From positions 186,001-250,000 of the forward strand of contig NC_050729.1 in NCBI RefSeq assembly GCF_014133895.1: a stretch of 64,000 nucleotides of DNA, given 5' to 3'. The DNA is from Torulaspora globosa. Its lineage: Eukaryota; Ascomycota; Saccharomycetes; Saccharomycetales; Saccharomycetaceae. The notes under the pieces are model-generated. The model made no database searches. It saw nothing but the letters and a program-made list of their open reading frames with translations, and was not told the origin of the DNA. This document shows positions 1 through 64,000 of this stretch, in pieces (the stretch's first letter is position 1; each line of letters opens with the position of its first letter). The position numbers and the translations under genes are program-made.

Positions 1-303
1 ATCCCCCATGCTCTTCTCATGCTTATCAAAATTGGCATTTAAAAACTTGGCGAGAGTGTCCTTCACAACCAAATCGCTATCCTTCAGATTCTCGAGAAGC
101 TTGTCGACTCGCCTGTTAAGAGACGCATACATATTGATCTGGGTCTCCAAATTTTTGATATCTTGGTTCCGCTTCAGCCTCTTCTCATGAATACTCTGCT
201 GCTTCCACTTGATGAATGAACGCTTATCAACGTTAGGATGCACCTCGATGTCCGAGTCATCCGAAAGCTCGATCTTGTCCCACTTCGAGTAATCAATTGC
301 CAT
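1..303 (-). CDS. CDC37: Hsp90 co-chaperone Cdc37 (5' part; runs off the left edge)
   Basis: The first 101 codons of Cdc37, the kinase-specific Hsp90 co-chaperone that delivers client protein kinases to Hsp90 in the cytosol. The N-terminus (MAIDYSKWDKIELSDDSD) is almost identical to the S. cerevisiae protein and keeps Ser14 and Ser17 in the acidic context phosphorylated by CK2 in the family. A predicted coiled coil follows (KQQSIHEKRLKRNQDIKNLE). The ATG at 303-301 is the family start. The remaining three quarters, including the Hsp90-binding domain, lie outside the window. Its neighbour TAF10 is in the same orientation, as in S. cerevisiae (YDR168W/YDR167W). The identification is secure. Confidence 0.96.
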   Translation of the reverse strand, partial: MAIDYSKWDKIELSDDSDIEVHPNVDKRSFIKWKQQSIHEKRLKRNQDIKNLETQINMYASLNRRVDKLLENLKDSDLVVKDTLAKFLNANFDKHEKSMGD

Positions 304-626
304 TTTCTTTTCAAAAGATAATATGTCTGGGTAAATGATGACTGCAGGTCTAATAACTATTCTCGACACTAGTTAAGCCACTAGGAAGAATTAGCCCTCA
401 ACCCATCTGGTATTAAGGTGGTGGTGGCACCTTCATTAACCTTTACTACTTACTACGTACTTACCTACTATCCCGTCACTATACACGACAAGTTCTTCCA
501 TCTAAGAAGCTTCACCAGCGCATATGATAACTAGCCCGGTTGCGGCTGCTGTGAGCCATTGAGTTCCTCTCATGCTGTGACGACTCCATTATTGAGTTTC
601 CTCTTGTTAAGCGGTCTCGACAACCG
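304..626. other. Intergenic: CDC37 promoter and TAF10 3' region
   Basis: These 323 bases hold the upstream region of CDC37 and the terminator region of TAF10. I see no conserved coding frame, RNA gene or repeat. There is no obvious TATA box. Confidence 0.5.
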
Positions 627-1244
627 CTAGCGATAGAAATCTGGTCGCGTGATGTTGAGGCCGTACTCTGCAACGGCGCTGCTCAGATCATTCACTGTCA
701 AGACCACTTTGCTTGCGGTCGTTTTCTCATTCTGCTGTTGTTGTTGCTGCGATATTTGCTGTTGTCCCGGCTGCTGTTGTCCCGCGAGAAGCTGCCTAGC
801 TCTTGCCTGTCCGTTACTGGCGTTGTTGACCGCAACCGATGACCTGATCCTCGAATATTCGTAAGCGTCGGCTGCAATGTCACTTACAAACTTCTGAGTC
901 GCCAGGGCTAGCAGTCGCTTCACTCTTACATCGGCACAGTCGAAACCGTTCTTCATTAGGTAGTAGTCTATGACAGCGTCGGGAATAATCGGTGGGTTAT
1001 CTTCGACTAAGTTCAGTATATCGTTCAGCGTCTTGTCCTTCCTGGTAAATTCAGGTATCTCAAACAATTTCCCAGAACCGTCGTCGAGTCGTGGCTTCTC
1101 TGACGAGGCTTTATCAGTCTCACGGTTCGTCTCGGTGCCTTGATTGAATAGTTGTCCATTATCAATGGGTCCTTCCTCGTTGTCATCAAACTCGTCCACC
1201 TCTTCATCAAGCTCCATCTTATCTTCGTCTTCTCTATCACTCAT
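627..1244 (-). CDS. TAF10: TFIID/SAGA subunit Taf10
   Basis: A 205-residue protein, shared histone-fold subunit of TFIID and SAGA in RNA polymerase II transcription. The acidic N-terminus is variable. The conserved core starts near residue 66 ([12 protein letters not shown]) and includes the stretch [18 protein letters not shown] (84-101) and [18 protein letters not shown] (107-124). A glutamine-rich insertion (about 156-172) interrupts the fold before the conserved C-terminus ending NITRPDFYR. The ATG at 1244 gives a length like the S. cerevisiae protein; an in-frame ATG exists further upstream at 1325, but the residues it adds have no family counterpart. A second candidate start lies nine codons downstream. 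Identification is secure; the exact start is less so. Confidence 0.95.
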
Positions 1245-1586
1245 GGTCCTTTGAATCTCCTCACTCCTGTTCTCTATCCCTCTCTTGTAGCCATCGAACG
1301 TATTGGTATACCCTCGCTTGTTCATTAAGAAGCGAGCACTCAGAAGCTCATAATTATATACGTGGCACAGATACAAACCCAACGCTAGTCGAGGCCGGTG
1401 TTAAGCGCCTTGGAGCAACCACTTCAGCGTTGGAACGCAGTGGCTAATCCATAGGCTCGCTGGAGTGCTCCCGGCGGAGATATCTTGGTAAATTTGAGGA
1501 CTTTTCTGGCCAGGTTTGCTGCACCACAGCTAGACACTGGGGAGGCGGTCTCGACAGCTACGTAGTGTTGTTTACTCAGCTGTTCT
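1245..1586. other. Intergenic: TAF10 promoter and PEP3 3' region
   Basis: These 342 bases separate TAF10 from the end of PEP3, both on the minus strand. Short open frames here are unconvincing and overlap the PEP3 end. I see nothing else in it. Confidence 0.45.
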
Positions 1587-4361
1587 TTATAGCTGCCATT
1601 TCTTGACCTCCTCTTCGTTAGCTCCGAGAGGTTCATCGATTGTGTTGATGTTGATATCGCTGCACAAACAACATTTGGCTGCTATAAGCGCCTCGAGCTC
1701 TTCTGCTTTCACAGAGTTCTTGTCCTTAGCCATCCGGCGTTGGAAGCTTTCAATCTTGCTCTTTAAGTTATAGTCGTTCGAGTCCAGAATCGCTCTTATC
1801 AGGCAATCGGTATGGAAACAATGCCCACAAGGAAAGGCCAAAAATTTCCTTGTTTGCAGGACCCTTTGGCATCGACTACAGGAAACCCCTGGCTCCAAGA
1901 TAGCATACCTTTCTTTGAAGGATTCGATATCTCTCAATATCTCTTTCTTGATTACCACGGAGTGCTTGATTTGCTCAGATATTTGACGCATCGATCTGCC
2001 ATGCTTCTCTAGGCTGCGGATGAGTTCATCTTTGAGGTTAGCAATCGTCGTAAACTCATCAAAAAGGGGTAGTAAATCTTTCACTTCGAGAATCTCATTC
2101 GACTCGCTGATGATTGTCCTCATTGTGTGCTTCACGTCGCGGCTTCCGTCTTCTTGGCTTAGCATTGACCTTGCGATTTGCAACCAGAGAAACTTCCTCA
2201 GCTTAGGATCACATTCTAGATCCTTATTGTTGACGACCAACTTGGCCGATGGTATCATGTTGTTTTCCAGGGCCAGCATCACAGCGTCCTCGTACAACTT
2301 CAACTGAGTGTAAAGATAGATCGATACCTCCACTTTCCGGAATTTCACACTGAGTCGGAGAATGTAGTCCTTGTCATAGTACCCTTCATGGGCATCAAGA
2401 AATCTAATAAGTCGCAGGGAATCTATTTCTTCCTCACCAATCGGACTTCCTTGACTGATCATCATATAGAGGGCGGTGTTGAACAAGATAGTCTGACGGA
2501 ATTCTTGCTCCTCGATACACCACAAGAGGTACGTCAATGCAAAGTTATGCTTGTCATGTTCGTTTACACGCAATTGCTTTTGGAAGTTAGTGAAATAGGT
2601 CAACGCCGAGGGAATCAGTTGAATCGGATTTACACCAGCGATCTTCATCCACGTATGTATTGTAGCCTCAGGAGAATTCACTAACAGGATAGTGGCATAT
2701 TTGTAAACACTTTCTGGGTCCTGCATATCCAGAAGCGTTCGCAAGGCTTCGTACCAATTTTCTTGACGGACCCAATATGAGAGCACATAGTCATGATCTT
2801 TGATCAATTTTGCAAAGAACAGTAGAGCCTGCTTTCTATTTTGTTCCTCAAGGATTTGATACACTGTCTCTTTGTCCATACATTCAAGGTGAGTTTCAAA
2901 GAATTTTCTCAGTCGCTCCTCGATCATGTCTTTCTGCTCATTCAGCTGCTTTAACTCAGTTTCCTGCCTTTCTGTATTTATACCCTCATCGGTGTCATTT
3001 AGAAGCTTCATGAAAGTCCAAACAATCCAGCTTGAAAGTAGTATTCGCTGCACCTGATCCTTCGACGTCAAACTATCAAGCCTTGCGAGTAAAAACACTT
3101 GTAGTGACTCTGTATTTCCTCGAGAATTCAGAAGCTTGAGGGCTATAGAGGTTGTTGAAGCAATGAAAGATTTACCAAAACATCGCGCCGCCTCTACCGG
3201 TCGATCCTGCACGTCAAGTAAATAGCATGCTTTTTGGAAATAGAGCTCTTGTCTTTGAAGATCGGTCAAATCCCGCAATTTTAACGCTGCATCGTATTGG
3301 TGTTGCTCAGAGAGGAGTCTCCATACAGCCTGTGATTCATTGCTCAAAACAATCTCATATATATTCGTGTTGGAAAAACACCAAAACGTCGGGACATCCT
3401 GAGAGTAATCTGCAGTTAGCCCTATCATTCGTTCGCCTGCTTCGTTCAATATCGATTCCTCAAAAACGACAGAGTTGCTTAATTGATTGATGAACGTGAC
3501 AGTACAACCTCTCAAAACGATTATATGGTGCTCAGTAAGCATAATATCTCTAATATTGTGCTTGGATTCCGGAAGTTCTACAGTCAAAAACACTTTGGCA
3601 TTGCTCAAGACTTTTGATTTATCTTTGATGCTTCCAAATAAGATACCTGTCTGAGTTATCCAGGCAAACATATCTTCGTGGGAAGCGAATTTTCTGCTGG
3701 TTTCCTTGTGGAGCTGCTCGAATTCTTCGGTCTCTGGCGGTTCGCCTAAAGTTGTTTCTCGTTTTATCGTGACATTTTTCCAATACGCTATGCTATTGCC
3801 AGAGGCCAGCACCAGATGCCCTTCTCCATCCCATAAAATACCGTCAATCCTGTTGTTGCTTTTATAGATTATCGACACATCGGGGTCGCTCTTCTGCTTC
3901 CCGTTTTTGCCAACTATTTCGATGTAGAACACCTGCCCATCGATGGTGCCACATAGCATATTACCATCGCGACCCCAATCGACTACTTTAATATCGCAAT
4001 TCTTTTTCAAAAGCTTTCTCACCGTGAAAATGCCTGTTCTGCTATTTTCCAAGCCCTTATCGATCCTCTCTTTCATGGATGCCACATCACAAAGGTAGTA
4101 TTTAGCAAAATTAGTCTTCACAAAGAGCTTGCTCGCATCTGGGCTCAGCCACATGTCAATCAACCTTTCACAATTATTGGAAGCAGTCACCAACGGTATG
4201 CTGAATTTCGATACTGCTGAAGGAGAGTCCAAATCTATCAGGAATATCAAACCATTCTTGAGAGCGAAACAAAGAGCATTTGCTTGCACTCTTAATGAGC
4301 AGATGTTGCGCTCTAACTCCGTAACAAAATCCAATTGAACATGTTCAATCTCGACGTTCAT
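1587..4361 (-). CDS. PEP3: Vps18/Pep3, core subunit of CORVET and HOPS
   Basis: A 924-residue Vps18 homologue (S. cerevisiae 918), class C core subunit of the CORVET and HOPS tethers acting at endosomes and the vacuole. The N-terminal half fits a beta-propeller. The middle is an alpha-solenoid with the family-typical NSPEATIHTWMKI and ESNEILEVKDLLPLFDEFTT. The C-terminus carries a RING-type zinc-binding segment (CSRCQ, then PCGHCFHTDC, then CCLC) and ends with the conserved segment DININTIDEP. The ATG at 4361 (MNVEIEHVQ) is chosen because the frame upstream of it has no other ATG. It diverges from SMD3 across 152 bases. Identification is secure. Confidence 0.96.
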   Translation of the reverse strand: MNVEIEHVQLDFVTELERNICSLRVQANALCFALKNGLIFLIDLDSPSAVSKFSIPLVTASNNCERLIDMWLSPDASKLFVKTNFAKYYLCDVASMKERIDKGLENSRTGIFTVRKLLKKNCDIKVVDWGRDGNMLCGTIDGQVFYIEIVGKNGKQKSDPDVSIIYKSNNRIDGILWDGEGHLVLASGNSIAYWKNVTIKRETTLGEPPETEEFEQLHKETSRKFASHEDMFAWITQTGILFGSIKDKSKVLSNAKVFLTVELPESKHNIRDIMLTEHHIIVLRGCTVTFINQLSNSVVFEESILNEAGERMIGLTADYSQDVPTFWCFSNTNIYEIVLSNESQAVWRLLSEQHQYDAALKLRDLTDLQRQELYFQKACYLLDVQDRPVEAARCFGKSFIASTTSIALKLLNSRGNTESLQVFLLARLDSLTSKDQVQRILLSSWIVWTFMKLLNDTDEGINTERQETELKQLNEQKDMIEERLRKFFETHLECMDKETVYQILEEQNRKQALLFFAKLIKDHDYVLSYWVRQENWYEALRTLLDMQDPESVYKYATILLVNSPEATIHTWMKIAGVNPIQLIPSALTYFTNFQKQLRVNEHDKHNFALTYLLWCIEEQEFRQTILFNTALYMMISQGSPIGEEEIDSLRLIRFLDAHEGYYDKDYILRLSVKFRKVEVSIYLYTQLKLYEDAVMLALENNMIPSAKLVVNNKDLECDPKLRKFLWLQIARSMLSQEDGSRDVKHTMRTIISESNEILEVKDLLPLFDEFTTIANLKDELIRSLEKHGRSMRQISEQIKHSVVIKKEILRDIESFKERYAILEPGVSCSRCQRVLQTRKFLAFPCGHCFHTDCLIRAILDSNDYNLKSKIESFQRRMAKDKNSVKAEELEALIAAKCCLCSDININTIDEPLGANEEEVKKWQL

Positions 4362-4513
4362 GCCTCTACCAGCTGGACCTGCGCGAGGCCTTCTCTTGTA
4401 CTCAAGCCTCCTATGCAATGTCTTCTTCGTCTTTAACCTGAGATGTGCGACTTAAGTTCTTAGTTCATCAAGTAAGGAACTTTATAGAAAGGATCAAGCA
4501 AACCAAGCCACCT

Positions 4514-4816
4514 ATGAGTAGCATACCAGTCAAGCTGTTGAATGAGGCTCAAGGACATATAATATCACTGGAACTGTCCACCGGTGAGACCTACCGAGGC
4601 AAATTGGTGGAAAGTGAAGATAACATGAACGTTCAATTGAGGGACGTCACAGTAACGGGTAGTGATAGCAAAGTGAGCCGAATGGACCACGTATTTATAA
4701 GAGGCTCACAGATCCGATTTGTCGTTGTACCAGATCTGCTTCAGAACGCACCATTGTTCAAGACAGGACCTCAATCGAGGCCTAATCCACCAATACGTGG
4801 GCCAAGGAAAAGATAG
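4514..4816 (+). CDS. SMD3: Small nuclear ribonucleoprotein SmD3
   Basis: A 100-residue Sm protein (S. cerevisiae SmD3, 101), part of the heptameric Sm ring on U1, U2, U4 and U5 snRNAs. The Sm1 motif includes GHIISLELSTGETYRGKLV and NMNVQLRDV; the Sm2 motif is IRGSQIRFVVVPDLL (here RGSQIRFVVVPDLL). The basic tail ends PPIRGPRKR. The ATG at 4514 (MSSIPVKLLNEAQGHI) matches the family start. A six-codon open frame starting with ATG at 4443 lies upstream and would be a uORF if the transcript extends that far. Identification is secure. Confidence 0.97.
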   Translation: MSSIPVKLLNEAQGHIISLELSTGETYRGKLVESEDNMNVQLRDVTVTGSDSKVSRMDHVFIRGSQIRFVVVPDLLQNAPLFKTGPQSRPNPPIRGPRKR

Positions 4817-5043
4817 ACCCATCTACTATTTATCAGTTGATAAATAGAGATCTAATATGTAGCATAGCAGTTTAATAGTCAATCTCACCATCCTTCTTGT
4901 AACGTCTCTCATACAATGGTTTTTCTACTATTGCGGATGAAGAACCGAGATACGTTGTTCTTGAAGTGAAGTTGCATAGCTTAAGGTCGCAGGGCAGGTG
5001 TTTTGACAAGCTCTAGAAGTCCATTTGACGGTTCATTGACAGA

Positions 5044-7806
5044 ATGGTTTCATTTCAGACATCTGATGAGCAGCTTCTGGAGTTTTATCAGCTAAAGTCG
5101 CTGAATCCTATGACATCGTGGGACCAAGACTCCTCAGTGCTTGTGGACTTGGCTAAATGGGAAGGTGTGGAACCTGACGCTGGCAATTCGTATGATATTC
5201 TGAAAGATCTATTGTTGCAGCATCAGCAGATGAACGCCTTGGAGGCTGCTCTGTCTTCAAAAGATTTATCCCTTGACGACATCTGTGATCCACTTAGCAA
5301 TCAGCAAATGCTGCCATTGCTTGATAAACTAGGTATTCCAGAAGAGGATAGATTGAAATACCTTATCAACAGCAAGAAGTTCGACGCCAAGGCCTTCCTG
5401 CGGGATGTTCACAGCGCAGACACTTTTGAACATCTTTCCCAGTCGCTGGATAACTTGGACAAGAGTTTGCAAGTGCAGTCGGAGGATTTGAAGGGGCTTG
5501 TGCAAGCAAACTTTGCCAGATATGTTAGAATCAAGAATAGGTTGGACCAAATATACGAACAATTCTCCGAAAAGTCGGGTGCCGGAGTTTCAGGCGATTC
5601 TAACGACCGATTAGAGGTCAGAGTGCTCAGTGATAAAGTGGATGAGTCAGCTAAGGCAACAACTGTGAAGCTGAAACCGGTTCTGGAGACTTCGAAGAGG
5701 ATATTGAGCTACAAGGCAACCAAAACTTTCATAGAAGCGAACAGAGAGTTTTTCAACGCACCTAAGGCTATGAGACAATGCTTGGAGAAAGACGACTACA
5801 AGAATTTAACGTTCCAGTATGCCAGAGCTAAAGAGCTCTATGGGGAACTCATTCAGAATTACGATTATGAGGAGGACGAAAATGGTACAAGAAGGGCACC
5901 ACTTGTGGCCAAAAAAATTATGGAGGAAGTCGAGCGCGTAATTGACTGCTATAGACAGCGGACATGGGACTGCCTAGTTACGCCTTCTGAAGGGCAGACT
6001 CAACAAGAATTCCTACCTCTGATATCCAAGCTACTGGACCTCAAAATTGACAGGAATCCCGTTACAGCGTGGATATCAAGTACAATGGATAAGTTTGAAA
6101 AAGAGCTGAATGAAGTGTCAGCTCAGCTTCATCAGAAAATGGTGAATGCACAGAAAGCAATTCTGCGAAATGGATCGGAATCCGACGATAGCTCAGCGAT
6201 GGTTGATGGCGTCGATCTTTCGTACTACTTGTCCATCAGGCAAATATTTCCTGAGCTCGGAAGGTATTCTGGTGACAGATCTCAAATTTCAACGAACCAG
6301 GATCTCACCGACTCTCCCATTTTAATTGAGAGTTGGCTCATTTACGTACGATACGTCAACATGCTCGAAAGGGTCGGAACAAGATTTGCTGAGTTTTGGG
6401 AGCACGTTCAAAAGTTCTTGGACGGTACTTATCAGGCCTCACTAGTCAACGATAAAAAGAAGGACAATATCCTTGTTGGTGATCTTTCAGCTGTGGACGG
6501 AGATAAGGAGTTTTTGCATTTACAAGATATGCAGCAGAAAGATGTTCGCAACCGTGCAGATCGTTTCGTGGGTCTATTTTATGAGAAATTGAGGCTGCTT
6601 TTCCAATCATCTCAGGATTCCTTTGCGCAAGGCCAAATATCAAATAAGGAATCTGGACAACCGGAGGACTACGGTTTCATTCCTCCTCAAGCTAATGGGC
6701 TTAGCTGTTTGAGATATCTACCAAAAATGGTAGAACCGCTTTTGAGGTTGATTACCGAGTTGGCCCAGTTGGGTATTAGTTCAAACACTTTAGAGAATTC
6801 CAGAAAACTTGCGACTACCCTTATCAACCGATGTGTCGGTGCAATAGCTTCCCTGAAACTCAGAGACATCTCGAATTTCTACAAATTAGAAGATTGGACC
6901 GTCTACGAAAATGTAAGTGATCAACAAGGCAATGAGTACGGTGTTACGCAATTCCCTGAGATCGTTTTTCTATTCCAAACCTACTGCATAAAAATAACTA
7001 GAGATCTTCTGTTTGCTTTTGAGAAACTGCCAGTGTTTAACGGTATCTCAGTCGTGAGTTATCCATCAAAACAAGCATTGACGGCAACAGAAATACAACA
7101 GCTCATATCAATGGAAGCCGTCCTTGAAGCAATACTCAAAAATGCAGCAAAAGATAAGAACAACCCCAGAAACGCCCACACTATATTAACTTTGACGAAT
7201 TTGCAGTACATTAGGGAGGTTTCATTTCCGAATATTCTACAACAGTTCGACGAAGCCTTTGAATTGAATCTGACAGAGAAAAATTTGGAACTATTTACAC
7301 TTCTTTCCAAGATGGAGTCTTCCATTCTTGGTAACTACCTGTCTGAACTGAAGATTAATATAAGAGATATTTTGGAGCAAAGATTCAATGAGGTCAACTG
7401 GGCAACGCACACTTCAAACTCCTTTAGGGCAGGAGACTACATTATAGAAGTCTTGATGCTCCTTATTACGATCCACAGTGAGTGCTCTAGGGTAGGCCCG
7501 CAGCTAATAAGCAGAATTTTGAAAGAAAGTCAGATTTTCATATCTAAATATCTGTTTGAGGCCTTCAAACCATACATTGGAAATCTATCATCAGACGGTC
7601 TATTACAGGTAACGGTTGATTTGGAATTTTTCCGCAAGGTTTTAGGAACTCTCCTTGAGAAGGATACTGAGATCACTTTAACAGCATGCCTACAGAATTG
7701 TTTTCAGAATAACATTGATAGGATGGCTAGATGCATCAAAGAAACTGAGCCAATAGTTAGCGCAAACCTAACACGCACCAGCACCCAATTTGCTGCATTC
7801 AAATAA
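5044..7806 (+). CDS. SEC5: Exocyst subunit Sec5
   Basis: A 920-residue protein (S. cerevisiae 971), a subunit of the exocyst that tethers secretory vesicles at sites of polarised growth. The N-terminus matches the family (LLEFYQLKSLNP), followed by a predicted coiled-coil region (LSQSLDNLDKSLQVQSEDLK) and long helical segments through to the C-terminus. It contains no catalytic motif, as expected for a rod-like tethering subunit. Position next to SMD3 and TAF10 reproduces the merged YDR166C/YLR147C order. The ATG is the first in frame. Identification rests on sequence and synteny and is secure. Confidence 0.94.
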   Translation: MVSFQTSDEQLLEFYQLKSLNPMTSWDQDSSVLVDLAKWEGVEPDAGNSYDILKDLLLQHQQMNALEAALSSKDLSLDDICDPLSNQQMLPLLDKLGIPEEDRLKYLINSKKFDAKAFLRDVHSADTFEHLSQSLDNLDKSLQVQSEDLKGLVQANFARYVRIKNRLDQIYEQFSEKSGAGVSGDSNDRLEVRVLSDKVDESAKATTVKLKPVLETSKRILSYKATKTFIEANREFFNAPKAMRQCLEKDDYKNLTFQYARAKELYGELIQNYDYEEDENGTRRAPLVAKKIMEEVERVIDCYRQRTWDCLVTPSEGQTQQEFLPLISKLLDLKIDRNPVTAWISSTMDKFEKELNEVSAQLHQKMVNAQKAILRNGSESDDSSAMVDGVDLSYYLSIRQIFPELGRYSGDRSQISTNQDLTDSPILIESWLIYVRYVNMLERVGTRFAEFWEHVQKFLDGTYQASLVNDKKKDNILVGDLSAVDGDKEFLHLQDMQQKDVRNRADRFVGLFYEKLRLLFQSSQDSFAQGQISNKESGQPEDYGFIPPQANGLSCLRYLPKMVEPLLRLITELAQLGISSNTLENSRKLATTLINRCVGAIASLKLRDISNFYKLEDWTVYENVSDQQGNEYGVTQFPEIVFLFQTYCIKITRDLLFAFEKLPVFNGISVVSYPSKQALTATEIQQLISMEAVLEAILKNAAKDKNNPRNAHTILTLTNLQYIREVSFPNILQQFDEAFELNLTEKNLELFTLLSKMESSILGNYLSELKINIRDILEQRFNEVNWATHTSNSFRAGDYIIEVLMLLITIHSECSRVGPQLISRILKESQIFISKYLFEAFKPYIGNLSSDGLLQVTVDLEFFRKVLGTLLEKDTEITLTACLQNCFQNNIDRMARCIKETEPIVSANLTRTSTQFAAFK

Positions 7807-8037
7807 ACACCATCAACACCAGCATTTCGGGTCATTGTAGGTTCAATCGAGCAAAGAGGGCATTACCTGTCTAAAACTGAAAGATATAATGTGGGATTAC
7901 ACTATAGTCTCAAGGTTCTGGCGATCCTCTTCAAGACGCATTAGTACATGTTTTATAGTATTGATACCTAATGGTTCAAACATCAAATTGCAGCAGGGCT
8001 GTATCGCTCGCAACTCTGTATCTGTACAGCACCGTCT

Positions 8038-8412
8038 TTACTCGGAGCTGCTGCTGTTTAGAATAGCGGAAGTGTTGTGCAAACCAATTCGACAGAAATC
8101 ATCAATGTCAATGCGAACTTGTCGATTTATGTCGCTCAATTCAGCAAAAATACTATTGATGTCCTTTTGAAGCCTCTGGGACTCGTTGATCAGATCAGCT
8201 ATCGATTGTTCTTTCTGATCCGATAACGAGGATATATCTGACCTTGTCAGGTTTCCGTTTTCGCTGACACCATTGCTCACTTGAGTGTTACTGTCTACTT
8301 CGCTCAGCTTAGCTGATGGGTCCATCTTGTTTCTAAGCAGGGTCTTTCTAGTTGCTGTGCGTGGTGAATCAGAGCGGTTTGTTATCATCCATTGATTAGG
8401 AAGGTAGAACAT
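8038..8412 (-). CDS. Small helical protein, possible YLR146W-A counterpart
   Basis: An open frame of 124 codons from the first ATG (8412), or 95 from the third (8325, MDPSAKLSEV). The C-terminal half is strongly helical with heptad-like spacing (INESQRLQKDINSIFAELSD), typical of a small coiled-coil subunit; the N-terminal part is polar and poorly structured. I do not recognise a family. Its place between SMD3 and SPE4, and its strand, are those expected for the short S. cerevisiae gene YLR146W-A, so I suggest orthology by position only. It begins 48 bases after the TRM82 stop, so the downstream start would leave more room for a promoter. Confidence 0.55.
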   Translation of the reverse strand: MFYLPNQWMITNRSDSPRTATRKTLLRNKMDPSAKLSEVDSNTQVSNGVSENGNLTRSDISSLSDQKEQSIADLINESQRLQKDINSIFAELSDINRQVRIDIDDFCRIGLHNTSAILNSSSSE

Positions 8413-8460
8413 GAAATTTTAATTCAGTCACTTGATATGCTACATTATATGTAATTACAG

Positions 8461-9729
8461 TCAAGAGTAGTGTTCCCCATGCTTCTTCAGTGAAATTGTA
8501 TTGTACAATGGATAAAGATCGGTCGCATTAGACCCAACTTGATTCTCGTTCTTGAGAGCCGCAGCAAGAGCCTTTTCAAACGTTTGGCATTTCGGGATGT
8601 TTACTTTGAAGAGGCCTGTATCTGCTTCGCGGGTGACAAATTCTACCAGTCTGCCATTGCCGGAGGAATGAGTGTCGAGCGTGACGATGAACTCATCGTT
8701 GGCCTCAGACAATGATACCACATTGCTAGGGAACTCTATGATCTCCATTAATGTCAGAGATCCCGTCTCAGGACAAACGTCCAACAACACAATACATTTG
8801 GTTGCTTCGACGAAAAATGCCACGCAGTGTGCATTGCTACTGGACACTACTTTTGACACGGCATACTCTATAACATCTTTCTCGTCGTTCTGGAATCTTT
8901 CTGCTGCCAAGTGAGCATTCGTCAAATACGGCTTTATCAGACCGCTATAATTAAACTGTGAAAGTTGAGTGCCCTTTTTCCAGTCCCAGGCGTATATGCT
9001 GTCATCGCCGCCAGCACTGAACAGCAGGCTTGAATTCCAGCTTGGACAGCACATCGAAGAAATGAACTGTTTGTGACCGAATAACCACTTATCCACAATG
9101 AAGCACTGAGGATAATGGGAAATCTTGATATGCTCGTCTCTATCGCTGGTGATTACAAACCTATGACCAGCCGAGTCCTTCGCCATGATGATGTCGGTCA
9201 ACATGGATACATGGCCCAAAATGGGTTGCGATTCCTCGCCACTTGCAAGAACCTGACCAGAAATCGACATCTGGTGCACGTCTCCGAACTTATCCGCGAT
9301 AGCAATGGTGTCGCCGTCGTCGCCGATGGCTATCGCATTCGGCCTTTTGGGAAACGGTTGTCTTTTCACGAGCTTCAAACACTCTGGATTATTATAGTCA
9401 ATTTCGAATACCAATACTGATTTATCTGAATCTGCACACGCGATTAACTTGGACTCGTCGGGAGTTAGAGTCAAGTTCCTGATCTGCAAAGAGAATGCCG
9501 ATCCGACAGCTGGCGAATCTGCCTTTTTGACAGCTTCACCCTTGTTACTCTTCAATTTCTTCACGCCATCCTGTTGGCTATCAGTCTCAAACAGAGTGTC
9601 AGTCCATCTTCCAGCTTGCTCGAATTCGCCTTTCTGCTGCTTGAACGCTAGGATGGTGCTTTTGACGACCAGAAAAAGCAGGGTTCCGTCACTATTTGAA
9701 ACACTGCATTGCAATGGATAAGAAGACAT
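8461..9729 (-). CDS. TRM82: tRNA (guanine-N7) methyltransferase non-catalytic subunit Trm82
   Basis: A 422-residue WD40-repeat protein, partner of Trm8 in forming m7G46 in tRNA. Repeat-like segments include LTLTPDESKLIACADSDKSV, GHVSMLTDIIMAKD and a block around SAGGDDSIYAWDWKKG. It has no methyl-transfer motif, consistent with its supporting role. The ATG at 9729 (MSSYPLQCSV) matches the family N-terminus; the frame upstream has no ATG. The shared upstream region carries a perfect PAC element and an RRPE-like tract, as expected for a gene of the ribosome and tRNA biogenesis regulon. It is divergent from SPE4. Confidence 0.94.
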   Translation of the reverse strand: MSSYPLQCSVSNSDGTLLFLVVKSTILAFKQQKGEFEQAGRWTDTLFETDSQQDGVKKLKSNKGEAVKKADSPAVGSAFSLQIRNLTLTPDESKLIACADSDKSVLVFEIDYNNPECLKLVKRQPFPKRPNAIAIGDDGDTIAIADKFGDVHQMSISGQVLASGEESQPILGHVSMLTDIIMAKDSAGHRFVITSDRDEHIKISHYPQCFIVDKWLFGHKQFISSMCCPSWNSSLLFSAGGDDSIYAWDWKKGTQLSQFNYSGLIKPYLTNAHLAAERFQNDEKDVIEYAVSKVVSSSNAHCVAFFVEATKCIVLLDVCPETGSLTLMEIIEFPSNVVSLSEANDEFIVTLDTHSSGNGRLVEFVTREADTGLFKVNIPKCQTFEKALAAALKNENQVGSNATDLYPLYNTISLKKHGEHYS

Positions 9730-10124
9730 CTCAAGTTCAGAGAGACCAATATCAACCTTTAGTTGCTCCAACAATTATTCATATCATCGAACTTTAGTAC
9801 TAGGTATCTGAAATTTTTTTTTTCAGTCCGACTACGGGGTCCTTAGAAACCTCATCGCCGGACACTTCTTCAACCAAATCGAATTGAGAGTATTGAGCAG
9901 GCAATTTAGGCAACTATTCTGAGCCATTCAGTTCCGTGACATGGTGGAACCAATTCAGTCGATTTAAAACCTCCGCTAAGCTTAAAATTGCGCTCGGTTA
10001 TGTCTCTATTGTGCGGCGACTCACTTCAGAAAGGTCGGTGAGTAAGAAAAAAGCGCCTGAATGAAAAATTTAGTTGCGATGATGTGCAAAGATAACCATC
10101 AAACAGAGCTATCATCGGGCTATT
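9730..10124. other. Divergent promoter region TRM82/SPE4
   Basis: These 395 bases separate two divergent genes. The TRM82-proximal half holds the RRPE-like and PAC elements listed separately. I see no coding frame or RNA gene in the rest. Confidence 0.5.
9809..9858 (-). promoter_or_regulatory. RRPE-like tract and PAC element upstream of TRM82
   Basis: A TGAAA-T tract (9809-9825, TGAAATTTTTTTTTTCA) resembles the RRPE motif. A perfect PAC element, GCGATGAG on the minus strand, lies at 9851-9858. The pair is the classical signature of ribosome-biogenesis promoters and sits 80-130 bases upstream of the TRM82 ATG. Confidence 0.6.
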
Positions 10125-11042
10125 ATGTCGAATTCGAGCAGCATTGATGGACATAAACTCATAAACAACGGCTGGTTCACGGAAATCAGTGATAAACACT
10201 TCCCGGGTCAGGGACTCTCTTTGAAGGTTGAAGAAGTGCTGCACCACTCACAGAGCGAATTCCAGGATATTTTGGTCTTTAGAAGCAGTACTTTTGGCAA
10301 TGTCCTGGTCTTGGATGGAATAATTCAGTGCAGCGAGAGGGATGAATTCGCCTACCAGGAGATGATCAGCCATGTGCCGTTGTTTGCTCATCGCGAGCCC
10401 AAGAGAGTGTTGGTTATCGGTGGAGGAGATGGTGGAGTGATCAGAGAGGTGGTCAAACATGCGTGTGTGAAGTCGGTAGATCTGGTTGAAATAGACAGCA
10501 CTGTCATTGAGCTGTCCAGGAGATATTTGCCGCATATGTCATGCGCTCTGGACAACAGTAAGGTGAAAATTCATTTGCGCGATGGGTTCCAGTTCTTGCG
10601 AGACATTGGCCATGCCCAGGATGAAGAGAAATACGATGTCATCATCACAGACTCCTCAGATCCGGATGGTCCTGCTGAAGCGTTCTTCCAAAAAGAGTAC
10701 TTCCAGTTGTTGAACAACGCGCTGAACGAGACCGGGATATTAATTGCTCAAGCATCGGAAAACGTATGGCTAGACATAGCGTATCTCAGCGGCTTAATGA
10801 AAATAGCCCGGTCAGTGTTTCAAAACACTGAGTACTGCTACACTACGGTTCCGACATATACTTCGGGCCAATTGGGCCTCATAGTGTGCGCCAAGAACGA
10901 GGCTCTAGATTTAAAAAACCCTTGTCGCATGCCAACCCCGGATGAACAAACACAGTTGATGTATTATAACCCCGAGATACACTTTGCGTCCTTCATATTG
11001 CCCACCTGGGCCGAGAACCTGATCAACCAAAGTAGCCCTTAA
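10125..11042 (+). CDS. SPE4: Spermine synthase Spe4
   Basis: A 305-residue aminopropyltransferase (S. cerevisiae Spe4, 300) that makes spermine from spermidine and decarboxylated S-adenosylmethionine in the cytosol. The nucleotide-binding loop GGGDGG is at 99-104, and the conserved DSSDPDGPAEAFF segment near 171-183 carries the family's catalytic aspartates. YTTVPTYTSGQLGL follows, then a C-terminus ending in a WAENLIN segment. The paralogue Spe3 (spermidine synthase) is similar; Spe4 is preferred because of the position beside RMP1 and TRM82, where S. cerevisiae has YLR146C. The ATG at 10125 is the first in frame. Confidence 0.93.
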   Translation: MSNSSSIDGHKLINNGWFTEISDKHFPGQGLSLKVEEVLHHSQSEFQDILVFRSSTFGNVLVLDGIIQCSERDEFAYQEMISHVPLFAHREPKRVLVIGGGDGGVIREVVKHACVKSVDLVEIDSTVIELSRRYLPHMSCALDNSKVKIHLRDGFQFLRDIGHAQDEEKYDVIITDSSDPDGPAEAFFQKEYFQLLNNALNETGILIAQASENVWLDIAYLSGLMKIARSVFQNTEYCYTTVPTYTSGQLGLIVCAKNEALDLKNPCRMPTPDEQTQLMYYNPEIHFASFILPTWAENLINQSSP

Positions 11043-11094
11043 GCTGGCAGAGTATCAATCCTTGCATATAGATGTCCATACGGCGCCTCCGATC

Positions 11095-11721
11095 TTACCC
11101 AAATATGCTGTCTATGACAGACTTTGATTTCTTCTTTTTTTTCTTTGAAACCTTCTTGCTTGGCAATAAGGTTTCCGTAACAGTAACGGCATTGCGCGTG
11201 GTAGCTTGAACTGGCGCCTCAATGATCTCCTCGCCTATCTCCTCCATTCCTGGATATGGCTGGTTTTCCCCCAATGACACAGGAATCTTCCGTGCTTTGA
11301 TCGATATTGTCCTATCGAGACACCCAACATCCTGGAATCTGATCCGGAAGAGAGCCAGAACTAGCTTGTAAGTAGAGAACACCCTGCTCAGTAAACCAAT
11401 CAATGTTACACCGAGTGTGACGAACTGTCCCAGGGCTATGACGCCATTGAAATCGTGATAGGTCTTGGATAGCTGTCGCTTGTTGAAATCGTTCATCAGT
11501 TTGTACAACCTAATCACCTCTTCAGTTTTCTCGACCGATGGTTTCTGCAAAATCTCCAGTACCTGACCACAGTTCCTCTTCATCATGTTGAGTCGTTTCC
11601 ACCACACCGACCTTCTATGCTGGTTTTTATTCCTATGCCAGACGAGATGAAGTAACAGAAACTCCTTCCGCAGCTGCAGAAAGAGATCTCTTTGGCTATT
11701 CACCTTATCGTTTCCTTCCAT
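11095..11721 (-). CDS. RMP1: RNase MRP protein subunit Rmp1
   Basis: A 208-residue protein (S. cerevisiae 201), the protein subunit specific to RNase MRP, the ribonucleoprotein that processes pre-rRNA at site A3. The N-terminal half is helical with the family-typical LLHLVWHRNKNQHRRS-WWKRLNMM segment. The C-terminus is basic with a run of lysines (KKVSKKKKKKSKS), likely for RNA contact or nuclear targeting. It runs toward SPE4, with only 52 bases between the two stop codons. A PAC element lies just upstream of its ATG, consistent with rRNA-processing regulation. Identification rests on sequence and synteny (YLR145W). Confidence 0.92.
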   Translation of the reverse strand: MEGNDKVNSQRDLFLQLRKEFLLLHLVWHRNKNQHRRSVWWKRLNMMKRNCGQVLEILQKPSVEKTEEVIRLYKLMNDFNKRQLSKTYHDFNGVIALGQFVTLGVTLIGLLSRVFSTYKLVLALFRIRFQDVGCLDRTISIKARKIPVSLGENQPYPGMEEIGEEIIEAPVQATTRNAVTVTETLLPSKKVSKKKKKKSKSVIDSIFG

Positions 11722-12022
11722 TGTCCTCCCTGTGTTGTATTCTGAAGAGCTATCTCATCGCTCACAGTTTTTCAACCATATACTCATTGACTGACAGCCA
11801 TATCTCGTTGAACAACCCAATAAGCTGGGAGTGAGCAAATACTGACGAGGGCAAGCCATAGTAATGCTAAGAGATCGAATGAGGCTTTCTAGGTTTGCTG
11901 GTCCTTCAAAATTTCGGTTCTCTGTAGATCTTCAAGGCCTAAAGCACACCTTTATCTATGAAAAACAGTTCATCACTCCTTAACATTGGATGGAAGCCAC
12001 TAGTCCAGAGCTGAACGTCTAG
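11722..12022. other. Divergent promoter region RMP1/ENG2
   Basis: These 301 bases separate RMP1 and ENG2. Apart from the PAC element next to RMP1, I recognise no site with confidence. Confidence 0.45.
11754..11761 (-). promoter_or_regulatory. PAC element upstream of RMP1
   Basis: CTCATCGC on the plus strand is GCGATGAG on the minus strand, 33-40 bases upstream of the RMP1 ATG. PAC elements mark RNA polymerase I/III and ribosome-biogenesis genes, and RNase MRP fits that class. Confidence 0.55.
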
Positions 12023-14308
12023 ATGTCATATCAGAGACCGCCAATGCCACTTCCTGACGATGAACCATCTCTGCTGCAGCATATACAATCGTCTAAGGTA
12101 GCTCCCCCTTTGCCACCTCGAGGCTTAGAAGGTGATCGTCCTCCACCACTTCCTGTGCGAAAAGAGACAACTCGCCGAGGAGTTGCTCAAGTGCCATTCA
12201 CTACTGCAACCAGCACGATAGACTTGAATGGTATCCTTCCCAGTGGTCCTCCTTTAGATGTGTTTTCGAGGGTTGGTCATGAAGTGCCATTGCCGCCGAT
12301 GGCGAGACAGGACAGCCCGCCCGTACAGACCAACAAGTTTTACGGCAACATGTTGCTAGGAAATCAAGCGAATGCTGTGTGGACACATCCTTACTCTTTA
12401 TGGTATGCAAGAGATTCGAACTTCTTTGGAATGGCAGTGTCTCATACTACTTCTTCGCAGCGCGTCTACGGATCTGGCACTCCGCCACAGTACTTCTTCA
12501 ATCCAATTGGCATCAAGTCGTTTGTCTTCTCTTCGGCAGAGTTCGAGGGGCCCGGCGATCTATCGCTAAAACTTGGCTCTCCCAAGCATATGTCAGTGCA
12601 AGTTTATCTACACAAGAATGACGAACAATACGTACACTTTCCTCTGTTGCAGGGAATGGGGTTTGTGAGTGCTGTATACGTCAACATGCAACCAAAGATC
12701 CAATCTGCGGTTGGATTTCGCCGCTTTGAAAGCGCTCAAATTCTTGGAAGCACGCAAAAATATAATGTACTGCTCGAGGATAACCGCAAATGGACCGTGT
12801 ACGTGACCCCCGCGCCAGGCCAACCTCTAAGCTTTGAATTGCAAGGCGGAAACACTGTCCTGGGATCACATCGCGTCTCGCAATGTCTCATTCAAATTGT
12901 GGCAGACGACTCTTCAGCTATCGACCAAGCTGCCGGATGCTATCCCACTGACTGCTCGCTTGCTTGTTCTGTTGCGGGCGGCACTGGCACTTACAAACTA
13001 ACTTATCAACTGGCCGGTAGCTCAGTGAGTGGAAAAACATTGATGTACGCGCTGCCACATCATGTCAGCAGTTTCTGTAAACCGATGACTTCTAAACTGA
13101 TAGAATCTAAACTGGATTCTACGGTATGTGGTCAAATGACGGGTCTTATCACCGATGTGTTCGAAATGACCGTGAGTGTTCCCAATGTGGGGTTCTTTCC
13201 AGCTACCACTATTCCAGGTAAAAATAATCCTCCACAGTACTCTGCTGATGTCTTGGAGGCAATCAAAAAAGCAGCATCTTCGGAGGTAAACGGGGATGTG
13301 ATCAACGAATCGAATCTCAACTCTATGTACTTTTCCGGTAAAGTACTGGCTAAATATGCCTGGGTACTGTATTGCTGCTGTTACATTATCAATGACAGCG
13401 CCTTGGTTTCTCAACTCCTTCCAAAGCTGAAAGGCGCCATGGGCAGATTCGTCGGCAACAGCCAGATTTTGCCGTTGAGATATGATAAAACATGGGGAGG
13501 CCTTATATCTTCGGGAACACCTTCTGACGATTTTGGTAACTCTTACTACAATGACCATCACTTTCACTACAGTTACCATGTAATCACCGCGGCCATCTTG
13601 TCGATAGTCGACCGAGATGCCGGAGAGAATAGTTGGCTTACCGAAAACAGGGAGTGGGTAGAAAATCTCTTGAGGGATTACGCCAACCCTTCGGAATATG
13701 ACAGCTACTTCCCAGCCTTCAGGTCGTTCGACTGGTTTAATGGCCATTCGTGGGCCAAAGGGCTGTTTGAAAGCGGAGATGGCAAAGATGAAGAATCGAG
13801 TTCTGAAGACGTCAACGCGTCCTACGCTATCAAACTTTGGGGGCTGGCTACACACAACCAATCACTTATTGCCTTGGGTGACATTCAACTGGGAATATTG
13901 AACACTTCATTGAACTCGTATTTCCTCTATTCGGATGACAACAAAATCATGCCTCCATCTTTTATTCCCAACAAGGTCAGTGGTATCCTTTTCGAAAACA
14001 AGATAGATCACACAACATATTTTGGAACCAATTTGGAGTACATTCAAATGATACATGCCATACCAATAACTCCGGCCTCTTCGTTTGTCAGACATCCTAC
14101 TTTCGTTCAAGAGGAATGGGACCAAAAGCTGGCTCCCATAGTTGCCCAAGTTCAAGATGGTTGGAAAGGCGTCATGCTTCTAAATCTTGCTTTATGCAAT
14201 CCTAAGGCTTCCTACGACTTCTTCAACAGCTCGTCTTTCACGTCTGCCTATTTGGATAATGGCCAAAGCTTAACGTGGTCACTAGCTTACTCTGGCGCCT
14301 TCCTATGA
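12023..14308 (+). CDS. ACF2: Intracellular endo-1,3-beta-glucanase, GH81 (Acf2/Eng2)
   Basis: A 761-residue glycoside hydrolase family 81 enzyme (S. cerevisiae Acf2/Eng2, 779) that cleaves beta-1,3-glucan and is linked to actin assembly. There is no signal peptide, so it is the intracellular type rather than the secreted Eng1 type. The N-terminus has two SH3-ligand-like proline motifs (PPLPPRGLEGDRPPPLPVRK, about 28-47). The conserved GH81 region includes YNDHHFHYSYHVITAA and the acidic active-site block GHSWAKGLFESGDGKDEES followed by SEDVNASYAIKLWG. Position beside RMP1 and SEC1 reproduces YLR144C. Identification is secure. Confidence 0.95.
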   Translation: MSYQRPPMPLPDDEPSLLQHIQSSKVAPPLPPRGLEGDRPPPLPVRKETTRRGVAQVPFTTATSTIDLNGILPSGPPLDVFSRVGHEVPLPPMARQDSPPVQTNKFYGNMLLGNQANAVWTHPYSLWYARDSNFFGMAVSHTTSSQRVYGSGTPPQYFFNPIGIKSFVFSSAEFEGPGDLSLKLGSPKHMSVQVYLHKNDEQYVHFPLLQGMGFVSAVYVNMQPKIQSAVGFRRFESAQILGSTQKYNVLLEDNRKWTVYVTPAPGQPLSFELQGGNTVLGSHRVSQCLIQIVADDSSAIDQAAGCYPTDCSLACSVAGGTGTYKLTYQLAGSSVSGKTLMYALPHHVSSFCKPMTSKLIESKLDSTVCGQMTGLITDVFEMTVSVPNVGFFPATTIPGKNNPPQYSADVLEAIKKAASSEVNGDVINESNLNSMYFSGKVLAKYAWVLYCCCYIINDSALVSQLLPKLKGAMGRFVGNSQILPLRYDKTWGGLISSGTPSDDFGNSYYNDHHFHYSYHVITAAILSIVDRDAGENSWLTENREWVENLLRDYANPSEYDSYFPAFRSFDWFNGHSWAKGLFESGDGKDEESSSEDVNASYAIKLWGLATHNQSLIALGDIQLGILNTSLNSYFLYSDDNKIMPPSFIPNKVSGILFENKIDHTTYFGTNLEYIQMIHAIPITPASSFVRHPTFVQEEWDQKLAPIVAQVQDGWKGVMLLNLALCNPKASYDFFNSSSFTSAYLDNGQSLTWSLAYSGAFL

Positions 14309-14577
14309 GCATGACAATTTAATATAGCTGGCCAACAATGCTTTCGACGACAATCATCAATTACCTTCATTATTAGAGTTAAATCAGCAATTTGGCTTCG
14401 TTTACTTTAAACAACACTACCGTAATAGATGACTTCAATTGCTTGGTAGAATTCGATCTCTCAGGGAATCAACTCAATGAACCGTTAAAGTGAAGTAAAG
14501 TCACCTTTGTTTGTTCAGTTGACTGGGGTTATTGATTCGATCCCTCACCTAGTTGACATCATTATTTGGCTCAACCG

Positions 14578-16701
14578 ATGTCTGATTTGATCGAATTGCA
14601 AAGGGCGTACTTTCTGAATCTGATCAACGAGATTCAAACCGAGCACAACGTCAAATTTCTGGTTATTGATGAGCAAGTAGAGACTCTACTTTCCTATATT
14701 TTTGAATCTCCTCAGCAGTTGCTTCGTCATGTCACAGCAGTGGACAGGATTGACTCGCCGAACAGAAAGGGACAACCTTCGGTGGAAGTAATTTATCTTC
14801 TGAAACCGACGAAGTTCAACATCAACTGCATTGACGTAGATTTCTGCAACAGACCTCCGAAATATAAGAAATGCCACATTAGGTTTCTACCGGAAAGTGA
14901 ACCGCACATTATGCGGTTCTTTGGATCTAAGAAATATATTCCGCAATATATGGCCACAATTAATGAAGCTAAGCTCTCTTTCATTCCGAAACAATCACAG
15001 GTCTTCCTGACTTCCGATATTGACAAGCCTTTACAGATATTTTTCAATAAGCAATGCTCTAATTTAATCGATAAAAACTTGCAGAAAATGCTGCAATCGC
15101 TTTTAAATTTATGCATTATCACTGGAGAGTATCCCATCATCAGGTATTCAAAACCGTCGCAGGATCAATTTAGTTTGGCACCGGGTACAGCTCTTGCTAA
15201 AAGACTGGCGTACGATTTTCAGAGCCTTCTTGACGGTTATGCTAGAGAGAACAATGATTTTCCTCCTCCTTCGTCGAGGCCGAGATCCATTCTTGTGATT
15301 ACCGATAGAGCGCTGGATCCTTTTAGCCCTTTGTTGCATGATTTTAGCTACCAAGCGATGGCTTATGATGCCGTACCTGAGCTTGACATTGGCAACGACA
15401 CTTATTATTATAAGGCAGAAAACGAAAAGTGCGAGATCGAGGAGAAAACAGCAAAACTTTTGGATATTTTGGATCCTGATTTGTTAGAGTTAAAAAACCA
15501 ACATATCGTGGACGCTAGCGAATATCTTTCGGGTAAAATTAAAGAAATGATTGCCAAGAATCCCTTGTTGGTGGACAGATCGAATGTCAAAACGACAACG
15601 GATCTCCTTAGTGTTGTAGCTCACCTGAAAGACTTCGATGAAGAGAGGAGACGGCTAATTTTACATAGATGCTTGATTGACAGATGTTTGGAAATTAATC
15701 AAGAGAGAAAGCTTGCCCATGCAGCTGATTTGGAACAATGTTTGGCTGGATTTGGGCTCGATAGTGACGGAGAAAGATTCAAACATATTACTGACGCCTT
15801 CCTGCAGATATTAGCCAATAAAAGCTCAACTGTGACTGACAAGATACGTTATATCATAATCTATGCTCTTTATCGCGGTGGGATAATTGAGCAAGACTTC
15901 ATGAAGCTTCTTTCTTTCATTGGAATTGAACCTGAACATGAATTCTTCGGTCATTTCATGCGTTTGTTCAAGAATTTCGAACAAATAGGATTTAAGCTAA
16001 TCAAGGAGGAGCCACGTTCCAAGGCATTTAAGAGACAATGGTTTCACGATACAGTTACTAAGGATCCTTCGGTTTACAACAGTTCAAGGTTTATTCCAGC
16101 GGCTGGTAATATTTTATCGAGGTTAATAACAAATCCTCTCCTTGTCGATGAAGAGTCGTTCCCTTATGTGAAAGACAAACCTATTGAATTAATTAACGAA
16201 GATGCCCAAGAATCATCAAATTCGCTCGCTGGTACGAACGGTTCGAGTTCTTTGAGGAATCCTCGTCACAGGGCTGTGTGGACGAAAAACAGCTCCAGCC
16301 TTAAACGTGCGCCTCGACAAAGATTCATGTACTATATCATTGGCGGTTTAACGTACCCAGAAATCAAAGCTGCTTGCGACCAATCGGACCTTAAGAACAA
16401 GGATGTCTTTATTGGAAGTGAGGGAATAATCACTCCGCTTTCATTTATGAAAAGTGTGGAGCATTTAACGACGAATCGAAACATGCTGAATCTCAAAGAT
16501 GATCAGCCGCAGAAGGAAGCCGTCCCAGCATATTTATATGAATCAGTCGCGCCTGCAGCCAAACCCGTCTCACACATGCATGTACGCAGTCACAATGAGC
16601 CGCCTAAATCAGCGCCTGTTCAGATCAACAAGCCGCCAGTCGAGAAGGAGAAGAAGAAAGGCAAATTGAGTCGATTCTTGAAATCTAGAGACAAAACCTA
16701 A
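14578..16701 (+). CDS. SEC1: SM-family protein Sec1
   Basis: A 707-residue Sec1/Munc18 protein (S. cerevisiae 724), which binds assembled exocytic SNARE complexes at the plasma membrane and promotes vesicle fusion. Family features are the N-terminal segment KFLVIDEQVETLLSYIF, the domain 2 region SILVITDRALDPFSPLLHDF and the C-terminal FMYYIIGGLTYPEIKA. The tail is basic (EKKKGKLSRFLKSRDKT). The ATG at 14578 (MSDLIELQRAYF) is the family start; no ATG precedes it in the frame nearby. Gene order matches YDR164C. Confidence 0.96.
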   Translation: MSDLIELQRAYFLNLINEIQTEHNVKFLVIDEQVETLLSYIFESPQQLLRHVTAVDRIDSPNRKGQPSVEVIYLLKPTKFNINCIDVDFCNRPPKYKKCHIRFLPESEPHIMRFFGSKKYIPQYMATINEAKLSFIPKQSQVFLTSDIDKPLQIFFNKQCSNLIDKNLQKMLQSLLNLCIITGEYPIIRYSKPSQDQFSLAPGTALAKRLAYDFQSLLDGYARENNDFPPPSSRPRSILVITDRALDPFSPLLHDFSYQAMAYDAVPELDIGNDTYYYKAENEKCEIEEKTAKLLDILDPDLLELKNQHIVDASEYLSGKIKEMIAKNPLLVDRSNVKTTTDLLSVVAHLKDFDEERRRLILHRCLIDRCLEINQERKLAHAADLEQCLAGFGLDSDGERFKHITDAFLQILANKSSTVTDKIRYIIIYALYRGGIIEQDFMKLLSFIGIEPEHEFFGHFMRLFKNFEQIGFKLIKEEPRSKAFKRQWFHDTVTKDPSVYNSSRFIPAAGNILSRLITNPLLVDEESFPYVKDKPIELINEDAQESSNSLAGTNGSSSLRNPRHRAVWTKNSSSLKRAPRQRFMYYIIGGLTYPEIKAACDQSDLKNKDVFIGSEGIITPLSFMKSVEHLTTNRNMLNLKDDQPQKEAVPAYLYESVAPAAKPVSHMHVRSHNEPPKSAPVQINKPPVEKEKKKGKLSRFLKSRDKT

Positions 16702-16775
16702 TAGAGATGATATGTAAATATGCATGCAGTGAAAACATCAAAATCAATGCAATCAGTACTATTTCGTAGCCTCAA

Positions 16776-17897
16776 TCACAGTTTGTACTTTTTCGCTATA
16801 GTGTTCATCCGTTTCAAACTCTTGAGTTTTTTCTTCCTCACTTTGTCTCTATATCCCAGCCTATCTGGCTTTAATGCAGTTTTTGTTTGAGCATTTTCAT
16901 GTTTCGATGGTTCAAACGCTTGCTTAGATTTGTTCTTTTGGATGCTTTGCTTGGATTTTGGCAAAGTTTGGTTCTTGACAATCGGTACCGGAGCTTTGAA
17001 GGTAGTCCTTCCTTGCTCGAAGCAGACAGCATTATTCAGTTGTTCTTGTGAAGATTCTTGCTGTAGGGTCCCGCTTGGATAGTTATTTGAGCTCGTAATA
17101 TATCCGTTATTGTAGCTGCTGTTTGGCTGAGGAGGAATGCTGCGGCCTTCTGTGGCGGTGGCCGCAACGCTAGGTATATAATTGTAGGAAGCACTGCTTG
17201 GATTATATGGACCCGGAATCAACCTGGAGGATGTCGAACGGCCAATCAAAAGATCTGTGTGTGGTTTTTGAAGATTCAAAAGGTCTGGAAGTCGCATGAA
17301 GCCGAATTCTGGTAAAGAATATGCGCTGCTGCCTCCAAGAAGAGTATTAATCAGGCTTGTGCTCTGTTGAGCACTTGCTATTAAATCCACCTTTCCGGGA
17401 TTCAAAGAAGTCTGAGAAGGAGAAGCCGGTCGCCAGTCACAACCTGTGCTATTCAATTGAGCTCCGCTATTGTTCAAAACCTTTTTAAGTGGTTGAAGAT
17501 GAAAGCTAATCTCGGAACGATCATTAGAAACCTCGTTCGTCGATTTGGATTGGGTTTCTCTTGCATCAATCCGAGGTCGCTGTCGACCCTGCAGTTTTCC
17601 AGGATTCACATTGTCTGATTTGCTCTCTGATTTCAGAGGCTTCTTCGGGCTAGTCTTGCCCGTATGCCTTTCTGGTTGTCGTTTCGCATTTGCAGCAGAT
17701 GTCCCAGCATCTCTGGTGCGAGTAAACTCTGAACCCTTGAACATTTGAGTGTGTATAGCCTTCTTATTTACCCCATTGTCTATCAAAGACTTGCTTTGGT
17801 CATTTAGTTTGCCATGTTTGGCTGCCCATTCAGTTCTCTCAGCAAATAGTATAAGCTTCAGTGCTTCGGTTCGATACTCAGTAGACGAAGTATTCAT
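16776..17897 (-). CDS. Unrecognised, mostly disordered basic protein with an Edc1/PNRC-like motif
   Basis: A 373-residue protein I cannot assign. It is rich in Ser, Asn, Gln, Lys and Pro and is mostly low-complexity. Only the N-terminus looks folded (EALKLILFAERTEWAAKHGK, helical). The C-terminus is strongly basic (DKVRKKKLKSLKRMNTIAKK). Near residue 300 the segment GRTTFKAPVPIVKNQTLPK resembles the Dcp1-binding motif of Edc1 and PNRC decapping activators, which have G-x-x-F followed about ten residues later by LPKP. Neither S. cerevisiae gap (DPH6-ACF2 or CWC15-SEC1) has a gene here, so it appears lost or moved there. The ATG at 17897 is the first in frame. A role in mRNA decapping is only a suggestion. 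Confidence 0.75.
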   Translation of the reverse strand: MNTSSTEYRTEALKLILFAERTEWAAKHGKLNDQSKSLIDNGVNKKAIHTQMFKGSEFTRTRDAGTSAANAKRQPERHTGKTSPKKPLKSESKSDNVNPGKLQGRQRPRIDARETQSKSTNEVSNDRSEISFHLQPLKKVLNNSGAQLNSTGCDWRPASPSQTSLNPGKVDLIASAQQSTSLINTLLGGSSAYSLPEFGFMRLPDLLNLQKPHTDLLIGRSTSSRLIPGPYNPSSASYNYIPSVAATATEGRSIPPQPNSSYNNGYITSSNNYPSGTLQQESSQEQLNNAVCFEQGRTTFKAPVPIVKNQTLPKSKQSIQKNKSKQAFEPSKHENAQTKTALKPDRLGYRDKVRKKKLKSLKRMNTIAKKYKL

Positions 17898-18063
17898 CAA
17901 TTTATGCAGCCGGTAGCTCAGAAGCTATCTAAATCCTTCACTTTAAGTGACTATTTTATCAGTGTCAGTGCAATAAATGCGAATAGATGCGTCTTGAATA
18001 ACCGGCGTCACAGTGAAAAATCTGAAAATTCATTAAATAAACATACATAGCTTCTACCGGTTC

Positions 18064-20145
18064 TTATACTGTCAAATGAAATCCAAACTTGTGTGCTGTT
18101 CCATTACAGTCAAAGATCCTTTCGACAGGAAGAAATTCGGTGTTGGCAATTGCAGGAAAATCTTGTGTGTCACTTGGATTAAAATAAAGCGTGGCCTTGT
18201 ACCGGGAGTTTATGGAGTTCATGAAAATCTTCAAATCCTCAAGACAATCAGCGAATCCGGTCGTAAACTGTATCTGAGCTTGTCCGTTTGTGACCTCGAC
18301 CGTGCTGACGACGCAGGAACCCTTCGCTTGCACCTTTACATGGGATATAGACTTGAGGTCCTGGATGTCTTCATCTTCGACAGGATCTACAACTGAAAGC
18401 TCTCGACAGGCCACTCCACTCCACTCGCATAGGGCATTGCGCGGCAGGCCAGAGATCTTCACAATTATTAGACTCCTTACAGGATCGTCTTCTTTATCCA
18501 TCCATAGTTCGGATTCGTACTGCATCCCACCACAGTATAAAGACCAGATTTGGCTGACGATCGGAACCATAAGGTCGCTGGTGACAAAGCATGTCATGAA
18601 AAGCTGCTTCTTGGCATCTATTGTGGTTTTTATTGTATCAAAATGACGAAGAGACAGAACACCTTGCAAGACGGGCTCTCTGCTTATCATTTCCATAGAA
18701 CTGGGAATCAGCGGAATTTGACCACTTAGGAAGGATATCCTGTTTTTATCTGAGTTCAGCCAAATTGCTTGAGAATAAGGTCCGATATTGCATGGCGCCC
18801 AATAAGAGCGCCCTTGCACATGTAGCCCATTTTTATTGGGGCAGATGATGATGTCATTGGCCAATCTCTTGACGGAGCCGGCCATATCGAACACGATAGA
18901 GAGCTGCAGTAGGCAATTCTTCCCTAAGGACTTTGACTCTACACAGGCTCTTGAAGGCGGTAAAGGACCGTGGCGTGATATGTCAAAGAAGCGGTTGTAT
19001 ATGGAATTGACAGCGGAAAAATCAGACATGGATTGGAGAACTAAGGAGCAGCTCATGGCTCTGCTAGGTTCCACTCCCATTTTATTCATGATTGAATCTA
19101 ATTGATCCAAAACTTGTTGAGTTTGTTCTTCCACAGAGGCCAGCGCGGAGTTTCCTTTAAGATTTGAAATATAAAGTAACCCTTGGGCTTGAACAATTGA
19201 GATTTCTGGATTAGCCAAGGAGTCCTCAGGAGTATCCAAGTTTCTCTGCTCTCTGACCTCTTTGTTCTCGAAATTTTTCATCATAGCGAGAAGAAAGGCC
19301 CATTTATCATCAAGTAGAGGTGGGACTGGTAGCTTTCGCAGTGCTTCCTTCATGTCAGGACTCGTGTTCTTTGGTTTGAAAACGACTTCGAACTGTGTGC
19401 TATAAACACCGTTACTCTCGTCAGAATTATTTACCGTTTGGCTTACCAGCTCTAAACTACCATTCACAAAAAATGGTGCATCCAGGACCATAGTTTCAAA
19501 CTCGCCACCTTCCCCACATATGTGAACCTCATACATACGGTTCAACCTCTTCATGATAGGGAAAATCTGCGGAAGAGACATGTTCAGATGAGACTGATCG
19601 AGACCTACCGCGGCAACTTTGATTATTCGAGCATCCATATTCAAACCGTCAGAAGCTCCGGTATCAGTAGCCTTAGACATCGAGCACATCTCGCTCATCA
19701 GTTCAAGCTGGTCCCTCTGCCATAAGTACGATAATACCGTCAAGTCAAGCCTTCTACATACGTCCTCAACTCTTGTTCGTTGATAAGACGATAAGATGGC
19801 TCCGACGCTAACAGCTTCCACTTCTGGGATTTCTTTCTTGATCTTGGCCAGTAAGAAGTGCAGATCTTCGATCTCGTCTTTCCTTGTGGGCGTGTAATTC
19901 ATTTCTAAGTTTCTCGAGCTCCCATGCGTTATCTCTTGCCTAAAGAGAGGAATGCCAGCACATCTATCATAGTGCGAAACGACATCATGGCCTACCGTCT
20001 GAAACATATAGCTATCCAGCTCTTGTTTAGTCTCATCAGCGGGATGAAGATTGGCGAAAGCAACTAAAACATGTCCCTGCTTCAAACAATGCAGCACATT
20101 GAAACAGGAGTCTTTCCCACCAGACACAAGGGCAACGAACTTCAT
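18064..20145 (-). CDS. DPH6: Diphthine-ammonia ligase Dph6
   Basis: A 693-residue enzyme (S. cerevisiae 685) that performs the last, ATP-dependent amidation of diphthamide on elongation factor 2. The N-terminal ATP-pyrophosphatase domain has the PP-loop SGGKDS at 8-13 and the family segment EVHICGEGGEFETMVLDAP. Two RidA/YjgF-like domains follow (about 310-430 and 450-580; the second includes YWAPCNIGPYSQAI and SFLSGQIPL). The ATG at 20145 (MKFVALVSGGKDS) is the family start. The gene lies beside PUT1, as YLR143W lies beside YLR142W. Confidence 0.95.
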   Translation of the reverse strand: MKFVALVSGGKDSCFNVLHCLKQGHVLVAFANLHPADETKQELDSYMFQTVGHDVVSHYDRCAGIPLFRQEITHGSSRNLEMNYTPTRKDEIEDLHFLLAKIKKEIPEVEAVSVGAILSSYQRTRVEDVCRRLDLTVLSYLWQRDQLELMSEMCSMSKATDTGASDGLNMDARIIKVAAVGLDQSHLNMSLPQIFPIMKRLNRMYEVHICGEGGEFETMVLDAPFFVNGSLELVSQTVNNSDESNGVYSTQFEVVFKPKNTSPDMKEALRKLPVPPLLDDKWAFLLAMMKNFENKEVREQRNLDTPEDSLANPEISIVQAQGLLYISNLKGNSALASVEEQTQQVLDQLDSIMNKMGVEPSRAMSCSLVLQSMSDFSAVNSIYNRFFDISRHGPLPPSRACVESKSLGKNCLLQLSIVFDMAGSVKRLANDIIICPNKNGLHVQGRSYWAPCNIGPYSQAIWLNSDKNRISFLSGQIPLIPSSMEMISREPVLQGVLSLRHFDTIKTTIDAKKQLFMTCFVTSDLMVPIVSQIWSLYCGGMQYESELWMDKEDDPVRSLIIVKISGLPRNALCEWSGVACRELSVVDPVEDEDIQDLKSISHVKVQAKGSCVVSTVEVTNGQAQIQFTTGFADCLEDLKIFMNSINSRYKATLYFNPSDTQDFPAIANTEFLPVERIFDCNGTAHKFGFHLTV

Positions 20146-20386
20146 TGAAAGGACCACACTCTTGAAGACTTAGGGCTGATTGTGATTCCAGTCTCCATAT
20201 GACTGGCAATGATCATCGCTATTAAGAACCGATCGAGAGTAGCCGGGTAATCCTACTGCAGTGGCACTGCTGATAATTCCTCCGTCAAGTACTCATTGAT
20301 TAAGCTAATCAACAGGCCAATATGGCTTCTTTGAGCTGTTGGGCACTCTCTCTAGATGACTCGTTTGTTTACGTTAGAAGATGTGT

Positions 20387-20400
20387 AAAAAAAAAAAAAA
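20387..20400 (-). terminator. Pol III terminator of tRNA-Asp
   Basis: Fourteen consecutive A on the plus strand, i.e. T14 on the tRNA strand, directly after the tRNA 3' end. RNA polymerase III stops at such T runs. Confidence 0.85.
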
Positions 20401-20401
20401 T

Positions 20402-20473
20402 CTCCGCGACGGGGAATTGAACCCCGATCTGGCACGCGACAAGCGCCCATTCTAACCATTAAACTATCGCGGA
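20402..20473 (-). tRNA. tD(GUC): tRNA-Asp (GUC)
   Basis: A 72-nt intronless tRNA on the minus strand. The acceptor arm TCCGCGA pairs perfectly with TCGCGGA, with G as discriminator. Internal promoters are visible: A box around TAGTTTAATGG and B box GGTTCAATTCC. The anticodon GTC is at 20440-20438, preceded by TT and followed by G. The sequence is almost identical to S. cerevisiae tRNA-Asp. Confidence 0.97.
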
Positions 20474-20979
20474 TTGGAAATTTGTTGGAAGGAAAAAGGA
20501 TTAATATGGGTATAGGCAACCTATATCGATTATATGATTCTAGAGCCGGTTATCCAGCTTGCCTACTATAGTTCCACGTAGAAGGTGGAAAAAGGATCCG
20601 GTTGGATAGTCATTAGAGAATCTTGATATCCAGGAGGTCCTGGATTCCATAAATTGAATGTGGCTTATTTAGTAATAAATTGTGTAATGACAGTAAGAAG
20701 TACTGAAGCTGCTTACGATACAGACCAACATTATAAAATGAAAGTGTCAGTAATTAAGAGCTTCGACTGTTGAGGAAGATCGACGCTAAATGACGGCGTT
20801 TAAAGCCGAATAGCTTTGTGTCTTTAGTCTGAAGAAAAGAAGCTGAGGTGCTTCAAAAGTGTCTTCGTCAACTTGATCTGCCATGAAAGTACTAGTCCTG
20901 CACGTGAAAAAGCTGGGATATGCATTAATGTATCGTGTATTTCAGCTAAACCACATAATACAACTAATTGAGTAGGCGA
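20474..20979. other. Intergenic between tRNA-Asp and PUT1 3' end
   Basis: These 506 bases hold the tRNA 5' flank and the PUT1 terminator region. I searched by eye for solo LTRs, which often lie upstream of yeast tRNA genes, and for C/D-box snoRNA signatures, and found none convincing. No coding frame stands out. Confidence 0.4.
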
Positions 20980-22449
20980 TTAGACATTTTTTGCTTCCGT
21001 CGTACTTGAAAATAGAGACTTTAAAATGGACTTCAATAATGGTAGCCCGTTATCCGCTCTCACAGCGTCACCGTTCTCTTGCAATCTTCTCAAAAGATAG
21101 TCCTTAGTCTCCAGTGGCGGACCCCATGGAACATACTTGATGATGTTCTTAGCATCGTGGTTTTTAATCAAATCGTAAGTAACGTTGTCTGCCATCCCGA
21201 GCAATTGAGCGAGCACCACATTGCTTTTACCAGATTGCAATCCTTTCTTCTTCAGTAGATTCGTTGCTAACATTTGTGAATGGTAGTTGTGGGACGCCAC
21301 CACTAAGTGGCCATAACTCGATTTCGAACCCTTTTCCAGCAAGTTTTCGATAACGGTAGTCATAACATTGTTATAGTTAAGATCAGAAGCTTCCTTCGTT
21401 GGCTGGATGATCGTGTCGCGCTTTGCTTCGGAGTGGATGTAGGCACCACGCACTAACTTGACACCCAGTTTGTAACCTTCTTCCTCAGCCCTCGCGTACT
21501 CAGCTTGCAATTCGGAGGCAGAGTCTGTTAGGTACAATTGCCAAGTACCAATGCAAGAGACGATGGGGCTATCCTTCGGATTAAACTTTTTGAAAAGCAA
21601 TCTTTGTAGTTCATAGACACCACCTTTTTGCAAATCATACTTTTCTGCGTCAATAGTGGAAACGAAAAATGGGGTCTTTCTTGATGGATACTTCTTCAAC
21701 AATTCTTGGTTCAGATCATAGATGACTTGTGTGATTGCGCTGCAATTTGTAACTAATTGATCGCGATGAGATTTCCATGCCTTGTCTTTAAAGTGAAGCA
21801 AGGCTTGACCCGGATTGGATACCAGCGCCGAAGGCTTCAAAGCGATATATCCCGGTGCAATATCATTGACATCAGTAGCGGTCTCCAACTGGGCCAAAAT
21901 ATTTGGTTTCAATACCTCATGGATAGATTTGATCGTTTCGTCAACGATATGATTGATGTCAATATTTTTAGTCCCCTCAGCATCTTCGATAGTCAAAGAT
22001 AACATCATATTTGAAATTCCACGCTTTTGCAAGCTCCTCCCGCACTCTCTTACTTCCGCAAAGTTGTCGCCACCACAGTACAAGGAGGAAATCAGCCATT
22101 TCACAAGGAACATCGGCACAAAGGGAAACACTTTAATGGCTAATTCTAGAAATAACTTGTTGATGGTAACACAGCCAATAACCGCAAGCGATAACAACTC
22201 CTTCTTACTCAAAGTCTTTAAGTAAGCCACGGAACTGGGAGGCTGCATCTGATCAAGCTGGGGAAATAATCTCCTATTCTGGGCATCGAAAACGGGTGGA
22301 ACTGCTCCGGCCGCGGTGTTCTTGGCTGCAGAGGTCTCAGACACATATCTCCGACCTACGGCACAGGAGCCATATATCATTGCTCTTGACGGAGCAAAAC
22401 CGGAACGAAGTAAGGCACTTTTCCAGTACAACTGAGACTTCAAAGACAT
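20980..22449 (-). CDS. PUT1: Mitochondrial proline dehydrogenase Put1
   Basis: A 489-residue FAD-dependent proline oxidase (S. cerevisiae 476), first step of proline use as nitrogen source, converting proline to pyrroline-5-carboxylate in mitochondria. The N-terminus ([20 protein letters not shown]) is a basic, serine-rich targeting sequence. The barrel carries the conserved [17 protein letters not shown] and, near the C-terminus, [20 protein letters not shown] (here [18 protein letters not shown]), which contacts flavin and substrate. The ATG at 22449 is the first in frame. Two Put3-type sites lie about 243-283 bases upstream, so induction by proline through Put3 is likely. Confidence 0.96.
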
Positions 22450-22691
22450 ATAATGGTCAATATTGGATAGACTAATGTTCACTTCGCTGTGTTTGTACTT
22501 CAAGTCGAATGGTAAAGCCTAACACCGAAAGAGCAGATCCGGTTCTTTCTTGCAATTGCGGCAAGCCTTTATACTTCCTCAAACGCTCTTCCCGATATCT
22601 AGTCAGCACTATCCTGAGTGGAGACTGGTCTCACCTGGTTATCACTTCCATCAACTTGTGTATGATATAGCCTTACCTCTTATCGGGACCT

Positions 22692-22707
22692 CGGGAATTG
22701 AACTCCG
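22692..22707. promoter_or_regulatory. Put3-type site 1 (CGG-N10-CCG)
   Basis: CGGGAATTGAACTCCG: two half-sites with ten bases between, the spacing bound by the Zn2Cys6 activator Put3. It lies 243 bases upstream of the PUT1 ATG. Confidence 0.75.
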
Positions 22708-22716
22708 AGAGCCAAC

Positions 22717-22732
22717 CGGGAATCCAATGCCG
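22717..22732. promoter_or_regulatory. Put3-type site 2 (CGG-N10-CCG)
   Basis: CGGGAATCCAATGCCG: a second perfect CGG-N10-CCG, 25 bases from the first and sharing the CGGGAAT left half. It lies immediately before the RRN5 stop codon. Confidence 0.75.
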
Positions 22733-22737
22733 AAAAA

Positions 22738-24246
22738 TCACGTGTTAGAATGCATATACCGCTTGATCATAGTGGTTGGAACCAGTGGAATTGGGCTCTT
22801 TATGTCTTGCAAGGTAGTATTTGCTTCAACCGTAAGCGGTGTTGTGTCGCCTGTGAAGTATGCTATCAGCCTGTGTTGATGCAAGCGCGACTCGCGCATG
22901 TCCGCGGCATCGAGAAGTTGCGTTTCCCAATCGCAGAGCTCCAACTCGAGCGGATTGTCCATTCGGTCGAGCTCATCGTCCTGCAAGAAATGATCCTCTG
23001 GCTGTTCTATCCGCCTTTTCTTATGCGGCGGCTTTCCGCCATTTAGCCTGTACAGCTTCTTGATGAGAGGGAGATCTAGTTCCTCGTCTGGGTGTCCAAC
23101 AGCTTCTTGTCTTGAAAGGGGCAGTCCTGTGACGGAGAAGCTTTCCAGCAGGGAAGGCACCAGGGAAGCCGTGAGAGATTTGCTCCTGAATAGCCTTCCA
23201 TCCTCGTCATGCTCCAAGTCAAACTTCTTTATAGTCCTCAGTATTGTTTCGGGCAGCGTTGGGGCATCGAAACCCTCTTGTCTTAGTAAATATACGGCGT
23301 TCACGATGCTCTCCTTGGTTACTACATGAGGAAAGTACTTCTTCGGATTGGAGAAGACGATTGTGCGGTCATCCGCGTTGGCCTCCTCTTCTTGTCCTCG
23401 AAATAGAGCCGTTGGAATGCTGACTTTCTCCATGTCGGTAAGGATTGCTGTAGTCAGAAGTCGTCTAGTGTACTCGATGCAACGTTGGGTCAGGAAATCC
23501 ATGGCGTCTTGCGAAAAAGGCAACGGCTGGTAACATGCTGGGGTCAGCTCCTCCGCCCTAGTTTTCGAGTATATCGGCATCCACCGCTTATTCCAGTTTT
23601 CGAAAGATATCAGGCCGCTTTCATCAGGTTCAGAATCCACGGCAGGCGTATCAGTCTCCAGCCTGACTCTCGCGCTCATTCTCTCTTCGAGGGAAACATA
23701 AAACTCATCCATCTCGTAGGCAATCGGTAGCTCAGCTCTCGACAGTATTCGGCGGAAGCTTCCTCCCAACGTCTTCAGACGGTTCAGGTTTTCTTTAAGA
23801 ACCCTGTAGTACACAAGAATCTCGAATTTGGACTTCGAAGGTAGCCTCTCCCGCCATTCATCCAATCCGTGAATCGAGTAGCGAGAGAGGCAATGGAAGA
23901 ACATAATCTTTTCAGCTACGCTCCAAAAGCTCCCCATCGATCCACCATTGTCACCGTCTCTCCTAGGTGTCTCCTCTTGGTACTCTTCGGCTGTCTGGTA
24001 GCGCTCGTCGTCGTAACTGTCGGCCGCATCGTCAGACTCAGACTCGGACTCCAGCTCCGAAACCGAAGCAGTGTCCTCTGTTTTCTTATTATCTTCGAAC
24101 CAGCTAACCTTACTGTCGATATGAATGTGCGATCCTTCTAACTCATAGTCGTTGCTGGCGTACGGGTCAAGAAATTGCTTCACTTCCTCGTTAAAAACAT
24201 CAAAATAGTCAGCTAATAAATCTCGACTCTTCTTCTCATTGACCAT
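22738..24246 (-). CDS. RRN5: RNA polymerase I upstream activation factor subunit Rrn5
   Basis: A 502-residue protein, longer than S. cerevisiae Rrn5 (363), a subunit of the upstream activation factor (UAF) that binds the rDNA promoter. The N-terminus has the family segment LLADYFDVFNEEVKQFLDPY. An acidic stretch follows, then a SANT-like region (GSFWSVAEKIMFFHCLSRY, then RLPSKSKFEILVYYRVL). The C-terminal part is divergent. The ATG at 24246 is the first in frame. An RRPE plus PAC pair lies about 93-118 bases upstream, fitting co-regulation with ribosome synthesis. Identification rests on the SANT-like core plus synteny (YLR141W). Confidence 0.88.
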   Translation of the reverse strand: MVNEKKSRDLLADYFDVFNEEVKQFLDPYASNDYELEGSHIHIDSKVSWFEDNKKTEDTASVSELESESESDDAADSYDDERYQTAEEYQEETPRRDGDNGGSMGSFWSVAEKIMFFHCLSRYSIHGLDEWRERLPSKSKFEILVYYRVLKENLNRLKTLGGSFRRILSRAELPIAYEMDEFYVSLEERMSARVRLETDTPAVDSEPDESGLISFENWNKRWMPIYSKTRAEELTPACYQPLPFSQDAMDFLTQRCIEYTRRLLTTAILTDMEKVSIPTALFRGQEEEANADDRTIVFSNPKKYFPHVVTKESIVNAVYLLRQEGFDAPTLPETILRTIKKFDLEHDEDGRLFRSKSLTASLVPSLLESFSVTGLPLSRQEAVGHPDEELDLPLIKKLYRLNGGKPPHKKRRIEQPEDHFLQDDELDRMDNPLELELCDWETQLLDAADMRESRLHQHRLIAYFTGDTTPLTVEANTTLQDIKSPIPLVPTTMIKRYMHSNT

Positions 24247-24338
24247 CCCATCAATTGGCCTCAGAAGCGGCTAAGGGACTCCAATTCACATCCTAATACT
24301 GGTTTGTAATTACTATCATATTTCCTTATAGTGTAAAC

Positions 24339-24364
24339 TGAAAAATTTCAGTCTACTCGATGAG
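24339..24364 (-). promoter_or_regulatory. RRPE and PAC-like pair between RRN5 and SLS1
   Basis: TGAAAAATTTCA at 24339-24350 matches the RRPE core and is near-palindromic. CGATGAG at 24358-24364 matches the PAC core. They lie in the 197-base divergent promoter shared with SLS1. RRN5, a Pol I factor, is the likely client. Confidence 0.6.
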
Positions 24365-24443
24365 TTAAGAGACTGAAGTCATCTCTGAAAAAGACAGCTG
24401 TTCTAAACGATTGAATGGTGCTTGGAGGTGCTGAATTCAGTTG

Positions 24444-26687
24444 ATGTTTGTCCCAAGACTTAGTCCCCAAGTGGCTTTTCGAAGTACCCGACAGCTTGTA
24501 GCGAATGCGAAGTTATTTTACTCGACAATACCGAAAGATGTCAGTGATTGTAGCGAAGAAACGAGATTGAAGACCGAACTTGATGCCGATGGCCCATTTC
24601 AAAACTCTGAGGATAGCATATCAGATCATTATCAATTGGCAGAGCGTGCGTTCGCCAGAACGAGAGGCAAGAAAAGGAAGCCTGCCAAGGCTAATATAGT
24701 CGTTCTTGATCCTAAACAGGCGGGATTGCTGAGAAAGCGGCGGACTCCTGGTTATTTTAGACGCCGGCATGAGCAGGAGAAATTGTCAGTCCTCGAAGGT
24801 GTAGAGCTCGGCGTTGTGTCAGACCGACAACCGAAGAGCAGACATGAAAGCGCATTAACCTCCAAATCAGCCTCCGCAGTAAGGTCTAACGACATATTTA
24901 GCAAGATTGAATCTCAGAGAAACAAACTACTCGTTTTCAAAAGTTCTGTATCTAAAGAGCAGGCCGTGAGGTCCATCAGATATCAAGAGCCGATGCAAAA
25001 AGCCGTTTCCAAGCGTAGATTTGAGCAGTTGGAGCAATTGCTCGACTCAGCGTATACGTTGCCGCAGCTGAGGGCGTACACAAAGGAGTATTATGGCGCA
25101 GCAAATAGTAAAATGACGAAAAGAGATATCATTCATCAAATAGTCACAAAATACTGGAAATGTGTTATCAACGATCAAATGAACGAGTCTGAAGACCTGA
25201 TCACAGAGCGGATCATAGATATTAGCACCCGAGACATGTACCTTTTGCTACTCACAAACAATGGTAAGATTCTCAACAACTTCGCTCGCATTGGGGCAAC
25301 ATTAGCCGTTGCCATTGACGAGAATATCCTTATTGTGCGTGCAACCAGGCCAATTATCAAATACGTTGAAGTTTCCTTGAACAAGATACTCTCTAATGTG
25401 AATACGGCCGTGCTACCTGTCAAAGATATTATCCTGAACCACACAGCAGGGAAGGTGCAGCCCAATAAAAATGAACAGGAATTGGTATCGATGGTGCAAA
25501 GAGAGAGTGCTGCTTATTTCGAGAAAAGACAGACCGAAGCCAACGAGAGGGATGGCGATTATAACATCTCAGCGTTTGGCGCAAAGAGGATTTCGAAAGC
25601 GAAAAAGCTGCTACTATGGGGAATTGATTATCACCCGCAACTCATTGAGAAGGTTGAGATGTTGAGTGAGGAATCTGCAGAGTCTTTCAGGAAATTTCCG
25701 TTCACGAACGTGGAAAGCTTAGACTGGATTAATAGAAACAAAGATTGGTACAGATTACAGCAGCCTATAGGCAAAAATTCGACAAAGGAAAGCTCAATAA
25801 GCCATTTCTCGGCCCTGCTTACAGATAAAAAGGTGGATCAGTGGTATGATTTTTTGGTCGGCGTCAACAAACTCAATGAGACACCACATTTGATGAAGTT
25901 ATGTACCGCCAGAGAGACTCAAAAGGTTTTTAGTCTCACGTTGGGACAAATTTTGGCATCAATGAATGGATCTTCAGAGACGGCCTCTACCATGTTCGAG
26001 CCGAAGGTGGCACAAGTTGCTTCAAAACTGCTCGAATTGCCACCATATGATCAGTCAACTTCGAAAGATGAGCTCTTTACTGTGGATCAACATGAATACT
26101 ATGTGCAGCTTAAGTTCATGCCCGACCTTTCGACGGTCTCAGCATCTGATACAAATGCTCCGCCTCTGGAACTGTGGTTCGAGCTCGATGACTATGACAG
26201 CGCCATAACAAGCACAGCCAGATGCATCATTCAACAGGAACAGCGCGCATTACTACTGCAGACTCCTCATTTGCCCAACGATTACCGGATAAACGTTGAC
26301 ACGATGGCCGAACTTATCGAGCCGTTTGAAGAGTCGCCAGAACGTTGGCTCGAGGATCAAGCCGGCATCAAGCAGTTCATTCAAGACGCGCAACTTACTT
26401 TCAACACTAGAAAGAAACTTGTCATACCCAACTCCGTTGACGTCAACCTGCCCTCAGTTGGCGCCAGCGGCGCCATAGAGAAATGCAATGTCAGATACGA
26501 TTACGTGAACGCGTGCTACCATAGGGTCTTGAGACTGGTCTATAAGGACAAATACATGGTTCAATTTTCCGATGTCAAGGCTGGCTCACTGGGTGGGCGC
26601 TATACACAGGTCGACTTCATCGGAGGCGAGGCGCTAAGTCGCGATGACTTCAAGCAATTCCTCACGGACGTTGCACAATCCTTCTAG
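24444..26687 (+). CDS. SLS1: Mitochondrial Sls1, coordinates mitochondrial transcription and translation
   Basis: A 747-residue protein (S. cerevisiae 643), an inner-membrane protein facing the matrix that links mitochondrial RNA polymerase and translation. The N-terminus (MFVPRLSPQVAFRSTRQLVA) is a basic presequence. The body has the helical block AYTLPQLRAYTKEYYGAANS and a C-terminal beta-rich region with VRYDYVNACYHRVLRLVYKD. I do not see an obvious long transmembrane helix by eye. The ATG at 24444 is the first in frame. Synteny (YLR139C between RRN5 and NHA1) supports the call. Confidence 0.87.
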   Translation: MFVPRLSPQVAFRSTRQLVANAKLFYSTIPKDVSDCSEETRLKTELDADGPFQNSEDSISDHYQLAERAFARTRGKKRKPAKANIVVLDPKQAGLLRKRRTPGYFRRRHEQEKLSVLEGVELGVVSDRQPKSRHESALTSKSASAVRSNDIFSKIESQRNKLLVFKSSVSKEQAVRSIRYQEPMQKAVSKRRFEQLEQLLDSAYTLPQLRAYTKEYYGAANSKMTKRDIIHQIVTKYWKCVINDQMNESEDLITERIIDISTRDMYLLLLTNNGKILNNFARIGATLAVAIDENILIVRATRPIIKYVEVSLNKILSNVNTAVLPVKDIILNHTAGKVQPNKNEQELVSMVQRESAAYFEKRQTEANERDGDYNISAFGAKRISKAKKLLLWGIDYHPQLIEKVEMLSEESAESFRKFPFTNVESLDWINRNKDWYRLQQPIGKNSTKESSISHFSALLTDKKVDQWYDFLVGVNKLNETPHLMKLCTARETQKVFSLTLGQILASMNGSSETASTMFEPKVAQVASKLLELPPYDQSTSKDELFTVDQHEYYVQLKFMPDLSTVSASDTNAPPLELWFELDDYDSAITSTARCIIQQEQRALLLQTPHLPNDYRINVDTMAELIEPFEESPERWLEDQAGIKQFIQDAQLTFNTRKKLVIPNSVDVNLPSVGASGAIEKCNVRYDYVNACYHRVLRLVYKDKYMVQFSDVKAGSLGGRYTQVDFIGGEALSRDDFKQFLTDVAQSF

Positions 26688-26754
26688 TCAATCTTTCCAT
26701 AACCATAGCGAATATATCCATGTATATATACAATTTACCCATTACTGCAGCTTT

Positions 26755-27291
26755 TCACTTCACATAGCGCCTCATGAAATCCTGGTGATACTTTGATTTC
26801 AGCAAATCATTCTGGTAGTCGGCACCGTTATCAGCACCTTGTGTGTTGGAAGCTTTGTGCACTCTGTTCCTACCAAAAGTCGTCGATTTACGCCAACTTC
26901 GCCCGCTGCTCGGCACAGGCGTCAGCTGGCTAAGTCCATCCTCGATCTTCACCATGGGCTCGCCTTTGTCGTTGATTTTGGCCCCTCTCCTCTCCTGTCT
27001 GATCTTATTCAGCTCCTGCAGCAACGCCTCTTGGTCATCGTCTTCTTCCTCGTCCTCCTCTGCTTCTTCCGCCGGCTCGTTCACACTACCGTCCTCTGAC
27101 GAGTCAACTTCGTCAGTCTTGGCCTCTGAGAGCTCGCCACCGACCTCAGCGTTGCGATCAGCCTTCTTGTTGCGCAGCTTCAGCTTTGTATGCCCCGGCA
27201 GCAGTCTGGCATGTTGCGTGCCAGTGGGAACATAGGAAGCACCTTTGGCTCCACTTCTGGCCTCCAGCTGGGGTCTGTGAGAAGTGGTCAT
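26755..27291 (-). CDS. CWC15: Spliceosome-associated protein Cwc15
   Basis: A 178-residue protein (S. cerevisiae 175), a component of the Prp19-associated complex in the active spliceosome. The invariant N-terminus MTTSHRPQLEARSGAKG is present, followed by HARLLPGHTKLKLR. A strongly acidic middle (EEAEEDEEEDDDQE) and a conserved C-terminal block (SWRKSTTFGRNRV, then KYHQDFMRRYVK) complete the family pattern. The ATG at 27291 is the family start. It diverges from NBP2 across about 98 bases, as in S. cerevisiae (YDR163W/YDR162C). Confidence 0.95.
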   Translation of the reverse strand: MTTSHRPQLEARSGAKGASYVPTGTQHARLLPGHTKLKLRNKKADRNAEVGGELSEAKTDEVDSSEDGSVNEPAEEAEEDEEEDDDQEALLQELNKIRQERRGAKINDKGEPMVKIEDGLSQLTPVPSSGRSWRKSTTFGRNRVHKASNTQGADNGADYQNDLLKSKYHQDFMRRYVK

Positions 27292-27389
27292 CGTAGCAGA
27301 TATCCTCTTGTTAGCCTTGATAGTGAGCAAGTATGGCTGTAGTCACTGATTCGCTGAGTCGCGCATTTATCATGGTTACAATATGAAGA

Positions 27390-28139
27390 ATGCTCCTACA
27401 CAAGACATTACTGGAACGACCAACAGCTGCCATGCCTGTTCAAACACATGCGGATAGGACACTATCGACGTCTGGTGAGCCAGCTTCGAGAGCTAAGTAC
27501 TTCGATCAGTCGCCTGAGGACCATGACACTTGCGAGAAGCTCGAGAACGAGGAACCCGATCAGTTGGATGACACTTCAGAAGGATATATATCGACCAAGG
27601 ACTTTGCATATGATCAGTCGAACCCACTACATCACGGCTATCTGCAGGGCGCAGAGGATTACTACGACGAAGAGGATATGATGTGCGACGGAGATGAGGA
27701 TATCAATGAAGACCAAGGCAAGAGGCAGAGCATCATACTTCCCAAGGATTACCTGATAAACCAGCTGGCGGTTGCCCTGTACGATTTTGAGCCCGAGAAC
27801 GATAACGAGCTTGGTCTGAGAGAGGGCGATGTGGTGTTCATCAGCTATAGACATGGGCAAGGCTGGCTGGTGGCAGAAAACCAGGAGAGGACCAAGACGG
27901 GTTTGGTACCGGAAGACTTTGTAACGTATCTGGAAGACAGCGATGATGGCGAAGAAACGGCAGAGACCGCACGGCCATTCTATCTGACTCAATTCATCAC
28001 GCAGGGCATGAACTCTGCAACTGGCACCGAGGACGCTAGGAATTATGACGATGATGATCATGAGGATGACGAAGAATGGGAGGACGTTGACCACCTGGAG
28101 GAGGAAATCGCCGATAAACTCAATATAAGCAATAAATAG
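27390..28139 (+). CDS. NBP2: SH3 adaptor protein Nbp2
   Basis: A 249-residue adaptor (S. cerevisiae 236) that recruits the phosphatase Ptc1 to MAP-kinase modules such as Hog1 and the cell-wall pathway. An acidic N-terminus with the family segment GYISTKDFAYDQSNPLHHGY precedes a single SH3 domain (about 124-186; AVALYDFEPENDNELGL, then GWLVAEN and GLVPEDFV). The C-terminus is acidic. The ATG at 27390 is the first in frame; a second at codon 15 (MPVQTHADRT) is also possible. Identification is secure. Confidence 0.94.
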   Translation: MLLHKTLLERPTAAMPVQTHADRTLSTSGEPASRAKYFDQSPEDHDTCEKLENEEPDQLDDTSEGYISTKDFAYDQSNPLHHGYLQGAEDYYDEEDMMCDGDEDINEDQGKRQSIILPKDYLINQLAVALYDFEPENDNELGLREGDVVFISYRHGQGWLVAENQERTKTGLVPEDFVTYLEDSDDGEETAETARPFYLTQFITQGMNSATGTEDARNYDDDDHEDDEEWEDVDHLEEEIADKLNISNK

Positions 28140-28216
28140 CTGATGCAGGTTCACATAGCAATGATCGAATGGAATACAAAGTCGTTTTTTAAAGAGTTAT
28201 TTGATTACCTCGGCCA

Positions 28217-29419
28217 TTATATATCTTCATTGCATAACTCATCGAGCATGGCGTCTGGGTCGCGGATATCGGCGCCATCAGCGCCTTTCCTGACAGCAGC
28301 AAGCTCTTGGTCACTTAGCGGGCCGCCTAGTTCGTCTAAGATCTCTTCGGTGCCCGCTACCAACTCGTAAGTAAGCTCGTCCATTGCCCCCACATTTTGG
28401 CCCAGCCTGAATGCAAAGCTCAACGCTATCTTTGCCTCGTGAATTGTTTCGCTTAGACTTTCGTTGTTCAGGTCAAGACTCAGCTCTTTGAAATGCTGGT
28501 TAAACTCGAGCATATTCTCCGGCTTCACGACGACATCCGGGTTTGTCAATTTGAACATCTCCATCTTGCTTATCATATAATAAGTGAACCCTTGCAGGTA
28601 GTAAGCTTCCAAGTTATCCTCGTCAATGTCTGTGACCACGTTGAGAATATTCAAAGATATATCATAGAGCCCCATTTCGATGCACATCTTGGCCAGCGAT
28701 AACAGCGGCTGCAACAGCTGGACATGCTCCTCGTAGCTGGATGCCTCCATGGCTTTTGATCTTCTCTCAATATCCTGTCTTTTGATCTCGAAGAAATTCC
28801 ACGACTGAGTGAACGCTTCGATGGCCTCCGCGAATCTTTGCTGCGAGATCCTGACCGATCCAAGCATCGACCAAACTTCTGGCGACTTACCGTCACTAAT
28901 CTCCATAGCTTTCCCCAGCAATTCCTCGCATTGTGTCTCTGCTTCAGCTTCCATGCACAAATCCGTCATCCATATCTCGATCATTGACAGAAGCCCACTA
29001 ACTATTTTATCCGTCTGCTCTTGGTTAAGCTCTTCGCCAGCTTCCTTTGAAATATTCTCGATACCCTGTAGCAATATACTTAAGCCCGTCTGACCACCTG
29101 TTGCCTGTCCTAAAGTGAAGAACTTCTCCGAACCGCCCTGTTTGCCATCAGCATCGAGTTCGCAAGCCCTCGATAATAACGGATATGCCTTCTCCAATTG
29201 ACCATCATCAAGATAAGCATCAGCGAATGCTTGAATCAACGAGACGTTGTCCGTGCTACTTAGTGACTTTTTGAAAGGCTTAAGTTTCTGCAATGCTTCT
29301 TTAACATTGTGCTCACACAACGCCTTCTTGGCCTCCCTTATACATGTGTCGACCTCACCCATCGAATGGAAAACTTCAAGCGAGCCAAGATGAATTGCGT
29401 CACTGATCTCTCTACTCAT
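28217..29419 (-). CDS. ACL4: Rpl4 assembly chaperone Acl4 (TPR protein)
   Basis: A 400-residue tetratricopeptide protein (S. cerevisiae 387), the dedicated chaperone that captures nascent ribosomal protein L4 and escorts it to the nucleus. Helical repeat pairs run through the whole chain, for example SWNFFEIKRQDIERRSKAME and NILNVVTDIDEDNLEAYYLQ. The C-terminus is acidic (DPDAMLDELCNEDI), as in the family. The upstream region holds a perfect PAC element and an RRPE core, matching a ribosome-assembly role. Strand and place match YDR161W. Confidence 0.92.
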   Translation of the reverse strand: MSREISDAIHLGSLEVFHSMGEVDTCIREAKKALCEHNVKEALQKLKPFKKSLSSTDNVSLIQAFADAYLDDGQLEKAYPLLSRACELDADGKQGGSEKFFTLGQATGGQTGLSILLQGIENISKEAGEELNQEQTDKIVSGLLSMIEIWMTDLCMEAEAETQCEELLGKAMEISDGKSPEVWSMLGSVRISQQRFAEAIEAFTQSWNFFEIKRQDIERRSKAMEASSYEEHVQLLQPLLSLAKMCIEMGLYDISLNILNVVTDIDEDNLEAYYLQGFTYYMISKMEMFKLTNPDVVVKPENMLEFNQHFKELSLDLNNESLSETIHEAKIALSFAFRLGQNVGAMDELTYELVAGTEEILDELGGPLSDQELAAVRKGADGADIRDPDAMLDELCNEDI

Positions 29420-29433
29420 TAGCCTTAGCTCAT

Positions 29434-29464
29434 CTCATCGCATGCTGCTTTATCTAATTTTTCA
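29434..29464 (-). promoter_or_regulatory. PAC and RRPE pair upstream of ACL4
   Basis: CTCATCGC at 29434-29441 (GCGATGAG on the minus strand) is a perfect PAC. AATTTTTCA at 29456-29464 is an RRPE core on the minus strand. The pair lies 15-45 bases before the ACL4 ATG, unusually close to it. Confidence 0.6.
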
Positions 29465-29520
29465 CTATAAGGGTCACCCGCCTTTACCGAACAACTGGTA
29501 TAGCTAATGAGAGTTGAAGA

Positions 29521-32049
29521 TCAATACAACCAGGTGAAGAGCCTCTTGGCCCTCTCGCGGTATGGTCCCGAGTACTGCTTGTACTCGGTCCAAATCATCC
29601 TATCCGTCTCTCTTCTGCCTGTGTCCATGTCAATCTGGTCAAGGCGCTGTATCTTGGAAGTCCCAATGGTCTTGTATCCTATGTAGCAAGCAGCGAAAAG
29701 CATCAAGCCACCGTATGCTGAGAAAAAAGACTTTGTGTTCCAGTAGTTGCGCATGAAGTTGATGTAGCCCATGAATAACACGAAAATGGAGCACCCCAGC
29801 AGTCCGTAAAATGACAGATAGGGCTGCAACGGCGAGCGGTACGGGTAGGAAGGATCGTCTCTTGATATTATGTCGTCCCTAGCCTTCAGGGCATAGTAGA
29901 ATCTTAAAAATGAGAGGTTCAGCCCGAGCCAAATGATAGAGGTGCTGGCGCTGGCGATATTGGCTAGGACATTGAAGTTTTCGACGGCTGCTGGGTCTAC
30001 CGCCAGGTAGGAAACGACACCGAACGCGCTGCTGAAAAGCACGGAAACATAGGGGACGCCAGCCTTATTGCAGCGCTGGAAGATTGCTGGAGCCTTTCTC
30101 TGCACAGCCATCGCATACAGGGTTCGGGAACTGCTGAGAAGTGAAGATACTTCTGCACCAGTAGTGAAAAAAATCATTATGCCGTTGAAAACCGAGGCGA
30201 AAGTGCACATACCGAAGTTCTGTAGAGCCAGTACCCAGGGACTTACTCCATCCTTGGAAACACCGCTTCCTTCGAGCACTTTTTCCTGGCACTTGGCGGT
30301 AACTTGCCATTCGGTTACGTTCCCGTTGAGGGAAGCAATAAAACGGTCTCCGGTCGATCCAGTATAGTAACTCAGCAATCTTGGGTCTCCGCTGTATATG
30401 TTTATTCCCACAGTGAGTACCAGAAGCATGTATAGAATCAGTACCACGCTGAAAGTTCGTTTAATGGCCGACGGAATTGATTTCCTGGGATTAATGACCT
30501 CTCCGCTGGCCACAAACGTCATTTCCACGCCACTGTATGCAAAAGTTGAAATCAACATCACTGAGGCGACTGCCAAGAACCGGCCCTTCGCCCCTTTAAT
30601 GCCCTGCATGCTTCCTTCGCCAGCGTCTCCAAGATCAAAAGTGGGACGGAAGAGCCCGTAGGTGAAATTCCCATAGGACTTTGATGAATCCCAGTATCGA
30701 AAACCAACCTGTTTATGGTTACCAGCTCCATGCCCAGCGTTCAGCACCACCATGGCTATGACAACTGCAACAGAGATCAGGATCTTCAATAAGCCCGCAA
30801 TGTAAACGACCTCACCAAGTATTCTGACGTCCATCATGTTAATCAAAATCGGATAAATCAAGAACAGTGTGACAAATCCGGCCGTTGTTCCTTGTGAAAT
30901 ATGTAAGCTTTGGAAATAGCCCAGGTAAAAGGTGCAAGCCACTATTTGCGCTGGTAAGGCAATCATTGACGAGAACCAGTAGGTCCAACCGAGCGCAAAA
31001 CCAAAAGCATCTTCTACAAACCTGGATGCCAAACCACTGAAACCAGACGACACGGGAATTAAAGTGGATAGTTCAGTGAAAGAAAGCAGGGTTGCCAAAA
31101 CAACGCTCCCGGTCAATGTAAAACCTAACAGGGTTCCAAATGGCCCAGCAATAGAGAAGGCCTTACCAGACGTCAAAAAAATTCCGACACTTATGCAGGC
31201 ACCTATACCTACCATTTGGATGTGTCGCACGCGTAGTTTCCGCTGAACATGATATACCGTGTGGTTAGAACCATTGAGAAAGTCATCCAAGTAGCCCACA
31301 AGACCCCGAGAGCTTGAATGAGTCTCACTAAATTTGTTAGATTCGAAAGATTCGGAGCTTCTCGTCATCTCACGCTTGTGGGTTACAGTAGTGTTCTCGT
31401 TTATTGCCATATTTCTGTAGCTGGCGTTGTCTATGATATGTGTACATGACGAGTTTCTTGACAGAATATCCTCCGGCTCAACCGCAGTCGAGTTTGCCAC
31501 AAATCCAGATAAGCGTTGTTTAACCCAAGAAACTGTATTCATGAGCCTCTTATGACTCGCTCGATCAGAGTGGCGCCGCACAGCACCATCAGCCACATAG
31601 CTCTCCAGAACAAGCTCTTCTTTGAGCACTTTGACATCACCACAGGCTTGCTCTTGCAGGATGCTCTGGATCTTGTCTCTTAACTCATACTCCCTTTCAA
31701 CTCGCAAATTATAACGCTTAAAGTCAGAGGGGTCATCAGAGTAACTTTCTGGCGTGAACTTGTCCACCAGCATTTTATCCAACGTTATGTTGCCTTTCTC
31801 AGCATATAAGCTTGTCAGATAGAACCTGCTATTGGCTGCACGCTCTTTGTAATCCTCCAGGTCGTGGATACGTTCATCGTCGATTATACTTCGTAATATG
31901 TTGGTGTCTATAGTATTTTTTGATGTAGAACGTATCTCACTGTCACTCGAAGCCTCTGATATCTCAATGCTGTCTCCATGTTGAGCCGTCGTGATTTGAA
32001 GGTTATGGGCATCAGGGAACAAACCTTGAGCAGGGCTTTCCGAGCCCAT
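29521..32049 (-). CDS. SSY1: SPS amino-acid sensor Ssy1
   Basis: An 842-residue member of the amino-acid permease superfamily (S. cerevisiae 852) acting as plasma-membrane sensor of external amino acids in the SPS complex with Ptr3 and Ssy5. It has a long hydrophilic N-terminal extension (about 270 residues; start MGSESPAQGLFPDAH aligns with the family) that ordinary permeases lack. Twelve membrane segments follow, beginning at RHIQMVGIGACISVGIFL and including SGFSGLASRFVEDAFGFALG. The C-terminus (REREAK-type: GPYRERAKRLFTWLY) is conserved. The ATG at 32049 is the first in frame. It is distinguished from transporters by the extension and by synteny (YDR160W). Confidence 0.96.
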   Translation of the reverse strand: MGSESPAQGLFPDAHNLQITTAQHGDSIEISEASSDSEIRSTSKNTIDTNILRSIIDDERIHDLEDYKERAANSRFYLTSLYAEKGNITLDKMLVDKFTPESYSDDPSDFKRYNLRVEREYELRDKIQSILQEQACGDVKVLKEELVLESYVADGAVRRHSDRASHKRLMNTVSWVKQRLSGFVANSTAVEPEDILSRNSSCTHIIDNASYRNMAINENTTVTHKREMTRSSESFESNKFSETHSSSRGLVGYLDDFLNGSNHTVYHVQRKLRVRHIQMVGIGACISVGIFLTSGKAFSIAGPFGTLLGFTLTGSVVLATLLSFTELSTLIPVSSGFSGLASRFVEDAFGFALGWTYWFSSMIALPAQIVACTFYLGYFQSLHISQGTTAGFVTLFLIYPILINMMDVRILGEVVYIAGLLKILISVAVVIAMVVLNAGHGAGNHKQVGFRYWDSSKSYGNFTYGLFRPTFDLGDAGEGSMQGIKGAKGRFLAVASVMLISTFAYSGVEMTFVASGEVINPRKSIPSAIKRTFSVVLILYMLLVLTVGINIYSGDPRLLSYYTGSTGDRFIASLNGNVTEWQVTAKCQEKVLEGSGVSKDGVSPWVLALQNFGMCTFASVFNGIMIFFTTGAEVSSLLSSSRTLYAMAVQRKAPAIFQRCNKAGVPYVSVLFSSAFGVVSYLAVDPAAVENFNVLANIASASTSIIWLGLNLSFLRFYYALKARDDIISRDDPSYPYRSPLQPYLSFYGLLGCSIFVLFMGYINFMRNYWNTKSFFSAYGGLMLFAACYIGYKTIGTSKIQRLDQIDMDTGRRETDRMIWTEYKQYSGPYRERAKRLFTWLY

Positions 32050-32262
32050 CAAAAGACAGTATCGCCCGGCTTGGGTAATAGAGCAGCAACTTGCAGCAAT
32101 CGATTGGTCTCGAACTGTTTTTTTGACCAGTATAACCCCAGTTGACTTGATCTTCTGTTGACAATTATTGTTAATGAAGTTGTAAGATGCGCTTCTCACC
32201 TAAAAATCAAAAGTTCAGCTTAATTCTATGAAGAGAGTATATAGGAGCATAACACACCCTGT

Positions 32263-35178
32263 CTATTTGAGATGGAACGTCTTTCCAATCGTAGCCATCT
32301 TTTTAGCCGCAGTAGGACCAGAATTGGGTTGCGATTCTATGGGTGTGGGGGGCTCTTCTTCATCGTCGACATCGCGCGGCGCGCTTACATGGCCCAATGC
32401 GTTGAGCCGCCTTTCTCTTTCGACAACCGTTTCGGAGGCTGCGTCGCTAACAGCTCCACTGTCTGCAATGTTCGCCTCGTCAGAGTCATAGTAGCTTTGC
32501 GTGTCGTTTGCGGATTCGGAACCATTGCTAAAGGTGTCGTTATCCTGCTCATAATCGTAGGAGTAACCGTCATCATCACTTAGCTCATCATCGTCGTCTT
32601 CATCCTCTTCGCCGATGTCCTCATCGGATCTTGCGTGGGTATTTTTAGGGGCGGGAGTTAGGTTTCTTACCATCTTTTTCATATCCTCTGTTTGACTTGG
32701 CTCTTTATCCTTAGCGTTTGAGCTCTGTTTACTTCTCAAACCGACTGCTGAGAGGGCTTTGGCCATCACGCTTGCGCTTCTCGGCCTGGTAGCGGTCTTT
32801 TCATCATGCGTATTGATCTTATAGCGACGTAAGACTTCGCCCTCTTCATCTTCTATTATCAGCATATTGTCCATCTTGTACGCATAGTACTTTCTGTTAC
32901 GGTCGGTATCCACCAATCCACGCATCCTGACAAAACTCGTCGGGGAGAGAGATCTCTTTAACGATTTCAGACTCCGTGATGACTTATTACTCAATACCTT
33001 CGATAGGTCACTGCCGATGCTCTCCTCATCATCTCTTGGTGGTCTATTAAATTCTGCTTGATCTATAATTTCACCTGCTTTGTTTTCAATAATTAGTTTG
33101 TTATCTTCCGCGTACGCCACATGAGCTTCTTCTTCCTCTTCTCTTATCCTTCTCCTCCTTTCAGCCTCTGACGACGCTGTTGAGCTGGTATCCTTATGCG
33201 CTTCAACATCGGTTGGTGATTCGCCCGATGGTGACGGGCCTGTTTGGTCTTCCACAAACTCCAAGTTGGAATCATCGTGGTTAGAAGCTAAAGTATCGAG
33301 TCCTTTTATGATATGAGCAGTCGCCTGTGCATCCATGACATCGATACCATCATGTAAATCACTCATCTTGCCTTCTGTAGCATCTTGCGTCTGATCGCTG
33401 GAGCTAGGATGTTCCGTAGAGGTATCAAGCTTTTCTTTTAGGTCTTCTTCGCTTTCCTTATCGCTTCTATTAGGCATACCCAAAGCGAACGCCGCTGCGT
33501 TCGCTTCTTTCTCTCTTTGTAACCTTTCTCTACCTAGGTCATTAAGTTCATCATCGTACGCATCTTGGTTTCTTGTGTTGTTTCTAGACAAAACGTGAAA
33601 CAGTTCACTTCTTCGTCTATGCTTCTTCTTATTCTTAGCCTTCCGCCTCTTCATTCCGCCGAATGGTCTTGCCAGCATCCCACTAGTTTCTATATTACCT
33701 TGATTATCACCGGGAGGCGCCTCTGTGTCAACTCTATGTAAAGAGAACGAACGTCCGCTTTTGTCCAGCGAGGGCAACCTCTGCATCCAGGATGTTTTTC
33801 CATTGCCATGTGTGGTATGAGTGGTGAAGGACTTCGACAAAGTTATTGTGTTCAAATGACGCCCTAATGTAATGATAGCCACGGATGATCCATGAACAAT
33901 TATGGATGTGACAATAAAAAAACACACAATAGGCCATATACATGAGATGAGTTGCCACTGAGGACTTCCTTTCTCTGGCATATCTGTGAGCTTTGTTTCA
34001 ACGTGAGAAATGTGCTCCTCCAATTCCTGTCTAGCTAGAATTGCTGCAAAAACAGCACCAACGCCAATGGGACCAAAATGACCAACGAACAGTGCTTCCC
34101 GCCATGACTTGACATCTGGTATAAACGGCTTTAACAGCAAAACTGCCGGGATTCTTCTCAGAAATATGACAACAATGGCAAGTATAATTAGCCGCCACAC
34201 GCTCGTACCAATGGCAGGATTATTGAAATTTTCCCAGGGAATAATAGCACCGAAATAAATGAAGTAAGCATAGTTTAACAGCAGATCAATGACAGTGGAA
34301 ACGTTGCTTTCCTGTGTTTTGGTACTGAACCATCCGTCCCAGGCGAAAGCTGTCCCCGCAGCAAACGACACCAGCAGATCGTCGACACCCAATATTGAAC
34401 CGAAACCTGCACACATGAAAGTCAAAACAACATAAAATGCTAGGAACGATTCACGATCGATAATGTTTTTCTCCTCAGCAAATCTAATGGCCCTTCTACC
34501 AATATAACCAATACAGACACCGAGGATGCAACCAAATATGCACTCATACAGAATAGTCACGCATATCCAATTTTTAACGATCAAGCCCCCGTTTCCAGGA
34601 TACAAGACCAGATACAACGAAAGAAAGATGAAAGGAAACGCCATACCGTCGTTACAACCGGACTCAGCAGACAAAAGATTTCTCAAATGCCCAGGAACTC
34701 TTTGAGCAAACTTACCCGAGACAACAGATTGTGCCAGAATAGGATCGGTGGCCGTTATACAAGCCGCTATCAGCAAGCTACCCGAAAAGCTCAATCCAGG
34801 AATCACTATCCACACAAATAGTCCGATTATCAGCCAACCAGATGTCATCACCGGGAGAAGCAGCATAGTGACCGATAGCCAGTGCTTCAGCATATACTTC
34901 CTCGGTAGTTCGACTGCCACGGCAAAGATCTGCAGACACAGAATTATACGAGTAATTTCCAAAGTGATGCTATCCGAAGCACCCCATGACAGCGGATTGA
35001 ACCAGTTCAGACAATGTGGCCCGACAATAAGTCCAAAGATACCCGCCACAGTGGATTCACCGATATAGAGCCTTTCCTTCACAAATAGGGACACTAAAGA
35101 AAAAATCGATGAGAACACACCAATACAAGCATAAGCGATATGAATATTAGACGGTTCTAGTTGATCCCAAACAGCCAT
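32263..35178 (-). CDS. NHA1: Plasma-membrane Na+/K+,H+ antiporter Nha1
   Basis: A 971-residue CPA1-type antiporter (S. cerevisiae 985) that exports Na+ and K+ in exchange for protons. The first ~430 residues form about 12 membrane segments, with TDPILAQ (144-150) and the ESGCNDG aspartate (Asp177) that correspond to conserved transport residues. The remaining ~540 residues are a hydrophilic, acidic cytosolic tail typical of fungal Nha1, with conserved blocks [20 protein letters not shown] and [20 protein letters not shown]. The ATG at 35178 is the first in frame. Order SSY1-NHA1-SAC3 merges YDR160W, YLR138W and YDR159W. Confidence 0.96.
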
Positions 35179-35433
35179 AGCACTTTAAATCTGCCTTGCC
35201 GCTATTAGATCGCAGCGTTTATATGCATAAAGTATCGCTCACAACCGTCAAACCGGTCGTCATCTTGTTGATCTTGAGTTAAAGATGGTTTAGACTTTGA
35301 TATGCAGGGGCCTAGCTGCATATTTTTTGCGTCACTATCTCAAGCCGGGTAACTTTCCGCTCAGATATTATATAAAGATTAGTATTTAATGAAGATTATG
35401 GTGATAATCCTGCTTGAGAGGATTGCTGGATTC

Positions 35434-38400
35434 TCAGTGGTTGTTCACTTTCCTCTTGACTGATTCTATGAGAGCTTTTAGTTCCAGGACGCTTTCTGGA
35501 ACGGCGCGATCTAGCGCCATAGAGTCGTTAGAATTCATTTGGTTCGTAGTTGTAGAGTTCACGGGCGTTCGGAATAGCGCTGGTTCGCGTATGAGTGCAG
35601 GGCCATCCAATGACGTGTTGGACATGGCTGCCGAATCTGGATGTTGAGCCAGAAGCGATGAATTGGACACCACTGGAAGATGAGAGAGATTGGTACAGTA
35701 GCTGGGTGTTCCTGGCGCAACAGATTGATGGCGGCGAGGCTCTCCTCTGACTTTTATTGCTAGATGCGAGGCCACTGCTGGGGATGACGAAGAGAGGGAC
35801 CGTGTAGCTAATGGAGTCCTGAAAGGGCGTTCTTTCGACTTCGAGAGGAGTACGGGCAGTTTCCTTTTATTCATTCTGGGGGAAGCGGCTAGGTGGCTTC
35901 TCAGATGGGCATATGTGTTTCTTGCGTCGGGATCTTCCTTCCGTTTATCCTGCTCCTGTTCAAGCATCTTCCTCATTTTTCTGTCTATGTCGTTCGAAGG
36001 CTCTGGGGGAGCTTTTTGATTGGGTACTCCTGCCAAAGAGCGACGTTTTAACAGAGACACATGGTATTTGCCCCGATCTGTAAGCCTAAATTGAAATCTT
36101 TCTGCCATCTGCTTGAGTGCATTTTCCAGCTCCTTTTCAGGAGCACTGCCAGTGATGTTGACAATTTTTACGTCTTGGATAACGCTGTTGTAGCCTTTGA
36201 GAATGCGATTGATCCTCAAACACTTGTATATGGTAGAGTCGTGAAGTGGTGTTTCGGCGGATTCCCAGTACAATAGCATGATGCTGAAGCATATATTGGT
36301 GTTTAATGATATTCCAGTGATCAATTTGATCAATTCTTCGCCGTCTTGCCGCAACTTCATTTCAAGATCGAAGATGTTTGAGTCCGTAACGCCTGTGTTG
36401 AATACCAGTAACTGGACGTTGTTAAAGAGAGCAGGATTATAATTTGCATCAATACAATGGATTTTCATATCAAGACGGCTGCTGTGCACGGTGACAGGGA
36501 CTTTCCTATCTGAGACATTGAATTTGGCCATTATCCAGGAGTTTGAAATCGCGGACCAGTTATTACCATATATGAAAATATCGGCGGCGGATACGCTGTC
36601 CGGAGGCTTAGATCGTTGAGCCAAAATATCCAGATATATCTTTGCCATGTCGAACGGTTCCCAGACCTCCTTCTTTTTCTCATGTTGAACAGAGAATTTG
36701 TTTACTTCATCCACAATGGGCGATAATGTCAAGTTCTTGCTGCTTGAAGATGGAAGAGTAAATGCAAACATGCTGTCACTTCTCGGAGTAGCCGCTAGCT
36801 TCGATCTTTTCAAGCCCGGTACCCCCAGCAGACGCCCCACATCTTGAAGCTCTGACTTTTTCTTTGCTTCAAGTTTTCTTTTTGCGAGCAATGATTTAAA
36901 CTTAGAATTCCATCTTGACCAGCTGTTCAGGACCAGCTTTTGATGTCGGAAAGCGTCTGCCTTGGATTCCAAGAACACCTGGTACAACTTTTCATGAAGA
37001 AATGCATGATACAGGCTTTTTGCCAGTTTCTTTATATAGCTGTCCCTTGCTGTATGTTTCTGCAGTGTTTCCTCTATCAACCTTGAAATTTGGTTGTTTA
37101 CGACATCCTTGACAAGCCCTTCTGCCACATCCCAGGAAACCGCTTTCCTCCTCCGCTTCTTTTGAATCGCCAGACGTTCCTCCTCTTCCTTTTGCTCAAG
37201 TTCACGAGTAGCCTTGCGTTCTATGGTCTCCGTTAATTTATCATTCAAATGATCTGGCTGCATGATTTTATTAGCTCCGAGTTTTGATGGAAGGGTTTCG
37301 TTACTGGCATGATCTGCCTTATTGACCGACTGCCAAAAGGTTGTTTCAGTCTTCAGCTGCGGTACAGCTGTCTTGTGGAAACCGGAACCACTTGAAACAA
37401 TTGCGTTTTGCAGTGTGGGCGTAGCCGACTTAACATCATCTTCAGTAACTATAGCGTGGGCTGGTCTAGCTCCCTGATGGTGAGTAACTTGAATATAATT
37501 ACCTGTTCTAGTGTTTTTTGGATCTGCCTTGATCAATGCCGGATAAGATGTACGGTCGAGCATTTTATCCACACATTTAAGAATGGCATGCTTTAGCGGC
37601 TGCCTTTCAGCCAATTTGTGCGACTGATAGGGTAAGCTTTTTAGATCCACACCGTCTGATGTTAGAGTAATGGAATAGTATTCACAAAAGCTCTCGAGCT
37701 CTTTGTAGTCGTTAAAAAGAAAATCATCAATCAAATGGTCTGGATTGATTGCTTTATGTCTTTTGTTCAAAGAGTGGGAAAGCGCCTTGAAAGCGTAAAA
37801 TCTGACCTCATTAACATATAACTCCATAAATGAACTCATTAAAAATGGTACCGCGCCTGAGACCAAGAGCTGGAAAAATCTTTTGTAAAAATTAAGACAG
37901 TTCTCAGTCTTTATGTAGCCTCTCTCGTTGAAATTCGAACTGGAAACTATTCGTCTAAAGCATATCGCCATTTGGACCAATTCGTTTTGGAAAATCTCTT
38001 GTGGTAGTTCCTGTATATTCTTGTCATACTCCGGGTCGCGGATTTTACTGAGCAGTGCATACGCTCGAAACTCAGCTTCATTTGGGCACGTCCCGCCCAT
38101 CGCTCGCACCTCGTCGTAGATCTCCGCTAATGTAATCAGAGCTTTATGTAGTTGTTCGAGCTCTTGCTGCAGAGAGAAGTCTACTTTGGATCTCCCCATG
38201 ACATGGATGATAAGCAAATGAATGCGCACAATCCGTTCATTACAGTACACCGCCTCGGGCCCCGAATAGTTCTGGTAAGTAAAATCTTGTCGTATAGATC
38301 TCATTCGGTCCCATAGAAATTCTTCGCTGCTCGGTAGAGTGACCAGAAGGTTATCGACGAGGTAATCCAGCGTCTGTGATAAGACATGCGGCGGCCTCAC

Positions 38401-39102
38401 ATCAGATGGCAAGGGAGGAGCCGCTGCTGCTGCTGGACGGGCGAAAACTTTCAACGCCTTGAACCTTGATGCTTTCTTATCGTCTGGTGCGTCTTTCTCA
38501 TACGAGTAAACCGTGTGCTCAACGTTCCTTCTTGCTCTTTCGAAAGTCGGACACATATCTTGACAAGTCCCCTGGAAAGCGATAGCCTCTGTCAGATCCT
38601 TCGCCAGATCTGCTTTATCGACTAATCCCTTCTTTTCCATCACTTTTCTCTCAACATCTCTCATTTTCTTCAAAGCATTATACAGTTGATCGACGTCTTC
38701 GATGCTCGCCTCCAGTTCCAACATCTTTTGTTGATTAGCCCGGTCCCATGGGTCCTGAACAAACTCCTTCTGCTTCAACTGTGGCTGTTGACCAATCAAA
38801 AACTTTGGTATCTCTCTGGGAGCGTGATGAATCCTTTCGAACCCCATATTTTGCGGATCTCTCGCTAGCGGACCAACATCAAGATGGTCATGGATGTAAC
38901 TGGAACGCGTATCTGCCCTTCTCTGTAAGCTCATGTCCTTCTTCTTGCGTTGCAGCCCATTTGCCGACCATTTCGGCTCAGATTCAACGACTTGACGTCC
39001 TCCGTTGTTGCCCAGCTCCATACCTGCAGTTGTAGGACCCACATTATTCTGGAAGAAGCTGAAGTTGGGTGCGGTTGCAGCAGTACCAAACGAAGTATTC
39101 AT
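35434..39102 (-). CDS. SAC3: TREX-2 mRNA export scaffold Sac3
   Basis: A 1222-residue protein (S. cerevisiae 1301), scaffold of the TREX-2 complex (with Thp1, Sus1, Cdc31, Sem1) at the nuclear pore. The N-terminus has short FG-like sequence (FGTAATAPNFSFFQNN) that can contact Mex67. The Sac3/GANP domain begins with GTCQDMCPTFERARR and continues through the M-region (NFYKRFFQLLVSGAVPFLMS). A basic helix around EEEERLAIQKKRRRKAVSWD precedes the Cdc31/Sus1-binding helix region. The C-terminal part is poorly conserved. The ATG at 39102 is the first in frame. Confidence 0.95.
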   Translation of the reverse strand: MNTSFGTAATAPNFSFFQNNVGPTTAGMELGNNGGRQVVESEPKWSANGLQRKKKDMSLQRRADTRSSYIHDHLDVGPLARDPQNMGFERIHHAPREIPKFLIGQQPQLKQKEFVQDPWDRANQQKMLELEASIEDVDQLYNALKKMRDVERKVMEKKGLVDKADLAKDLTEAIAFQGTCQDMCPTFERARRNVEHTVYSYEKDAPDDKKASRFKALKVFARPAAAAAPPLPSDVRPPHVLSQTLDYLVDNLLVTLPSSEEFLWDRMRSIRQDFTYQNYSGPEAVYCNERIVRIHLLIIHVMGRSKVDFSLQQELEQLHKALITLAEIYDEVRAMGGTCPNEAEFRAYALLSKIRDPEYDKNIQELPQEIFQNELVQMAICFRRIVSSSNFNERGYIKTENCLNFYKRFFQLLVSGAVPFLMSSFMELYVNEVRFYAFKALSHSLNKRHKAINPDHLIDDFLFNDYKELESFCEYYSITLTSDGVDLKSLPYQSHKLAERQPLKHAILKCVDKMLDRTSYPALIKADPKNTRTGNYIQVTHHQGARPAHAIVTEDDVKSATPTLQNAIVSSGSGFHKTAVPQLKTETTFWQSVNKADHASNETLPSKLGANKIMQPDHLNDKLTETIERKATRELEQKEEEERLAIQKKRRRKAVSWDVAEGLVKDVVNNQISRLIEETLQKHTARDSYIKKLAKSLYHAFLHEKLYQVFLESKADAFRHQKLVLNSWSRWNSKFKSLLAKRKLEAKKKSELQDVGRLLGVPGLKRSKLAATPRSDSMFAFTLPSSSSKNLTLSPIVDEVNKFSVQHEKKKEVWEPFDMAKIYLDILAQRSKPPDSVSAADIFIYGNNWSAISNSWIMAKFNVSDRKVPVTVHSSRLDMKIHCIDANYNPALFNNVQLLVFNTGVTDSNIFDLEMKLRQDGEELIKLITGISLNTNICFSIMLLYWESAETPLHDSTIYKCLRINRILKGYNSVIQDVKIVNITGSAPEKELENALKQMAERFQFRLTDRGKYHVSLLKRRSLAGVPNQKAPPEPSNDIDRKMRKMLEQEQDKRKEDPDARNTYAHLRSHLAASPRMNKRKLPVLLSKSKERPFRTPLATRSLSSSSPAVASHLAIKVRGEPRRHQSVAPGTPSYCTNLSHLPVVSNSSLLAQHPDSAAMSNTSLDGPALIREPALFRTPVNSTTTNQMNSNDSMALDRAVPESVLELKALIESVKRKVNNH

Positions 39103-39286
39103 AAAGCCACTCCTGGTAGCGAATCCCCGGTACAGATACGATACGGTACACTCGAAGTGGTTACTTTCAACTTTTTTTTCTCTTTGACGTCTGCAAGCGA
39201 TTCCCGGATAACAATGCCCAAGAAGCTCTAATTTATAGTATTCTGTTAATCAAGTAAGATACCCAGGGCTGGGCTACCTCCGCCTA

Positions 39287-40261
39287 TTAAATAAAGTAGA
39301 TACTGAATCTCGATGCTTGTATAGCATCGCTCTGAATGTAGTGGACCGGAAGACCGTACTCGAGCACGGCCTTGTTCAAGAAATCGGCGACCACTTCTTG
39401 TGCTCTCATATGAATTCCTATGAGGCAGCGTGTCTGGATGCTGCGGCCTCGGAAATATTCCAAAAGCTGGCTGAGCGTTTTCAGGAAAGGGTCGATCAGG
39501 TAGTCGTTGTAAACCACGTCCATTGCGACGATATATATGGTGGAGCAGTTCGACGCCAATTGTATTTCGAAAGGCGCCTCCAGAGTCGGAATCTGGAACT
39601 TCTCCCAGTCCAACGGCATGGTCTCCAGGTTCACTCGGGGTTTTGCATCAATACCGCTTGCTGAGTCCTCTATCTGCAGGGATTTCGATACACAGCGTCT
39701 CTTGTTCAAATGTAGCAAATTGCGGCCAATGTTGGCCTTCATGCCATTGATGAGACCTCGCTGATCGGTGCATATGTAGGCTGCGACGTAGTTCCCGAGC
39801 ACCACAGGCAGTATCCCCGAGGTGCCGCCGCCCAGCTCAAAGATAGCCGTGGAGGAACCGAGCAACGGCGGCACCGCCACGTTTCCAACGGAGCCGCCGG
39901 CTCTGAACGGGCTGGCTTCAGGATCGTACAGCAGCCATCGAGCGAAGAAAGGCGTCGTGGACCACAGCACAAACCCGGTGGTCGAGTTGTCGTTATCTCT
40001 CGAAGAGTGTAAACTAGTTATCGCTTGCGAGACCTCAAGATAGTAGCGGTCCTGGAGCCCTGCAACGGGATCCCTTCTCTTGCTCTTCCGTTTGGGTGTC
40101 GCAGGAGGCTCGAAATCTACAGCGATCGATCTTGCAGCGCTGTCGACAATCCCCAGGTCCTGCTTCAACGTTTCTGCGCCGGCAGCGAGAAAAATGTCCA
40201 CAGGTGGGCGAGGGAGAACGGGCTGCAGCCCGTCGCTGCGAATTTCTTCTTTGCAGAGCAC
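39287..40261 (-). CDS. RKM5: Ribosomal protein lysine methyltransferase Rkm5; start codon unresolved
   Basis: A seven-beta-strand methyltransferase that methylates Rpl1. The conserved core is clear: ITSLHSSRDNDNSTTGFVLW, then STTPFFARWLLYD, the SAM-binding region ELGGGTSGILPVVLGNYVAA and CTDQRGLINGMKANI. The odd feature is the 5' end: from the upstream in-frame stop (TAA) to codon ~190 there is no ATG in this frame, and the first ~30 residues do not resemble the S. cerevisiae N-terminus. The coordinate 40261 marks a GTG near the start of the open frame, not a demonstrated start. A near-cognate start, an indel, or 5' damage next to the homing element are all possible. No branch-point TACTAAC is seen upstream. 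Confidence 0.85.
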   Translation of the reverse strand: MLCKEEIRSDGLQPVLPRPPVDIFLAAGAETLKQDLGIVDSAARSIAVDFEPPATPKRKSKRRDPVAGLQDRYYLEVSQAITSLHSSRDNDNSTTGFVLWSTTPFFARWLLYDPEASPFRAGGSVGNVAVPPLLGSSTAIFELGGGTSGILPVVLGNYVAAYICTDQRGLINGMKANIGRNLLHLNKRRCVSKSLQIEDSASGIDAKPRVNLETMPLDWEKFQIPTLEAPFEIQLASNCSTIYIVAMDVVYNDYLIDPFLKTLSQLLEYFRGRSIQTRCLIGIHMRAQEVVADFLNKAVLEYGLPVHYIQSDAIQASRFSIYFI

Positions 40262-40747
40262 AAATGAATACTTATTATTTACTTATGAGTCTATTACTCG
40301 TTAAGATGTTTGAGCCAGCTAACCATGTCGTTTTTCTATGATCTGCACTGACGCGTCAGGCGCTGTTCGCGTAAAAGTCCTGGGTGTCTTAGCTTTGTCT
40401 TGGCAACGATCCAAATTCAATCCTGATGTTGGGCAATAATAAAACGATGAAACCAAAACGCCTTGGCGAGCACAGTCATGCGTCGCTTCCGTATCAGATG
40501 CTGCAAAACGATCGAGGCTTATTTGTCTCTCTCGGTTCTTCCATCAAAGTGAGAGATAGTCGGATGTTTCATCATTATCGATAACTTAGAATAACAGAAA
40601 TAATGACGGGGCAAAATGGCCTGACAATCTTTCCCTCACGACCTTATGGCATTGTTTGATTTTGAAACAGCGTACCACTACATTGCGCCATCCCTGTAGT
40701 GTATAAAAGAGCGACTGATTTCGTCTCATTCGGCCAGTCATGGTTAA
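40262..40747. other. Region between RKM5 and the WHO-type gene
   Basis: These 486 bases should contain both promoters. TATAAAA at 40702-40708, 40 bases before the endonuclease ATG, is a good TATA box. I found neither SCB-like CACGAAA repeats as in the S. cerevisiae HO promoter nor FBA1-derived coding sequence. No other feature is recognised. Confidence 0.5.
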
Positions 40748-42625
40748 ATGAAGCAATGCAGACTAATGAACGGTGATCCAGAATTCATTGGTGGTTTGGT
40801 ACCAGGTACAAAGATTTTCCTAGCCAACTGGAAGACCGTGCCAATTGAAGTCATCAAAGTTGGCGATGAAGTTCTAACCTCTAATGGAGGTGCGGCAAAA
40901 GTCGAGGCTGTGTTAAGAGATGATCACCATGATTTGGTCACAATTCGACAAAACACCAGGCACCGCGCACACTTGAAAGATCCCTCGGTGGAGAAACCTT
41001 GGGGCATAATCGAAATTACATGCTCCAAGAGACAAAAACTGGTCTTGAGCACAAAGCAGAGGATCAAGATATCCAAGAGAGGGCGTAGAGGTTTCATGGA
41101 GGTTTCCGTGTCTCAGCTGGCTGATCGTCAAACGAAGGATGGTCGAATTATCAAAATCATCAAGGATAAATCGAGACGGTTCCCTCTGACAGCCGAGAGG
41201 TCGGAGATCATTGACTACGTAAAGCCAATGGTCTTGCGGAGCGAGGGAAGATGCTTCACTTGGCAATGTGAGGCTGGCGACTTGGTGGAATACGTTAACA
41301 AAAAACGTCAGGCTGGTACCAGGATGATCTTACAACCTTTCTCGATAGAGATACCAGTATTGGGGCCATGGTTGCAACAATGTTTCGGAAGGAACATTAC
41401 TGCAGGGCAGCTTGAAGCCATGGCATGGTTGTTAGGGTTCTGGATTGGTGACGGTTGTAGAGAAGGAGCAAAATTCGCTTTGAACTCTGAAGATGACGAT
41501 GTCAACACCAGGCTTGAGGAGAATGCAAAAGTTTGGGGTATGACTCTCAGAATGTGGTATGGGGAGGGCCGTAAGGCATCAGGATTCCTTCACACCTATA
41601 CTGGCGCGGAACGTCTTTGGAACGTAAACAACCCGCTTGTGAAGGTGCTGGAAGGGTTAAGATTCTACGAGAATGGCAAAAGAAAAGATCGGAAGAACGT
41701 TCCACTATTCATGCGAACAGAAGAAATAGTGGTGCGTGAAGCGTTTCTCGCAGGGCTAATAGATTCTGATGGATATTGCGATATCCAAGACGGGTCTATT
41801 CGTGTGATAATTCCGACTGCTTACCCGCCTATTAGAGACGGCATGAGGTCCATAGGCCGTTCTCTTGGTTTGAATGTCTCCACCAGTTTCCGTGGCGCTC
41901 ACTTTTATGAACGTCATGGACAAAATAAGAGTGATACATGGACTTTCTACTTATCTGGTGGGACAAATGATGAAACACTCAGGTCGATACTGAACAGATG
42001 CTCCTGTGAAAGGAAGCGAAACCCGAAAATCCAGTACTGCACGAACACGGACTTTGAGGAATTTGATTCCGATTACCAATCGGAGGAAAATGAAAATGAT
42101 CCTGAGGACAATGACGATCTATCAGGTATAAGGGAGGGCTTTGAAGATGATCTTGAAGATGATCCGGAAGAACAACAAGATGGCACATTCAATTTTGGCA
42201 AGTTCAGGTTTGAAATTATCCCAGGTCGTAAAGATGCTGTCATAGGACTGGTACTGTCGGGTACCTCTAACCGAACTTTTGTCACGGATGATCAGATTGT
42301 ATGTGCAAGTGCCGAATTGAGTACGGAAAGACTTGAATCAAGACCGTATTTCAGAAGGAGGTGCCTATCATGCCGTACAGAAACGACACCAAAGTGGTGC
42401 AAGGTTCCCTGGTTGGGGTATGTTCTAGACAGGATATGCCTCGCTTGTTCGACACGTTATTCGCGCACTCATATGCGTTGTAGTAACGATCTCTGCAACT
42501 GGGTCTTCAGGCTCAGAGTTCAAAAGGGAAAAAAGCCCAGATGCAAGAAAAGGCAAGTTGCAAAGATCGTTACTCGCCAATGTGAGCGATGTGGAAGTAC
42601 TCCGTTGCAAGAGGGAAATCCCTAG
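40748..42625 (+). CDS. WHO: HO/VDE-like LAGLIDADG homing endonuclease (WHO family)
   Basis: A 625-residue endonuclease with the HO plan. Residues ~15-160 resemble an intein Hint domain (GLVPGTKIF, then RQNTRHRAHLKD and DGRIIKIIK), but the splicing Cys1 is replaced and the C-terminal His-Asn is missing (FVTDDQIVCAS, 511-521), so splicing is not expected. Both LAGLIDADG helices keep their metal-binding acid: LLGFWIGDG (228-236, Asp235) and LAGLIDSDG (334-342, Asp341). An acidic insertion spans ~435-478. The C-terminus has HO-like CxxC zinc-finger pairs (539/542, 564/567, 612/615). A TATA box lies 40 bases upstream. The reading frame is intact, so activity is plausible. HO itself is the alternative; the FBA1 fragment favours WHO. 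Confidence 0.88.
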   Translation: MKQCRLMNGDPEFIGGLVPGTKIFLANWKTVPIEVIKVGDEVLTSNGGAAKVEAVLRDDHHDLVTIRQNTRHRAHLKDPSVEKPWGIIEITCSKRQKLVLSTKQRIKISKRGRRGFMEVSVSQLADRQTKDGRIIKIIKDKSRRFPLTAERSEIIDYVKPMVLRSEGRCFTWQCEAGDLVEYVNKKRQAGTRMILQPFSIEIPVLGPWLQQCFGRNITAGQLEAMAWLLGFWIGDGCREGAKFALNSEDDDVNTRLEENAKVWGMTLRMWYGEGRKASGFLHTYTGAERLWNVNNPLVKVLEGLRFYENGKRKDRKNVPLFMRTEEIVVREAFLAGLIDSDGYCDIQDGSIRVIIPTAYPPIRDGMRSIGRSLGLNVSTSFRGAHFYERHGQNKSDTWTFYLSGGTNDETLRSILNRCSCERKRNPKIQYCTNTDFEEFDSDYQSEENENDPEDNDDLSGIREGFEDDLEDDPEEQQDGTFNFGKFRFEIIPGRKDAVIGLVLSGTSNRTFVTDDQIVCASAELSTERLESRPYFRRRCLSCRTETTPKWCKVPWLGYVLDRICLACSTRYSRTHMRCSNDLCNWVFRLRVQKGKKPRCKKRQVAKIVTRQCERCGSTPLQEGNP

Positions 42626-42632
42626 GGAGAAG
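42614..42632 (+). repeat. 19-bp direct repeat, left copy (contains the endonuclease stop codon)
   Basis: GGAAATCCCTAGGGAGAAG. It matches 42812-42830 at 18 of 19 positions. The one difference (A for C) turns the serine codon TCG of FBA1 into TAG, which is the stop codon of the endonuclease gene. Confidence 0.85.
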
Positions 42633-42638
42633 TGTTTT

Positions 42639-42805
42639 TGAAATCCGTTTTTGATTCAAGCCAATCAGTTCCACATACAATCTGCTCATCCGTGACAAAA
42701 GGGAAGTTGTTCGACGGATCATCTTCAAAGCTCTACATTATACCTGATAAATAGTCATTGCTTCGTTTCACAAGAGCATCTGATCAGTATCGACCTGAGT
42801 GTTTC
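42639..42805 (-). pseudogene. Inverted, internally deleted fragment of a second WHO-type gene
   Basis: Read on the minus strand, this stretch is colinear with the intact endonuclease gene in four blocks: 42805-42760 matches 41972-42017 (43 of 46); 42759-42718 matches 42110-42151 (37 of 42); 42700-42672 matches 42277-42305 (28 of 29); 42660-42639 matches 42332-42353 (19 of 22). Intervening sequence is deleted, and block two contains an in-frame TAG. The differences show it derives from a diverged relative, not from a recent inversion of the neighbour. It sits exactly between the two 19-bp repeats, six bases from each. Confidence 0.85.
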
Positions 42806-42811
42806 GTGGGA

Positions 42812-42830
42812 GGAAATCCCTCGGGAGAAG
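42812..42830 (+). repeat. 19-bp direct repeat, right copy (first codons of the FBA1 fragment)
   Basis: GGAAATCCCTCGGGAGAAG. It encodes G-N-P-S-G-E of the aldolase tail and marks exactly where FBA1 similarity begins, so it is a candidate for the old cleavage or joining site. Confidence 0.8.
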
Positions 42831-42946
42831 ACAGCCCAAACAAGAAGTACTTTGACCCAAGAGTCTGGGTCAGAGAGGGCGAAAAGACCATGTCCAAGAG
42901 AATTGCCGTTGCCTTGGAAGACTTCAGAACCACCAGCACTTTGTAA
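42812..42946 (+). pseudogene. 3'-terminal fragment of FBA1 (fructose-bisphosphate aldolase)
   Basis: Forty-four codons plus stop encode the C-terminus of class II aldolase: GNPSGEDSPNKKYFDP, then RVWVREGEKTM and ending DFRTTSTL. The length from GNP to the stop equals that of S. cerevisiae Fba1, where the tail ends FRTTNTL. Similarity stops abruptly at its left edge, at the 19-bp repeat; the codons before it belong to the inverted endonuclease fragment. No catalytic part is present. It is an untranslated relic as far as can be seen, characteristic of WHO integration scars. Confidence 0.9.
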
Positions 42947-43110
42947 GAGAGCTTTATTATGACTAAATAAGTTTACTTTTGTTGAAATATTTTACTGAAT
43001 GATTGACGTTTAAGCAAAGGTGTATCCACCTCCGCAGGACAGCTCGCCAACGCGTTCCACATCGCATCAAACACACGCGAGTACCCTGTTGCCACAGACC
43101 TGCGACGATG

Positions 43111-43138
43111 GGCGCCGGCGGCACCGATGACGGTGTTG
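43111..43138 (-). pseudogene. Relic of a HOM2 3' end
   Basis: Twenty-eight bases match the real HOM2 gene at 43937-43964 with 25 identities. All three differences are at third codon positions and synonymous, so both encode N-T-V-I-G-A-A-G-A. Orientation is that of HOM2. Beyond it the frame is lost, with a weak echo (IVAGLW against ILIAEIL). The Ty3 fragment begins three bases away. Confidence 0.6.
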
Positions 43139-43140
43139 AG

Positions 43141-43620
43141 GTACAACCCATATACGTAGGTCCCTACCACGTAGTCAAAAAGATACATGACAACGCTTAT
43201 GAACTTGATCTAGACTCCCACGAAAAGGCTCACCGGGTTGTTAACGTCCAGCACCTGAGGAAATTCACATACCGCACAGATGCCTACCCCAAAGAGAAAC
43301 CACGGACCTCCTATGAACGTATTCTGAGAGCCAATGAAGTTATAGCACTAGTTGGAATTGATATCACACATCATATTTACTTATGCCGTATGCGTGATGT
43401 TGACCCGACAATAACAGTCGAATACTCCCAAGCGGAATTCGACAAAATCCCTGTCAGCATACGCATATCCGTGCTCGATAACTTCAGGCAACTCTATGAA
43501 TCCCAAGGGGGTCTCGAGAGGGGGGAAGATGTTGCATCTACAACTACTACAAGCTCAGGTATAGTAGAGGCTAGAAGTCATGAACACAGTAAGGCAACCG
43601 AAGGGATCAACCAACCATAA
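43141..43620 (+). mobile_element. Ty3-like retrotransposon fragment (C-terminus of integrase)
   Basis: An open stretch of 159 codons plus stop corresponds to the extreme C-terminus of a Ty3 (yeast Metaviridae) Pol polyprotein: IYVGPYHVVKKIHDNAYELD, then AHRVVNVQHLRKF, a RANEVIALVGIDITH block and NFRQLYESQ. This includes the chromatin-binding GPY-type module. Protease, reverse transcriptase and the catalytic integrase core are absent, and I see no LTR on either side. The frame has no proper start, so it is a relic. Its own position is odd for Ty3, which integrates beside tRNA genes; none is nearby. Confidence 0.85.
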
Positions 43621-43891
43621 AAGCCATCAACGAAGAAGCAACGTCCCATAACATTGGCCTGATAAGAAGCCGCCATCGGATTGGTCAATGACCTCTTCGA
43701 GGGAGCCTTCGTCTTCATCCACAGGAGAGCCAATGGTAATAAAGTTTTTTACCTCTCACAGATATGCTCGTCGATGAGCTCCCCGTCCAGCTGCACCAGT
43801 CGCAGAACCATCTGCTGCCGTCGCTCTCTAGGGCTGAGAGTGCACTTTGATCAACTAGACGATAATTATTTACGTGAAAGATACGCTACGC
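43621..43891. other. Unassigned stretch between Ty3 fragment and HOM2
   Basis: These 271 bases follow the Ty3 stop codon, where a 3' LTR would be expected, but I recognise none. On the minus strand there are short coding-like pieces (around 43740-43810 and 43660-43740), including an acidic GSPVDEDEGSLEEVIDQS segment. I cannot assign them. Confidence 0.4.
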
Positions 43892-44959
43892 TTAAATCAA
43901 CTTCTTGGCCAACAGGATCTCCGCGATCAAGATACCGGCGCCAGCAGCGCCGATGACGGTGTTGTGCGACAGCACGACCATCTTGAAATCAAGAACGGGA
44001 TCCTCTCTGATTCTGCCGACAGAGACGCCGTAGCCGGCGTCTCTGTTTCTATCCAGTCTTGGCTGCGGCCTGTCGTTTGCCTCGAGGACGTGGATGGTCT
44101 GCTTGGGCGCCGAGTGGCACCCGAGCTTGTACGCGTCGCAGACGTACTCTGCCAGACATTTTTTCACCTGCTCCACCGACGGAGCAGGTCTGTTCTTGAA
44201 CTTGAGAGAGATACACTCGGTGTGTCCGTCGGAGACCGCGACACGGTTGCACTGAGCGGACACCTTCATCTGCTCGGAGGGGATCAACTCGACCGTGGAG
44301 CGGTCCGCGGACAGCGTGCCGAGGATCTTCTTGGTCTCCCACTCGATCTTTTCCTCCTCGCCGCCGATGTACGGGATGATGTTGTCGAGGATGTCGATGC
44401 CGGGCACGCCTGGCGAGAACCCTGCGCCCGAGATCGCCTGCAGCGTCGTTGTAGTCAACGCTTCGATCGGCCCGAATTTTTCGACAAGCGGCTTCAACGG
44501 CGCGACCAGACCCGCGGTGCTACAGTTCGAGATACACACGATGAACCCACGCTTCTTGGAAGCAACCATGTCGAGATGCTCGGGATTCACGATCGGCACC
44601 ACCAGCGGCACGTCAGCGTCCCGTCTGTGGTTCTTGGCGTTCGACACGACCGCGAGCCCAGCCTCGACGAACTGTTTTTCGATCGCGCCCGCGTAGTCCG
44701 CGTCGAGACCCGAGAAAACCACGTCGCACTGCTGGAACAGCTCAGCTCTGCACTCGCACACTACAATCTGCTTCGCAAACTCGGGAAGCAGCTCGGTCTG
44801 CTTCCAGCTGACCGCGTCCACGTACTTCTTGCCGGCCGATCTGGGCGACGCCCCGAGCACACGCAGCTCGAAGTCCGGATGCTCCGCTAGCAGCAGGATG
44901 AATCTCTGGCCGACGGAGCCGGTGGCCCCCAGCACTCCAGCAATCTTCTTTTCGCCCAT
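43892..44959 (-). CDS. HOM2: Aspartate-semialdehyde dehydrogenase Hom2
   Basis: A 355-residue enzyme (S. cerevisiae 365) making aspartate semialdehyde for threonine, methionine and homoserine synthesis. The NADP-binding loop GVLGATGSVGQRF is at 8-20, and catalytic Cys146 sits in CISNCSTAGLVAPL. The substrate region SAQCNRVAVSDGHTECISL and the C-terminal LSHNTVIGAAGAGILIAEIL are present. A short loop found in S. cerevisiae before the catalytic segment is missing. The ATG at 44959 (MGEKKIAGVLGATG) matches the family. Codons are strongly GC-ending, unlike genes to the left. The 3' end faces the element cluster, which contains a relic of this gene's tail. Confidence 0.96.
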   Translation of the reverse strand: MGEKKIAGVLGATGSVGQRFILLLAEHPDFELRVLGASPRSAGKKYVDAVSWKQTELLPEFAKQIVVCECRAELFQQCDVVFSGLDADYAGAIEKQFVEAGLAVVSNAKNHRRDADVPLVVPIVNPEHLDMVASKKRGFIVCISNCSTAGLVAPLKPLVEKFGPIEALTTTTLQAISGAGFSPGVPGIDILDNIIPYIGGEEEKIEWETKKILGTLSADRSTVELIPSEQMKVSAQCNRVAVSDGHTECISLKFKNRPAPSVEQVKKCLAEYVCDAYKLGCHSAPKQTIHVLEANDRPQPRLDRNRDAGYGVSVGRIREDPVLDFKMVVLSHNTVIGAAGAGILIAEILLAKKLI

Positions 44960-45095
44960 TACACACGTCTTGCTGCTCACTGCTGTGACTAACTGCTACA
45001 CATCTATCACACGCTTAAAAAGTTTTCGAGCGGGCGCTCGCCGTCACAACATACGTCATTGGAAAACACCCACACACCTGCGCGGCGCTACCACT

Positions 45096-45359
45096 TCACG
45101 CGTCGAGCGCCGCAGGCGCCAAACCCTTGAGATCGCGCTCGAACCTCTTGAGCTGCGCCAACGCCCCGCCCAGCGTCGCGTCCACCTCCTCGCCGCCGCC
45201 GCCGACCGTGATAGCGGCCTCCTTCTCGGCCACAAACGCCCCCACAAACTGCAACAGCTCGTCCCGGTCTACGTGCTGGGCGGCGCCCGCCGCGTGAACC
45301 GCCACGGGCACCTGCACCGCCGACCCTGCCAGCCCTGCTCTTCTCGCGCTCTTGAACAT
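45096..45359 (-). CDS. RPA14: RNA polymerase I subunit A14 (Rpa14), short form
   Basis: An 87-residue protein matching the first two thirds of S. cerevisiae Rpa14 (137), which pairs with Rpa43 in the Pol I stalk. The conserved pattern is MFKSARRAG, then VAVHAAGAAQHVDRDELLQF and, after a shortened loop, LAQLKRFERDLKGLAP. The S. cerevisiae C-terminal tail is absent. Alanine and glycine are unusually frequent, reflecting the local GC bias. The ATG at 45359 is the family start; the frame remains open upstream through GC-rich promoter DNA, which I do not regard as coding. Synteny (YDR156W between HOM2 and CPR1) supports it. Confidence 0.85.
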   Translation of the reverse strand: MFKSARRAGLAGSAVQVPVAVHAAGAAQHVDRDELLQFVGAFVAEKEAAITVGGGGEEVDATLGGALAQLKRFERDLKGLAPAALDA

Positions 45360-45464
45360 CCTGGCCGCCTTGGGGTCGCCAGCTGGACCGAGGGGCCGGC
45401 CGCCGTGCTTCAAATACACAGAAAAATTTGCGCCCGTGCGCCGCGACGTGGAACCTCGTAGAAC

Positions 45465-45570
45465 GCGGGCGAAGCCCGCCAGGGGGCGCACCGCGCCCCC
45501 TGGGCCGCGCGCCGTCGGACGAGCGGACCGCACACCCATCTATATAAGGCGGGCGCGCTGCGCGCCCGCC
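45465..45570. repeat. Three GC-rich hairpins in the RPA14/CPR1 promoter
   Basis: Three perfect inverted repeats, each with a three-base loop: 45465-45479 (6-bp arms GCGGGC), 45479-45503 (11-bp arms CCAGGGGGCGC, loop ACC) and 45548-45570 (10-bp arms GGCGGGCGCG, loop CTG). The first two share a base. The third immediately follows the CPR1 TATA box. Confidence 0.8.
45541..45547 (+). promoter_or_regulatory. TATA box of CPR1
   Basis: TATATAA, 53-59 bases upstream of the CPR1 ATG and conspicuous in otherwise GC-rich DNA. It fits a highly expressed gene. Confidence 0.7.
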
Positions 45571-45599
45571 CATCGCCCCACCGGCCACACCCACCAGCG

Positions 45600-46088
45600 A
45601 TGTCCCAGGTGTATTTCGACGTAGAGGCTGACGGCCAGCCATTGGGCCGTATCGTGTTCAAGCTGTACAACGACGTGGTGCCCAAGACCGCGGAGAACTT
45701 CCGCGCGCTGTGCACCGGCGAAAAGGGCTTCGGCTACGCCGGGTCTCCATTCCACCGTGTGATCCCGGAGTTCATGCTGCAGGGAGGAGACTTCACGGCG
45801 GGTAACGGGACCGGCGGCAAGTCGATCTACGGGGGCAAGTTCCCGGACGAGAACTTTGTGCGCCGCCACGAGCGCCCCGGGCTGCTGTCGATGGCCAACG
45901 CAGGCCCTAACACCAACGGGTCGCAGTTCTTCATCACGACGGTGCCATGTCCTTGGCTGGACGGCAAGCACGTGGTGTTCGGCGAGGTGAGCGAGGGCTA
46001 CGACGTGGTCAAGAAGGTGGAGTCGCTCGGGTCGCCCTCGGGCGCCACCCGCGCGCGCATCACGGTCGCCAAGTCTGGCGAGTTATAG
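45600..46088 (+). CDS. CPR1: Cytosolic cyclophilin A (peptidyl-prolyl isomerase Cpr1)
   Basis: A 162-residue cyclophilin (S. cerevisiae 162), the cytosolic and nuclear peptidyl-prolyl isomerase that is the cyclosporin A target. The fold is complete: [36 protein letters not shown] with the catalytic arginine, then [20 protein letters not shown], which carries the cyclosporin-contacting tryptophan. No targeting sequence is present. Codon use is GC-ending, about as extreme as HOM2. A clear TATA box precedes it. Confidence 0.97.
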
Positions 46089-46134
46089 GCTGTGTAGCGG
46101 ATTTTCGTATACGAGTATGTTTTTTGTTAAAAAT

Positions 46135-46231
46135 CACGTGACTGACTTTTTTAATTTTCCACGTGACCTTCCATTCACGTGACCGAGTATTTTTTTAAAC
46201 ACGTGACCGATTTTCTAAAAATTGTCACGTG
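46135..46231. promoter_or_regulatory. Array of five CACGTG (E-box) sites between CPR1 and ENT5
   Basis: CACGTG occurs at 46135, 46160, 46176, 46200 and 46226. Every copy is followed by AC (CACGTGAC), and four by ACC. The core is the site for Cbf1, Pho4 and related bHLH factors; the flanking bases of most copies (TCACGTGAC) favour Cbf1. The array is 98-194 bases upstream of the ENT5 ATG and downstream of CPR1. Confidence 0.8.
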
Positions 46232-46328
46232 ACCTCCGAATTTTTCATCGCTGCATAGCAGCATATCTCTATCTATAGGAGAGCTGGCAGCTAACGGCCA
46301 CTCGAGCAGCAGAGGAGCAGCAGGGGCA

Positions 46329-47423
46329 ATGGACTCGCTGTCTAGGAAGATTCAGAACCTGGGGATCCATGATATCCGGAACGCGGCGCGGTTTGCGCAG
46401 AATATGATAGTGCAGTACGAGCCGTACCAGGTCGACATTCGCAGGGCGACAAACACGGACTCGTGGGGTCCGACGCCGAAACATCTGGCCAAGGTGCTCA
46501 GGAACCGGTACCAGGTGCCGCTGTATCTGATGACGGAGTACACGCTCAAGCGGCTGGTCGACCATGTGGCTACGCGACCCAAGAACCTGTACGAAAAGGC
46601 GCGCAAGGACTACGTGAACTACGGGTCCGAGTGGCGGGTGGTGCTCAAGTGTCTTGCGGTGCTGGAGTTTCTGCTGCTCAACGTCGCGGATGGCGACGAG
46701 CTCAACCAGGTGCGCAGCTGTCTGGTGACCCACAAGCATCTGCTCTCTCGCGAGGTGATGGGCTACCGTGTCGGGGTGTCCAGCGACGGCAAGATGGAGG
46801 TGCACGAGCGCGGGATCCGCAAGAAGTGCGAGCAGGTGCTGCAGCTGCTCGAGGACTCGCAGTATCTCAAGCGCGAGCGCCAGCGACACGCCAGGAACAA
46901 CCTCAAGATCCGCCAGCAGGGCGAGTCGTCGCTGTACAACGCGAACCCCGTGGACAGCAGTGGGTCGTCGCCGGCCGCAGAGGCGCTCGACGACGACGAG
47001 GGCGCCGACGACGAGCTGCCGGAAACCGTGCCGCAGCAGCAGCGCCAGCGTAGGCGCTCCCACATCGAGGAGCAGCGCCGCCAGCGGCGCGAGATCCTCA
47101 GGGAGAGGATCAAGAACACCGAGATCGAGCGCAAGAGGCAGCTCGAGCAGGCCAAGGCCCGCGATGAGCCCGATCTGCTCGACCTGATCGACTTCGACGA
47201 CCTCGACGGGGTAGACGACGACGACTTCGGCGACTTCCAGGGCGGCGACGCCAGCGCTACGTCCTCGAACCCAACGGCCAGCGACATCCTGGACCTGCTA
47301 GATTGGACTGCCGCGCCGGCAGCTCCAGCGGCCTCGACAGATGCTCCCGCTGCCGAGAAGAACGCCCCCAAGAAGCACGACGCGTTCGCTGACCTTTTCT
47401 CGCACTCGAAGTCGCTGATATGA
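46329..47423 (+). CDS. ENT5: Epsin-like clathrin adaptor Ent5
   Basis: A 364-residue protein (S. cerevisiae 411) that works with Gga and AP-1 adaptors in trans-Golgi to endosome transport. The ENTH/ANTH-type domain covers about 20-165 ([20 protein letters not shown], then [20 protein letters not shown]). A basic coiled stretch ([20 protein letters not shown]) precedes acidic adaptor-ear motifs (DDDFGDFQ) and a C-terminus ending [12 protein letters not shown], the family tail. The linkers are shorter than in S. cerevisiae. Codon use is GC-ending. Strand and place match YDR153C. Confidence 0.95.
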
Positions 47424-47463
47424 TTTAGCACTGCTTAGTTGTACATACGTAATCCGTTTTATA

Positions 47464-48222
47464 TCATAGTTTTCTCAACTTGTCGGTCACTGCGCTCTCT
47501 AGCGATTCTTCGTTCTCCTCGTCGTCGCCGGCAAGACCGCGCTCAAAGATGGTACGTCCGGTCATCCTACCGTGATGTGCTTCCAGTCGCCTCTTCTCGT
47601 CCCGCTGATCGATGCCCAGCTCCTTTCTGAACTTGGCTCGCCACTCCAGGAACGACTCGCGGGTCACCTTGGTGCCCCGGAACTTCTTCTGCTCCTCCCT
47701 CTCGCGCGCCTGCAGCTCCAGCTCATGCTGTCTCTCCAGCTTCCCCAGCTGCTCCACGAACCACGTCTCGCACAGCTCCTTCACCGACGAGATCAACGTA
47801 AAGCACATCTGCATGCCAAGCAGCAAATCGTTGTCGATCTGCTCCTCCAGCAGCACCGACAGCTCCGGCACGAACCCATCGAAGTGTATCTGATCCGGCA
47901 GACTCTGCAGTTTTCTGACCACCTTGTTCCCGTGATCGTCGAACTCTTCCTCGCTCTCTTCCTCGTCTTGCTCGTCTGGCCGCGTTTCCACCGCCTTGAT
48001 TCCTATCACTGGAGCTTCATCAGGGTACCTCTCCGGCAGCTCGAACTCCAGACACATCGTATGTTCCGTGGTCAGCCCATTGGCATCCTCCAATTGCGGT
48101 TCCAACCGCACCTCTACCTTGAATTTCACGCCTGGATAGTTCCGATTCAATACTTTCAGCTCATCCGGATAGATAGACTCCAACACTTCCAACTCTTGCT
48201 CCTGCTCACCGCGGTAGTCCAT
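47464..48222 (-). CDS. GIR2: RWD-domain protein Gir2
   Basis: A 252-residue cytoplasmic protein (S. cerevisiae 265) that binds Gcn1 and the GTPase Rbg2 and modulates the general amino-acid control response. The RWD domain fills the N-terminal ~120 residues (MDYRGEQEQELEVLESIYPD, then ELPERYPDEAP). An acidic loop and the conserved C-terminal block GTKVTRESFLEWRAKFRKEL follow. The ATG at 48222 matches the family start. It is convergent with ENT5 and divergent from the TIS11-type gene. Confidence 0.95.
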   Translation of the reverse strand: MDYRGEQEQELEVLESIYPDELKVLNRNYPGVKFKVEVRLEPQLEDANGLTTEHTMCLEFELPERYPDEAPVIGIKAVETRPDEQDEEESEEEFDDHGNKVVRKLQSLPDQIHFDGFVPELSVLLEEQIDNDLLLGMQMCFTLISSVKELCETWFVEQLGKLERQHELELQAREREEQKKFRGTKVTRESFLEWRAKFRKELGIDQRDEKRRLEAHHGRMTGRTIFERGLAGDDEENEESLESAVTDKLRKL

Positions 48223-48242
48223 TCTGGCCAATTCCTCCTAAT

Positions 48243-48250
48243 TGCACCCA
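48243..48250 (+). promoter_or_regulatory. Aft-type iron-responsive element 1
   Basis: TGCACCCA fits the Aft1/Aft2 consensus YRCACCCR. It lies 254-261 bases upstream of the TIS11-type gene and just upstream of the GIR2 ATG. Confidence 0.55.
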
Positions 48251-48352
48251 TCTCGTTTGCTAGCTCATCTCAAATTCATCACTTGGCTCGAATTTTTCAA
48301 TTCCATGTGCGCTCTACCAGCGTGGAAATTGCCATTCTCGACACGGCGATTT

Positions 48353-48360
48353 TGGGTGCA
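48353..48360 (-). promoter_or_regulatory. Aft-type iron-responsive element 2
   Basis: TGCACCCA on the minus strand (TGGGTGCA on plus), a second perfect YRCACCCR match, about 145 bases before the TIS11-type ATG. A partial third copy (CGCACCCT) is at 48437-48444. Confidence 0.6.
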
Positions 48361-48503
48361 AATCATCAAGCAATTGGGACTTCGAGGTGGCTTTGGAAAG
48401 ACAGCTGAGTCAACAACACCCTTAGATAGGCGACGCCGCACCCTCGAGTCAATTGGCCTGGGATTTGTATATATAGCGTGTAGGTTTAGTAGTTGCCAAG
48501 GCC

Positions 48504-49337
48504 ATGCGGACAACTTCGGTGGGAAAACAACGGATGGAAAGGATGGCATACACTAATACAGCGGCGTTCAGTGCGTCGACGGGACCCTCGTCCGTCTTTT
48601 CGAGCGATGATGACCCTTACGACGCTCGCATCCGGGAGATAGAGGAGTACTATGTGAAGAGTCTGTTGAACGATGACGACGAAGAGACAGAGTTTGCGGA
48701 AGCCATGAGCAGCGAAAGTTGGAGTTTTGGGGGATCATCAAAGCCGCCCTTGCGCGGGTACCAACCATTGGGGTATTTCAGATCGTCAATGCCGGCCATT
48801 GTCGAAGTTTCTTCGGGCTCCCGGAGCCCGAAGCAGTTCAGGAATCCATTGGAAGTCGATATCAACAGAAATCTCATGCCAAGCGTCGATCCACTCCCAC
48901 TGACCACCGAGAACCTGCAGAGACTCACAATTTCACCTGGTGCGGCAAAGGAAAGCAGGAAAAGTGAGCACATCGCCAATACCACTCGCAGCGTACCGGA
49001 CTCGCAGCAACAGTTGAACAAAGAACTGTACAAGACGGAGCTTTGTGAATCGTTCACGACAAAGGGAAATTGCAAATACGGCAACAGGTGCCAGTTTGCG
49101 CATGGACTAGGCGAGTTGAAGTTCAAACAGAGATCAACGAATTTCAGGACCAAACCATGTGTCAATTGGACCAAACTGGGCTATTGCCCTTATGGGAAGC
49201 GTTGTTGTTTCAAACACGGCGACGACAACGATATTAAGGTTTATATGAAGGCCGAGAACGGTTTGAAGGCCTCTGCAAGCAAGAGACCAAAGAATCTGCA
49301 TGCTAACGTTAGGGCTCTGCAAAAGATCACATGGTAA
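48504..49337 (+). CDS. TIS11: Tristetraprolin-type mRNA decay factor (ancestor of TIS11/CTH1)
   Basis: A 277-residue CCCH zinc-finger protein (S. cerevisiae Cth2/Tis11 285, Cth1 325). It binds AU-rich elements and promotes decay of mRNAs for iron-using proteins when iron is scarce. Finger 1 spans Cys181-His200 (YKTELCESF lead-in), finger 2 Cys219-His238 (FRTKPCVNW lead-in); both keep C-x8-C-x5-C-x3-H spacing. The N-terminal half contains serine-rich patches including SSGSRSP. A TATATATA box is at 48468-48475, and Aft-type sites lie upstream, suggesting induction by iron deficiency. It is single-copy in this region where S. cerevisiae has two. Confidence 0.94.
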   Translation: MRTTSVGKQRMERMAYTNTAAFSASTGPSSVFSSDDDPYDARIREIEEYYVKSLLNDDDEETEFAEAMSSESWSFGGSSKPPLRGYQPLGYFRSSMPAIVEVSSGSRSPKQFRNPLEVDINRNLMPSVDPLPLTTENLQRLTISPGAAKESRKSEHIANTTRSVPDSQQQLNKELYKTELCESFTTKGNCKYGNRCQFAHGLGELKFKQRSTNFRTKPCVNWTKLGYCPYGKRCCFKHGDDNDIKVYMKAENGLKASASKRPKNLHANVRALQKITW

Positions 49338-49405
49338 GCAGTTACGGAACTCTTCCATGCACACCGCTTATTTATTTATTAGTATGGCGTTTATACTCGC
49401 TAAGA

Positions 49406-52400
49406 TCAGTCATTTTTCTTCATTGGCATAGAAGTCGATTTGGATATGCGAGCCCTCACAGACCTTCTTGTACTCGATAACCGCCGACTGGCGCTCTTTG
49501 AGTTTTCTCCCGGTAGTGGGAATATCTTGCCCGAGTACATGGTGTCGCTGGGATCGTCTGCTATCTCTTCCAAGCTAATTCCTTCCATGTTCCGTTGCAC
49601 CAGATATCTCAATGAGTTGTACCAAATGTTGTGTCGCTGCCTCGTTGCACAGGTTATCTTGACTGTTTTGTTATCGGTGGTTATTATAATGCTCTTATGG
49701 TATAAGCCAGCAGGATACGGATTTGTATCCACAACGCTTTCAACAGAAATAATAGCCGCGCATTTAGTCTTATGATTAGCTGGATTCGACAAAACTGGAT
49801 TTGTCGTTGACCAATACAGCGTTAATGTGTATGGATGCACCCAGAAGAACCTCTCATGACGGCTATTTAAGCCAAAAGGACCAAAATATGGATAGTACTT
49901 GTACAAATACTCACCTATGACGGTTTGTGTCAGTGCAGGTATTATGCTGGGCTCGCTTAGCGAGGCAATCGTGGCTAGCGAAAGAGCTCCCATCGAATTA
50001 CTTCTCTCAATGGAAGAACCAGCTGTGCTATCATTTCTTGCGACAGAGGAACCCCTGGAATGCTTTGGCATGAAAGCAGCGCTATGGGACAATGATTTTG
50101 GAAACTTGAGATGCGCTTTATGTGCGTTTGCTGCAGCACTTTGAGCCGGAGATTTTGGAGAGCTGATAAAAGTTTGTTTCTGCACTTTTGAACCGCCATT
50201 AGGAGTAGGTTGCAACAGCTGATGACTTTTTAGTTTCGCTGGGCTGACGTTTGACGTAAGCTTCTGGTTTTTGGATCGAATCTTCTCTTCTGCGACTTTA
50301 CAAGCCAGCATCCTCTGGCTAGTTAGCAATTCGTTGTAATAAATATCGGAAAGAACCACAACACAACTGCAGCCGAATAGCTTGCAGTCGCTTGACGCTT
50401 CTTCAGGCGAACGGAACAAATGAAACCGATCCGCGATCACTTTCAGATGCGCAATAGCTGCGTCAAAAGTCATATCCTTCTCCCATCCATCATTAGCGTT
50501 TTTCGCCTCGACAGCTTTGGTATCTTGTTCACCATTCTTTGGCGAGTTTTGCAATTGTTCATATACATCATCAGGAATAGCAACTAGATTATGCTGTTCT
50601 GCTCGCTCTATAATCTCTTCAACTGTCAGCGTTGGATTACTCAATTCTTCTTTTATCTGCTCGAAGTGCTCCATTTCGATGGGGACAAGTTTAAATCTTG
50701 ACGCCCATCGAATAATATCATCGGCATTCAAATCAGCGGGCATTTCCTTACCTTCCATCCCGAAGCAATTTTCGCAGTCGTTTTGCTTACCACTTTTAGA
50801 TGCGACACGAGTAGAAGACGGTAGGCATTCAACCCCATTTTGCGCATCCAAATCCTCAACCTGGTCGTCTGAAGTTTCATCCTTCACTTCTGTTTTGATT
50901 ATTTTTGGCTCTATTACCGAATTGAAGTGAGATGACTTTGATGAAATTGATTCTTGTGTGACCTTAAGCCCTTGTGACGCGGCTTTCTCGTTCAGAGTAT
51001 CAAACTCGGATGCCGTTAAAGCAACATATCCCAAATTGGCGACTCTTTCTTTCACATTATCGACAGTCAGATTATCAGTTGTTTCCAGTTGGCGCAGATA
51101 ATCTGCACTCACCGCCTCGAGACCGAACTGATGCGCTAGTTTTTCAACGTAGCAAACATCGACCTCATTTTTATTCAGAAGCTCGCAGTATTCTTGCTTT
51201 TCAAGAACCACCAAATTTAGTTTAGATGCTTCTGCCTCAAGCATTTCTCTTGTGGTTGTGCTCTTTGCAACGGCCAAGAACTTTTCATAGTCTAGCCTAG
51301 TTATAAGAACCAGATCCTTTTTCCTCGCCTCTTTCATCAGGGTGTCCTCATCCAGATCATCCAGATCACTATCTTCATGCGAGTTACTGACGTCAAGCAA
51401 TCCAGGAACCTGCTGTTGCTCCTGTTCTAGAGAACGCTCCGTTTTCACAGATTGAACTTGGTCCGGATGCTGTTCATCATAGTGAGACACGCCCTTACCA
51501 CCGCTCAAAGCCGTTGTCCCCTCTTTGAGATCTTCAAAACTTCTGCTTCGGCTTTGGCTGTGGGGGAGAAAGGCAGGACCTACCGAAGATATGAAGTCTA
51601 TTTCTTGGCCGGAATGATCATGTTGCAAGTCGTTAGCCAAAGAATCATTGCTCCTGGTCTGTGAACATGAAGCATAATCATCCAATGGTGCGACAGATGG
51701 GTGATCGCAAAATTTCAACGGATTTCCTCCGACTGATTTCCTGGCAAAAGGGGTCGGAGAATCCATATGAAAGGTAACGACTTTCATGTCAATCTTCGCT
51801 GTACTTTCCTCAGGACTATCATGCTCATAATGAGCACCCACCAATTTCTTTCTCAGAAGCGCTTTGTATTCTTCAAGAGGCAGCACGGCAAGTGAAAATG
51901 CTTTAGCGCCGTTATAAATATCAGCCTTAGTCAAAGTATATGACTTTTGGTTTTCCTTCAACTTCTTATATTCTTCGTTAGAAAGGGTGACGAATCCTAG
52001 TGTTTTAGTTGGCCCGTACAATTTATCCGACTGTTTATTCTGATTCCGGATGACCTGCTCAAAATACTGCTTGCTCGCTTGTACCTTTGAAGAAGGCGAC
52101 GGCGTTGCTGAGGAAGACTTATATTTTAATTCTTTCAGCAGGTGTTCGTATCTTTCGCTCGCAATCGCTATCATGCCTATCTTTTCTGCTTGTTTTTCTA
52201 TTTCAAGCTTCGTGGGATTATTGAATTTTAGCATTAAAGACTCATAATCGCTCCTTTTAACAAGAACCATTCCCTTTTGATCTGCACATCGCTCAATGGC
52301 TTCATCTGGGGGATATTCTACCTCTGCTTTCAGCATATCAAACTGCTCACGCATCACCACCACAGACGCATGACGAGCAGCCATGGACCTTATTTCGTCC

Positions 52401-55400
52401 AGCGTAGGTTCCTTGACCAGCTCCTCGTACTTCTCAGAAGGTAGTGCAACCATATTGAATTTAGAACAAATGTCAAAGACCTCCCGTTTAGTGACTTTTT
52501 TTATGCAAGCATCGAGCAATGATTGATAACTGTCTTTATCTAATAGAACAAAAGAATCATTCCTAATCATTTTCGTCACATCCAAAGGCTTTTCTATTTT
52601 GTGCACAACAGTCGGGTCCTGAGCTCCTAAAGGAGAACCGCTTTTTACTTCACCTTCCTGACCTGTTGATATCTCTGTATGATTCAGCAGCAATTCATGT
52701 TCTGTCGTTGTTGTGAGTTCAAAACCAGCTTTTTCAAGCATCTTTTGAAATTTGTGTAACGCTTTAAACATTTCCATTTGTTCGATATCGACTAGCACAA
52801 ACCCTATATTGGCAGCCTTTTCCACCAAGAATTCATGCGTCGGGGCGGCAAGTCGTCTCAGACCCTCGTTGTAACTAGGCTCAGATACTAAAACTTTTCC
52901 GAGCGAGGCGGCATGTTTAATAAGAAAGCCCTCTGAAGGATTATCTATTTGCAGTTGCAGCGCCTCATACGAAGTCTTCTCTACGAGTAACTTATTGTAT
53001 TTGAGAGCTTTCTGAGCGAGGTATTCTTCTGAAGGGCTGATCTGCGCACGTTGTATAGCGTCATACTCAGAAGCAAGTAGCATGACGTAACCTAGTCGAA
53101 GCGTTTTTGCCTGCAGTTCTTGAACCGAAGGGTTTTCCAAGCGATTTTTGGTTTTATAATATTCTTCTTCTGAGACAAGTATCCATCTCTTATCGCCTCC
53201 AAAATCATCGTCGAATTCTTGAAAGGAAATACAGTTCAATCTTCTTTCCATTTCCTTGAGCTCTTCCAGTTTAAGCAGGCCATAACCGATTTCTTGGGCT
53301 TTAGCAGACAGATAGTCCATGCTAGATGACTTTGCATGGGACTCATTGCCTGTTGATTCCTTTGGACAAACAAGTAGATGCTCACTTAAGTTTGCTTTAC
53401 TTCCAGGGTGCACTACGGATGGCGCGTCTAAGATGTGCTCGAGCATCCAAGAAATATCCTCGCCGATAGGGGCAGATCCTGCTGCCGATGCATTCTTTTG
53501 CAGATGATCAATCGGATGATCCGATTCAGAAGAAGTAAGTTGGCTCCCCAGCTGGTCGCAATTACTCTGAGCTGCAACTGCATATCCACGAGATCGCAAT
53601 GCAGAAATATGCCCTTCAAGAGGTATGCTGGCTATCCCACATTTAAAAGTTTCATACTCCTGACGCGAAAGGTCGTTGAGATCATGCTTGGCACAATGGG
53701 CCACGATCTGTTCTTGTCCACCGGACTCTGAGCTAACATTTGCACATTGATAGCGCTTATACTCTTCCTGTGCAATCGCGATGTATCCCATTTCCTGTAT
53801 TTTGGTCTTCAAGTCCGAAAGGCTAGCGTTGGCTAACGATGAGCTCTTCAAAACTTCAAGCTCAGGGAGCGGAACCGATACGAAACCAAATGAGTTAACA
53901 GAAAGGACTTTGGACTTGTCCTTTGACATATTTTTGAGCTTCTCAAGCTCCGCTGCTGGTATAAGTGACAAACCATGCTCCTGGGCTTTCTCCCGAAGAT
54001 AGCTACAAGAAGGGTTCTTAAGCAGGGCGTTCACCTGCTCATATTCTGAAGCGAGCACAACAACACATTCGAGACGGGCCGCCATTTCAGATAGTTCATT
54101 TTGTGTTGGTTCAAATAGTTTCCTTTGTGACTCCTCATACAATCTTTTATCTATTAACTCATGACCTTGCGCTACTGCCTTTTCTTTCAGGAATGTCAGG
54201 TCCGGATGCGTTGTCTGCTGGACCAAGGCATGATAGCTGTGGTTATCTATAACAGTGTATTCCTTTTCGTTTATTTTTGTCGTTAAAAATTCTAGGCTGG
54301 GGCAATGGGCGGTCGATTCTAACCTTTTCAGTTCACCTTCTAGCACAAGACGATATCCGAGATTACTTGCCCTTTCAGATAGAAACTGAAGATCGGGGAT
54401 TTCAGCAATCTTCCTAAGCTGAGTTAATTCAACTGACGACACGACAGAGAGACCTCGTGCACCAGCCTTCTGGTCCAGAAAATCGTTCGAAGGGTTTTCA
54501 AAGGTCCGATTTATCTCGTCAAATCTGCCACGCTCGATTAACTGATAACCAAGAGAAGTTGCTTTTTCATCCAAAAATTCCCGAGTTGGTGCGGTAAAGC
54601 AACGGTCCAATTTCTCGGCTTCTTTTTTATCTAACAGAACTGCATCTCGCTTGTTTGCTAACCAGTGAAGCAGTGCCTCGACCTCGCCTTTTTGAGCCAT
54701 TTGCTTCAAATACCCCAGGGAAGGTTCCGATATGTCCCTCTGTAATTGAAGATACAACCTATCAGCTATTACAGTAAAGCCAATTTCCTCAGAATTTGCA
54801 GTCACGAGCGATAAATCAAGTTCCCGAAGTCGATTGATTTCTTGGTTTGTGACAGCCATATAGCCATGTAATTTAAGCTTATCTCTCAAAAAGTCTAGTG
54901 GCGGATCTTCTGTCTTTCTTAATATCTCTAGATAGGTATCCTGCTGGAGAACTTTGTATTTTTCGCCCTCTAATCTGTTGATAATCTCCGGTATTGATAG
55001 GTTCGATATTTGTTTGAGCTCTTCAGGCGAGACAAGTTGCTTCCCTAAGTGGCTTGCCTTCAATCTCAAGCATTCGCTTGTTGGATTGTCGTATTCTTTT
55101 GATTTATTCATCATGTCGTTGTATTCCGTTGATGAAATGACGATGTAACCAGATTCCTTCAATAAAGCGGCCATATGATCGATTTTCTCCACTTGTTCTG
55201 GCGAGCTTCCGTTGCTGACCGACTCTTGATATGTATCCTCCTGAGAAAGAGGATTGTCTGAAACGGTGCACAGTCTGTCATGTTCGCTGTTAGGCGATTT
55301 AATGGCCTGTTGACATTGACACTCCACAGATGTTTTGATCTCAGCTAAGATGTTTTCCTCTTCCGCCTGACTTTCAGAAACATCGTTCAACTCAGAGGCG

Positions 55401-56317
55401 TTACTCGGATCGCTGCCAAATCTAGGCCCATCTCGCTCTTCCTCTTGAGCCTCAATGCTAAAGCCCTTTGCGTCGGGCGTCGCATCAAGTGTCTTGACCT
55501 GTGCTCTGAGCTGAGCAATGATATCACTTGCACTCTTCAAGTCGCGCTGTGCAGATTGAAGTGCCTCGGAGGTTGATTGCTCAAGTTGCTTGCTTTTCTC
55601 CAACTTCTCATGCGATTCTCTATTTTTCAAATGCAAGGTATCATTTTCGTCATTCAGCTCGCAAACATGCTTCCTTAGCTCAGCTAGTTGCGCCATGTGT
55701 TGATTTTTCGTTGACTCCAGCTGCTTCTCAAGGTTAGTGAATTTTAGCTCTGAGACCTCCAGATCCGTTTTGAATTGTCTTGCAGACTCTGTTTCCAGCT
55801 TAAGAGTTCGATTGTTTTTACTAAGCTTTTCTCTCAGGCTTCTGGCTTCAACCGAAACGCTCTGCAATTTATTTTCTAAATCCCAATTGGTGTCCCTTAG
55901 TGATTGCAACTCCTTGACGACTATTTGGTGTGTATTGCTCAGTTTCTGATATTTTTCCTTGAGCTCTTCATGGTCCTGTTTAACAGCCTGTAGCTTCCTT
56001 TTCTTTGACTCGTTATCAGCCTGCAATCTTCTACACTCAACCAACAAGTTTTCACTGAGCCCCATGACAAAGGTCATATCCTGACTGCTGTTTGACGCTA
56101 GCAGACCACTGTGAGACGAGCTACCTGCAAACATAGGCATCGAGTTTCGCTCATTTCTGCTCAACATACCAGAGGGAGCTGCGCTAGCGCCCCTATGATC
56201 ACCGTTCCCTTCATTGGCATTGTTGTGGTTCCACTTTTTCCGCGTTTCATCGTTGAGCTGCTTATGCATATTTTCAAGCTGAGTCAACAGTGACTCTCGT
56301 CTGTGAGGATGCGACAT
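49406..56317 (-). CDS. NUM1: Cortical anchor protein Num1
   Basis: A 2303-residue protein (S. cerevisiae 2748) that tethers mitochondria and dynein to the bud and mother cortex. The N-terminal ~290 residues are coiled coil, the region that binds Mdm36 and mitochondria in the family. The centre is a long series of degenerate ~30-35-residue units with the pattern P-S-x-x-F-L-x-x-K-A-x-x-x-G-Y-x-L-I-x, unlike the near-identical 64-residue repeats of S. cerevisiae. The C-terminal PH domain (about 2105-2235; GEYLYKYYPYFGPFG, then RHERFFWVHPYTLTLYWST) binds phosphoinositides. The basic tail ends MPMKKND. The ATG at 56317 is the first in frame. Confidence 0.94.
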   Translation of the reverse strand: MSHPHRRESLLTQLENMHKQLNDETRKKWNHNNANEGNGDHRGASAAPSGMLSRNERNSMPMFAGSSSHSGLLASNSSQDMTFVMGLSENLLVECRRLQADNESKKRKLQAVKQDHEELKEKYQKLSNTHQIVVKELQSLRDTNWDLENKLQSVSVEARSLREKLSKNNRTLKLETESARQFKTDLEVSELKFTNLEKQLESTKNQHMAQLAELRKHVCELNDENDTLHLKNRESHEKLEKSKQLEQSTSEALQSAQRDLKSASDIIAQLRAQVKTLDATPDAKGFSIEAQEEERDGPRFGSDPSNASELNDVSESQAEEENILAEIKTSVECQCQQAIKSPNSEHDRLCTVSDNPLSQEDTYQESVSNGSSPEQVEKIDHMAALLKESGYIVISSTEYNDMMNKSKEYDNPTSECLRLKASHLGKQLVSPEELKQISNLSIPEIINRLEGEKYKVLQQDTYLEILRKTEDPPLDFLRDKLKLHGYMAVTNQEINRLRELDLSLVTANSEEIGFTVIADRLYLQLQRDISEPSLGYLKQMAQKGEVEALLHWLANKRDAVLLDKKEAEKLDRCFTAPTREFLDEKATSLGYQLIERGRFDEINRTFENPSNDFLDQKAGARGLSVVSSVELTQLRKIAEIPDLQFLSERASNLGYRLVLEGELKRLESTAHCPSLEFLTTKINEKEYTVIDNHSYHALVQQTTHPDLTFLKEKAVAQGHELIDKRLYEESQRKLFEPTQNELSEMAARLECVVVLASEYEQVNALLKNPSCSYLREKAQEHGLSLIPAAELEKLKNMSKDKSKVLSVNSFGFVSVPLPELEVLKSSSLANASLSDLKTKIQEMGYIAIAQEEYKRYQCANVSSESGGQEQIVAHCAKHDLNDLSRQEYETFKCGIASIPLEGHISALRSRGYAVAAQSNCDQLGSQLTSSESDHPIDHLQKNASAAGSAPIGEDISWMLEHILDAPSVVHPGSKANLSEHLLVCPKESTGNESHAKSSSMDYLSAKAQEIGYGLLKLEELKEMERRLNCISFQEFDDDFGGDKRWILVSEEEYYKTKNRLENPSVQELQAKTLRLGYVMLLASEYDAIQRAQISPSEEYLAQKALKYNKLLVEKTSYEALQLQIDNPSEGFLIKHAASLGKVLVSEPSYNEGLRRLAAPTHEFLVEKAANIGFVLVDIEQMEMFKALHKFQKMLEKAGFELTTTTEHELLLNHTEISTGQEGEVKSGSPLGAQDPTVVHKIEKPLDVTKMIRNDSFVLLDKDSYQSLLDACIKKVTKREVFDICSKFNMVALPSEKYEELVKEPTLDEIRSMAARHASVVVMREQFDMLKAEVEYPPDEAIERCADQKGMVLVKRSDYESLMLKFNNPTKLEIEKQAEKIGMIAIASERYEHLLKELKYKSSSATPSPSSKVQASKQYFEQVIRNQNKQSDKLYGPTKTLGFVTLSNEEYKKLKENQKSYTLTKADIYNGAKAFSLAVLPLEEYKALLRKKLVGAHYEHDSPEESTAKIDMKVVTFHMDSPTPFARKSVGGNPLKFCDHPSVAPLDDYASCSQTRSNDSLANDLQHDHSGQEIDFISSVGPAFLPHSQSRSRSFEDLKEGTTALSGGKGVSHYDEQHPDQVQSVKTERSLEQEQQQVPGLLDVSNSHEDSDLDDLDEDTLMKEARKKDLVLITRLDYEKFLAVAKSTTTREMLEAEASKLNLVVLEKQEYCELLNKNEVDVCYVEKLAHQFGLEAVSADYLRQLETTDNLTVDNVKERVANLGYVALTASEFDTLNEKAASQGLKVTQESISSKSSHFNSVIEPKIIKTEVKDETSDDQVEDLDAQNGVECLPSSTRVASKSGKQNDCENCFGMEGKEMPADLNADDIIRWASRFKLVPIEMEHFEQIKEELSNPTLTVEEIIERAEQHNLVAIPDDVYEQLQNSPKNGEQDTKAVEAKNANDGWEKDMTFDAAIAHLKVIADRFHLFRSPEEASSDCKLFGCSCVVVLSDIYYNELLTSQRMLACKVAEEKIRSKNQKLTSNVSPAKLKSHQLLQPTPNGGSKVQKQTFISSPKSPAQSAAANAHKAHLKFPKSLSHSAAFMPKHSRGSSVARNDSTAGSSIERSNSMGALSLATIASLSEPSIIPALTQTVIGEYLYKYYPYFGPFGLNSRHERFFWVHPYTLTLYWSTTNPVLSNPANHKTKCAAIISVESVVDTNPYPAGLYHKSIIITTDNKTVKITCATRQRHNIWYNSLRYLVQRNMEGISLEEIADDPSDTMYSGKIFPLPGENSKSASRRLSSTRRSVRARISKSTSMPMKKND

Positions 56318-56519
56318 CTTGTTAAATTAGGCTTTCAGCAGACCCTAGCGAACTTATCAGACCGGCCACATATGTCACTGAGCTTCACTCTAGCAGTGGT
56401 AAAGGGATTGTTTATGGTCAATCTTGTATATCTGTCGGGAAGAGCTCGGACTTGGAGTAACTTTTCACGAGAGATCGCATTTTCGTGGGGAATTATGGAG
56501 ATTAGCCGCCGAGCTTTCG

Positions 56520-58097
56520 CTAGCTGCTACTAGTTAAACAAATGCCCTGATTATCTGCCCACGTTCGAATCGTTGGTTCGTCTACATGATCCATGAAAGG
56601 ATTTGCCTCGGTCAGTCTTGCCAGCAGATAGTTCAGAGGGATCGGCTGGTAAGTGTAAACCCTCTCGAGAAGGGATGGACAGGAGTAGACCAGTTTAGTA
56701 AGATTATCGTAGATTAGATGCCTTTGTTGAAGTTCCGTGCAAGAACTATCTAGTACCTGCGAGGCGGCCTCCAATGAAGCAATCATTTGCGACTTGGATC
56801 GACAGGGCTTGAGACCGATCGCTTTCATGCTCTGTCGCAGCTTCTGTGCCGACTGAGTGGCAAAACGAGAAATAGAAAGCGTAGAATTGTTACTTGGCTG
56901 TGGTTGGATTCTGCGCTGCAAGTACACCGCAAACGTTTCAGGATCCTCTGATTCTGTATCTGACATTATGGACTGTTCTTCCTGAATGATATCGAAATCT
57001 CGAGATAGCTTTTCCTTCAGCGATGTGACTTGATCCTTAGCAATTAACATCCTGAGGCAGGTCTTTAAATCGATGGATTTTGAGGACTGCTTGACATGAG
57101 TTAGAATTGTGGAAGTTCTAGTGGCCGGCACTTGCACCAAAGGGGTTTCTTCGTCTTTCAAAGGAGAAATCAGGCTTTTAACGACCTTAAAAGACTCCTG
57201 TGTAGGATCTATTATCTCTTGCGCTGGCGACGTGCGTGGGGTATAAAACTGTGTGCTAGCGCGCTCTGCCTCGCTGATTGGTATACGGATCGAGATCTCA
57301 TCTGTGCTATCAGGAACAGTTGAACTATCGTCAACTTCGGCATCCTCTGACTCAACGTTCCCATTATCACTCAAAACCTGCGAGAGTGTGAGCACTTTAA
57401 CTTCATGGCATTCCCCTACCACGGATTTGACTTTCGTCTCTGACACCACTCCCTCCGCACTTGGCAGCATTTGAGAAGCTCCCCATAAGTCGCTTTCGCT
57501 ATATGAGTGGACTGGCCCATACAAGTAACAAAATGCTTCTCTGATATCGTCAGGCTCTTTCTGAGGAAAATGGTCAAGTAACTTCCTGTGTATATGATGC
57601 CACTCCTCCGCGGTGTACGTATCGTATTGTGAGGCTGATCTGGCTCTCAGCTTCCCTTTTTTTCGCTGCGACTCGACCGTGTCTCGCACCTTGCTTTGCT
57701 TTCCCGACAGTTGCTTCAGCAACTGTCCAGTTTTTGATTGGCCAAAGTCACCTAGGCTCTTCTTCTGCGATCTTTTCAACGATCTGCCTTTTTTCTGCAC
57801 GGGAGCCTTTGTGCTACTCCTAGCTTCCTCCCCAGTCTCGTACTTGAATCTTTTCAGTCCGTTCCGTAAAGCCTCTTCATGGAGAGCATCATCAAGTCTA
57901 CCTTGCACCTGAGTGCTCACAAAAACACCTTCAGCACTTTCAAAAGATGAAAATCCCAACGCTTCAGGTACTTGCGTTTCAACTAAATCTCGATCAGCTA
58001 AGCTACTCTCGCCAAAATCACCGCCACCGCGCGGGTCCGCCTCCTCTTCACCATCTAAAGCCAACTGCAGATTCCTCTTAGCCCTGCGTAGATCCAT
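56520..58097 (-). CDS. SLX4: Structure-specific endonuclease scaffold Slx4
   Basis: A 525-residue protein (S. cerevisiae 748), regulatory partner of the nuclease Slx1 and scaffold for Rtt107/Dpb11 in DNA repair. The body is mostly disordered. Conserved elements are EEWHHIHRKLLDHFPQ, shared by yeast Slx4, and the C-terminal Slx1-binding region (RHLIYDNLTKLVYSCPSLLE, then PIPLNYLLARLTEANPF and the end segment WADNQGICL). SQ/TQ and SP/TP sites (for example TPRTSPAQ) are candidates for checkpoint kinase control. The ATG at 58097 is the first in frame. S. cerevisiae has PDC5 near here; it is absent from this window. Confidence 0.9.
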   Translation of the reverse strand: MDLRRAKRNLQLALDGEEEADPRGGGDFGESSLADRDLVETQVPEALGFSSFESAEGVFVSTQVQGRLDDALHEEALRNGLKRFKYETGEEARSSTKAPVQKKGRSLKRSQKKSLGDFGQSKTGQLLKQLSGKQSKVRDTVESQRKKGKLRARSASQYDTYTAEEWHHIHRKLLDHFPQKEPDDIREAFCYLYGPVHSYSESDLWGASQMLPSAEGVVSETKVKSVVGECHEVKVLTLSQVLSDNGNVESEDAEVDDSSTVPDSTDEISIRIPISEAERASTQFYTPRTSPAQEIIDPTQESFKVVKSLISPLKDEETPLVQVPATRTSTILTHVKQSSKSIDLKTCLRMLIAKDQVTSLKEKLSRDFDIIQEEQSIMSDTESEDPETFAVYLQRRIQPQPSNNSTLSISRFATQSAQKLRQSMKAIGLKPCRSKSQMIASLEAASQVLDSSCTELQQRHLIYDNLTKLVYSCPSLLERVYTYQPIPLNYLLARLTEANPFMDHVDEPTIRTWADNQGICLTSSS

Positions 58098-58479
58098 TCA
58101 CCAAATCACAACATCTACTAGAGTTGAAGCATTAATCACATCTCATCGTGTCTATATGTCTGGTAAATAGTGATTCACAAGGACTACTTGGTAGCGCCAT
58201 TCCTGATTCAGTGTTACCCGCACAACCGAACCCGGAAGCGAAAAAAGATCGCTCTCTTTATAACGAAGGTTTCCTATGTTGTGGAACCCCAGGTCAAAAG
58301 CTTTGTTGACTAACAGTTGAGCAAGTTTGCCCATCTAGTACTCAGTTATAAGGGCTTGTTTGGTTGCGTTGGAGCTGAAAGCGTCTGACAAGTTGAGAAA
58401 ACTACAGAGGATATCGTACATTTCCTTCAGTTCGGTTTCTCACAAATAGAGTAAGCAAAAGAAAAATCTATAAGACGAA
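58098..58479. other. Divergent region SLX4/KGD2
   Basis: These 382 bases hold both promoters and the small open frame listed separately. I saw no CCAAT box (Hap complex site) in either orientation, although KGD2 is Hap-regulated in S. cerevisiae. Confidence 0.4.
58152..58334 (-). CDS. Small open frame, doubtful
   Basis: A 60-codon ATG-initiated frame in the SLX4/KGD2 intergenic region. The composition looks protein-like, with alternating helix and strand tendencies (LAQLLVNKAFDLGFHN, then GSVVRVTLNQEWRYQVVLVN), and no low complexity. I recognise no family and S. cerevisiae has no counterpart here. It could be chance. Confidence 0.25.
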   Translation of the reverse strand: MGKLAQLLVNKAFDLGFHNIGNLRYKESDLFSLPGSVVRVTLNQEWRYQVVLVNHYLPDI

Positions 58480-59811
58480 ATGCTATCAAGATTTGTTCGT
58501 CTGGGTCCTAGCACTGCAAAGGTTCTGCGGTCGTCTACTTTATCTTCATGTTCTAAGAGAGTGGCTTTGGGAGTTGCCAACAGAAGGCATGTTTCCACAA
58601 AACTTATGCAAGGCGTCAATATGCGGGCTTTAAACCCATCTTCTAGAATAACAGGAATCAGGCTACCGTATCAGGCTCGTTGGGAGTCTACATCGGTTAT
58701 GGTACCCCAAATGGCTGAATCTTTGACGGAAGGTTCCCTGAAGGAGTTTACGAAGAAGGAAGGTGAATATATCGAGCAGGATGAACTGTTGGCAACTATA
58801 GAGACCGACAAGATTGATGTTGAAGTCAACGCCCCTGTTAGCGGAACCATCACGAAGCTAAACTTCAAGCCCGATGATACGGTTACGGTTGGCGAAGAGT
58901 TGGCGCAGATAGAGCCTGGTGAGGCATCTGCTTCTTCCGAAGCACCAAAAAAGGAGGAAGAACCAAAGAAGGAAGAAGTTCAGCCAAAGAAGGAGGAAAA
59001 AGCACCTAAGAAGGAAGCTCCTAAGAAGGAGGAGCCAAAGAAACAGGAGCAGCCTAAGAAACAAGAGACACCAAAGCAGCAGGAAACTGCCACGCCATCT
59101 TTCACAAAGTTCTCACGTAACGAGGAAAGAGTCAAGATGAATCGTATGAGGTTAAGAATTGCTGAGAGGTTGAAAGAGTCACAGAACACAGCTGCCTCTT
59201 TGACTACTTTCAACGAAGTTGATATGTCAGCAGTTCTCGAAATGAGAAAGCTTTACAAAGACGAAATCATTAAGAAGACTGGCACCAAATTTGGTTTCAT
59301 GGGTCTTTTCTCCAAAGCATGTACCTTGGCCGCAAAGGATATTCCAGCGGTTAACGCTGCTATAGAGGGTGATCAAATTGTGTACCGTGATTACACAGAT
59401 ATTTCGGTGGCTGTCTCTACGCCAAAGGGTTTAGTTACGCCCGTTGTTCGTAACGCGGAATCCTTGAGCGTCCTAGAAGTTGAACAAGAAATAGTCCGTC
59501 TAAGTTCGAAGGCCCGTGATGGTAAGTTAACTTTGGAAGATATGGCTGGTGGTACTTTCACCATCTCTAACGGTGGTGTCTTCGGATCCCTGTACGGTAC
59601 TCCAATCATTAACATGCCTCAAACTGCTGTGCTAGGTCTCCATAGTGTTAAGGAGAGACCTGTCACTGTCAATGGTCAAATTGTTTCAAGGCCAATGATG
59701 TTTTTGGCTTTGACTTACGACCATAGATTGTTGGATGGTAGAGAAGCAGTTACGTTTTTGAAAACTGTTAAGGAACTGATCGAGGATCCAAGAAAGATGT
59801 TATTATTCTAA
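58480..59811 (+). CDS. KGD2: Dihydrolipoyl transsuccinylase Kgd2 (2-oxoglutarate dehydrogenase E2)
   Basis: A 443-residue E2 component (S. cerevisiae 463) in the mitochondrial matrix. It has a basic targeting sequence ([20 protein letters not shown]), one lipoyl domain (about 73-147) with lipoyl-lysine Lys111 in ETDKIDVEV, and a Lys/Glu/Pro-rich flexible linker (about 150-205). The 2-oxoacid acyltransferase catalytic domain ends with the [12 protein letters not shown] active-site motif. There is no separate E3-binding domain, as is normal for this enzyme. The ATG at 58480 is the first in frame. Confidence 0.97.
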
Positions 59812-59945
59812 ATAGATATGCCAGCAATTATTCAATGAGCCAGGAGTATGCTACGTCTGGTGTTATTTATCAATAAAAGTGAAATTATTAATCCTGTGAA
59901 TAATTTATCAAGTCTCATTCAATTGGATTATAGACTGTAAAAGGT

Positions 59946-61715
59946 CTATAACTTTTCTATATTCAAGAACTTGGCTTCAGGTGCGGCACAATCCTCCTCT
60001 TGGGCAACGCCAAATTGTAGCGCATCACCCCAAAATACTGCAATTTTTTCTCTGCAGTAAGAGATATAATCGAATGAGTCGATGTCGACCCCATCCATAT
60101 CTGCAAATTGTTTGTCTATAACATCTTCTTCCTCCGGGGAAGCAGTATTTATGATGTATTTGTTCCCACTTGGGCCAAAAGACTCTGTCCGCTCCAGCTT
60201 CTCTTCATGTAAATGTCCGCTCTGCAAGATGGCCCACAGAGACCAGAATATTTGAACACTACCTCTCCATTTCAAAATGGCGTTATAGTAGCATTTGACT
60301 TCATCATCAATTGGTTTAGTAGAGTTGCCTCTCAAGTGAGAGACATAAGAGTAAACGAAATTTAGCATTTGTTCCTTGGTGGGGAAATCCAGTGGGTCGC
60401 ATCTATAGGGTTCGGAGCAGTTGTAATCATGCATCCATTCGCTCAAATGATTTGCAAGATCGAAGGCTGCAGGGTTCGCTCCTGCGTACTCGAAATCAAT
60501 CACAACCAATTTGGAATCTTGACTCTGCTCTTGAATGGGTGGATTGATAATTTGTTCTATCGACACGTTAGAATCCAACGGAAACAATGAGCTTGACGAG
60601 GAAGCTTTAACCGTAGAATGTACTGGATTTTCTGCATTGATGACTGGAGAGGTAAATAAAAGATTACCATATTGGGCGTCATTGTGGCAGAAAACTAGCG
60701 AACTCTTCACGCTAGCGGAACCGTCAGAATACAACCAGTCACGATATCGCTGAACCACGGCCTTGAAATCAGACCAGCTGTTGCAGAGTAAGGTATGTTT
60801 GATATTCTCGTCATCTTGCACCCAATCGCGGCCAGCCATCTCTATAACCCTGATCCAGTGGTTTATCTTTGCCCAACATGCCGGGCCCTCGTCTCTCTCC
60901 TGTCTTGTGAGTGGAACACCCTTGTGCAGTTCTTTCATTCTACGAGCTATTCTCTGGGATGTTTTCCAGTCTCGTATGTCATTCTTGCCCAGAGTCTGAG
61001 CGTTCTCCAGGTACTGCTCGAATCTGCCGTTTTCGAAACATCCAAACAGTGAGGGTCCTATATGGCGCAACGACAATCTCGCCAAGACTTCCAATTCGTA
61101 CTCTCTGTCAATAATCAAGCTGTTATTACGGCCATAAACCCTTAGCAAGAGTGATGGCAAGTTTGGATAGCCCAGCTTGTAAATTGCATTCGTCATGGCA
61201 CCAGTTATTTTGGTCAATTTCAGACGCCTCCTGTCAAGTGGCGATACATCCATGGCACCGCGAACATACCATTTGGGTATCTTGAGACTTTGTATCGTAT
61301 TCAGGATGTCGTCCTTTAGATAGTCCTGAGGCAAGCTGTTGTCCAAAGTCACATTCACAAAAGGAACCTCGACGATCTCGTTGGAAACTTTGGGTCCAGC
61401 ATTTCTAGTACTCGCACTGCCCCTGCTATCCAATCTCAGCTCTTGCACTTCAGAAGCCACAGAGTCGTACTCTGCTGCGGTTGTCTCCGTCGACTCTGTT
61501 CCTGCAGAATACGTTTCGGACCTTGAATCATCCTCGCCCTTCGATAAGTCAGAATCAATGCTAATTGTACGTATCAGCCGATGAGAAGATCTTAGACTGG
61601 ATAGAGAAGGTCTCCTACCTTTGCTACTAGACCGCGAGTGTGAGCGTGATTTCGGGTTCCCTACAGTGAAAGAAGTCCTTCTAGTTTCAGCTCTAGATGA
61701 ACGAGTCTCGCTCAT
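59946..61715 (-). CDS. CKI1: Choline/ethanolamine kinase (ancestor of CKI1/EKI1)
   Basis: A 589-residue kinase (S. cerevisiae Cki1 582, Eki1 534) for the first step of the CDP-choline and CDP-ethanolamine routes. A serine- and arginine-rich N-terminus includes LRSSHRLIRTISIDSDLS, shared with Cki1. The kinase core has SGAMTNAIY-like TGAMTNAIYKLGYPNLPSLL, the catalytic loop FCHNDAQYGNLLF and the metal-binding VVIDFEYAGANPAAFDLANH. RRPSLSS in the N-terminus is a candidate protein kinase A site. The length and N-terminus favour the Cki1 name; as a single pre-duplication gene it may serve both substrates. Confidence 0.94.
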   Translation of the reverse strand: MSETRSSRAETRRTSFTVGNPKSRSHSRSSSKGRRPSLSSLRSSHRLIRTISIDSDLSKGEDDSRSETYSAGTESTETTAAEYDSVASEVQELRLDSRGSASTRNAGPKVSNEIVEVPFVNVTLDNSLPQDYLKDDILNTIQSLKIPKWYVRGAMDVSPLDRRRLKLTKITGAMTNAIYKLGYPNLPSLLLRVYGRNNSLIIDREYELEVLARLSLRHIGPSLFGCFENGRFEQYLENAQTLGKNDIRDWKTSQRIARRMKELHKGVPLTRQERDEGPACWAKINHWIRVIEMAGRDWVQDDENIKHTLLCNSWSDFKAVVQRYRDWLYSDGSASVKSSLVFCHNDAQYGNLLFTSPVINAENPVHSTVKASSSSSLFPLDSNVSIEQIINPPIQEQSQDSKLVVIDFEYAGANPAAFDLANHLSEWMHDYNCSEPYRCDPLDFPTKEQMLNFVYSYVSHLRGNSTKPIDDEVKCYYNAILKWRGSVQIFWSLWAILQSGHLHEEKLERTESFGPSGNKYIINTASPEEEDVIDKQFADMDGVDIDSFDYISYCREKIAVFWGDALQFGVAQEEDCAAPEAKFLNIEKL

Positions 61716-61881
61716 TTTGAAACTGTATCGATTGATCCATCGACCTACAGTCTTGAACCTGGAAACTTCCTATACTATCTCACCTTTTATATATCTGTAC
61801 TTTCAGTTATGGATCTGCATGTGAAAAACTTAACAAGCCATCAACAACCTTCTTTTGTAATGAACCTTTAAGACGAACCGA

Positions 61882-62718
61882 ATGGACTCGATTGCGGCGA
61901 ATTATCCATCAGACGAAAGTGACAGCGATTCTGGCGAAGTTCAGCTTTCTTTAGAGGCCCCACTTGCCCGTATACCAGCCGAGGTCATTGAGAAATACAA
62001 GCTTGAACCCAACACATCGAAATACGAAGATATGTCGCTAGGTGGGCTGCGAGCGGGATCCCAGAGATGGTGTACTTTCCTGTATTATGAATGGAGGCCG
62101 AGCCGCCTCGAGAGGGCGCAACTGATGCAAATTGTAACCAGAATCAACGATTTTTGCCAAAAAGGCAATATGGCCCTTACAAGACAGTTGCACTTCGAAC
62201 CGTTGTGTCTGAGCCCATTGGGAGCGCCTCTCAGTCTACATATCTCCCTGTCGCAGTCAATTGTTTTCGAGCGTGAAGCTGAGCGGGAATTGCTTTATGA
62301 TAAGCTGAAGGAGAGGATACGCAGCGCTTCACGACTGAAGTCGTTTACGATGAAGTTCCAACCAACGTTGGAATTACTGCCCTCCTTTGGCAAGGATACG
62401 CTTTTCCTTGCGCTGCCAGTGAGCGCAGCTCTCAAGAGCACAGAGATGGCGTCTATCAATAACATAATACACGAGGCCGCAGCCGAGACCTTCCCAGGCA
62501 AAACCGGCAAGGAAATACAGGGCCTCACATGCATGCCTGCGACGACGCATATGTCGATCGCCCTGGCTGCCAACGTTCCAAAATCCGTGCTGGAGAACTT
62601 GAATTTCATTTCGACATTGCTCCCGATGGAGCTGGAGGATGCCGCATCATTCGAATTCCCGGTCTCTGGTCTAAAATTCGACAAGAATCGACAGATTTTA
62701 AGCATACCGTTCAACTGA
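61882..62718 (+). CDS. USB1: U6 snRNA phosphodiesterase Usb1
   Basis: A 278-residue 2H phosphoesterase (S. cerevisiae 290) that trims and modifies the 3' end of U6 snRNA. The two catalytic HxS motifs are LHISLSQS (His120) and THMSIALA (His223), both intact. The N-terminus is acidic. A helical segment around RIRSASRLKSFTMKF precedes the second half of the fold. The ATG at 61882 is the first in frame. It diverges from the choline kinase gene across 166 bases and precedes ACE2, as YLR132C does. Confidence 0.93.
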   Translation: MDSIAANYPSDESDSDSGEVQLSLEAPLARIPAEVIEKYKLEPNTSKYEDMSLGGLRAGSQRWCTFLYYEWRPSRLERAQLMQIVTRINDFCQKGNMALTRQLHFEPLCLSPLGAPLSLHISLSQSIVFEREAERELLYDKLKERIRSASRLKSFTMKFQPTLELLPSFGKDTLFLALPVSAALKSTEMASINNIIHEAAAETFPGKTGKEIQGLTCMPATTHMSIALAANVPKSVLENLNFISTLLPMELEDAASFEFPVSGLKFDKNRQILSIPFN

Positions 62719-63199
62719 GTCGGTCAGTCGTGTTGCAGGTAGATGATAAAGCTACGGAACAAAGGCAAAAGTCCGGCAAAGGGAGCGCGCTGCTCACGCA
62801 GCAAAGCCAAACATCTGGCTTGTGAGTCCGATTGCGTCAGAATGCCCTTGGGCCTGATCAGCGCGGCCACAGTGCGGCTCTCGTGATCTGGATATTTTCA
62901 CTATGTTCGAGCAGACGTTAACCATAATGAGTAAAGTATAAACAAAACAAACATCGATTACCAAGGGAGGAAGTATATACGTTGGACTCGATTGTCGTGG
63001 AGATCATGCATGGGATCAATTGGCACTTGTAAGTAACTGTAAACATCGTTTGATCGAGGGTTATTTTATCAGCTCCTGTCGGTGTCGGTGAACTTGATCG
63101 GTATATACACACTCTTCCCTGCCACTAACTGCGACACACACGGATACCACTTTAACAGCTGATCGAGAAACCTATCGCAGAAATTTTTACGTCGTTGGG
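62719..63199. other. ACE2 promoter region
   Basis: These 481 bases separate USB1 from ACE2. They include the Mcm1/Fkh-like sites listed separately, and GTATATAC at 63101-63108 as a possible TATA element. I saw no other gene. Confidence 0.5.
62948..63046. promoter_or_regulatory. Mcm1-like and forkhead-like sites upstream of ACE2
   Basis: ACAAACA (62948-62954) and GTAAACA (63040-63046) fit the forkhead consensus RYAAACA. ACCAAGGGAGG (62961-62971) has the CC-N6-GG layout of Mcm1 sites. In S. cerevisiae ACE2 and SWI5 are induced in G2/M by Mcm1-Fkh2-Ndd1. Individual matches are short, so this is tentative. Confidence 0.4.
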
Positions 63200-64000
63200 A
63201 TGAATTTCGTGAACGATCCTTGGCACATCGATCCGTCTGACTTACTGATCAACGACGATGGTGGTGCAATGTACGACAGCTTGTACGATGCGAATGAATT
63301 CGATAAGCTGCTGAACATGAATTACAACGATGTCGACAATATGCTGACTCAAGAATTGAAAGACTTGGATATTCCATTGATTCCTCAGACTACGGCTAGT
63401 GAAAACACCGATGAACAACAAAGCTTGGACGGGCCGAAATTCGAGCTAAGTCGACTGCAGATGGATCATGCGTATGATTCTACAAAGTTTGCTTCTAGCG
63501 CTGGCGGTGGAAATGCAGGTCATAAGCGAGGTCCCAGCGGGACAGCAATCTTTGGGTTTCTCAACCATAACAGAACTTTGAGCATCAGCAATTTGCAGAA
63601 GAGCATTAATGAGGACGTTTCGAGGGTACAGAGCTCCTTTGGGAGCGACGACGTAACAGAGGATAAAGACACAAACGTTGGACAGGTCTTGCTGAAACAG
63701 CAGGAGCAGTTACGAATAGCTCTGCAGAGACAGCAGGAGGTCAATAGGAGGCTGGAGGAACAACTGAGGGAAAACAGGCTGCAACAACAAGTGCTGCAAA
63801 GAGTCCTCGACGAGCAACAAGTGGTATCTCATCAATTGGCAAAAGAGACAACTCCTAGATCGAGTGGAACTAGAACTCATAAGCCTGCTAATAGCCTGAT
63901 CATCACGTCAAACAGCGAAAACGGTGGGTTCCAATTCCCACCGCCAAATATGATCTCACCCCCCAACTCTAACGCCTCACTGAATGGTTCGCCCTCGAGG
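63200..64000 (+). CDS. ACE2: Daughter-cell transcription factor Ace2 (5' part; runs off the right edge)
   Basis: The first 267 codons of the ancestor of ACE2 and SWI5. The sequence resembles Ace2 more than Swi5: NDPWHIDPSDL, DVDNMLTQELKDLDIPLIP, HKRGPSGTAIFGFLNHNRTL, a glutamine-rich coiled coil (QVLLKQQEQLRIALQRQQEV), and GGFQFPPPNMISP near the right edge. The coiled coil covers about 155-215. The zinc fingers lie beyond the window. The Ace2 nuclear-export region in S. cerevisiae lies in this N-terminal half. The ATG at 63200 aligns with the family start. Confidence 0.95.
   Translation, partial: MNFVNDPWHIDPSDLLINDDGGAMYDSLYDANEFDKLLNMNYNDVDNMLTQELKDLDIPLIPQTTASENTDEQQSLDGPKFELSRLQMDHAYDSTKFASSAGGGNAGHKRGPSGTAIFGFLNHNRTLSISNLQKSINEDVSRVQSSFGSDDVTEDKDTNVGQVLLKQQEQLRIALQRQQEVNRRLEEQLRENRLQQQVLQRVLDEQQVVSHQLAKETTPRSSGTRTHKPANSLIITSNSENGGFQFPPPNMISPPNSNASLNGSPSR

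Follow-up and report, generated by a model that had tools for sequence, protein, structure and literature searches.

An HO/VDE-like endonuclease gene accompanied by a piece of FBA1, in a region where FBA1 itself is absent, raises the question of what this element is and how it came to lie there. The gene is found in the window (the whole stretch of DNA analyzed, 64,000 nucleotides, positions 186,001 to 250,000 of Torulaspora globosa contig NC_050729.1), which is part of contig C3 in an assembly of eight contigs (C1-C8) totaling 9.28 Mb. An earlier note on this DNA had described an intact endonuclease gene, directly followed by a 3' fragment of FBA1, between RKM5 and HOM2 and occupying 40748..42946. 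We found that the gene is indeed an intact 625-codon open reading frame: the product of 40748-42625 contains the Pfam domains Hom_end_hint and Hom_end, and its residues 13-427 are similar to PI-SceI/VDE (E 2.1e-48). The FBA1 fragment is also present (91.5% identity over 212 bp); however, it does not follow the reading frame directly, because an inverted WHO relic lies between the two. Both the location and the extent required revision, as the inserted DNA lies inside RKM5, where it splits codon 21, and its 3553 bp (about 3.55 kb) reach from ~40197 to 43749 (Table 1).

Table 1 Features of the insert in RKM5 and of its flanks. Positions are those of the window; matches are given as contig and position in the assembly.
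Feature	Position	Strand	Description
RKM5 3' part	39287..40196	-	From the third base of codon 21 through the stop codon; frame still open
Piece A	40196..40282	+	87 bp; 97% to C2:122956-123042, 3' end of a PEBP (TFS1-like) gene
Piece B	40282..40365	+	84 bp; 95% to C2:168894-168976
WHO10 upstream region	40364..40747	+	Common to other WHO10 copies
WHO10 gene	40748..42625	+	625-codon ORF, intact; intein-like endonuclease with C-terminal CxxC zinc finger
Inverted internal WHO relic	about 42636..42808	-	Several blocks with deletions between them
FBA1 3' end and downstream flank	42812..43023	+	Stop at 42944-42946, then 77 bp of flank; 91.5% over 212 bp to C7:163112-163323
Piece D	43027..43109	+	83 bp; 92% to C1:733497-733579, within a macro-domain (POA1-like) gene and antisense to it
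HOM2 3' end copy	43111..43138	+	28 bp; 25/28 to 43937-43964
Ty3-like element fragment	43136..43690	+	Includes an integrase C-terminal domain; 77-81% to further copies in the genome
Piece E	43689..43749	+	61 bp; 97% to C8:23853-23913, antisense to the 5' part of a DAL5-like gene for an MFS transporter
RKM5 5' end	43750..43811	-	Codons 1-20 and TA of codon 21
HOM2	43892..44959	-	Aspartate-semialdehyde dehydrogenase; intact neighbor

Joining the two parts of RKM5 yields a 323-codon frame with a final stop only that matches RKM5 orthologues, demonstrating that the gene is interrupted. At the break position the orthologues (P0001-P0006) read ERYIEL or DRYIEL, and with the native codon reconstructed from these proteins the flanks join TA and C of a single codon, an apparent insertion without loss or duplication of target bases. 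We thus rejected insertion of an integrase-type DNA transposon or LTR element, for which no target-site duplication is seen. In the other T. globosa assembly RKM5 is intact (P0003, 320 aa, 77% identical over 300 aligned residues); judged partly by locus tag, P0003 lies there on the same contig as ENT5 (P0082, 81%), the names RKM5 and ENT5 being taken from database records. Since RKM5 is uninterrupted in that assembly and in five further orthologues, we also rejected the possibility that this position is the HO locus.

The window's assembly (locus tags HG536) and the other one (HG537) are both filed as T. globosa, and identity across the pair of proteins compared is only 77% for RKM5 and 81% for ENT5. 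By these two proteins the assemblies differ as species do, so a strain-specific insertion is not in itself proof of recency. The 303-codon remainder of RKM5 is 76, 80, 67, 62, and 60% identical to five outgroups, and the intact HG537 allele is 70, 77, 63, 62, and 56% identical to the same five. Decay of RKM5 was rejected because the remainder is evolving no faster than the intact allele, and an open remainder with no raised rate suggests that the insertion is recent.

A misassembly that joined FBA1-locus sequence to RKM5 is unlikely because both flanks meet within one RKM5 codon and leave an open frame. Furthermore, the WHO10 copy next to FBA1 is broken and has diverged, and an insertion at RKM5 has been reported from Illumina plus PacBio data (PMC7282813); we therefore give an assembly error next to no credence.

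That reported insertion is almost certainly the element described here, by its match to the published description. In their account of T. globosa, Coughlan et al. (2020; PMC7282813) place WHO10 inserts at CMC4, RKM5, and MIN6 in strain CBS764 and at BXI1 and E1850 in CBS2947. The inserts measure 2.8-6.6 kb, all five have an FBA1 fragment immediately downstream of WHO10, and the CMC4, RKM5, and MIN6 host genes are described as disrupted without duplication. Our element agrees with the CBS764 insertion at RKM5 in gene family, host gene, disruption without duplication, and size range, and it likewise contains other gene fragments and has an FBA1 3' fragment downstream (with the inverted WHO relic between); nothing in the passages of that paper dealing with these inserts contradicts the match. 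The earlier proposal that a WHO element had moved away from FBA1 is thus upheld by a WHO-clade protein with an FBA1 fragment at RKM5, and it is already known, the CBS764 insertion having been in print as WHO10 since 2020. What the piece-by-piece donors and joins would add is detail beyond the main text of that paper, as far as that text could be compared. Among the openly licensed PMC papers listed, titles and the starts of abstracts revealed no work on WHO elements besides PMC7282813 and its companion Insight (PMC7282806).

If Who10 now recognized RKM5, and the insertion interrupted its own site, the element would be a classical homing gene spreading between RKM5 alleles. The apparent zero-loss insertion inside a codon, the intact orthologue in the other assembly, and the intact WHO10 gene speak for such retargeted homing. 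However, the three CBS764 inserts sit in three unrelated genes according to the same account (PMC7282813), and the break-point sequence matches the proposed Who6 core (CGCATTT; PMC7282813) in five of seven bases, a similarity expected 18% of the time by chance and so not evidence for a Who10 target motif, which we rejected. We consider retargeted homing improbable.

Phylogenetic analysis placed the protein with other T. globosa WHO10 proteins and not with HO. The tree comprised 49 of the 54 proteins, i.e., P0077 and P0078 (VDE) and those of P0027-P0076 with at least 560 aa; three shorter rows, P0079, and P0080 were omitted. The window protein and four other T. globosa proteins (P0028-P0031) form a clade (P0027-P0031, support 100/99) of three HG536 members, the window's included, and two HG537 members; these numbers agree with the three inserts of CBS764 and the two of CBS2947, and we accordingly take HG536 to be CBS764. 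The T. globosa relatives include HG536_0B03810 and HG536_0A08540. The 14 HO-labelled rows form one group (100/100) that excludes the window protein; the HO label, like the WHO10 label on HG536 and HG537 proteins, was assigned by us, and one of the HO rows, P0076, is recorded as Hop. According to a warning from the tree program, the deep joins bring long branches together, leaving the HO/VDE/WHO branching order unsure, and the WHO10 clade, as recovered in this tree, is independent of that order.

A separate gene on C4 (581 codons, 75% identical to Zygotorulaspora mrakii protein P0074) is HO, judging by its similarity to the HO-labelled group, and the window protein is 26% identical over 431 aa to this HO-like protein of its own genome. 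HO has a domain plan in common with WHO10 (hint, LAGLIDADG, and zinc finger), whereas WHO10 is multi-copy and falls outside the HO group. The earlier note had also seen in a WHO gene at a new locus a possible parallel to the origin of HO; this is unsupported, given the separate HO gene, the presence of WHO10 sequence at about a dozen other places in the genome, and the broken host gene, and we rejected domestication as a second HO. The likeness to the VDE/PI-SceI intein in VMA1 lies in the sequence similarity noted above; in contrast to that intein, and as in the WHO family, WHO10 is a stand-alone gene encoding an intein-like endonuclease fused to a C-terminal zinc finger, with no exteins. An intein was rejected because WHO10 has its own start and stop codons and lies on the strand opposite RKM5. 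In an alignment of 14 proteins, C539, C542, C564, C567, C578, C583, C612, and C615 are near-invariant. Pairwise dN/dS among the genome's three intact WHO10 genes is 0.56-0.66, which indicates that the protein is under some constraint; by this measure, the WHO10 genes here are constrained yet fast evolving.

URS1 (core GGCGGC) and MSE (CRCAAAW) are meiotic promoter motifs of S. cerevisiae. Searched with these S. cerevisiae consensus sequences only, the five WHO10 upstream regions scanned (301-417 bp each) all lack both motifs.

Elements that home to FBA1 (e.g., WHO6 of T. delbrueckii) have the intein-like endonuclease, the zinc finger, and the FBA1 3' fragment in common with WHO10; an endonuclease that cuts FBA1 near base 668 is a further defining trait of that class. 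The window element differs in that it is not beside FBA1 and there is no duplication of a host 3' end. Its FBA1 piece includes 135 bp of coding sequence (42812-42946, the last 135 bases of FBA1), compared with the fragments of ~400 bp reported in T. delbrueckii in the same article (PMC7282813). An element located at FBA1 and replacing its 3' end was rejected because FBA1 lies on C7 and the window gene on C3. As the earlier note had observed, the window contains no FBA1 gene: the sole PF01116 (aldolase) match in the assembly is an intact FBA1 on C7 (ORF 163189-164271, 360 codons). This gene lies beside WHO pseudogenes, i.e., a broken WHO10 gene and then a second, more distant WHO relic. The second WHO relic at FBA1 (L053, C7:159751-161439) is 45% identical to the window protein over part of its length; its upstream region matches the WHO10 upstream region at 92% identity, as though members of the FBA1 WHO cluster had exchanged promoters.

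Counting the window's own and a short piece on C4, WHO10 sequence occurs at 13 places away from FBA1, or 12 after merging those within 10 kb. Seven of the 12 merged places are on C2, which makes up 14% of the genome (P = 0.0005 for C2 and 0.004 for any chromosome; the counts are lower bounds). WHO10-derived places on C2 are at 80k, 89k, 124k, 287k, 650k, 709k, 1065k, and 1263k. Judging by the neighboring genes, together with the 2020 description by Coughlan et al., we take C1:1517k to be the CMC4 insert and C2:709k to be the MIN6 insert. At C4:169642-169777 (L019), a 262-codon ORF terminates in ~136 bp of FBA1 downstream flank that corresponds to the right end of the WHO10 element, and among the matches listed there was none to a WHO gene nearby.

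Within RKM5, WHO10 is embedded in a patchwork of sequence found elsewhere in the genome. Control stretches at 47250-48850 (1601 bp) and 38900-40195 (1296 bp), 2.9 kb in total, match only themselves in the assembly, whereas the insert has many non-self matches. Assignments to HOM2, PEBP, macro-domain, MFS, TIMELESS, and thioredoxin come from domain and sequence searches, and the yeast names TFS1, POA1, DAL5-like, TOF1, and MPD2-like for loci here are presumptive. The donor of piece A lies 809 bp from another WHO10 relic, and that of piece B is located upstream of a TIMELESS-domain (TOF1-like) ORF, stopping 24 bp short of it. In four of the seven copies aligned at 40364 the upstream region is preceded by the FBA1 3' end, which is missing at RKM5; a fuller element would thus run from FBA1 end through WHO10 to FBA1 end, the RKM5 copy being without the left one. 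The inverted WHO relic is bounded by a 19-base FBA1-derived direct repeat (18/19 identical; 42614-42632 and 42812-42830), and because the last residues and the stop of WHO10 fall in this repeat, the window protein ends in EGNP and the other two intact copies in PLQG. Piece D is also present in the WHO10 copy at C2:89k. The HOM2 scrap differs from resident HOM2 at three bases, all of them synonymous when read by eye, which hints that the scrap may have been copied from a diverged HOM2 allele. Finally, seven joins, when read by eye, show apparent overlaps of 2, 1, 2, 3, 0-1, 2, and 0-1 bases.

To locate donors, sequences flanking each of the three intact inserts (RKM5, CMC4, and MIN6), i.e., 3 of the 13 places away from FBA1, were used as queries against the whole assembly. 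Matches to WHO10 and FBA1 flanks, the HOM2 scrap (local), and Ty3-like matches (repeated) were not counted, and one 38-bp inverted match inside the CMC4 query region was also dropped. This revealed six single-copy donors, four for RKM5 and two for CMC4, and none for the MIN6 flanks. Two of the six have another WHO10 place nearby, at distances of 809 and 421 bp. Under random placement, two or more of six would fall within 1, 2, 5, or 10 kb with P = 1.4e-4, 5e-4, 0.003, and 0.01, respectively, at thresholds (1 kb included) that were picked after the data were seen. For the RKM5 insert alone, one of four donors is within 1 kb (P = 0.011), and four of the six donors are on C2 (P = 0.005). The closeness of two donors (less than 1 kb) to other copies of WHO10, together with a patchwork joined by 0-3 bp overlaps and no apparent loss or duplication of target bases, favors the capture of fragments at a break.

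The same fragments can be read in another way. Gene fragments in the T. globosa inserts, mostly 3' ends, may be fossils of earlier host sites (proposed in PMC7282813), in which case each scrap would mark a former residence and would be carried along from host to host. The presence of piece D in two copies and of common right-flank pieces in the C2:124k and C2:287k copies fits this model, and so does piece A: this PEBP 3' end faces WHO10 just as FBA1 does at its native locus, and its donor gene adjoins a WHO10 relic. However, pieces B, D, and E have donors that are separated by at least 43 kb from every WHO10 place detected or that sit on a contig lacking such a place. Three of the scraps (D, E, and the HOM2 copy) run antisense to WHO10, and neither D nor E represents the 3' end of a gene. 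A reading of the RKM5 scraps as paired fossils was rejected because no left and right pair comes from one gene. We regard the fossil-host model as a minority possibility for this insert.

We instead lean, with modest confidence, toward break and capture. A double-strand break in codon 21 of RKM5 would have been repaired by end joining, with a patchwork of copied DNA taken up in the process: the WHO10 unit with its FBA1 tail, scraps of other loci, a scrap of neighboring HOM2, and a retrotransposon fragment. Some scraps may already have been aboard the element, as piece D, common to the C2:89k copy, would suggest; for others the source is a gene adjacent to another WHO10 copy, so that sites frequented by WHO10 would have supplied part of the captured DNA. 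The cutter was perhaps a Who10 endonuclease freed from its requirement for the FBA1 site, and that Who10 itself made the RKM5 break is a real possibility to which we do not commit. There is precedent at HO breaks in S. cerevisiae, where end joining is reported to capture several fragments along with retrotransposon DNA with little or no microhomology (PMC11724301, PMC10802722). Judging from the description of templated insertions at such HO-induced breaks (PMC11724301), the RKM5 insert is alike in its several distant fragments, retrotransposon pieces, local scraps, and short or absent microhomology, and it differs in that the captured DNA includes the nuclease gene itself. A more speculative extension, which we hold only tentatively, is that WHO10 is a mobile element without fixed ends: the nuclease would cut several loci per cell, repair would stitch the gene and the debris into one break, and the scraps would be a record of other cut or insertion sites.

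Together, these data make a published WHO10 insertion that arose by break and capture the probable best explanation of the locus. How WHO10 integrates at sites other than FBA1 was described as not clear in PMC7282813, since there are no homologous flanks to guide it. The joins at RKM5 bear on that question: they suggest that DNA was captured when a break was closed by end joining, with an excess of scraps from the vicinity of other WHO10 copies. The route of integration is relevant in turn to how an endonuclease gene can change its target, which is among the steps proposed for the origin of HO.
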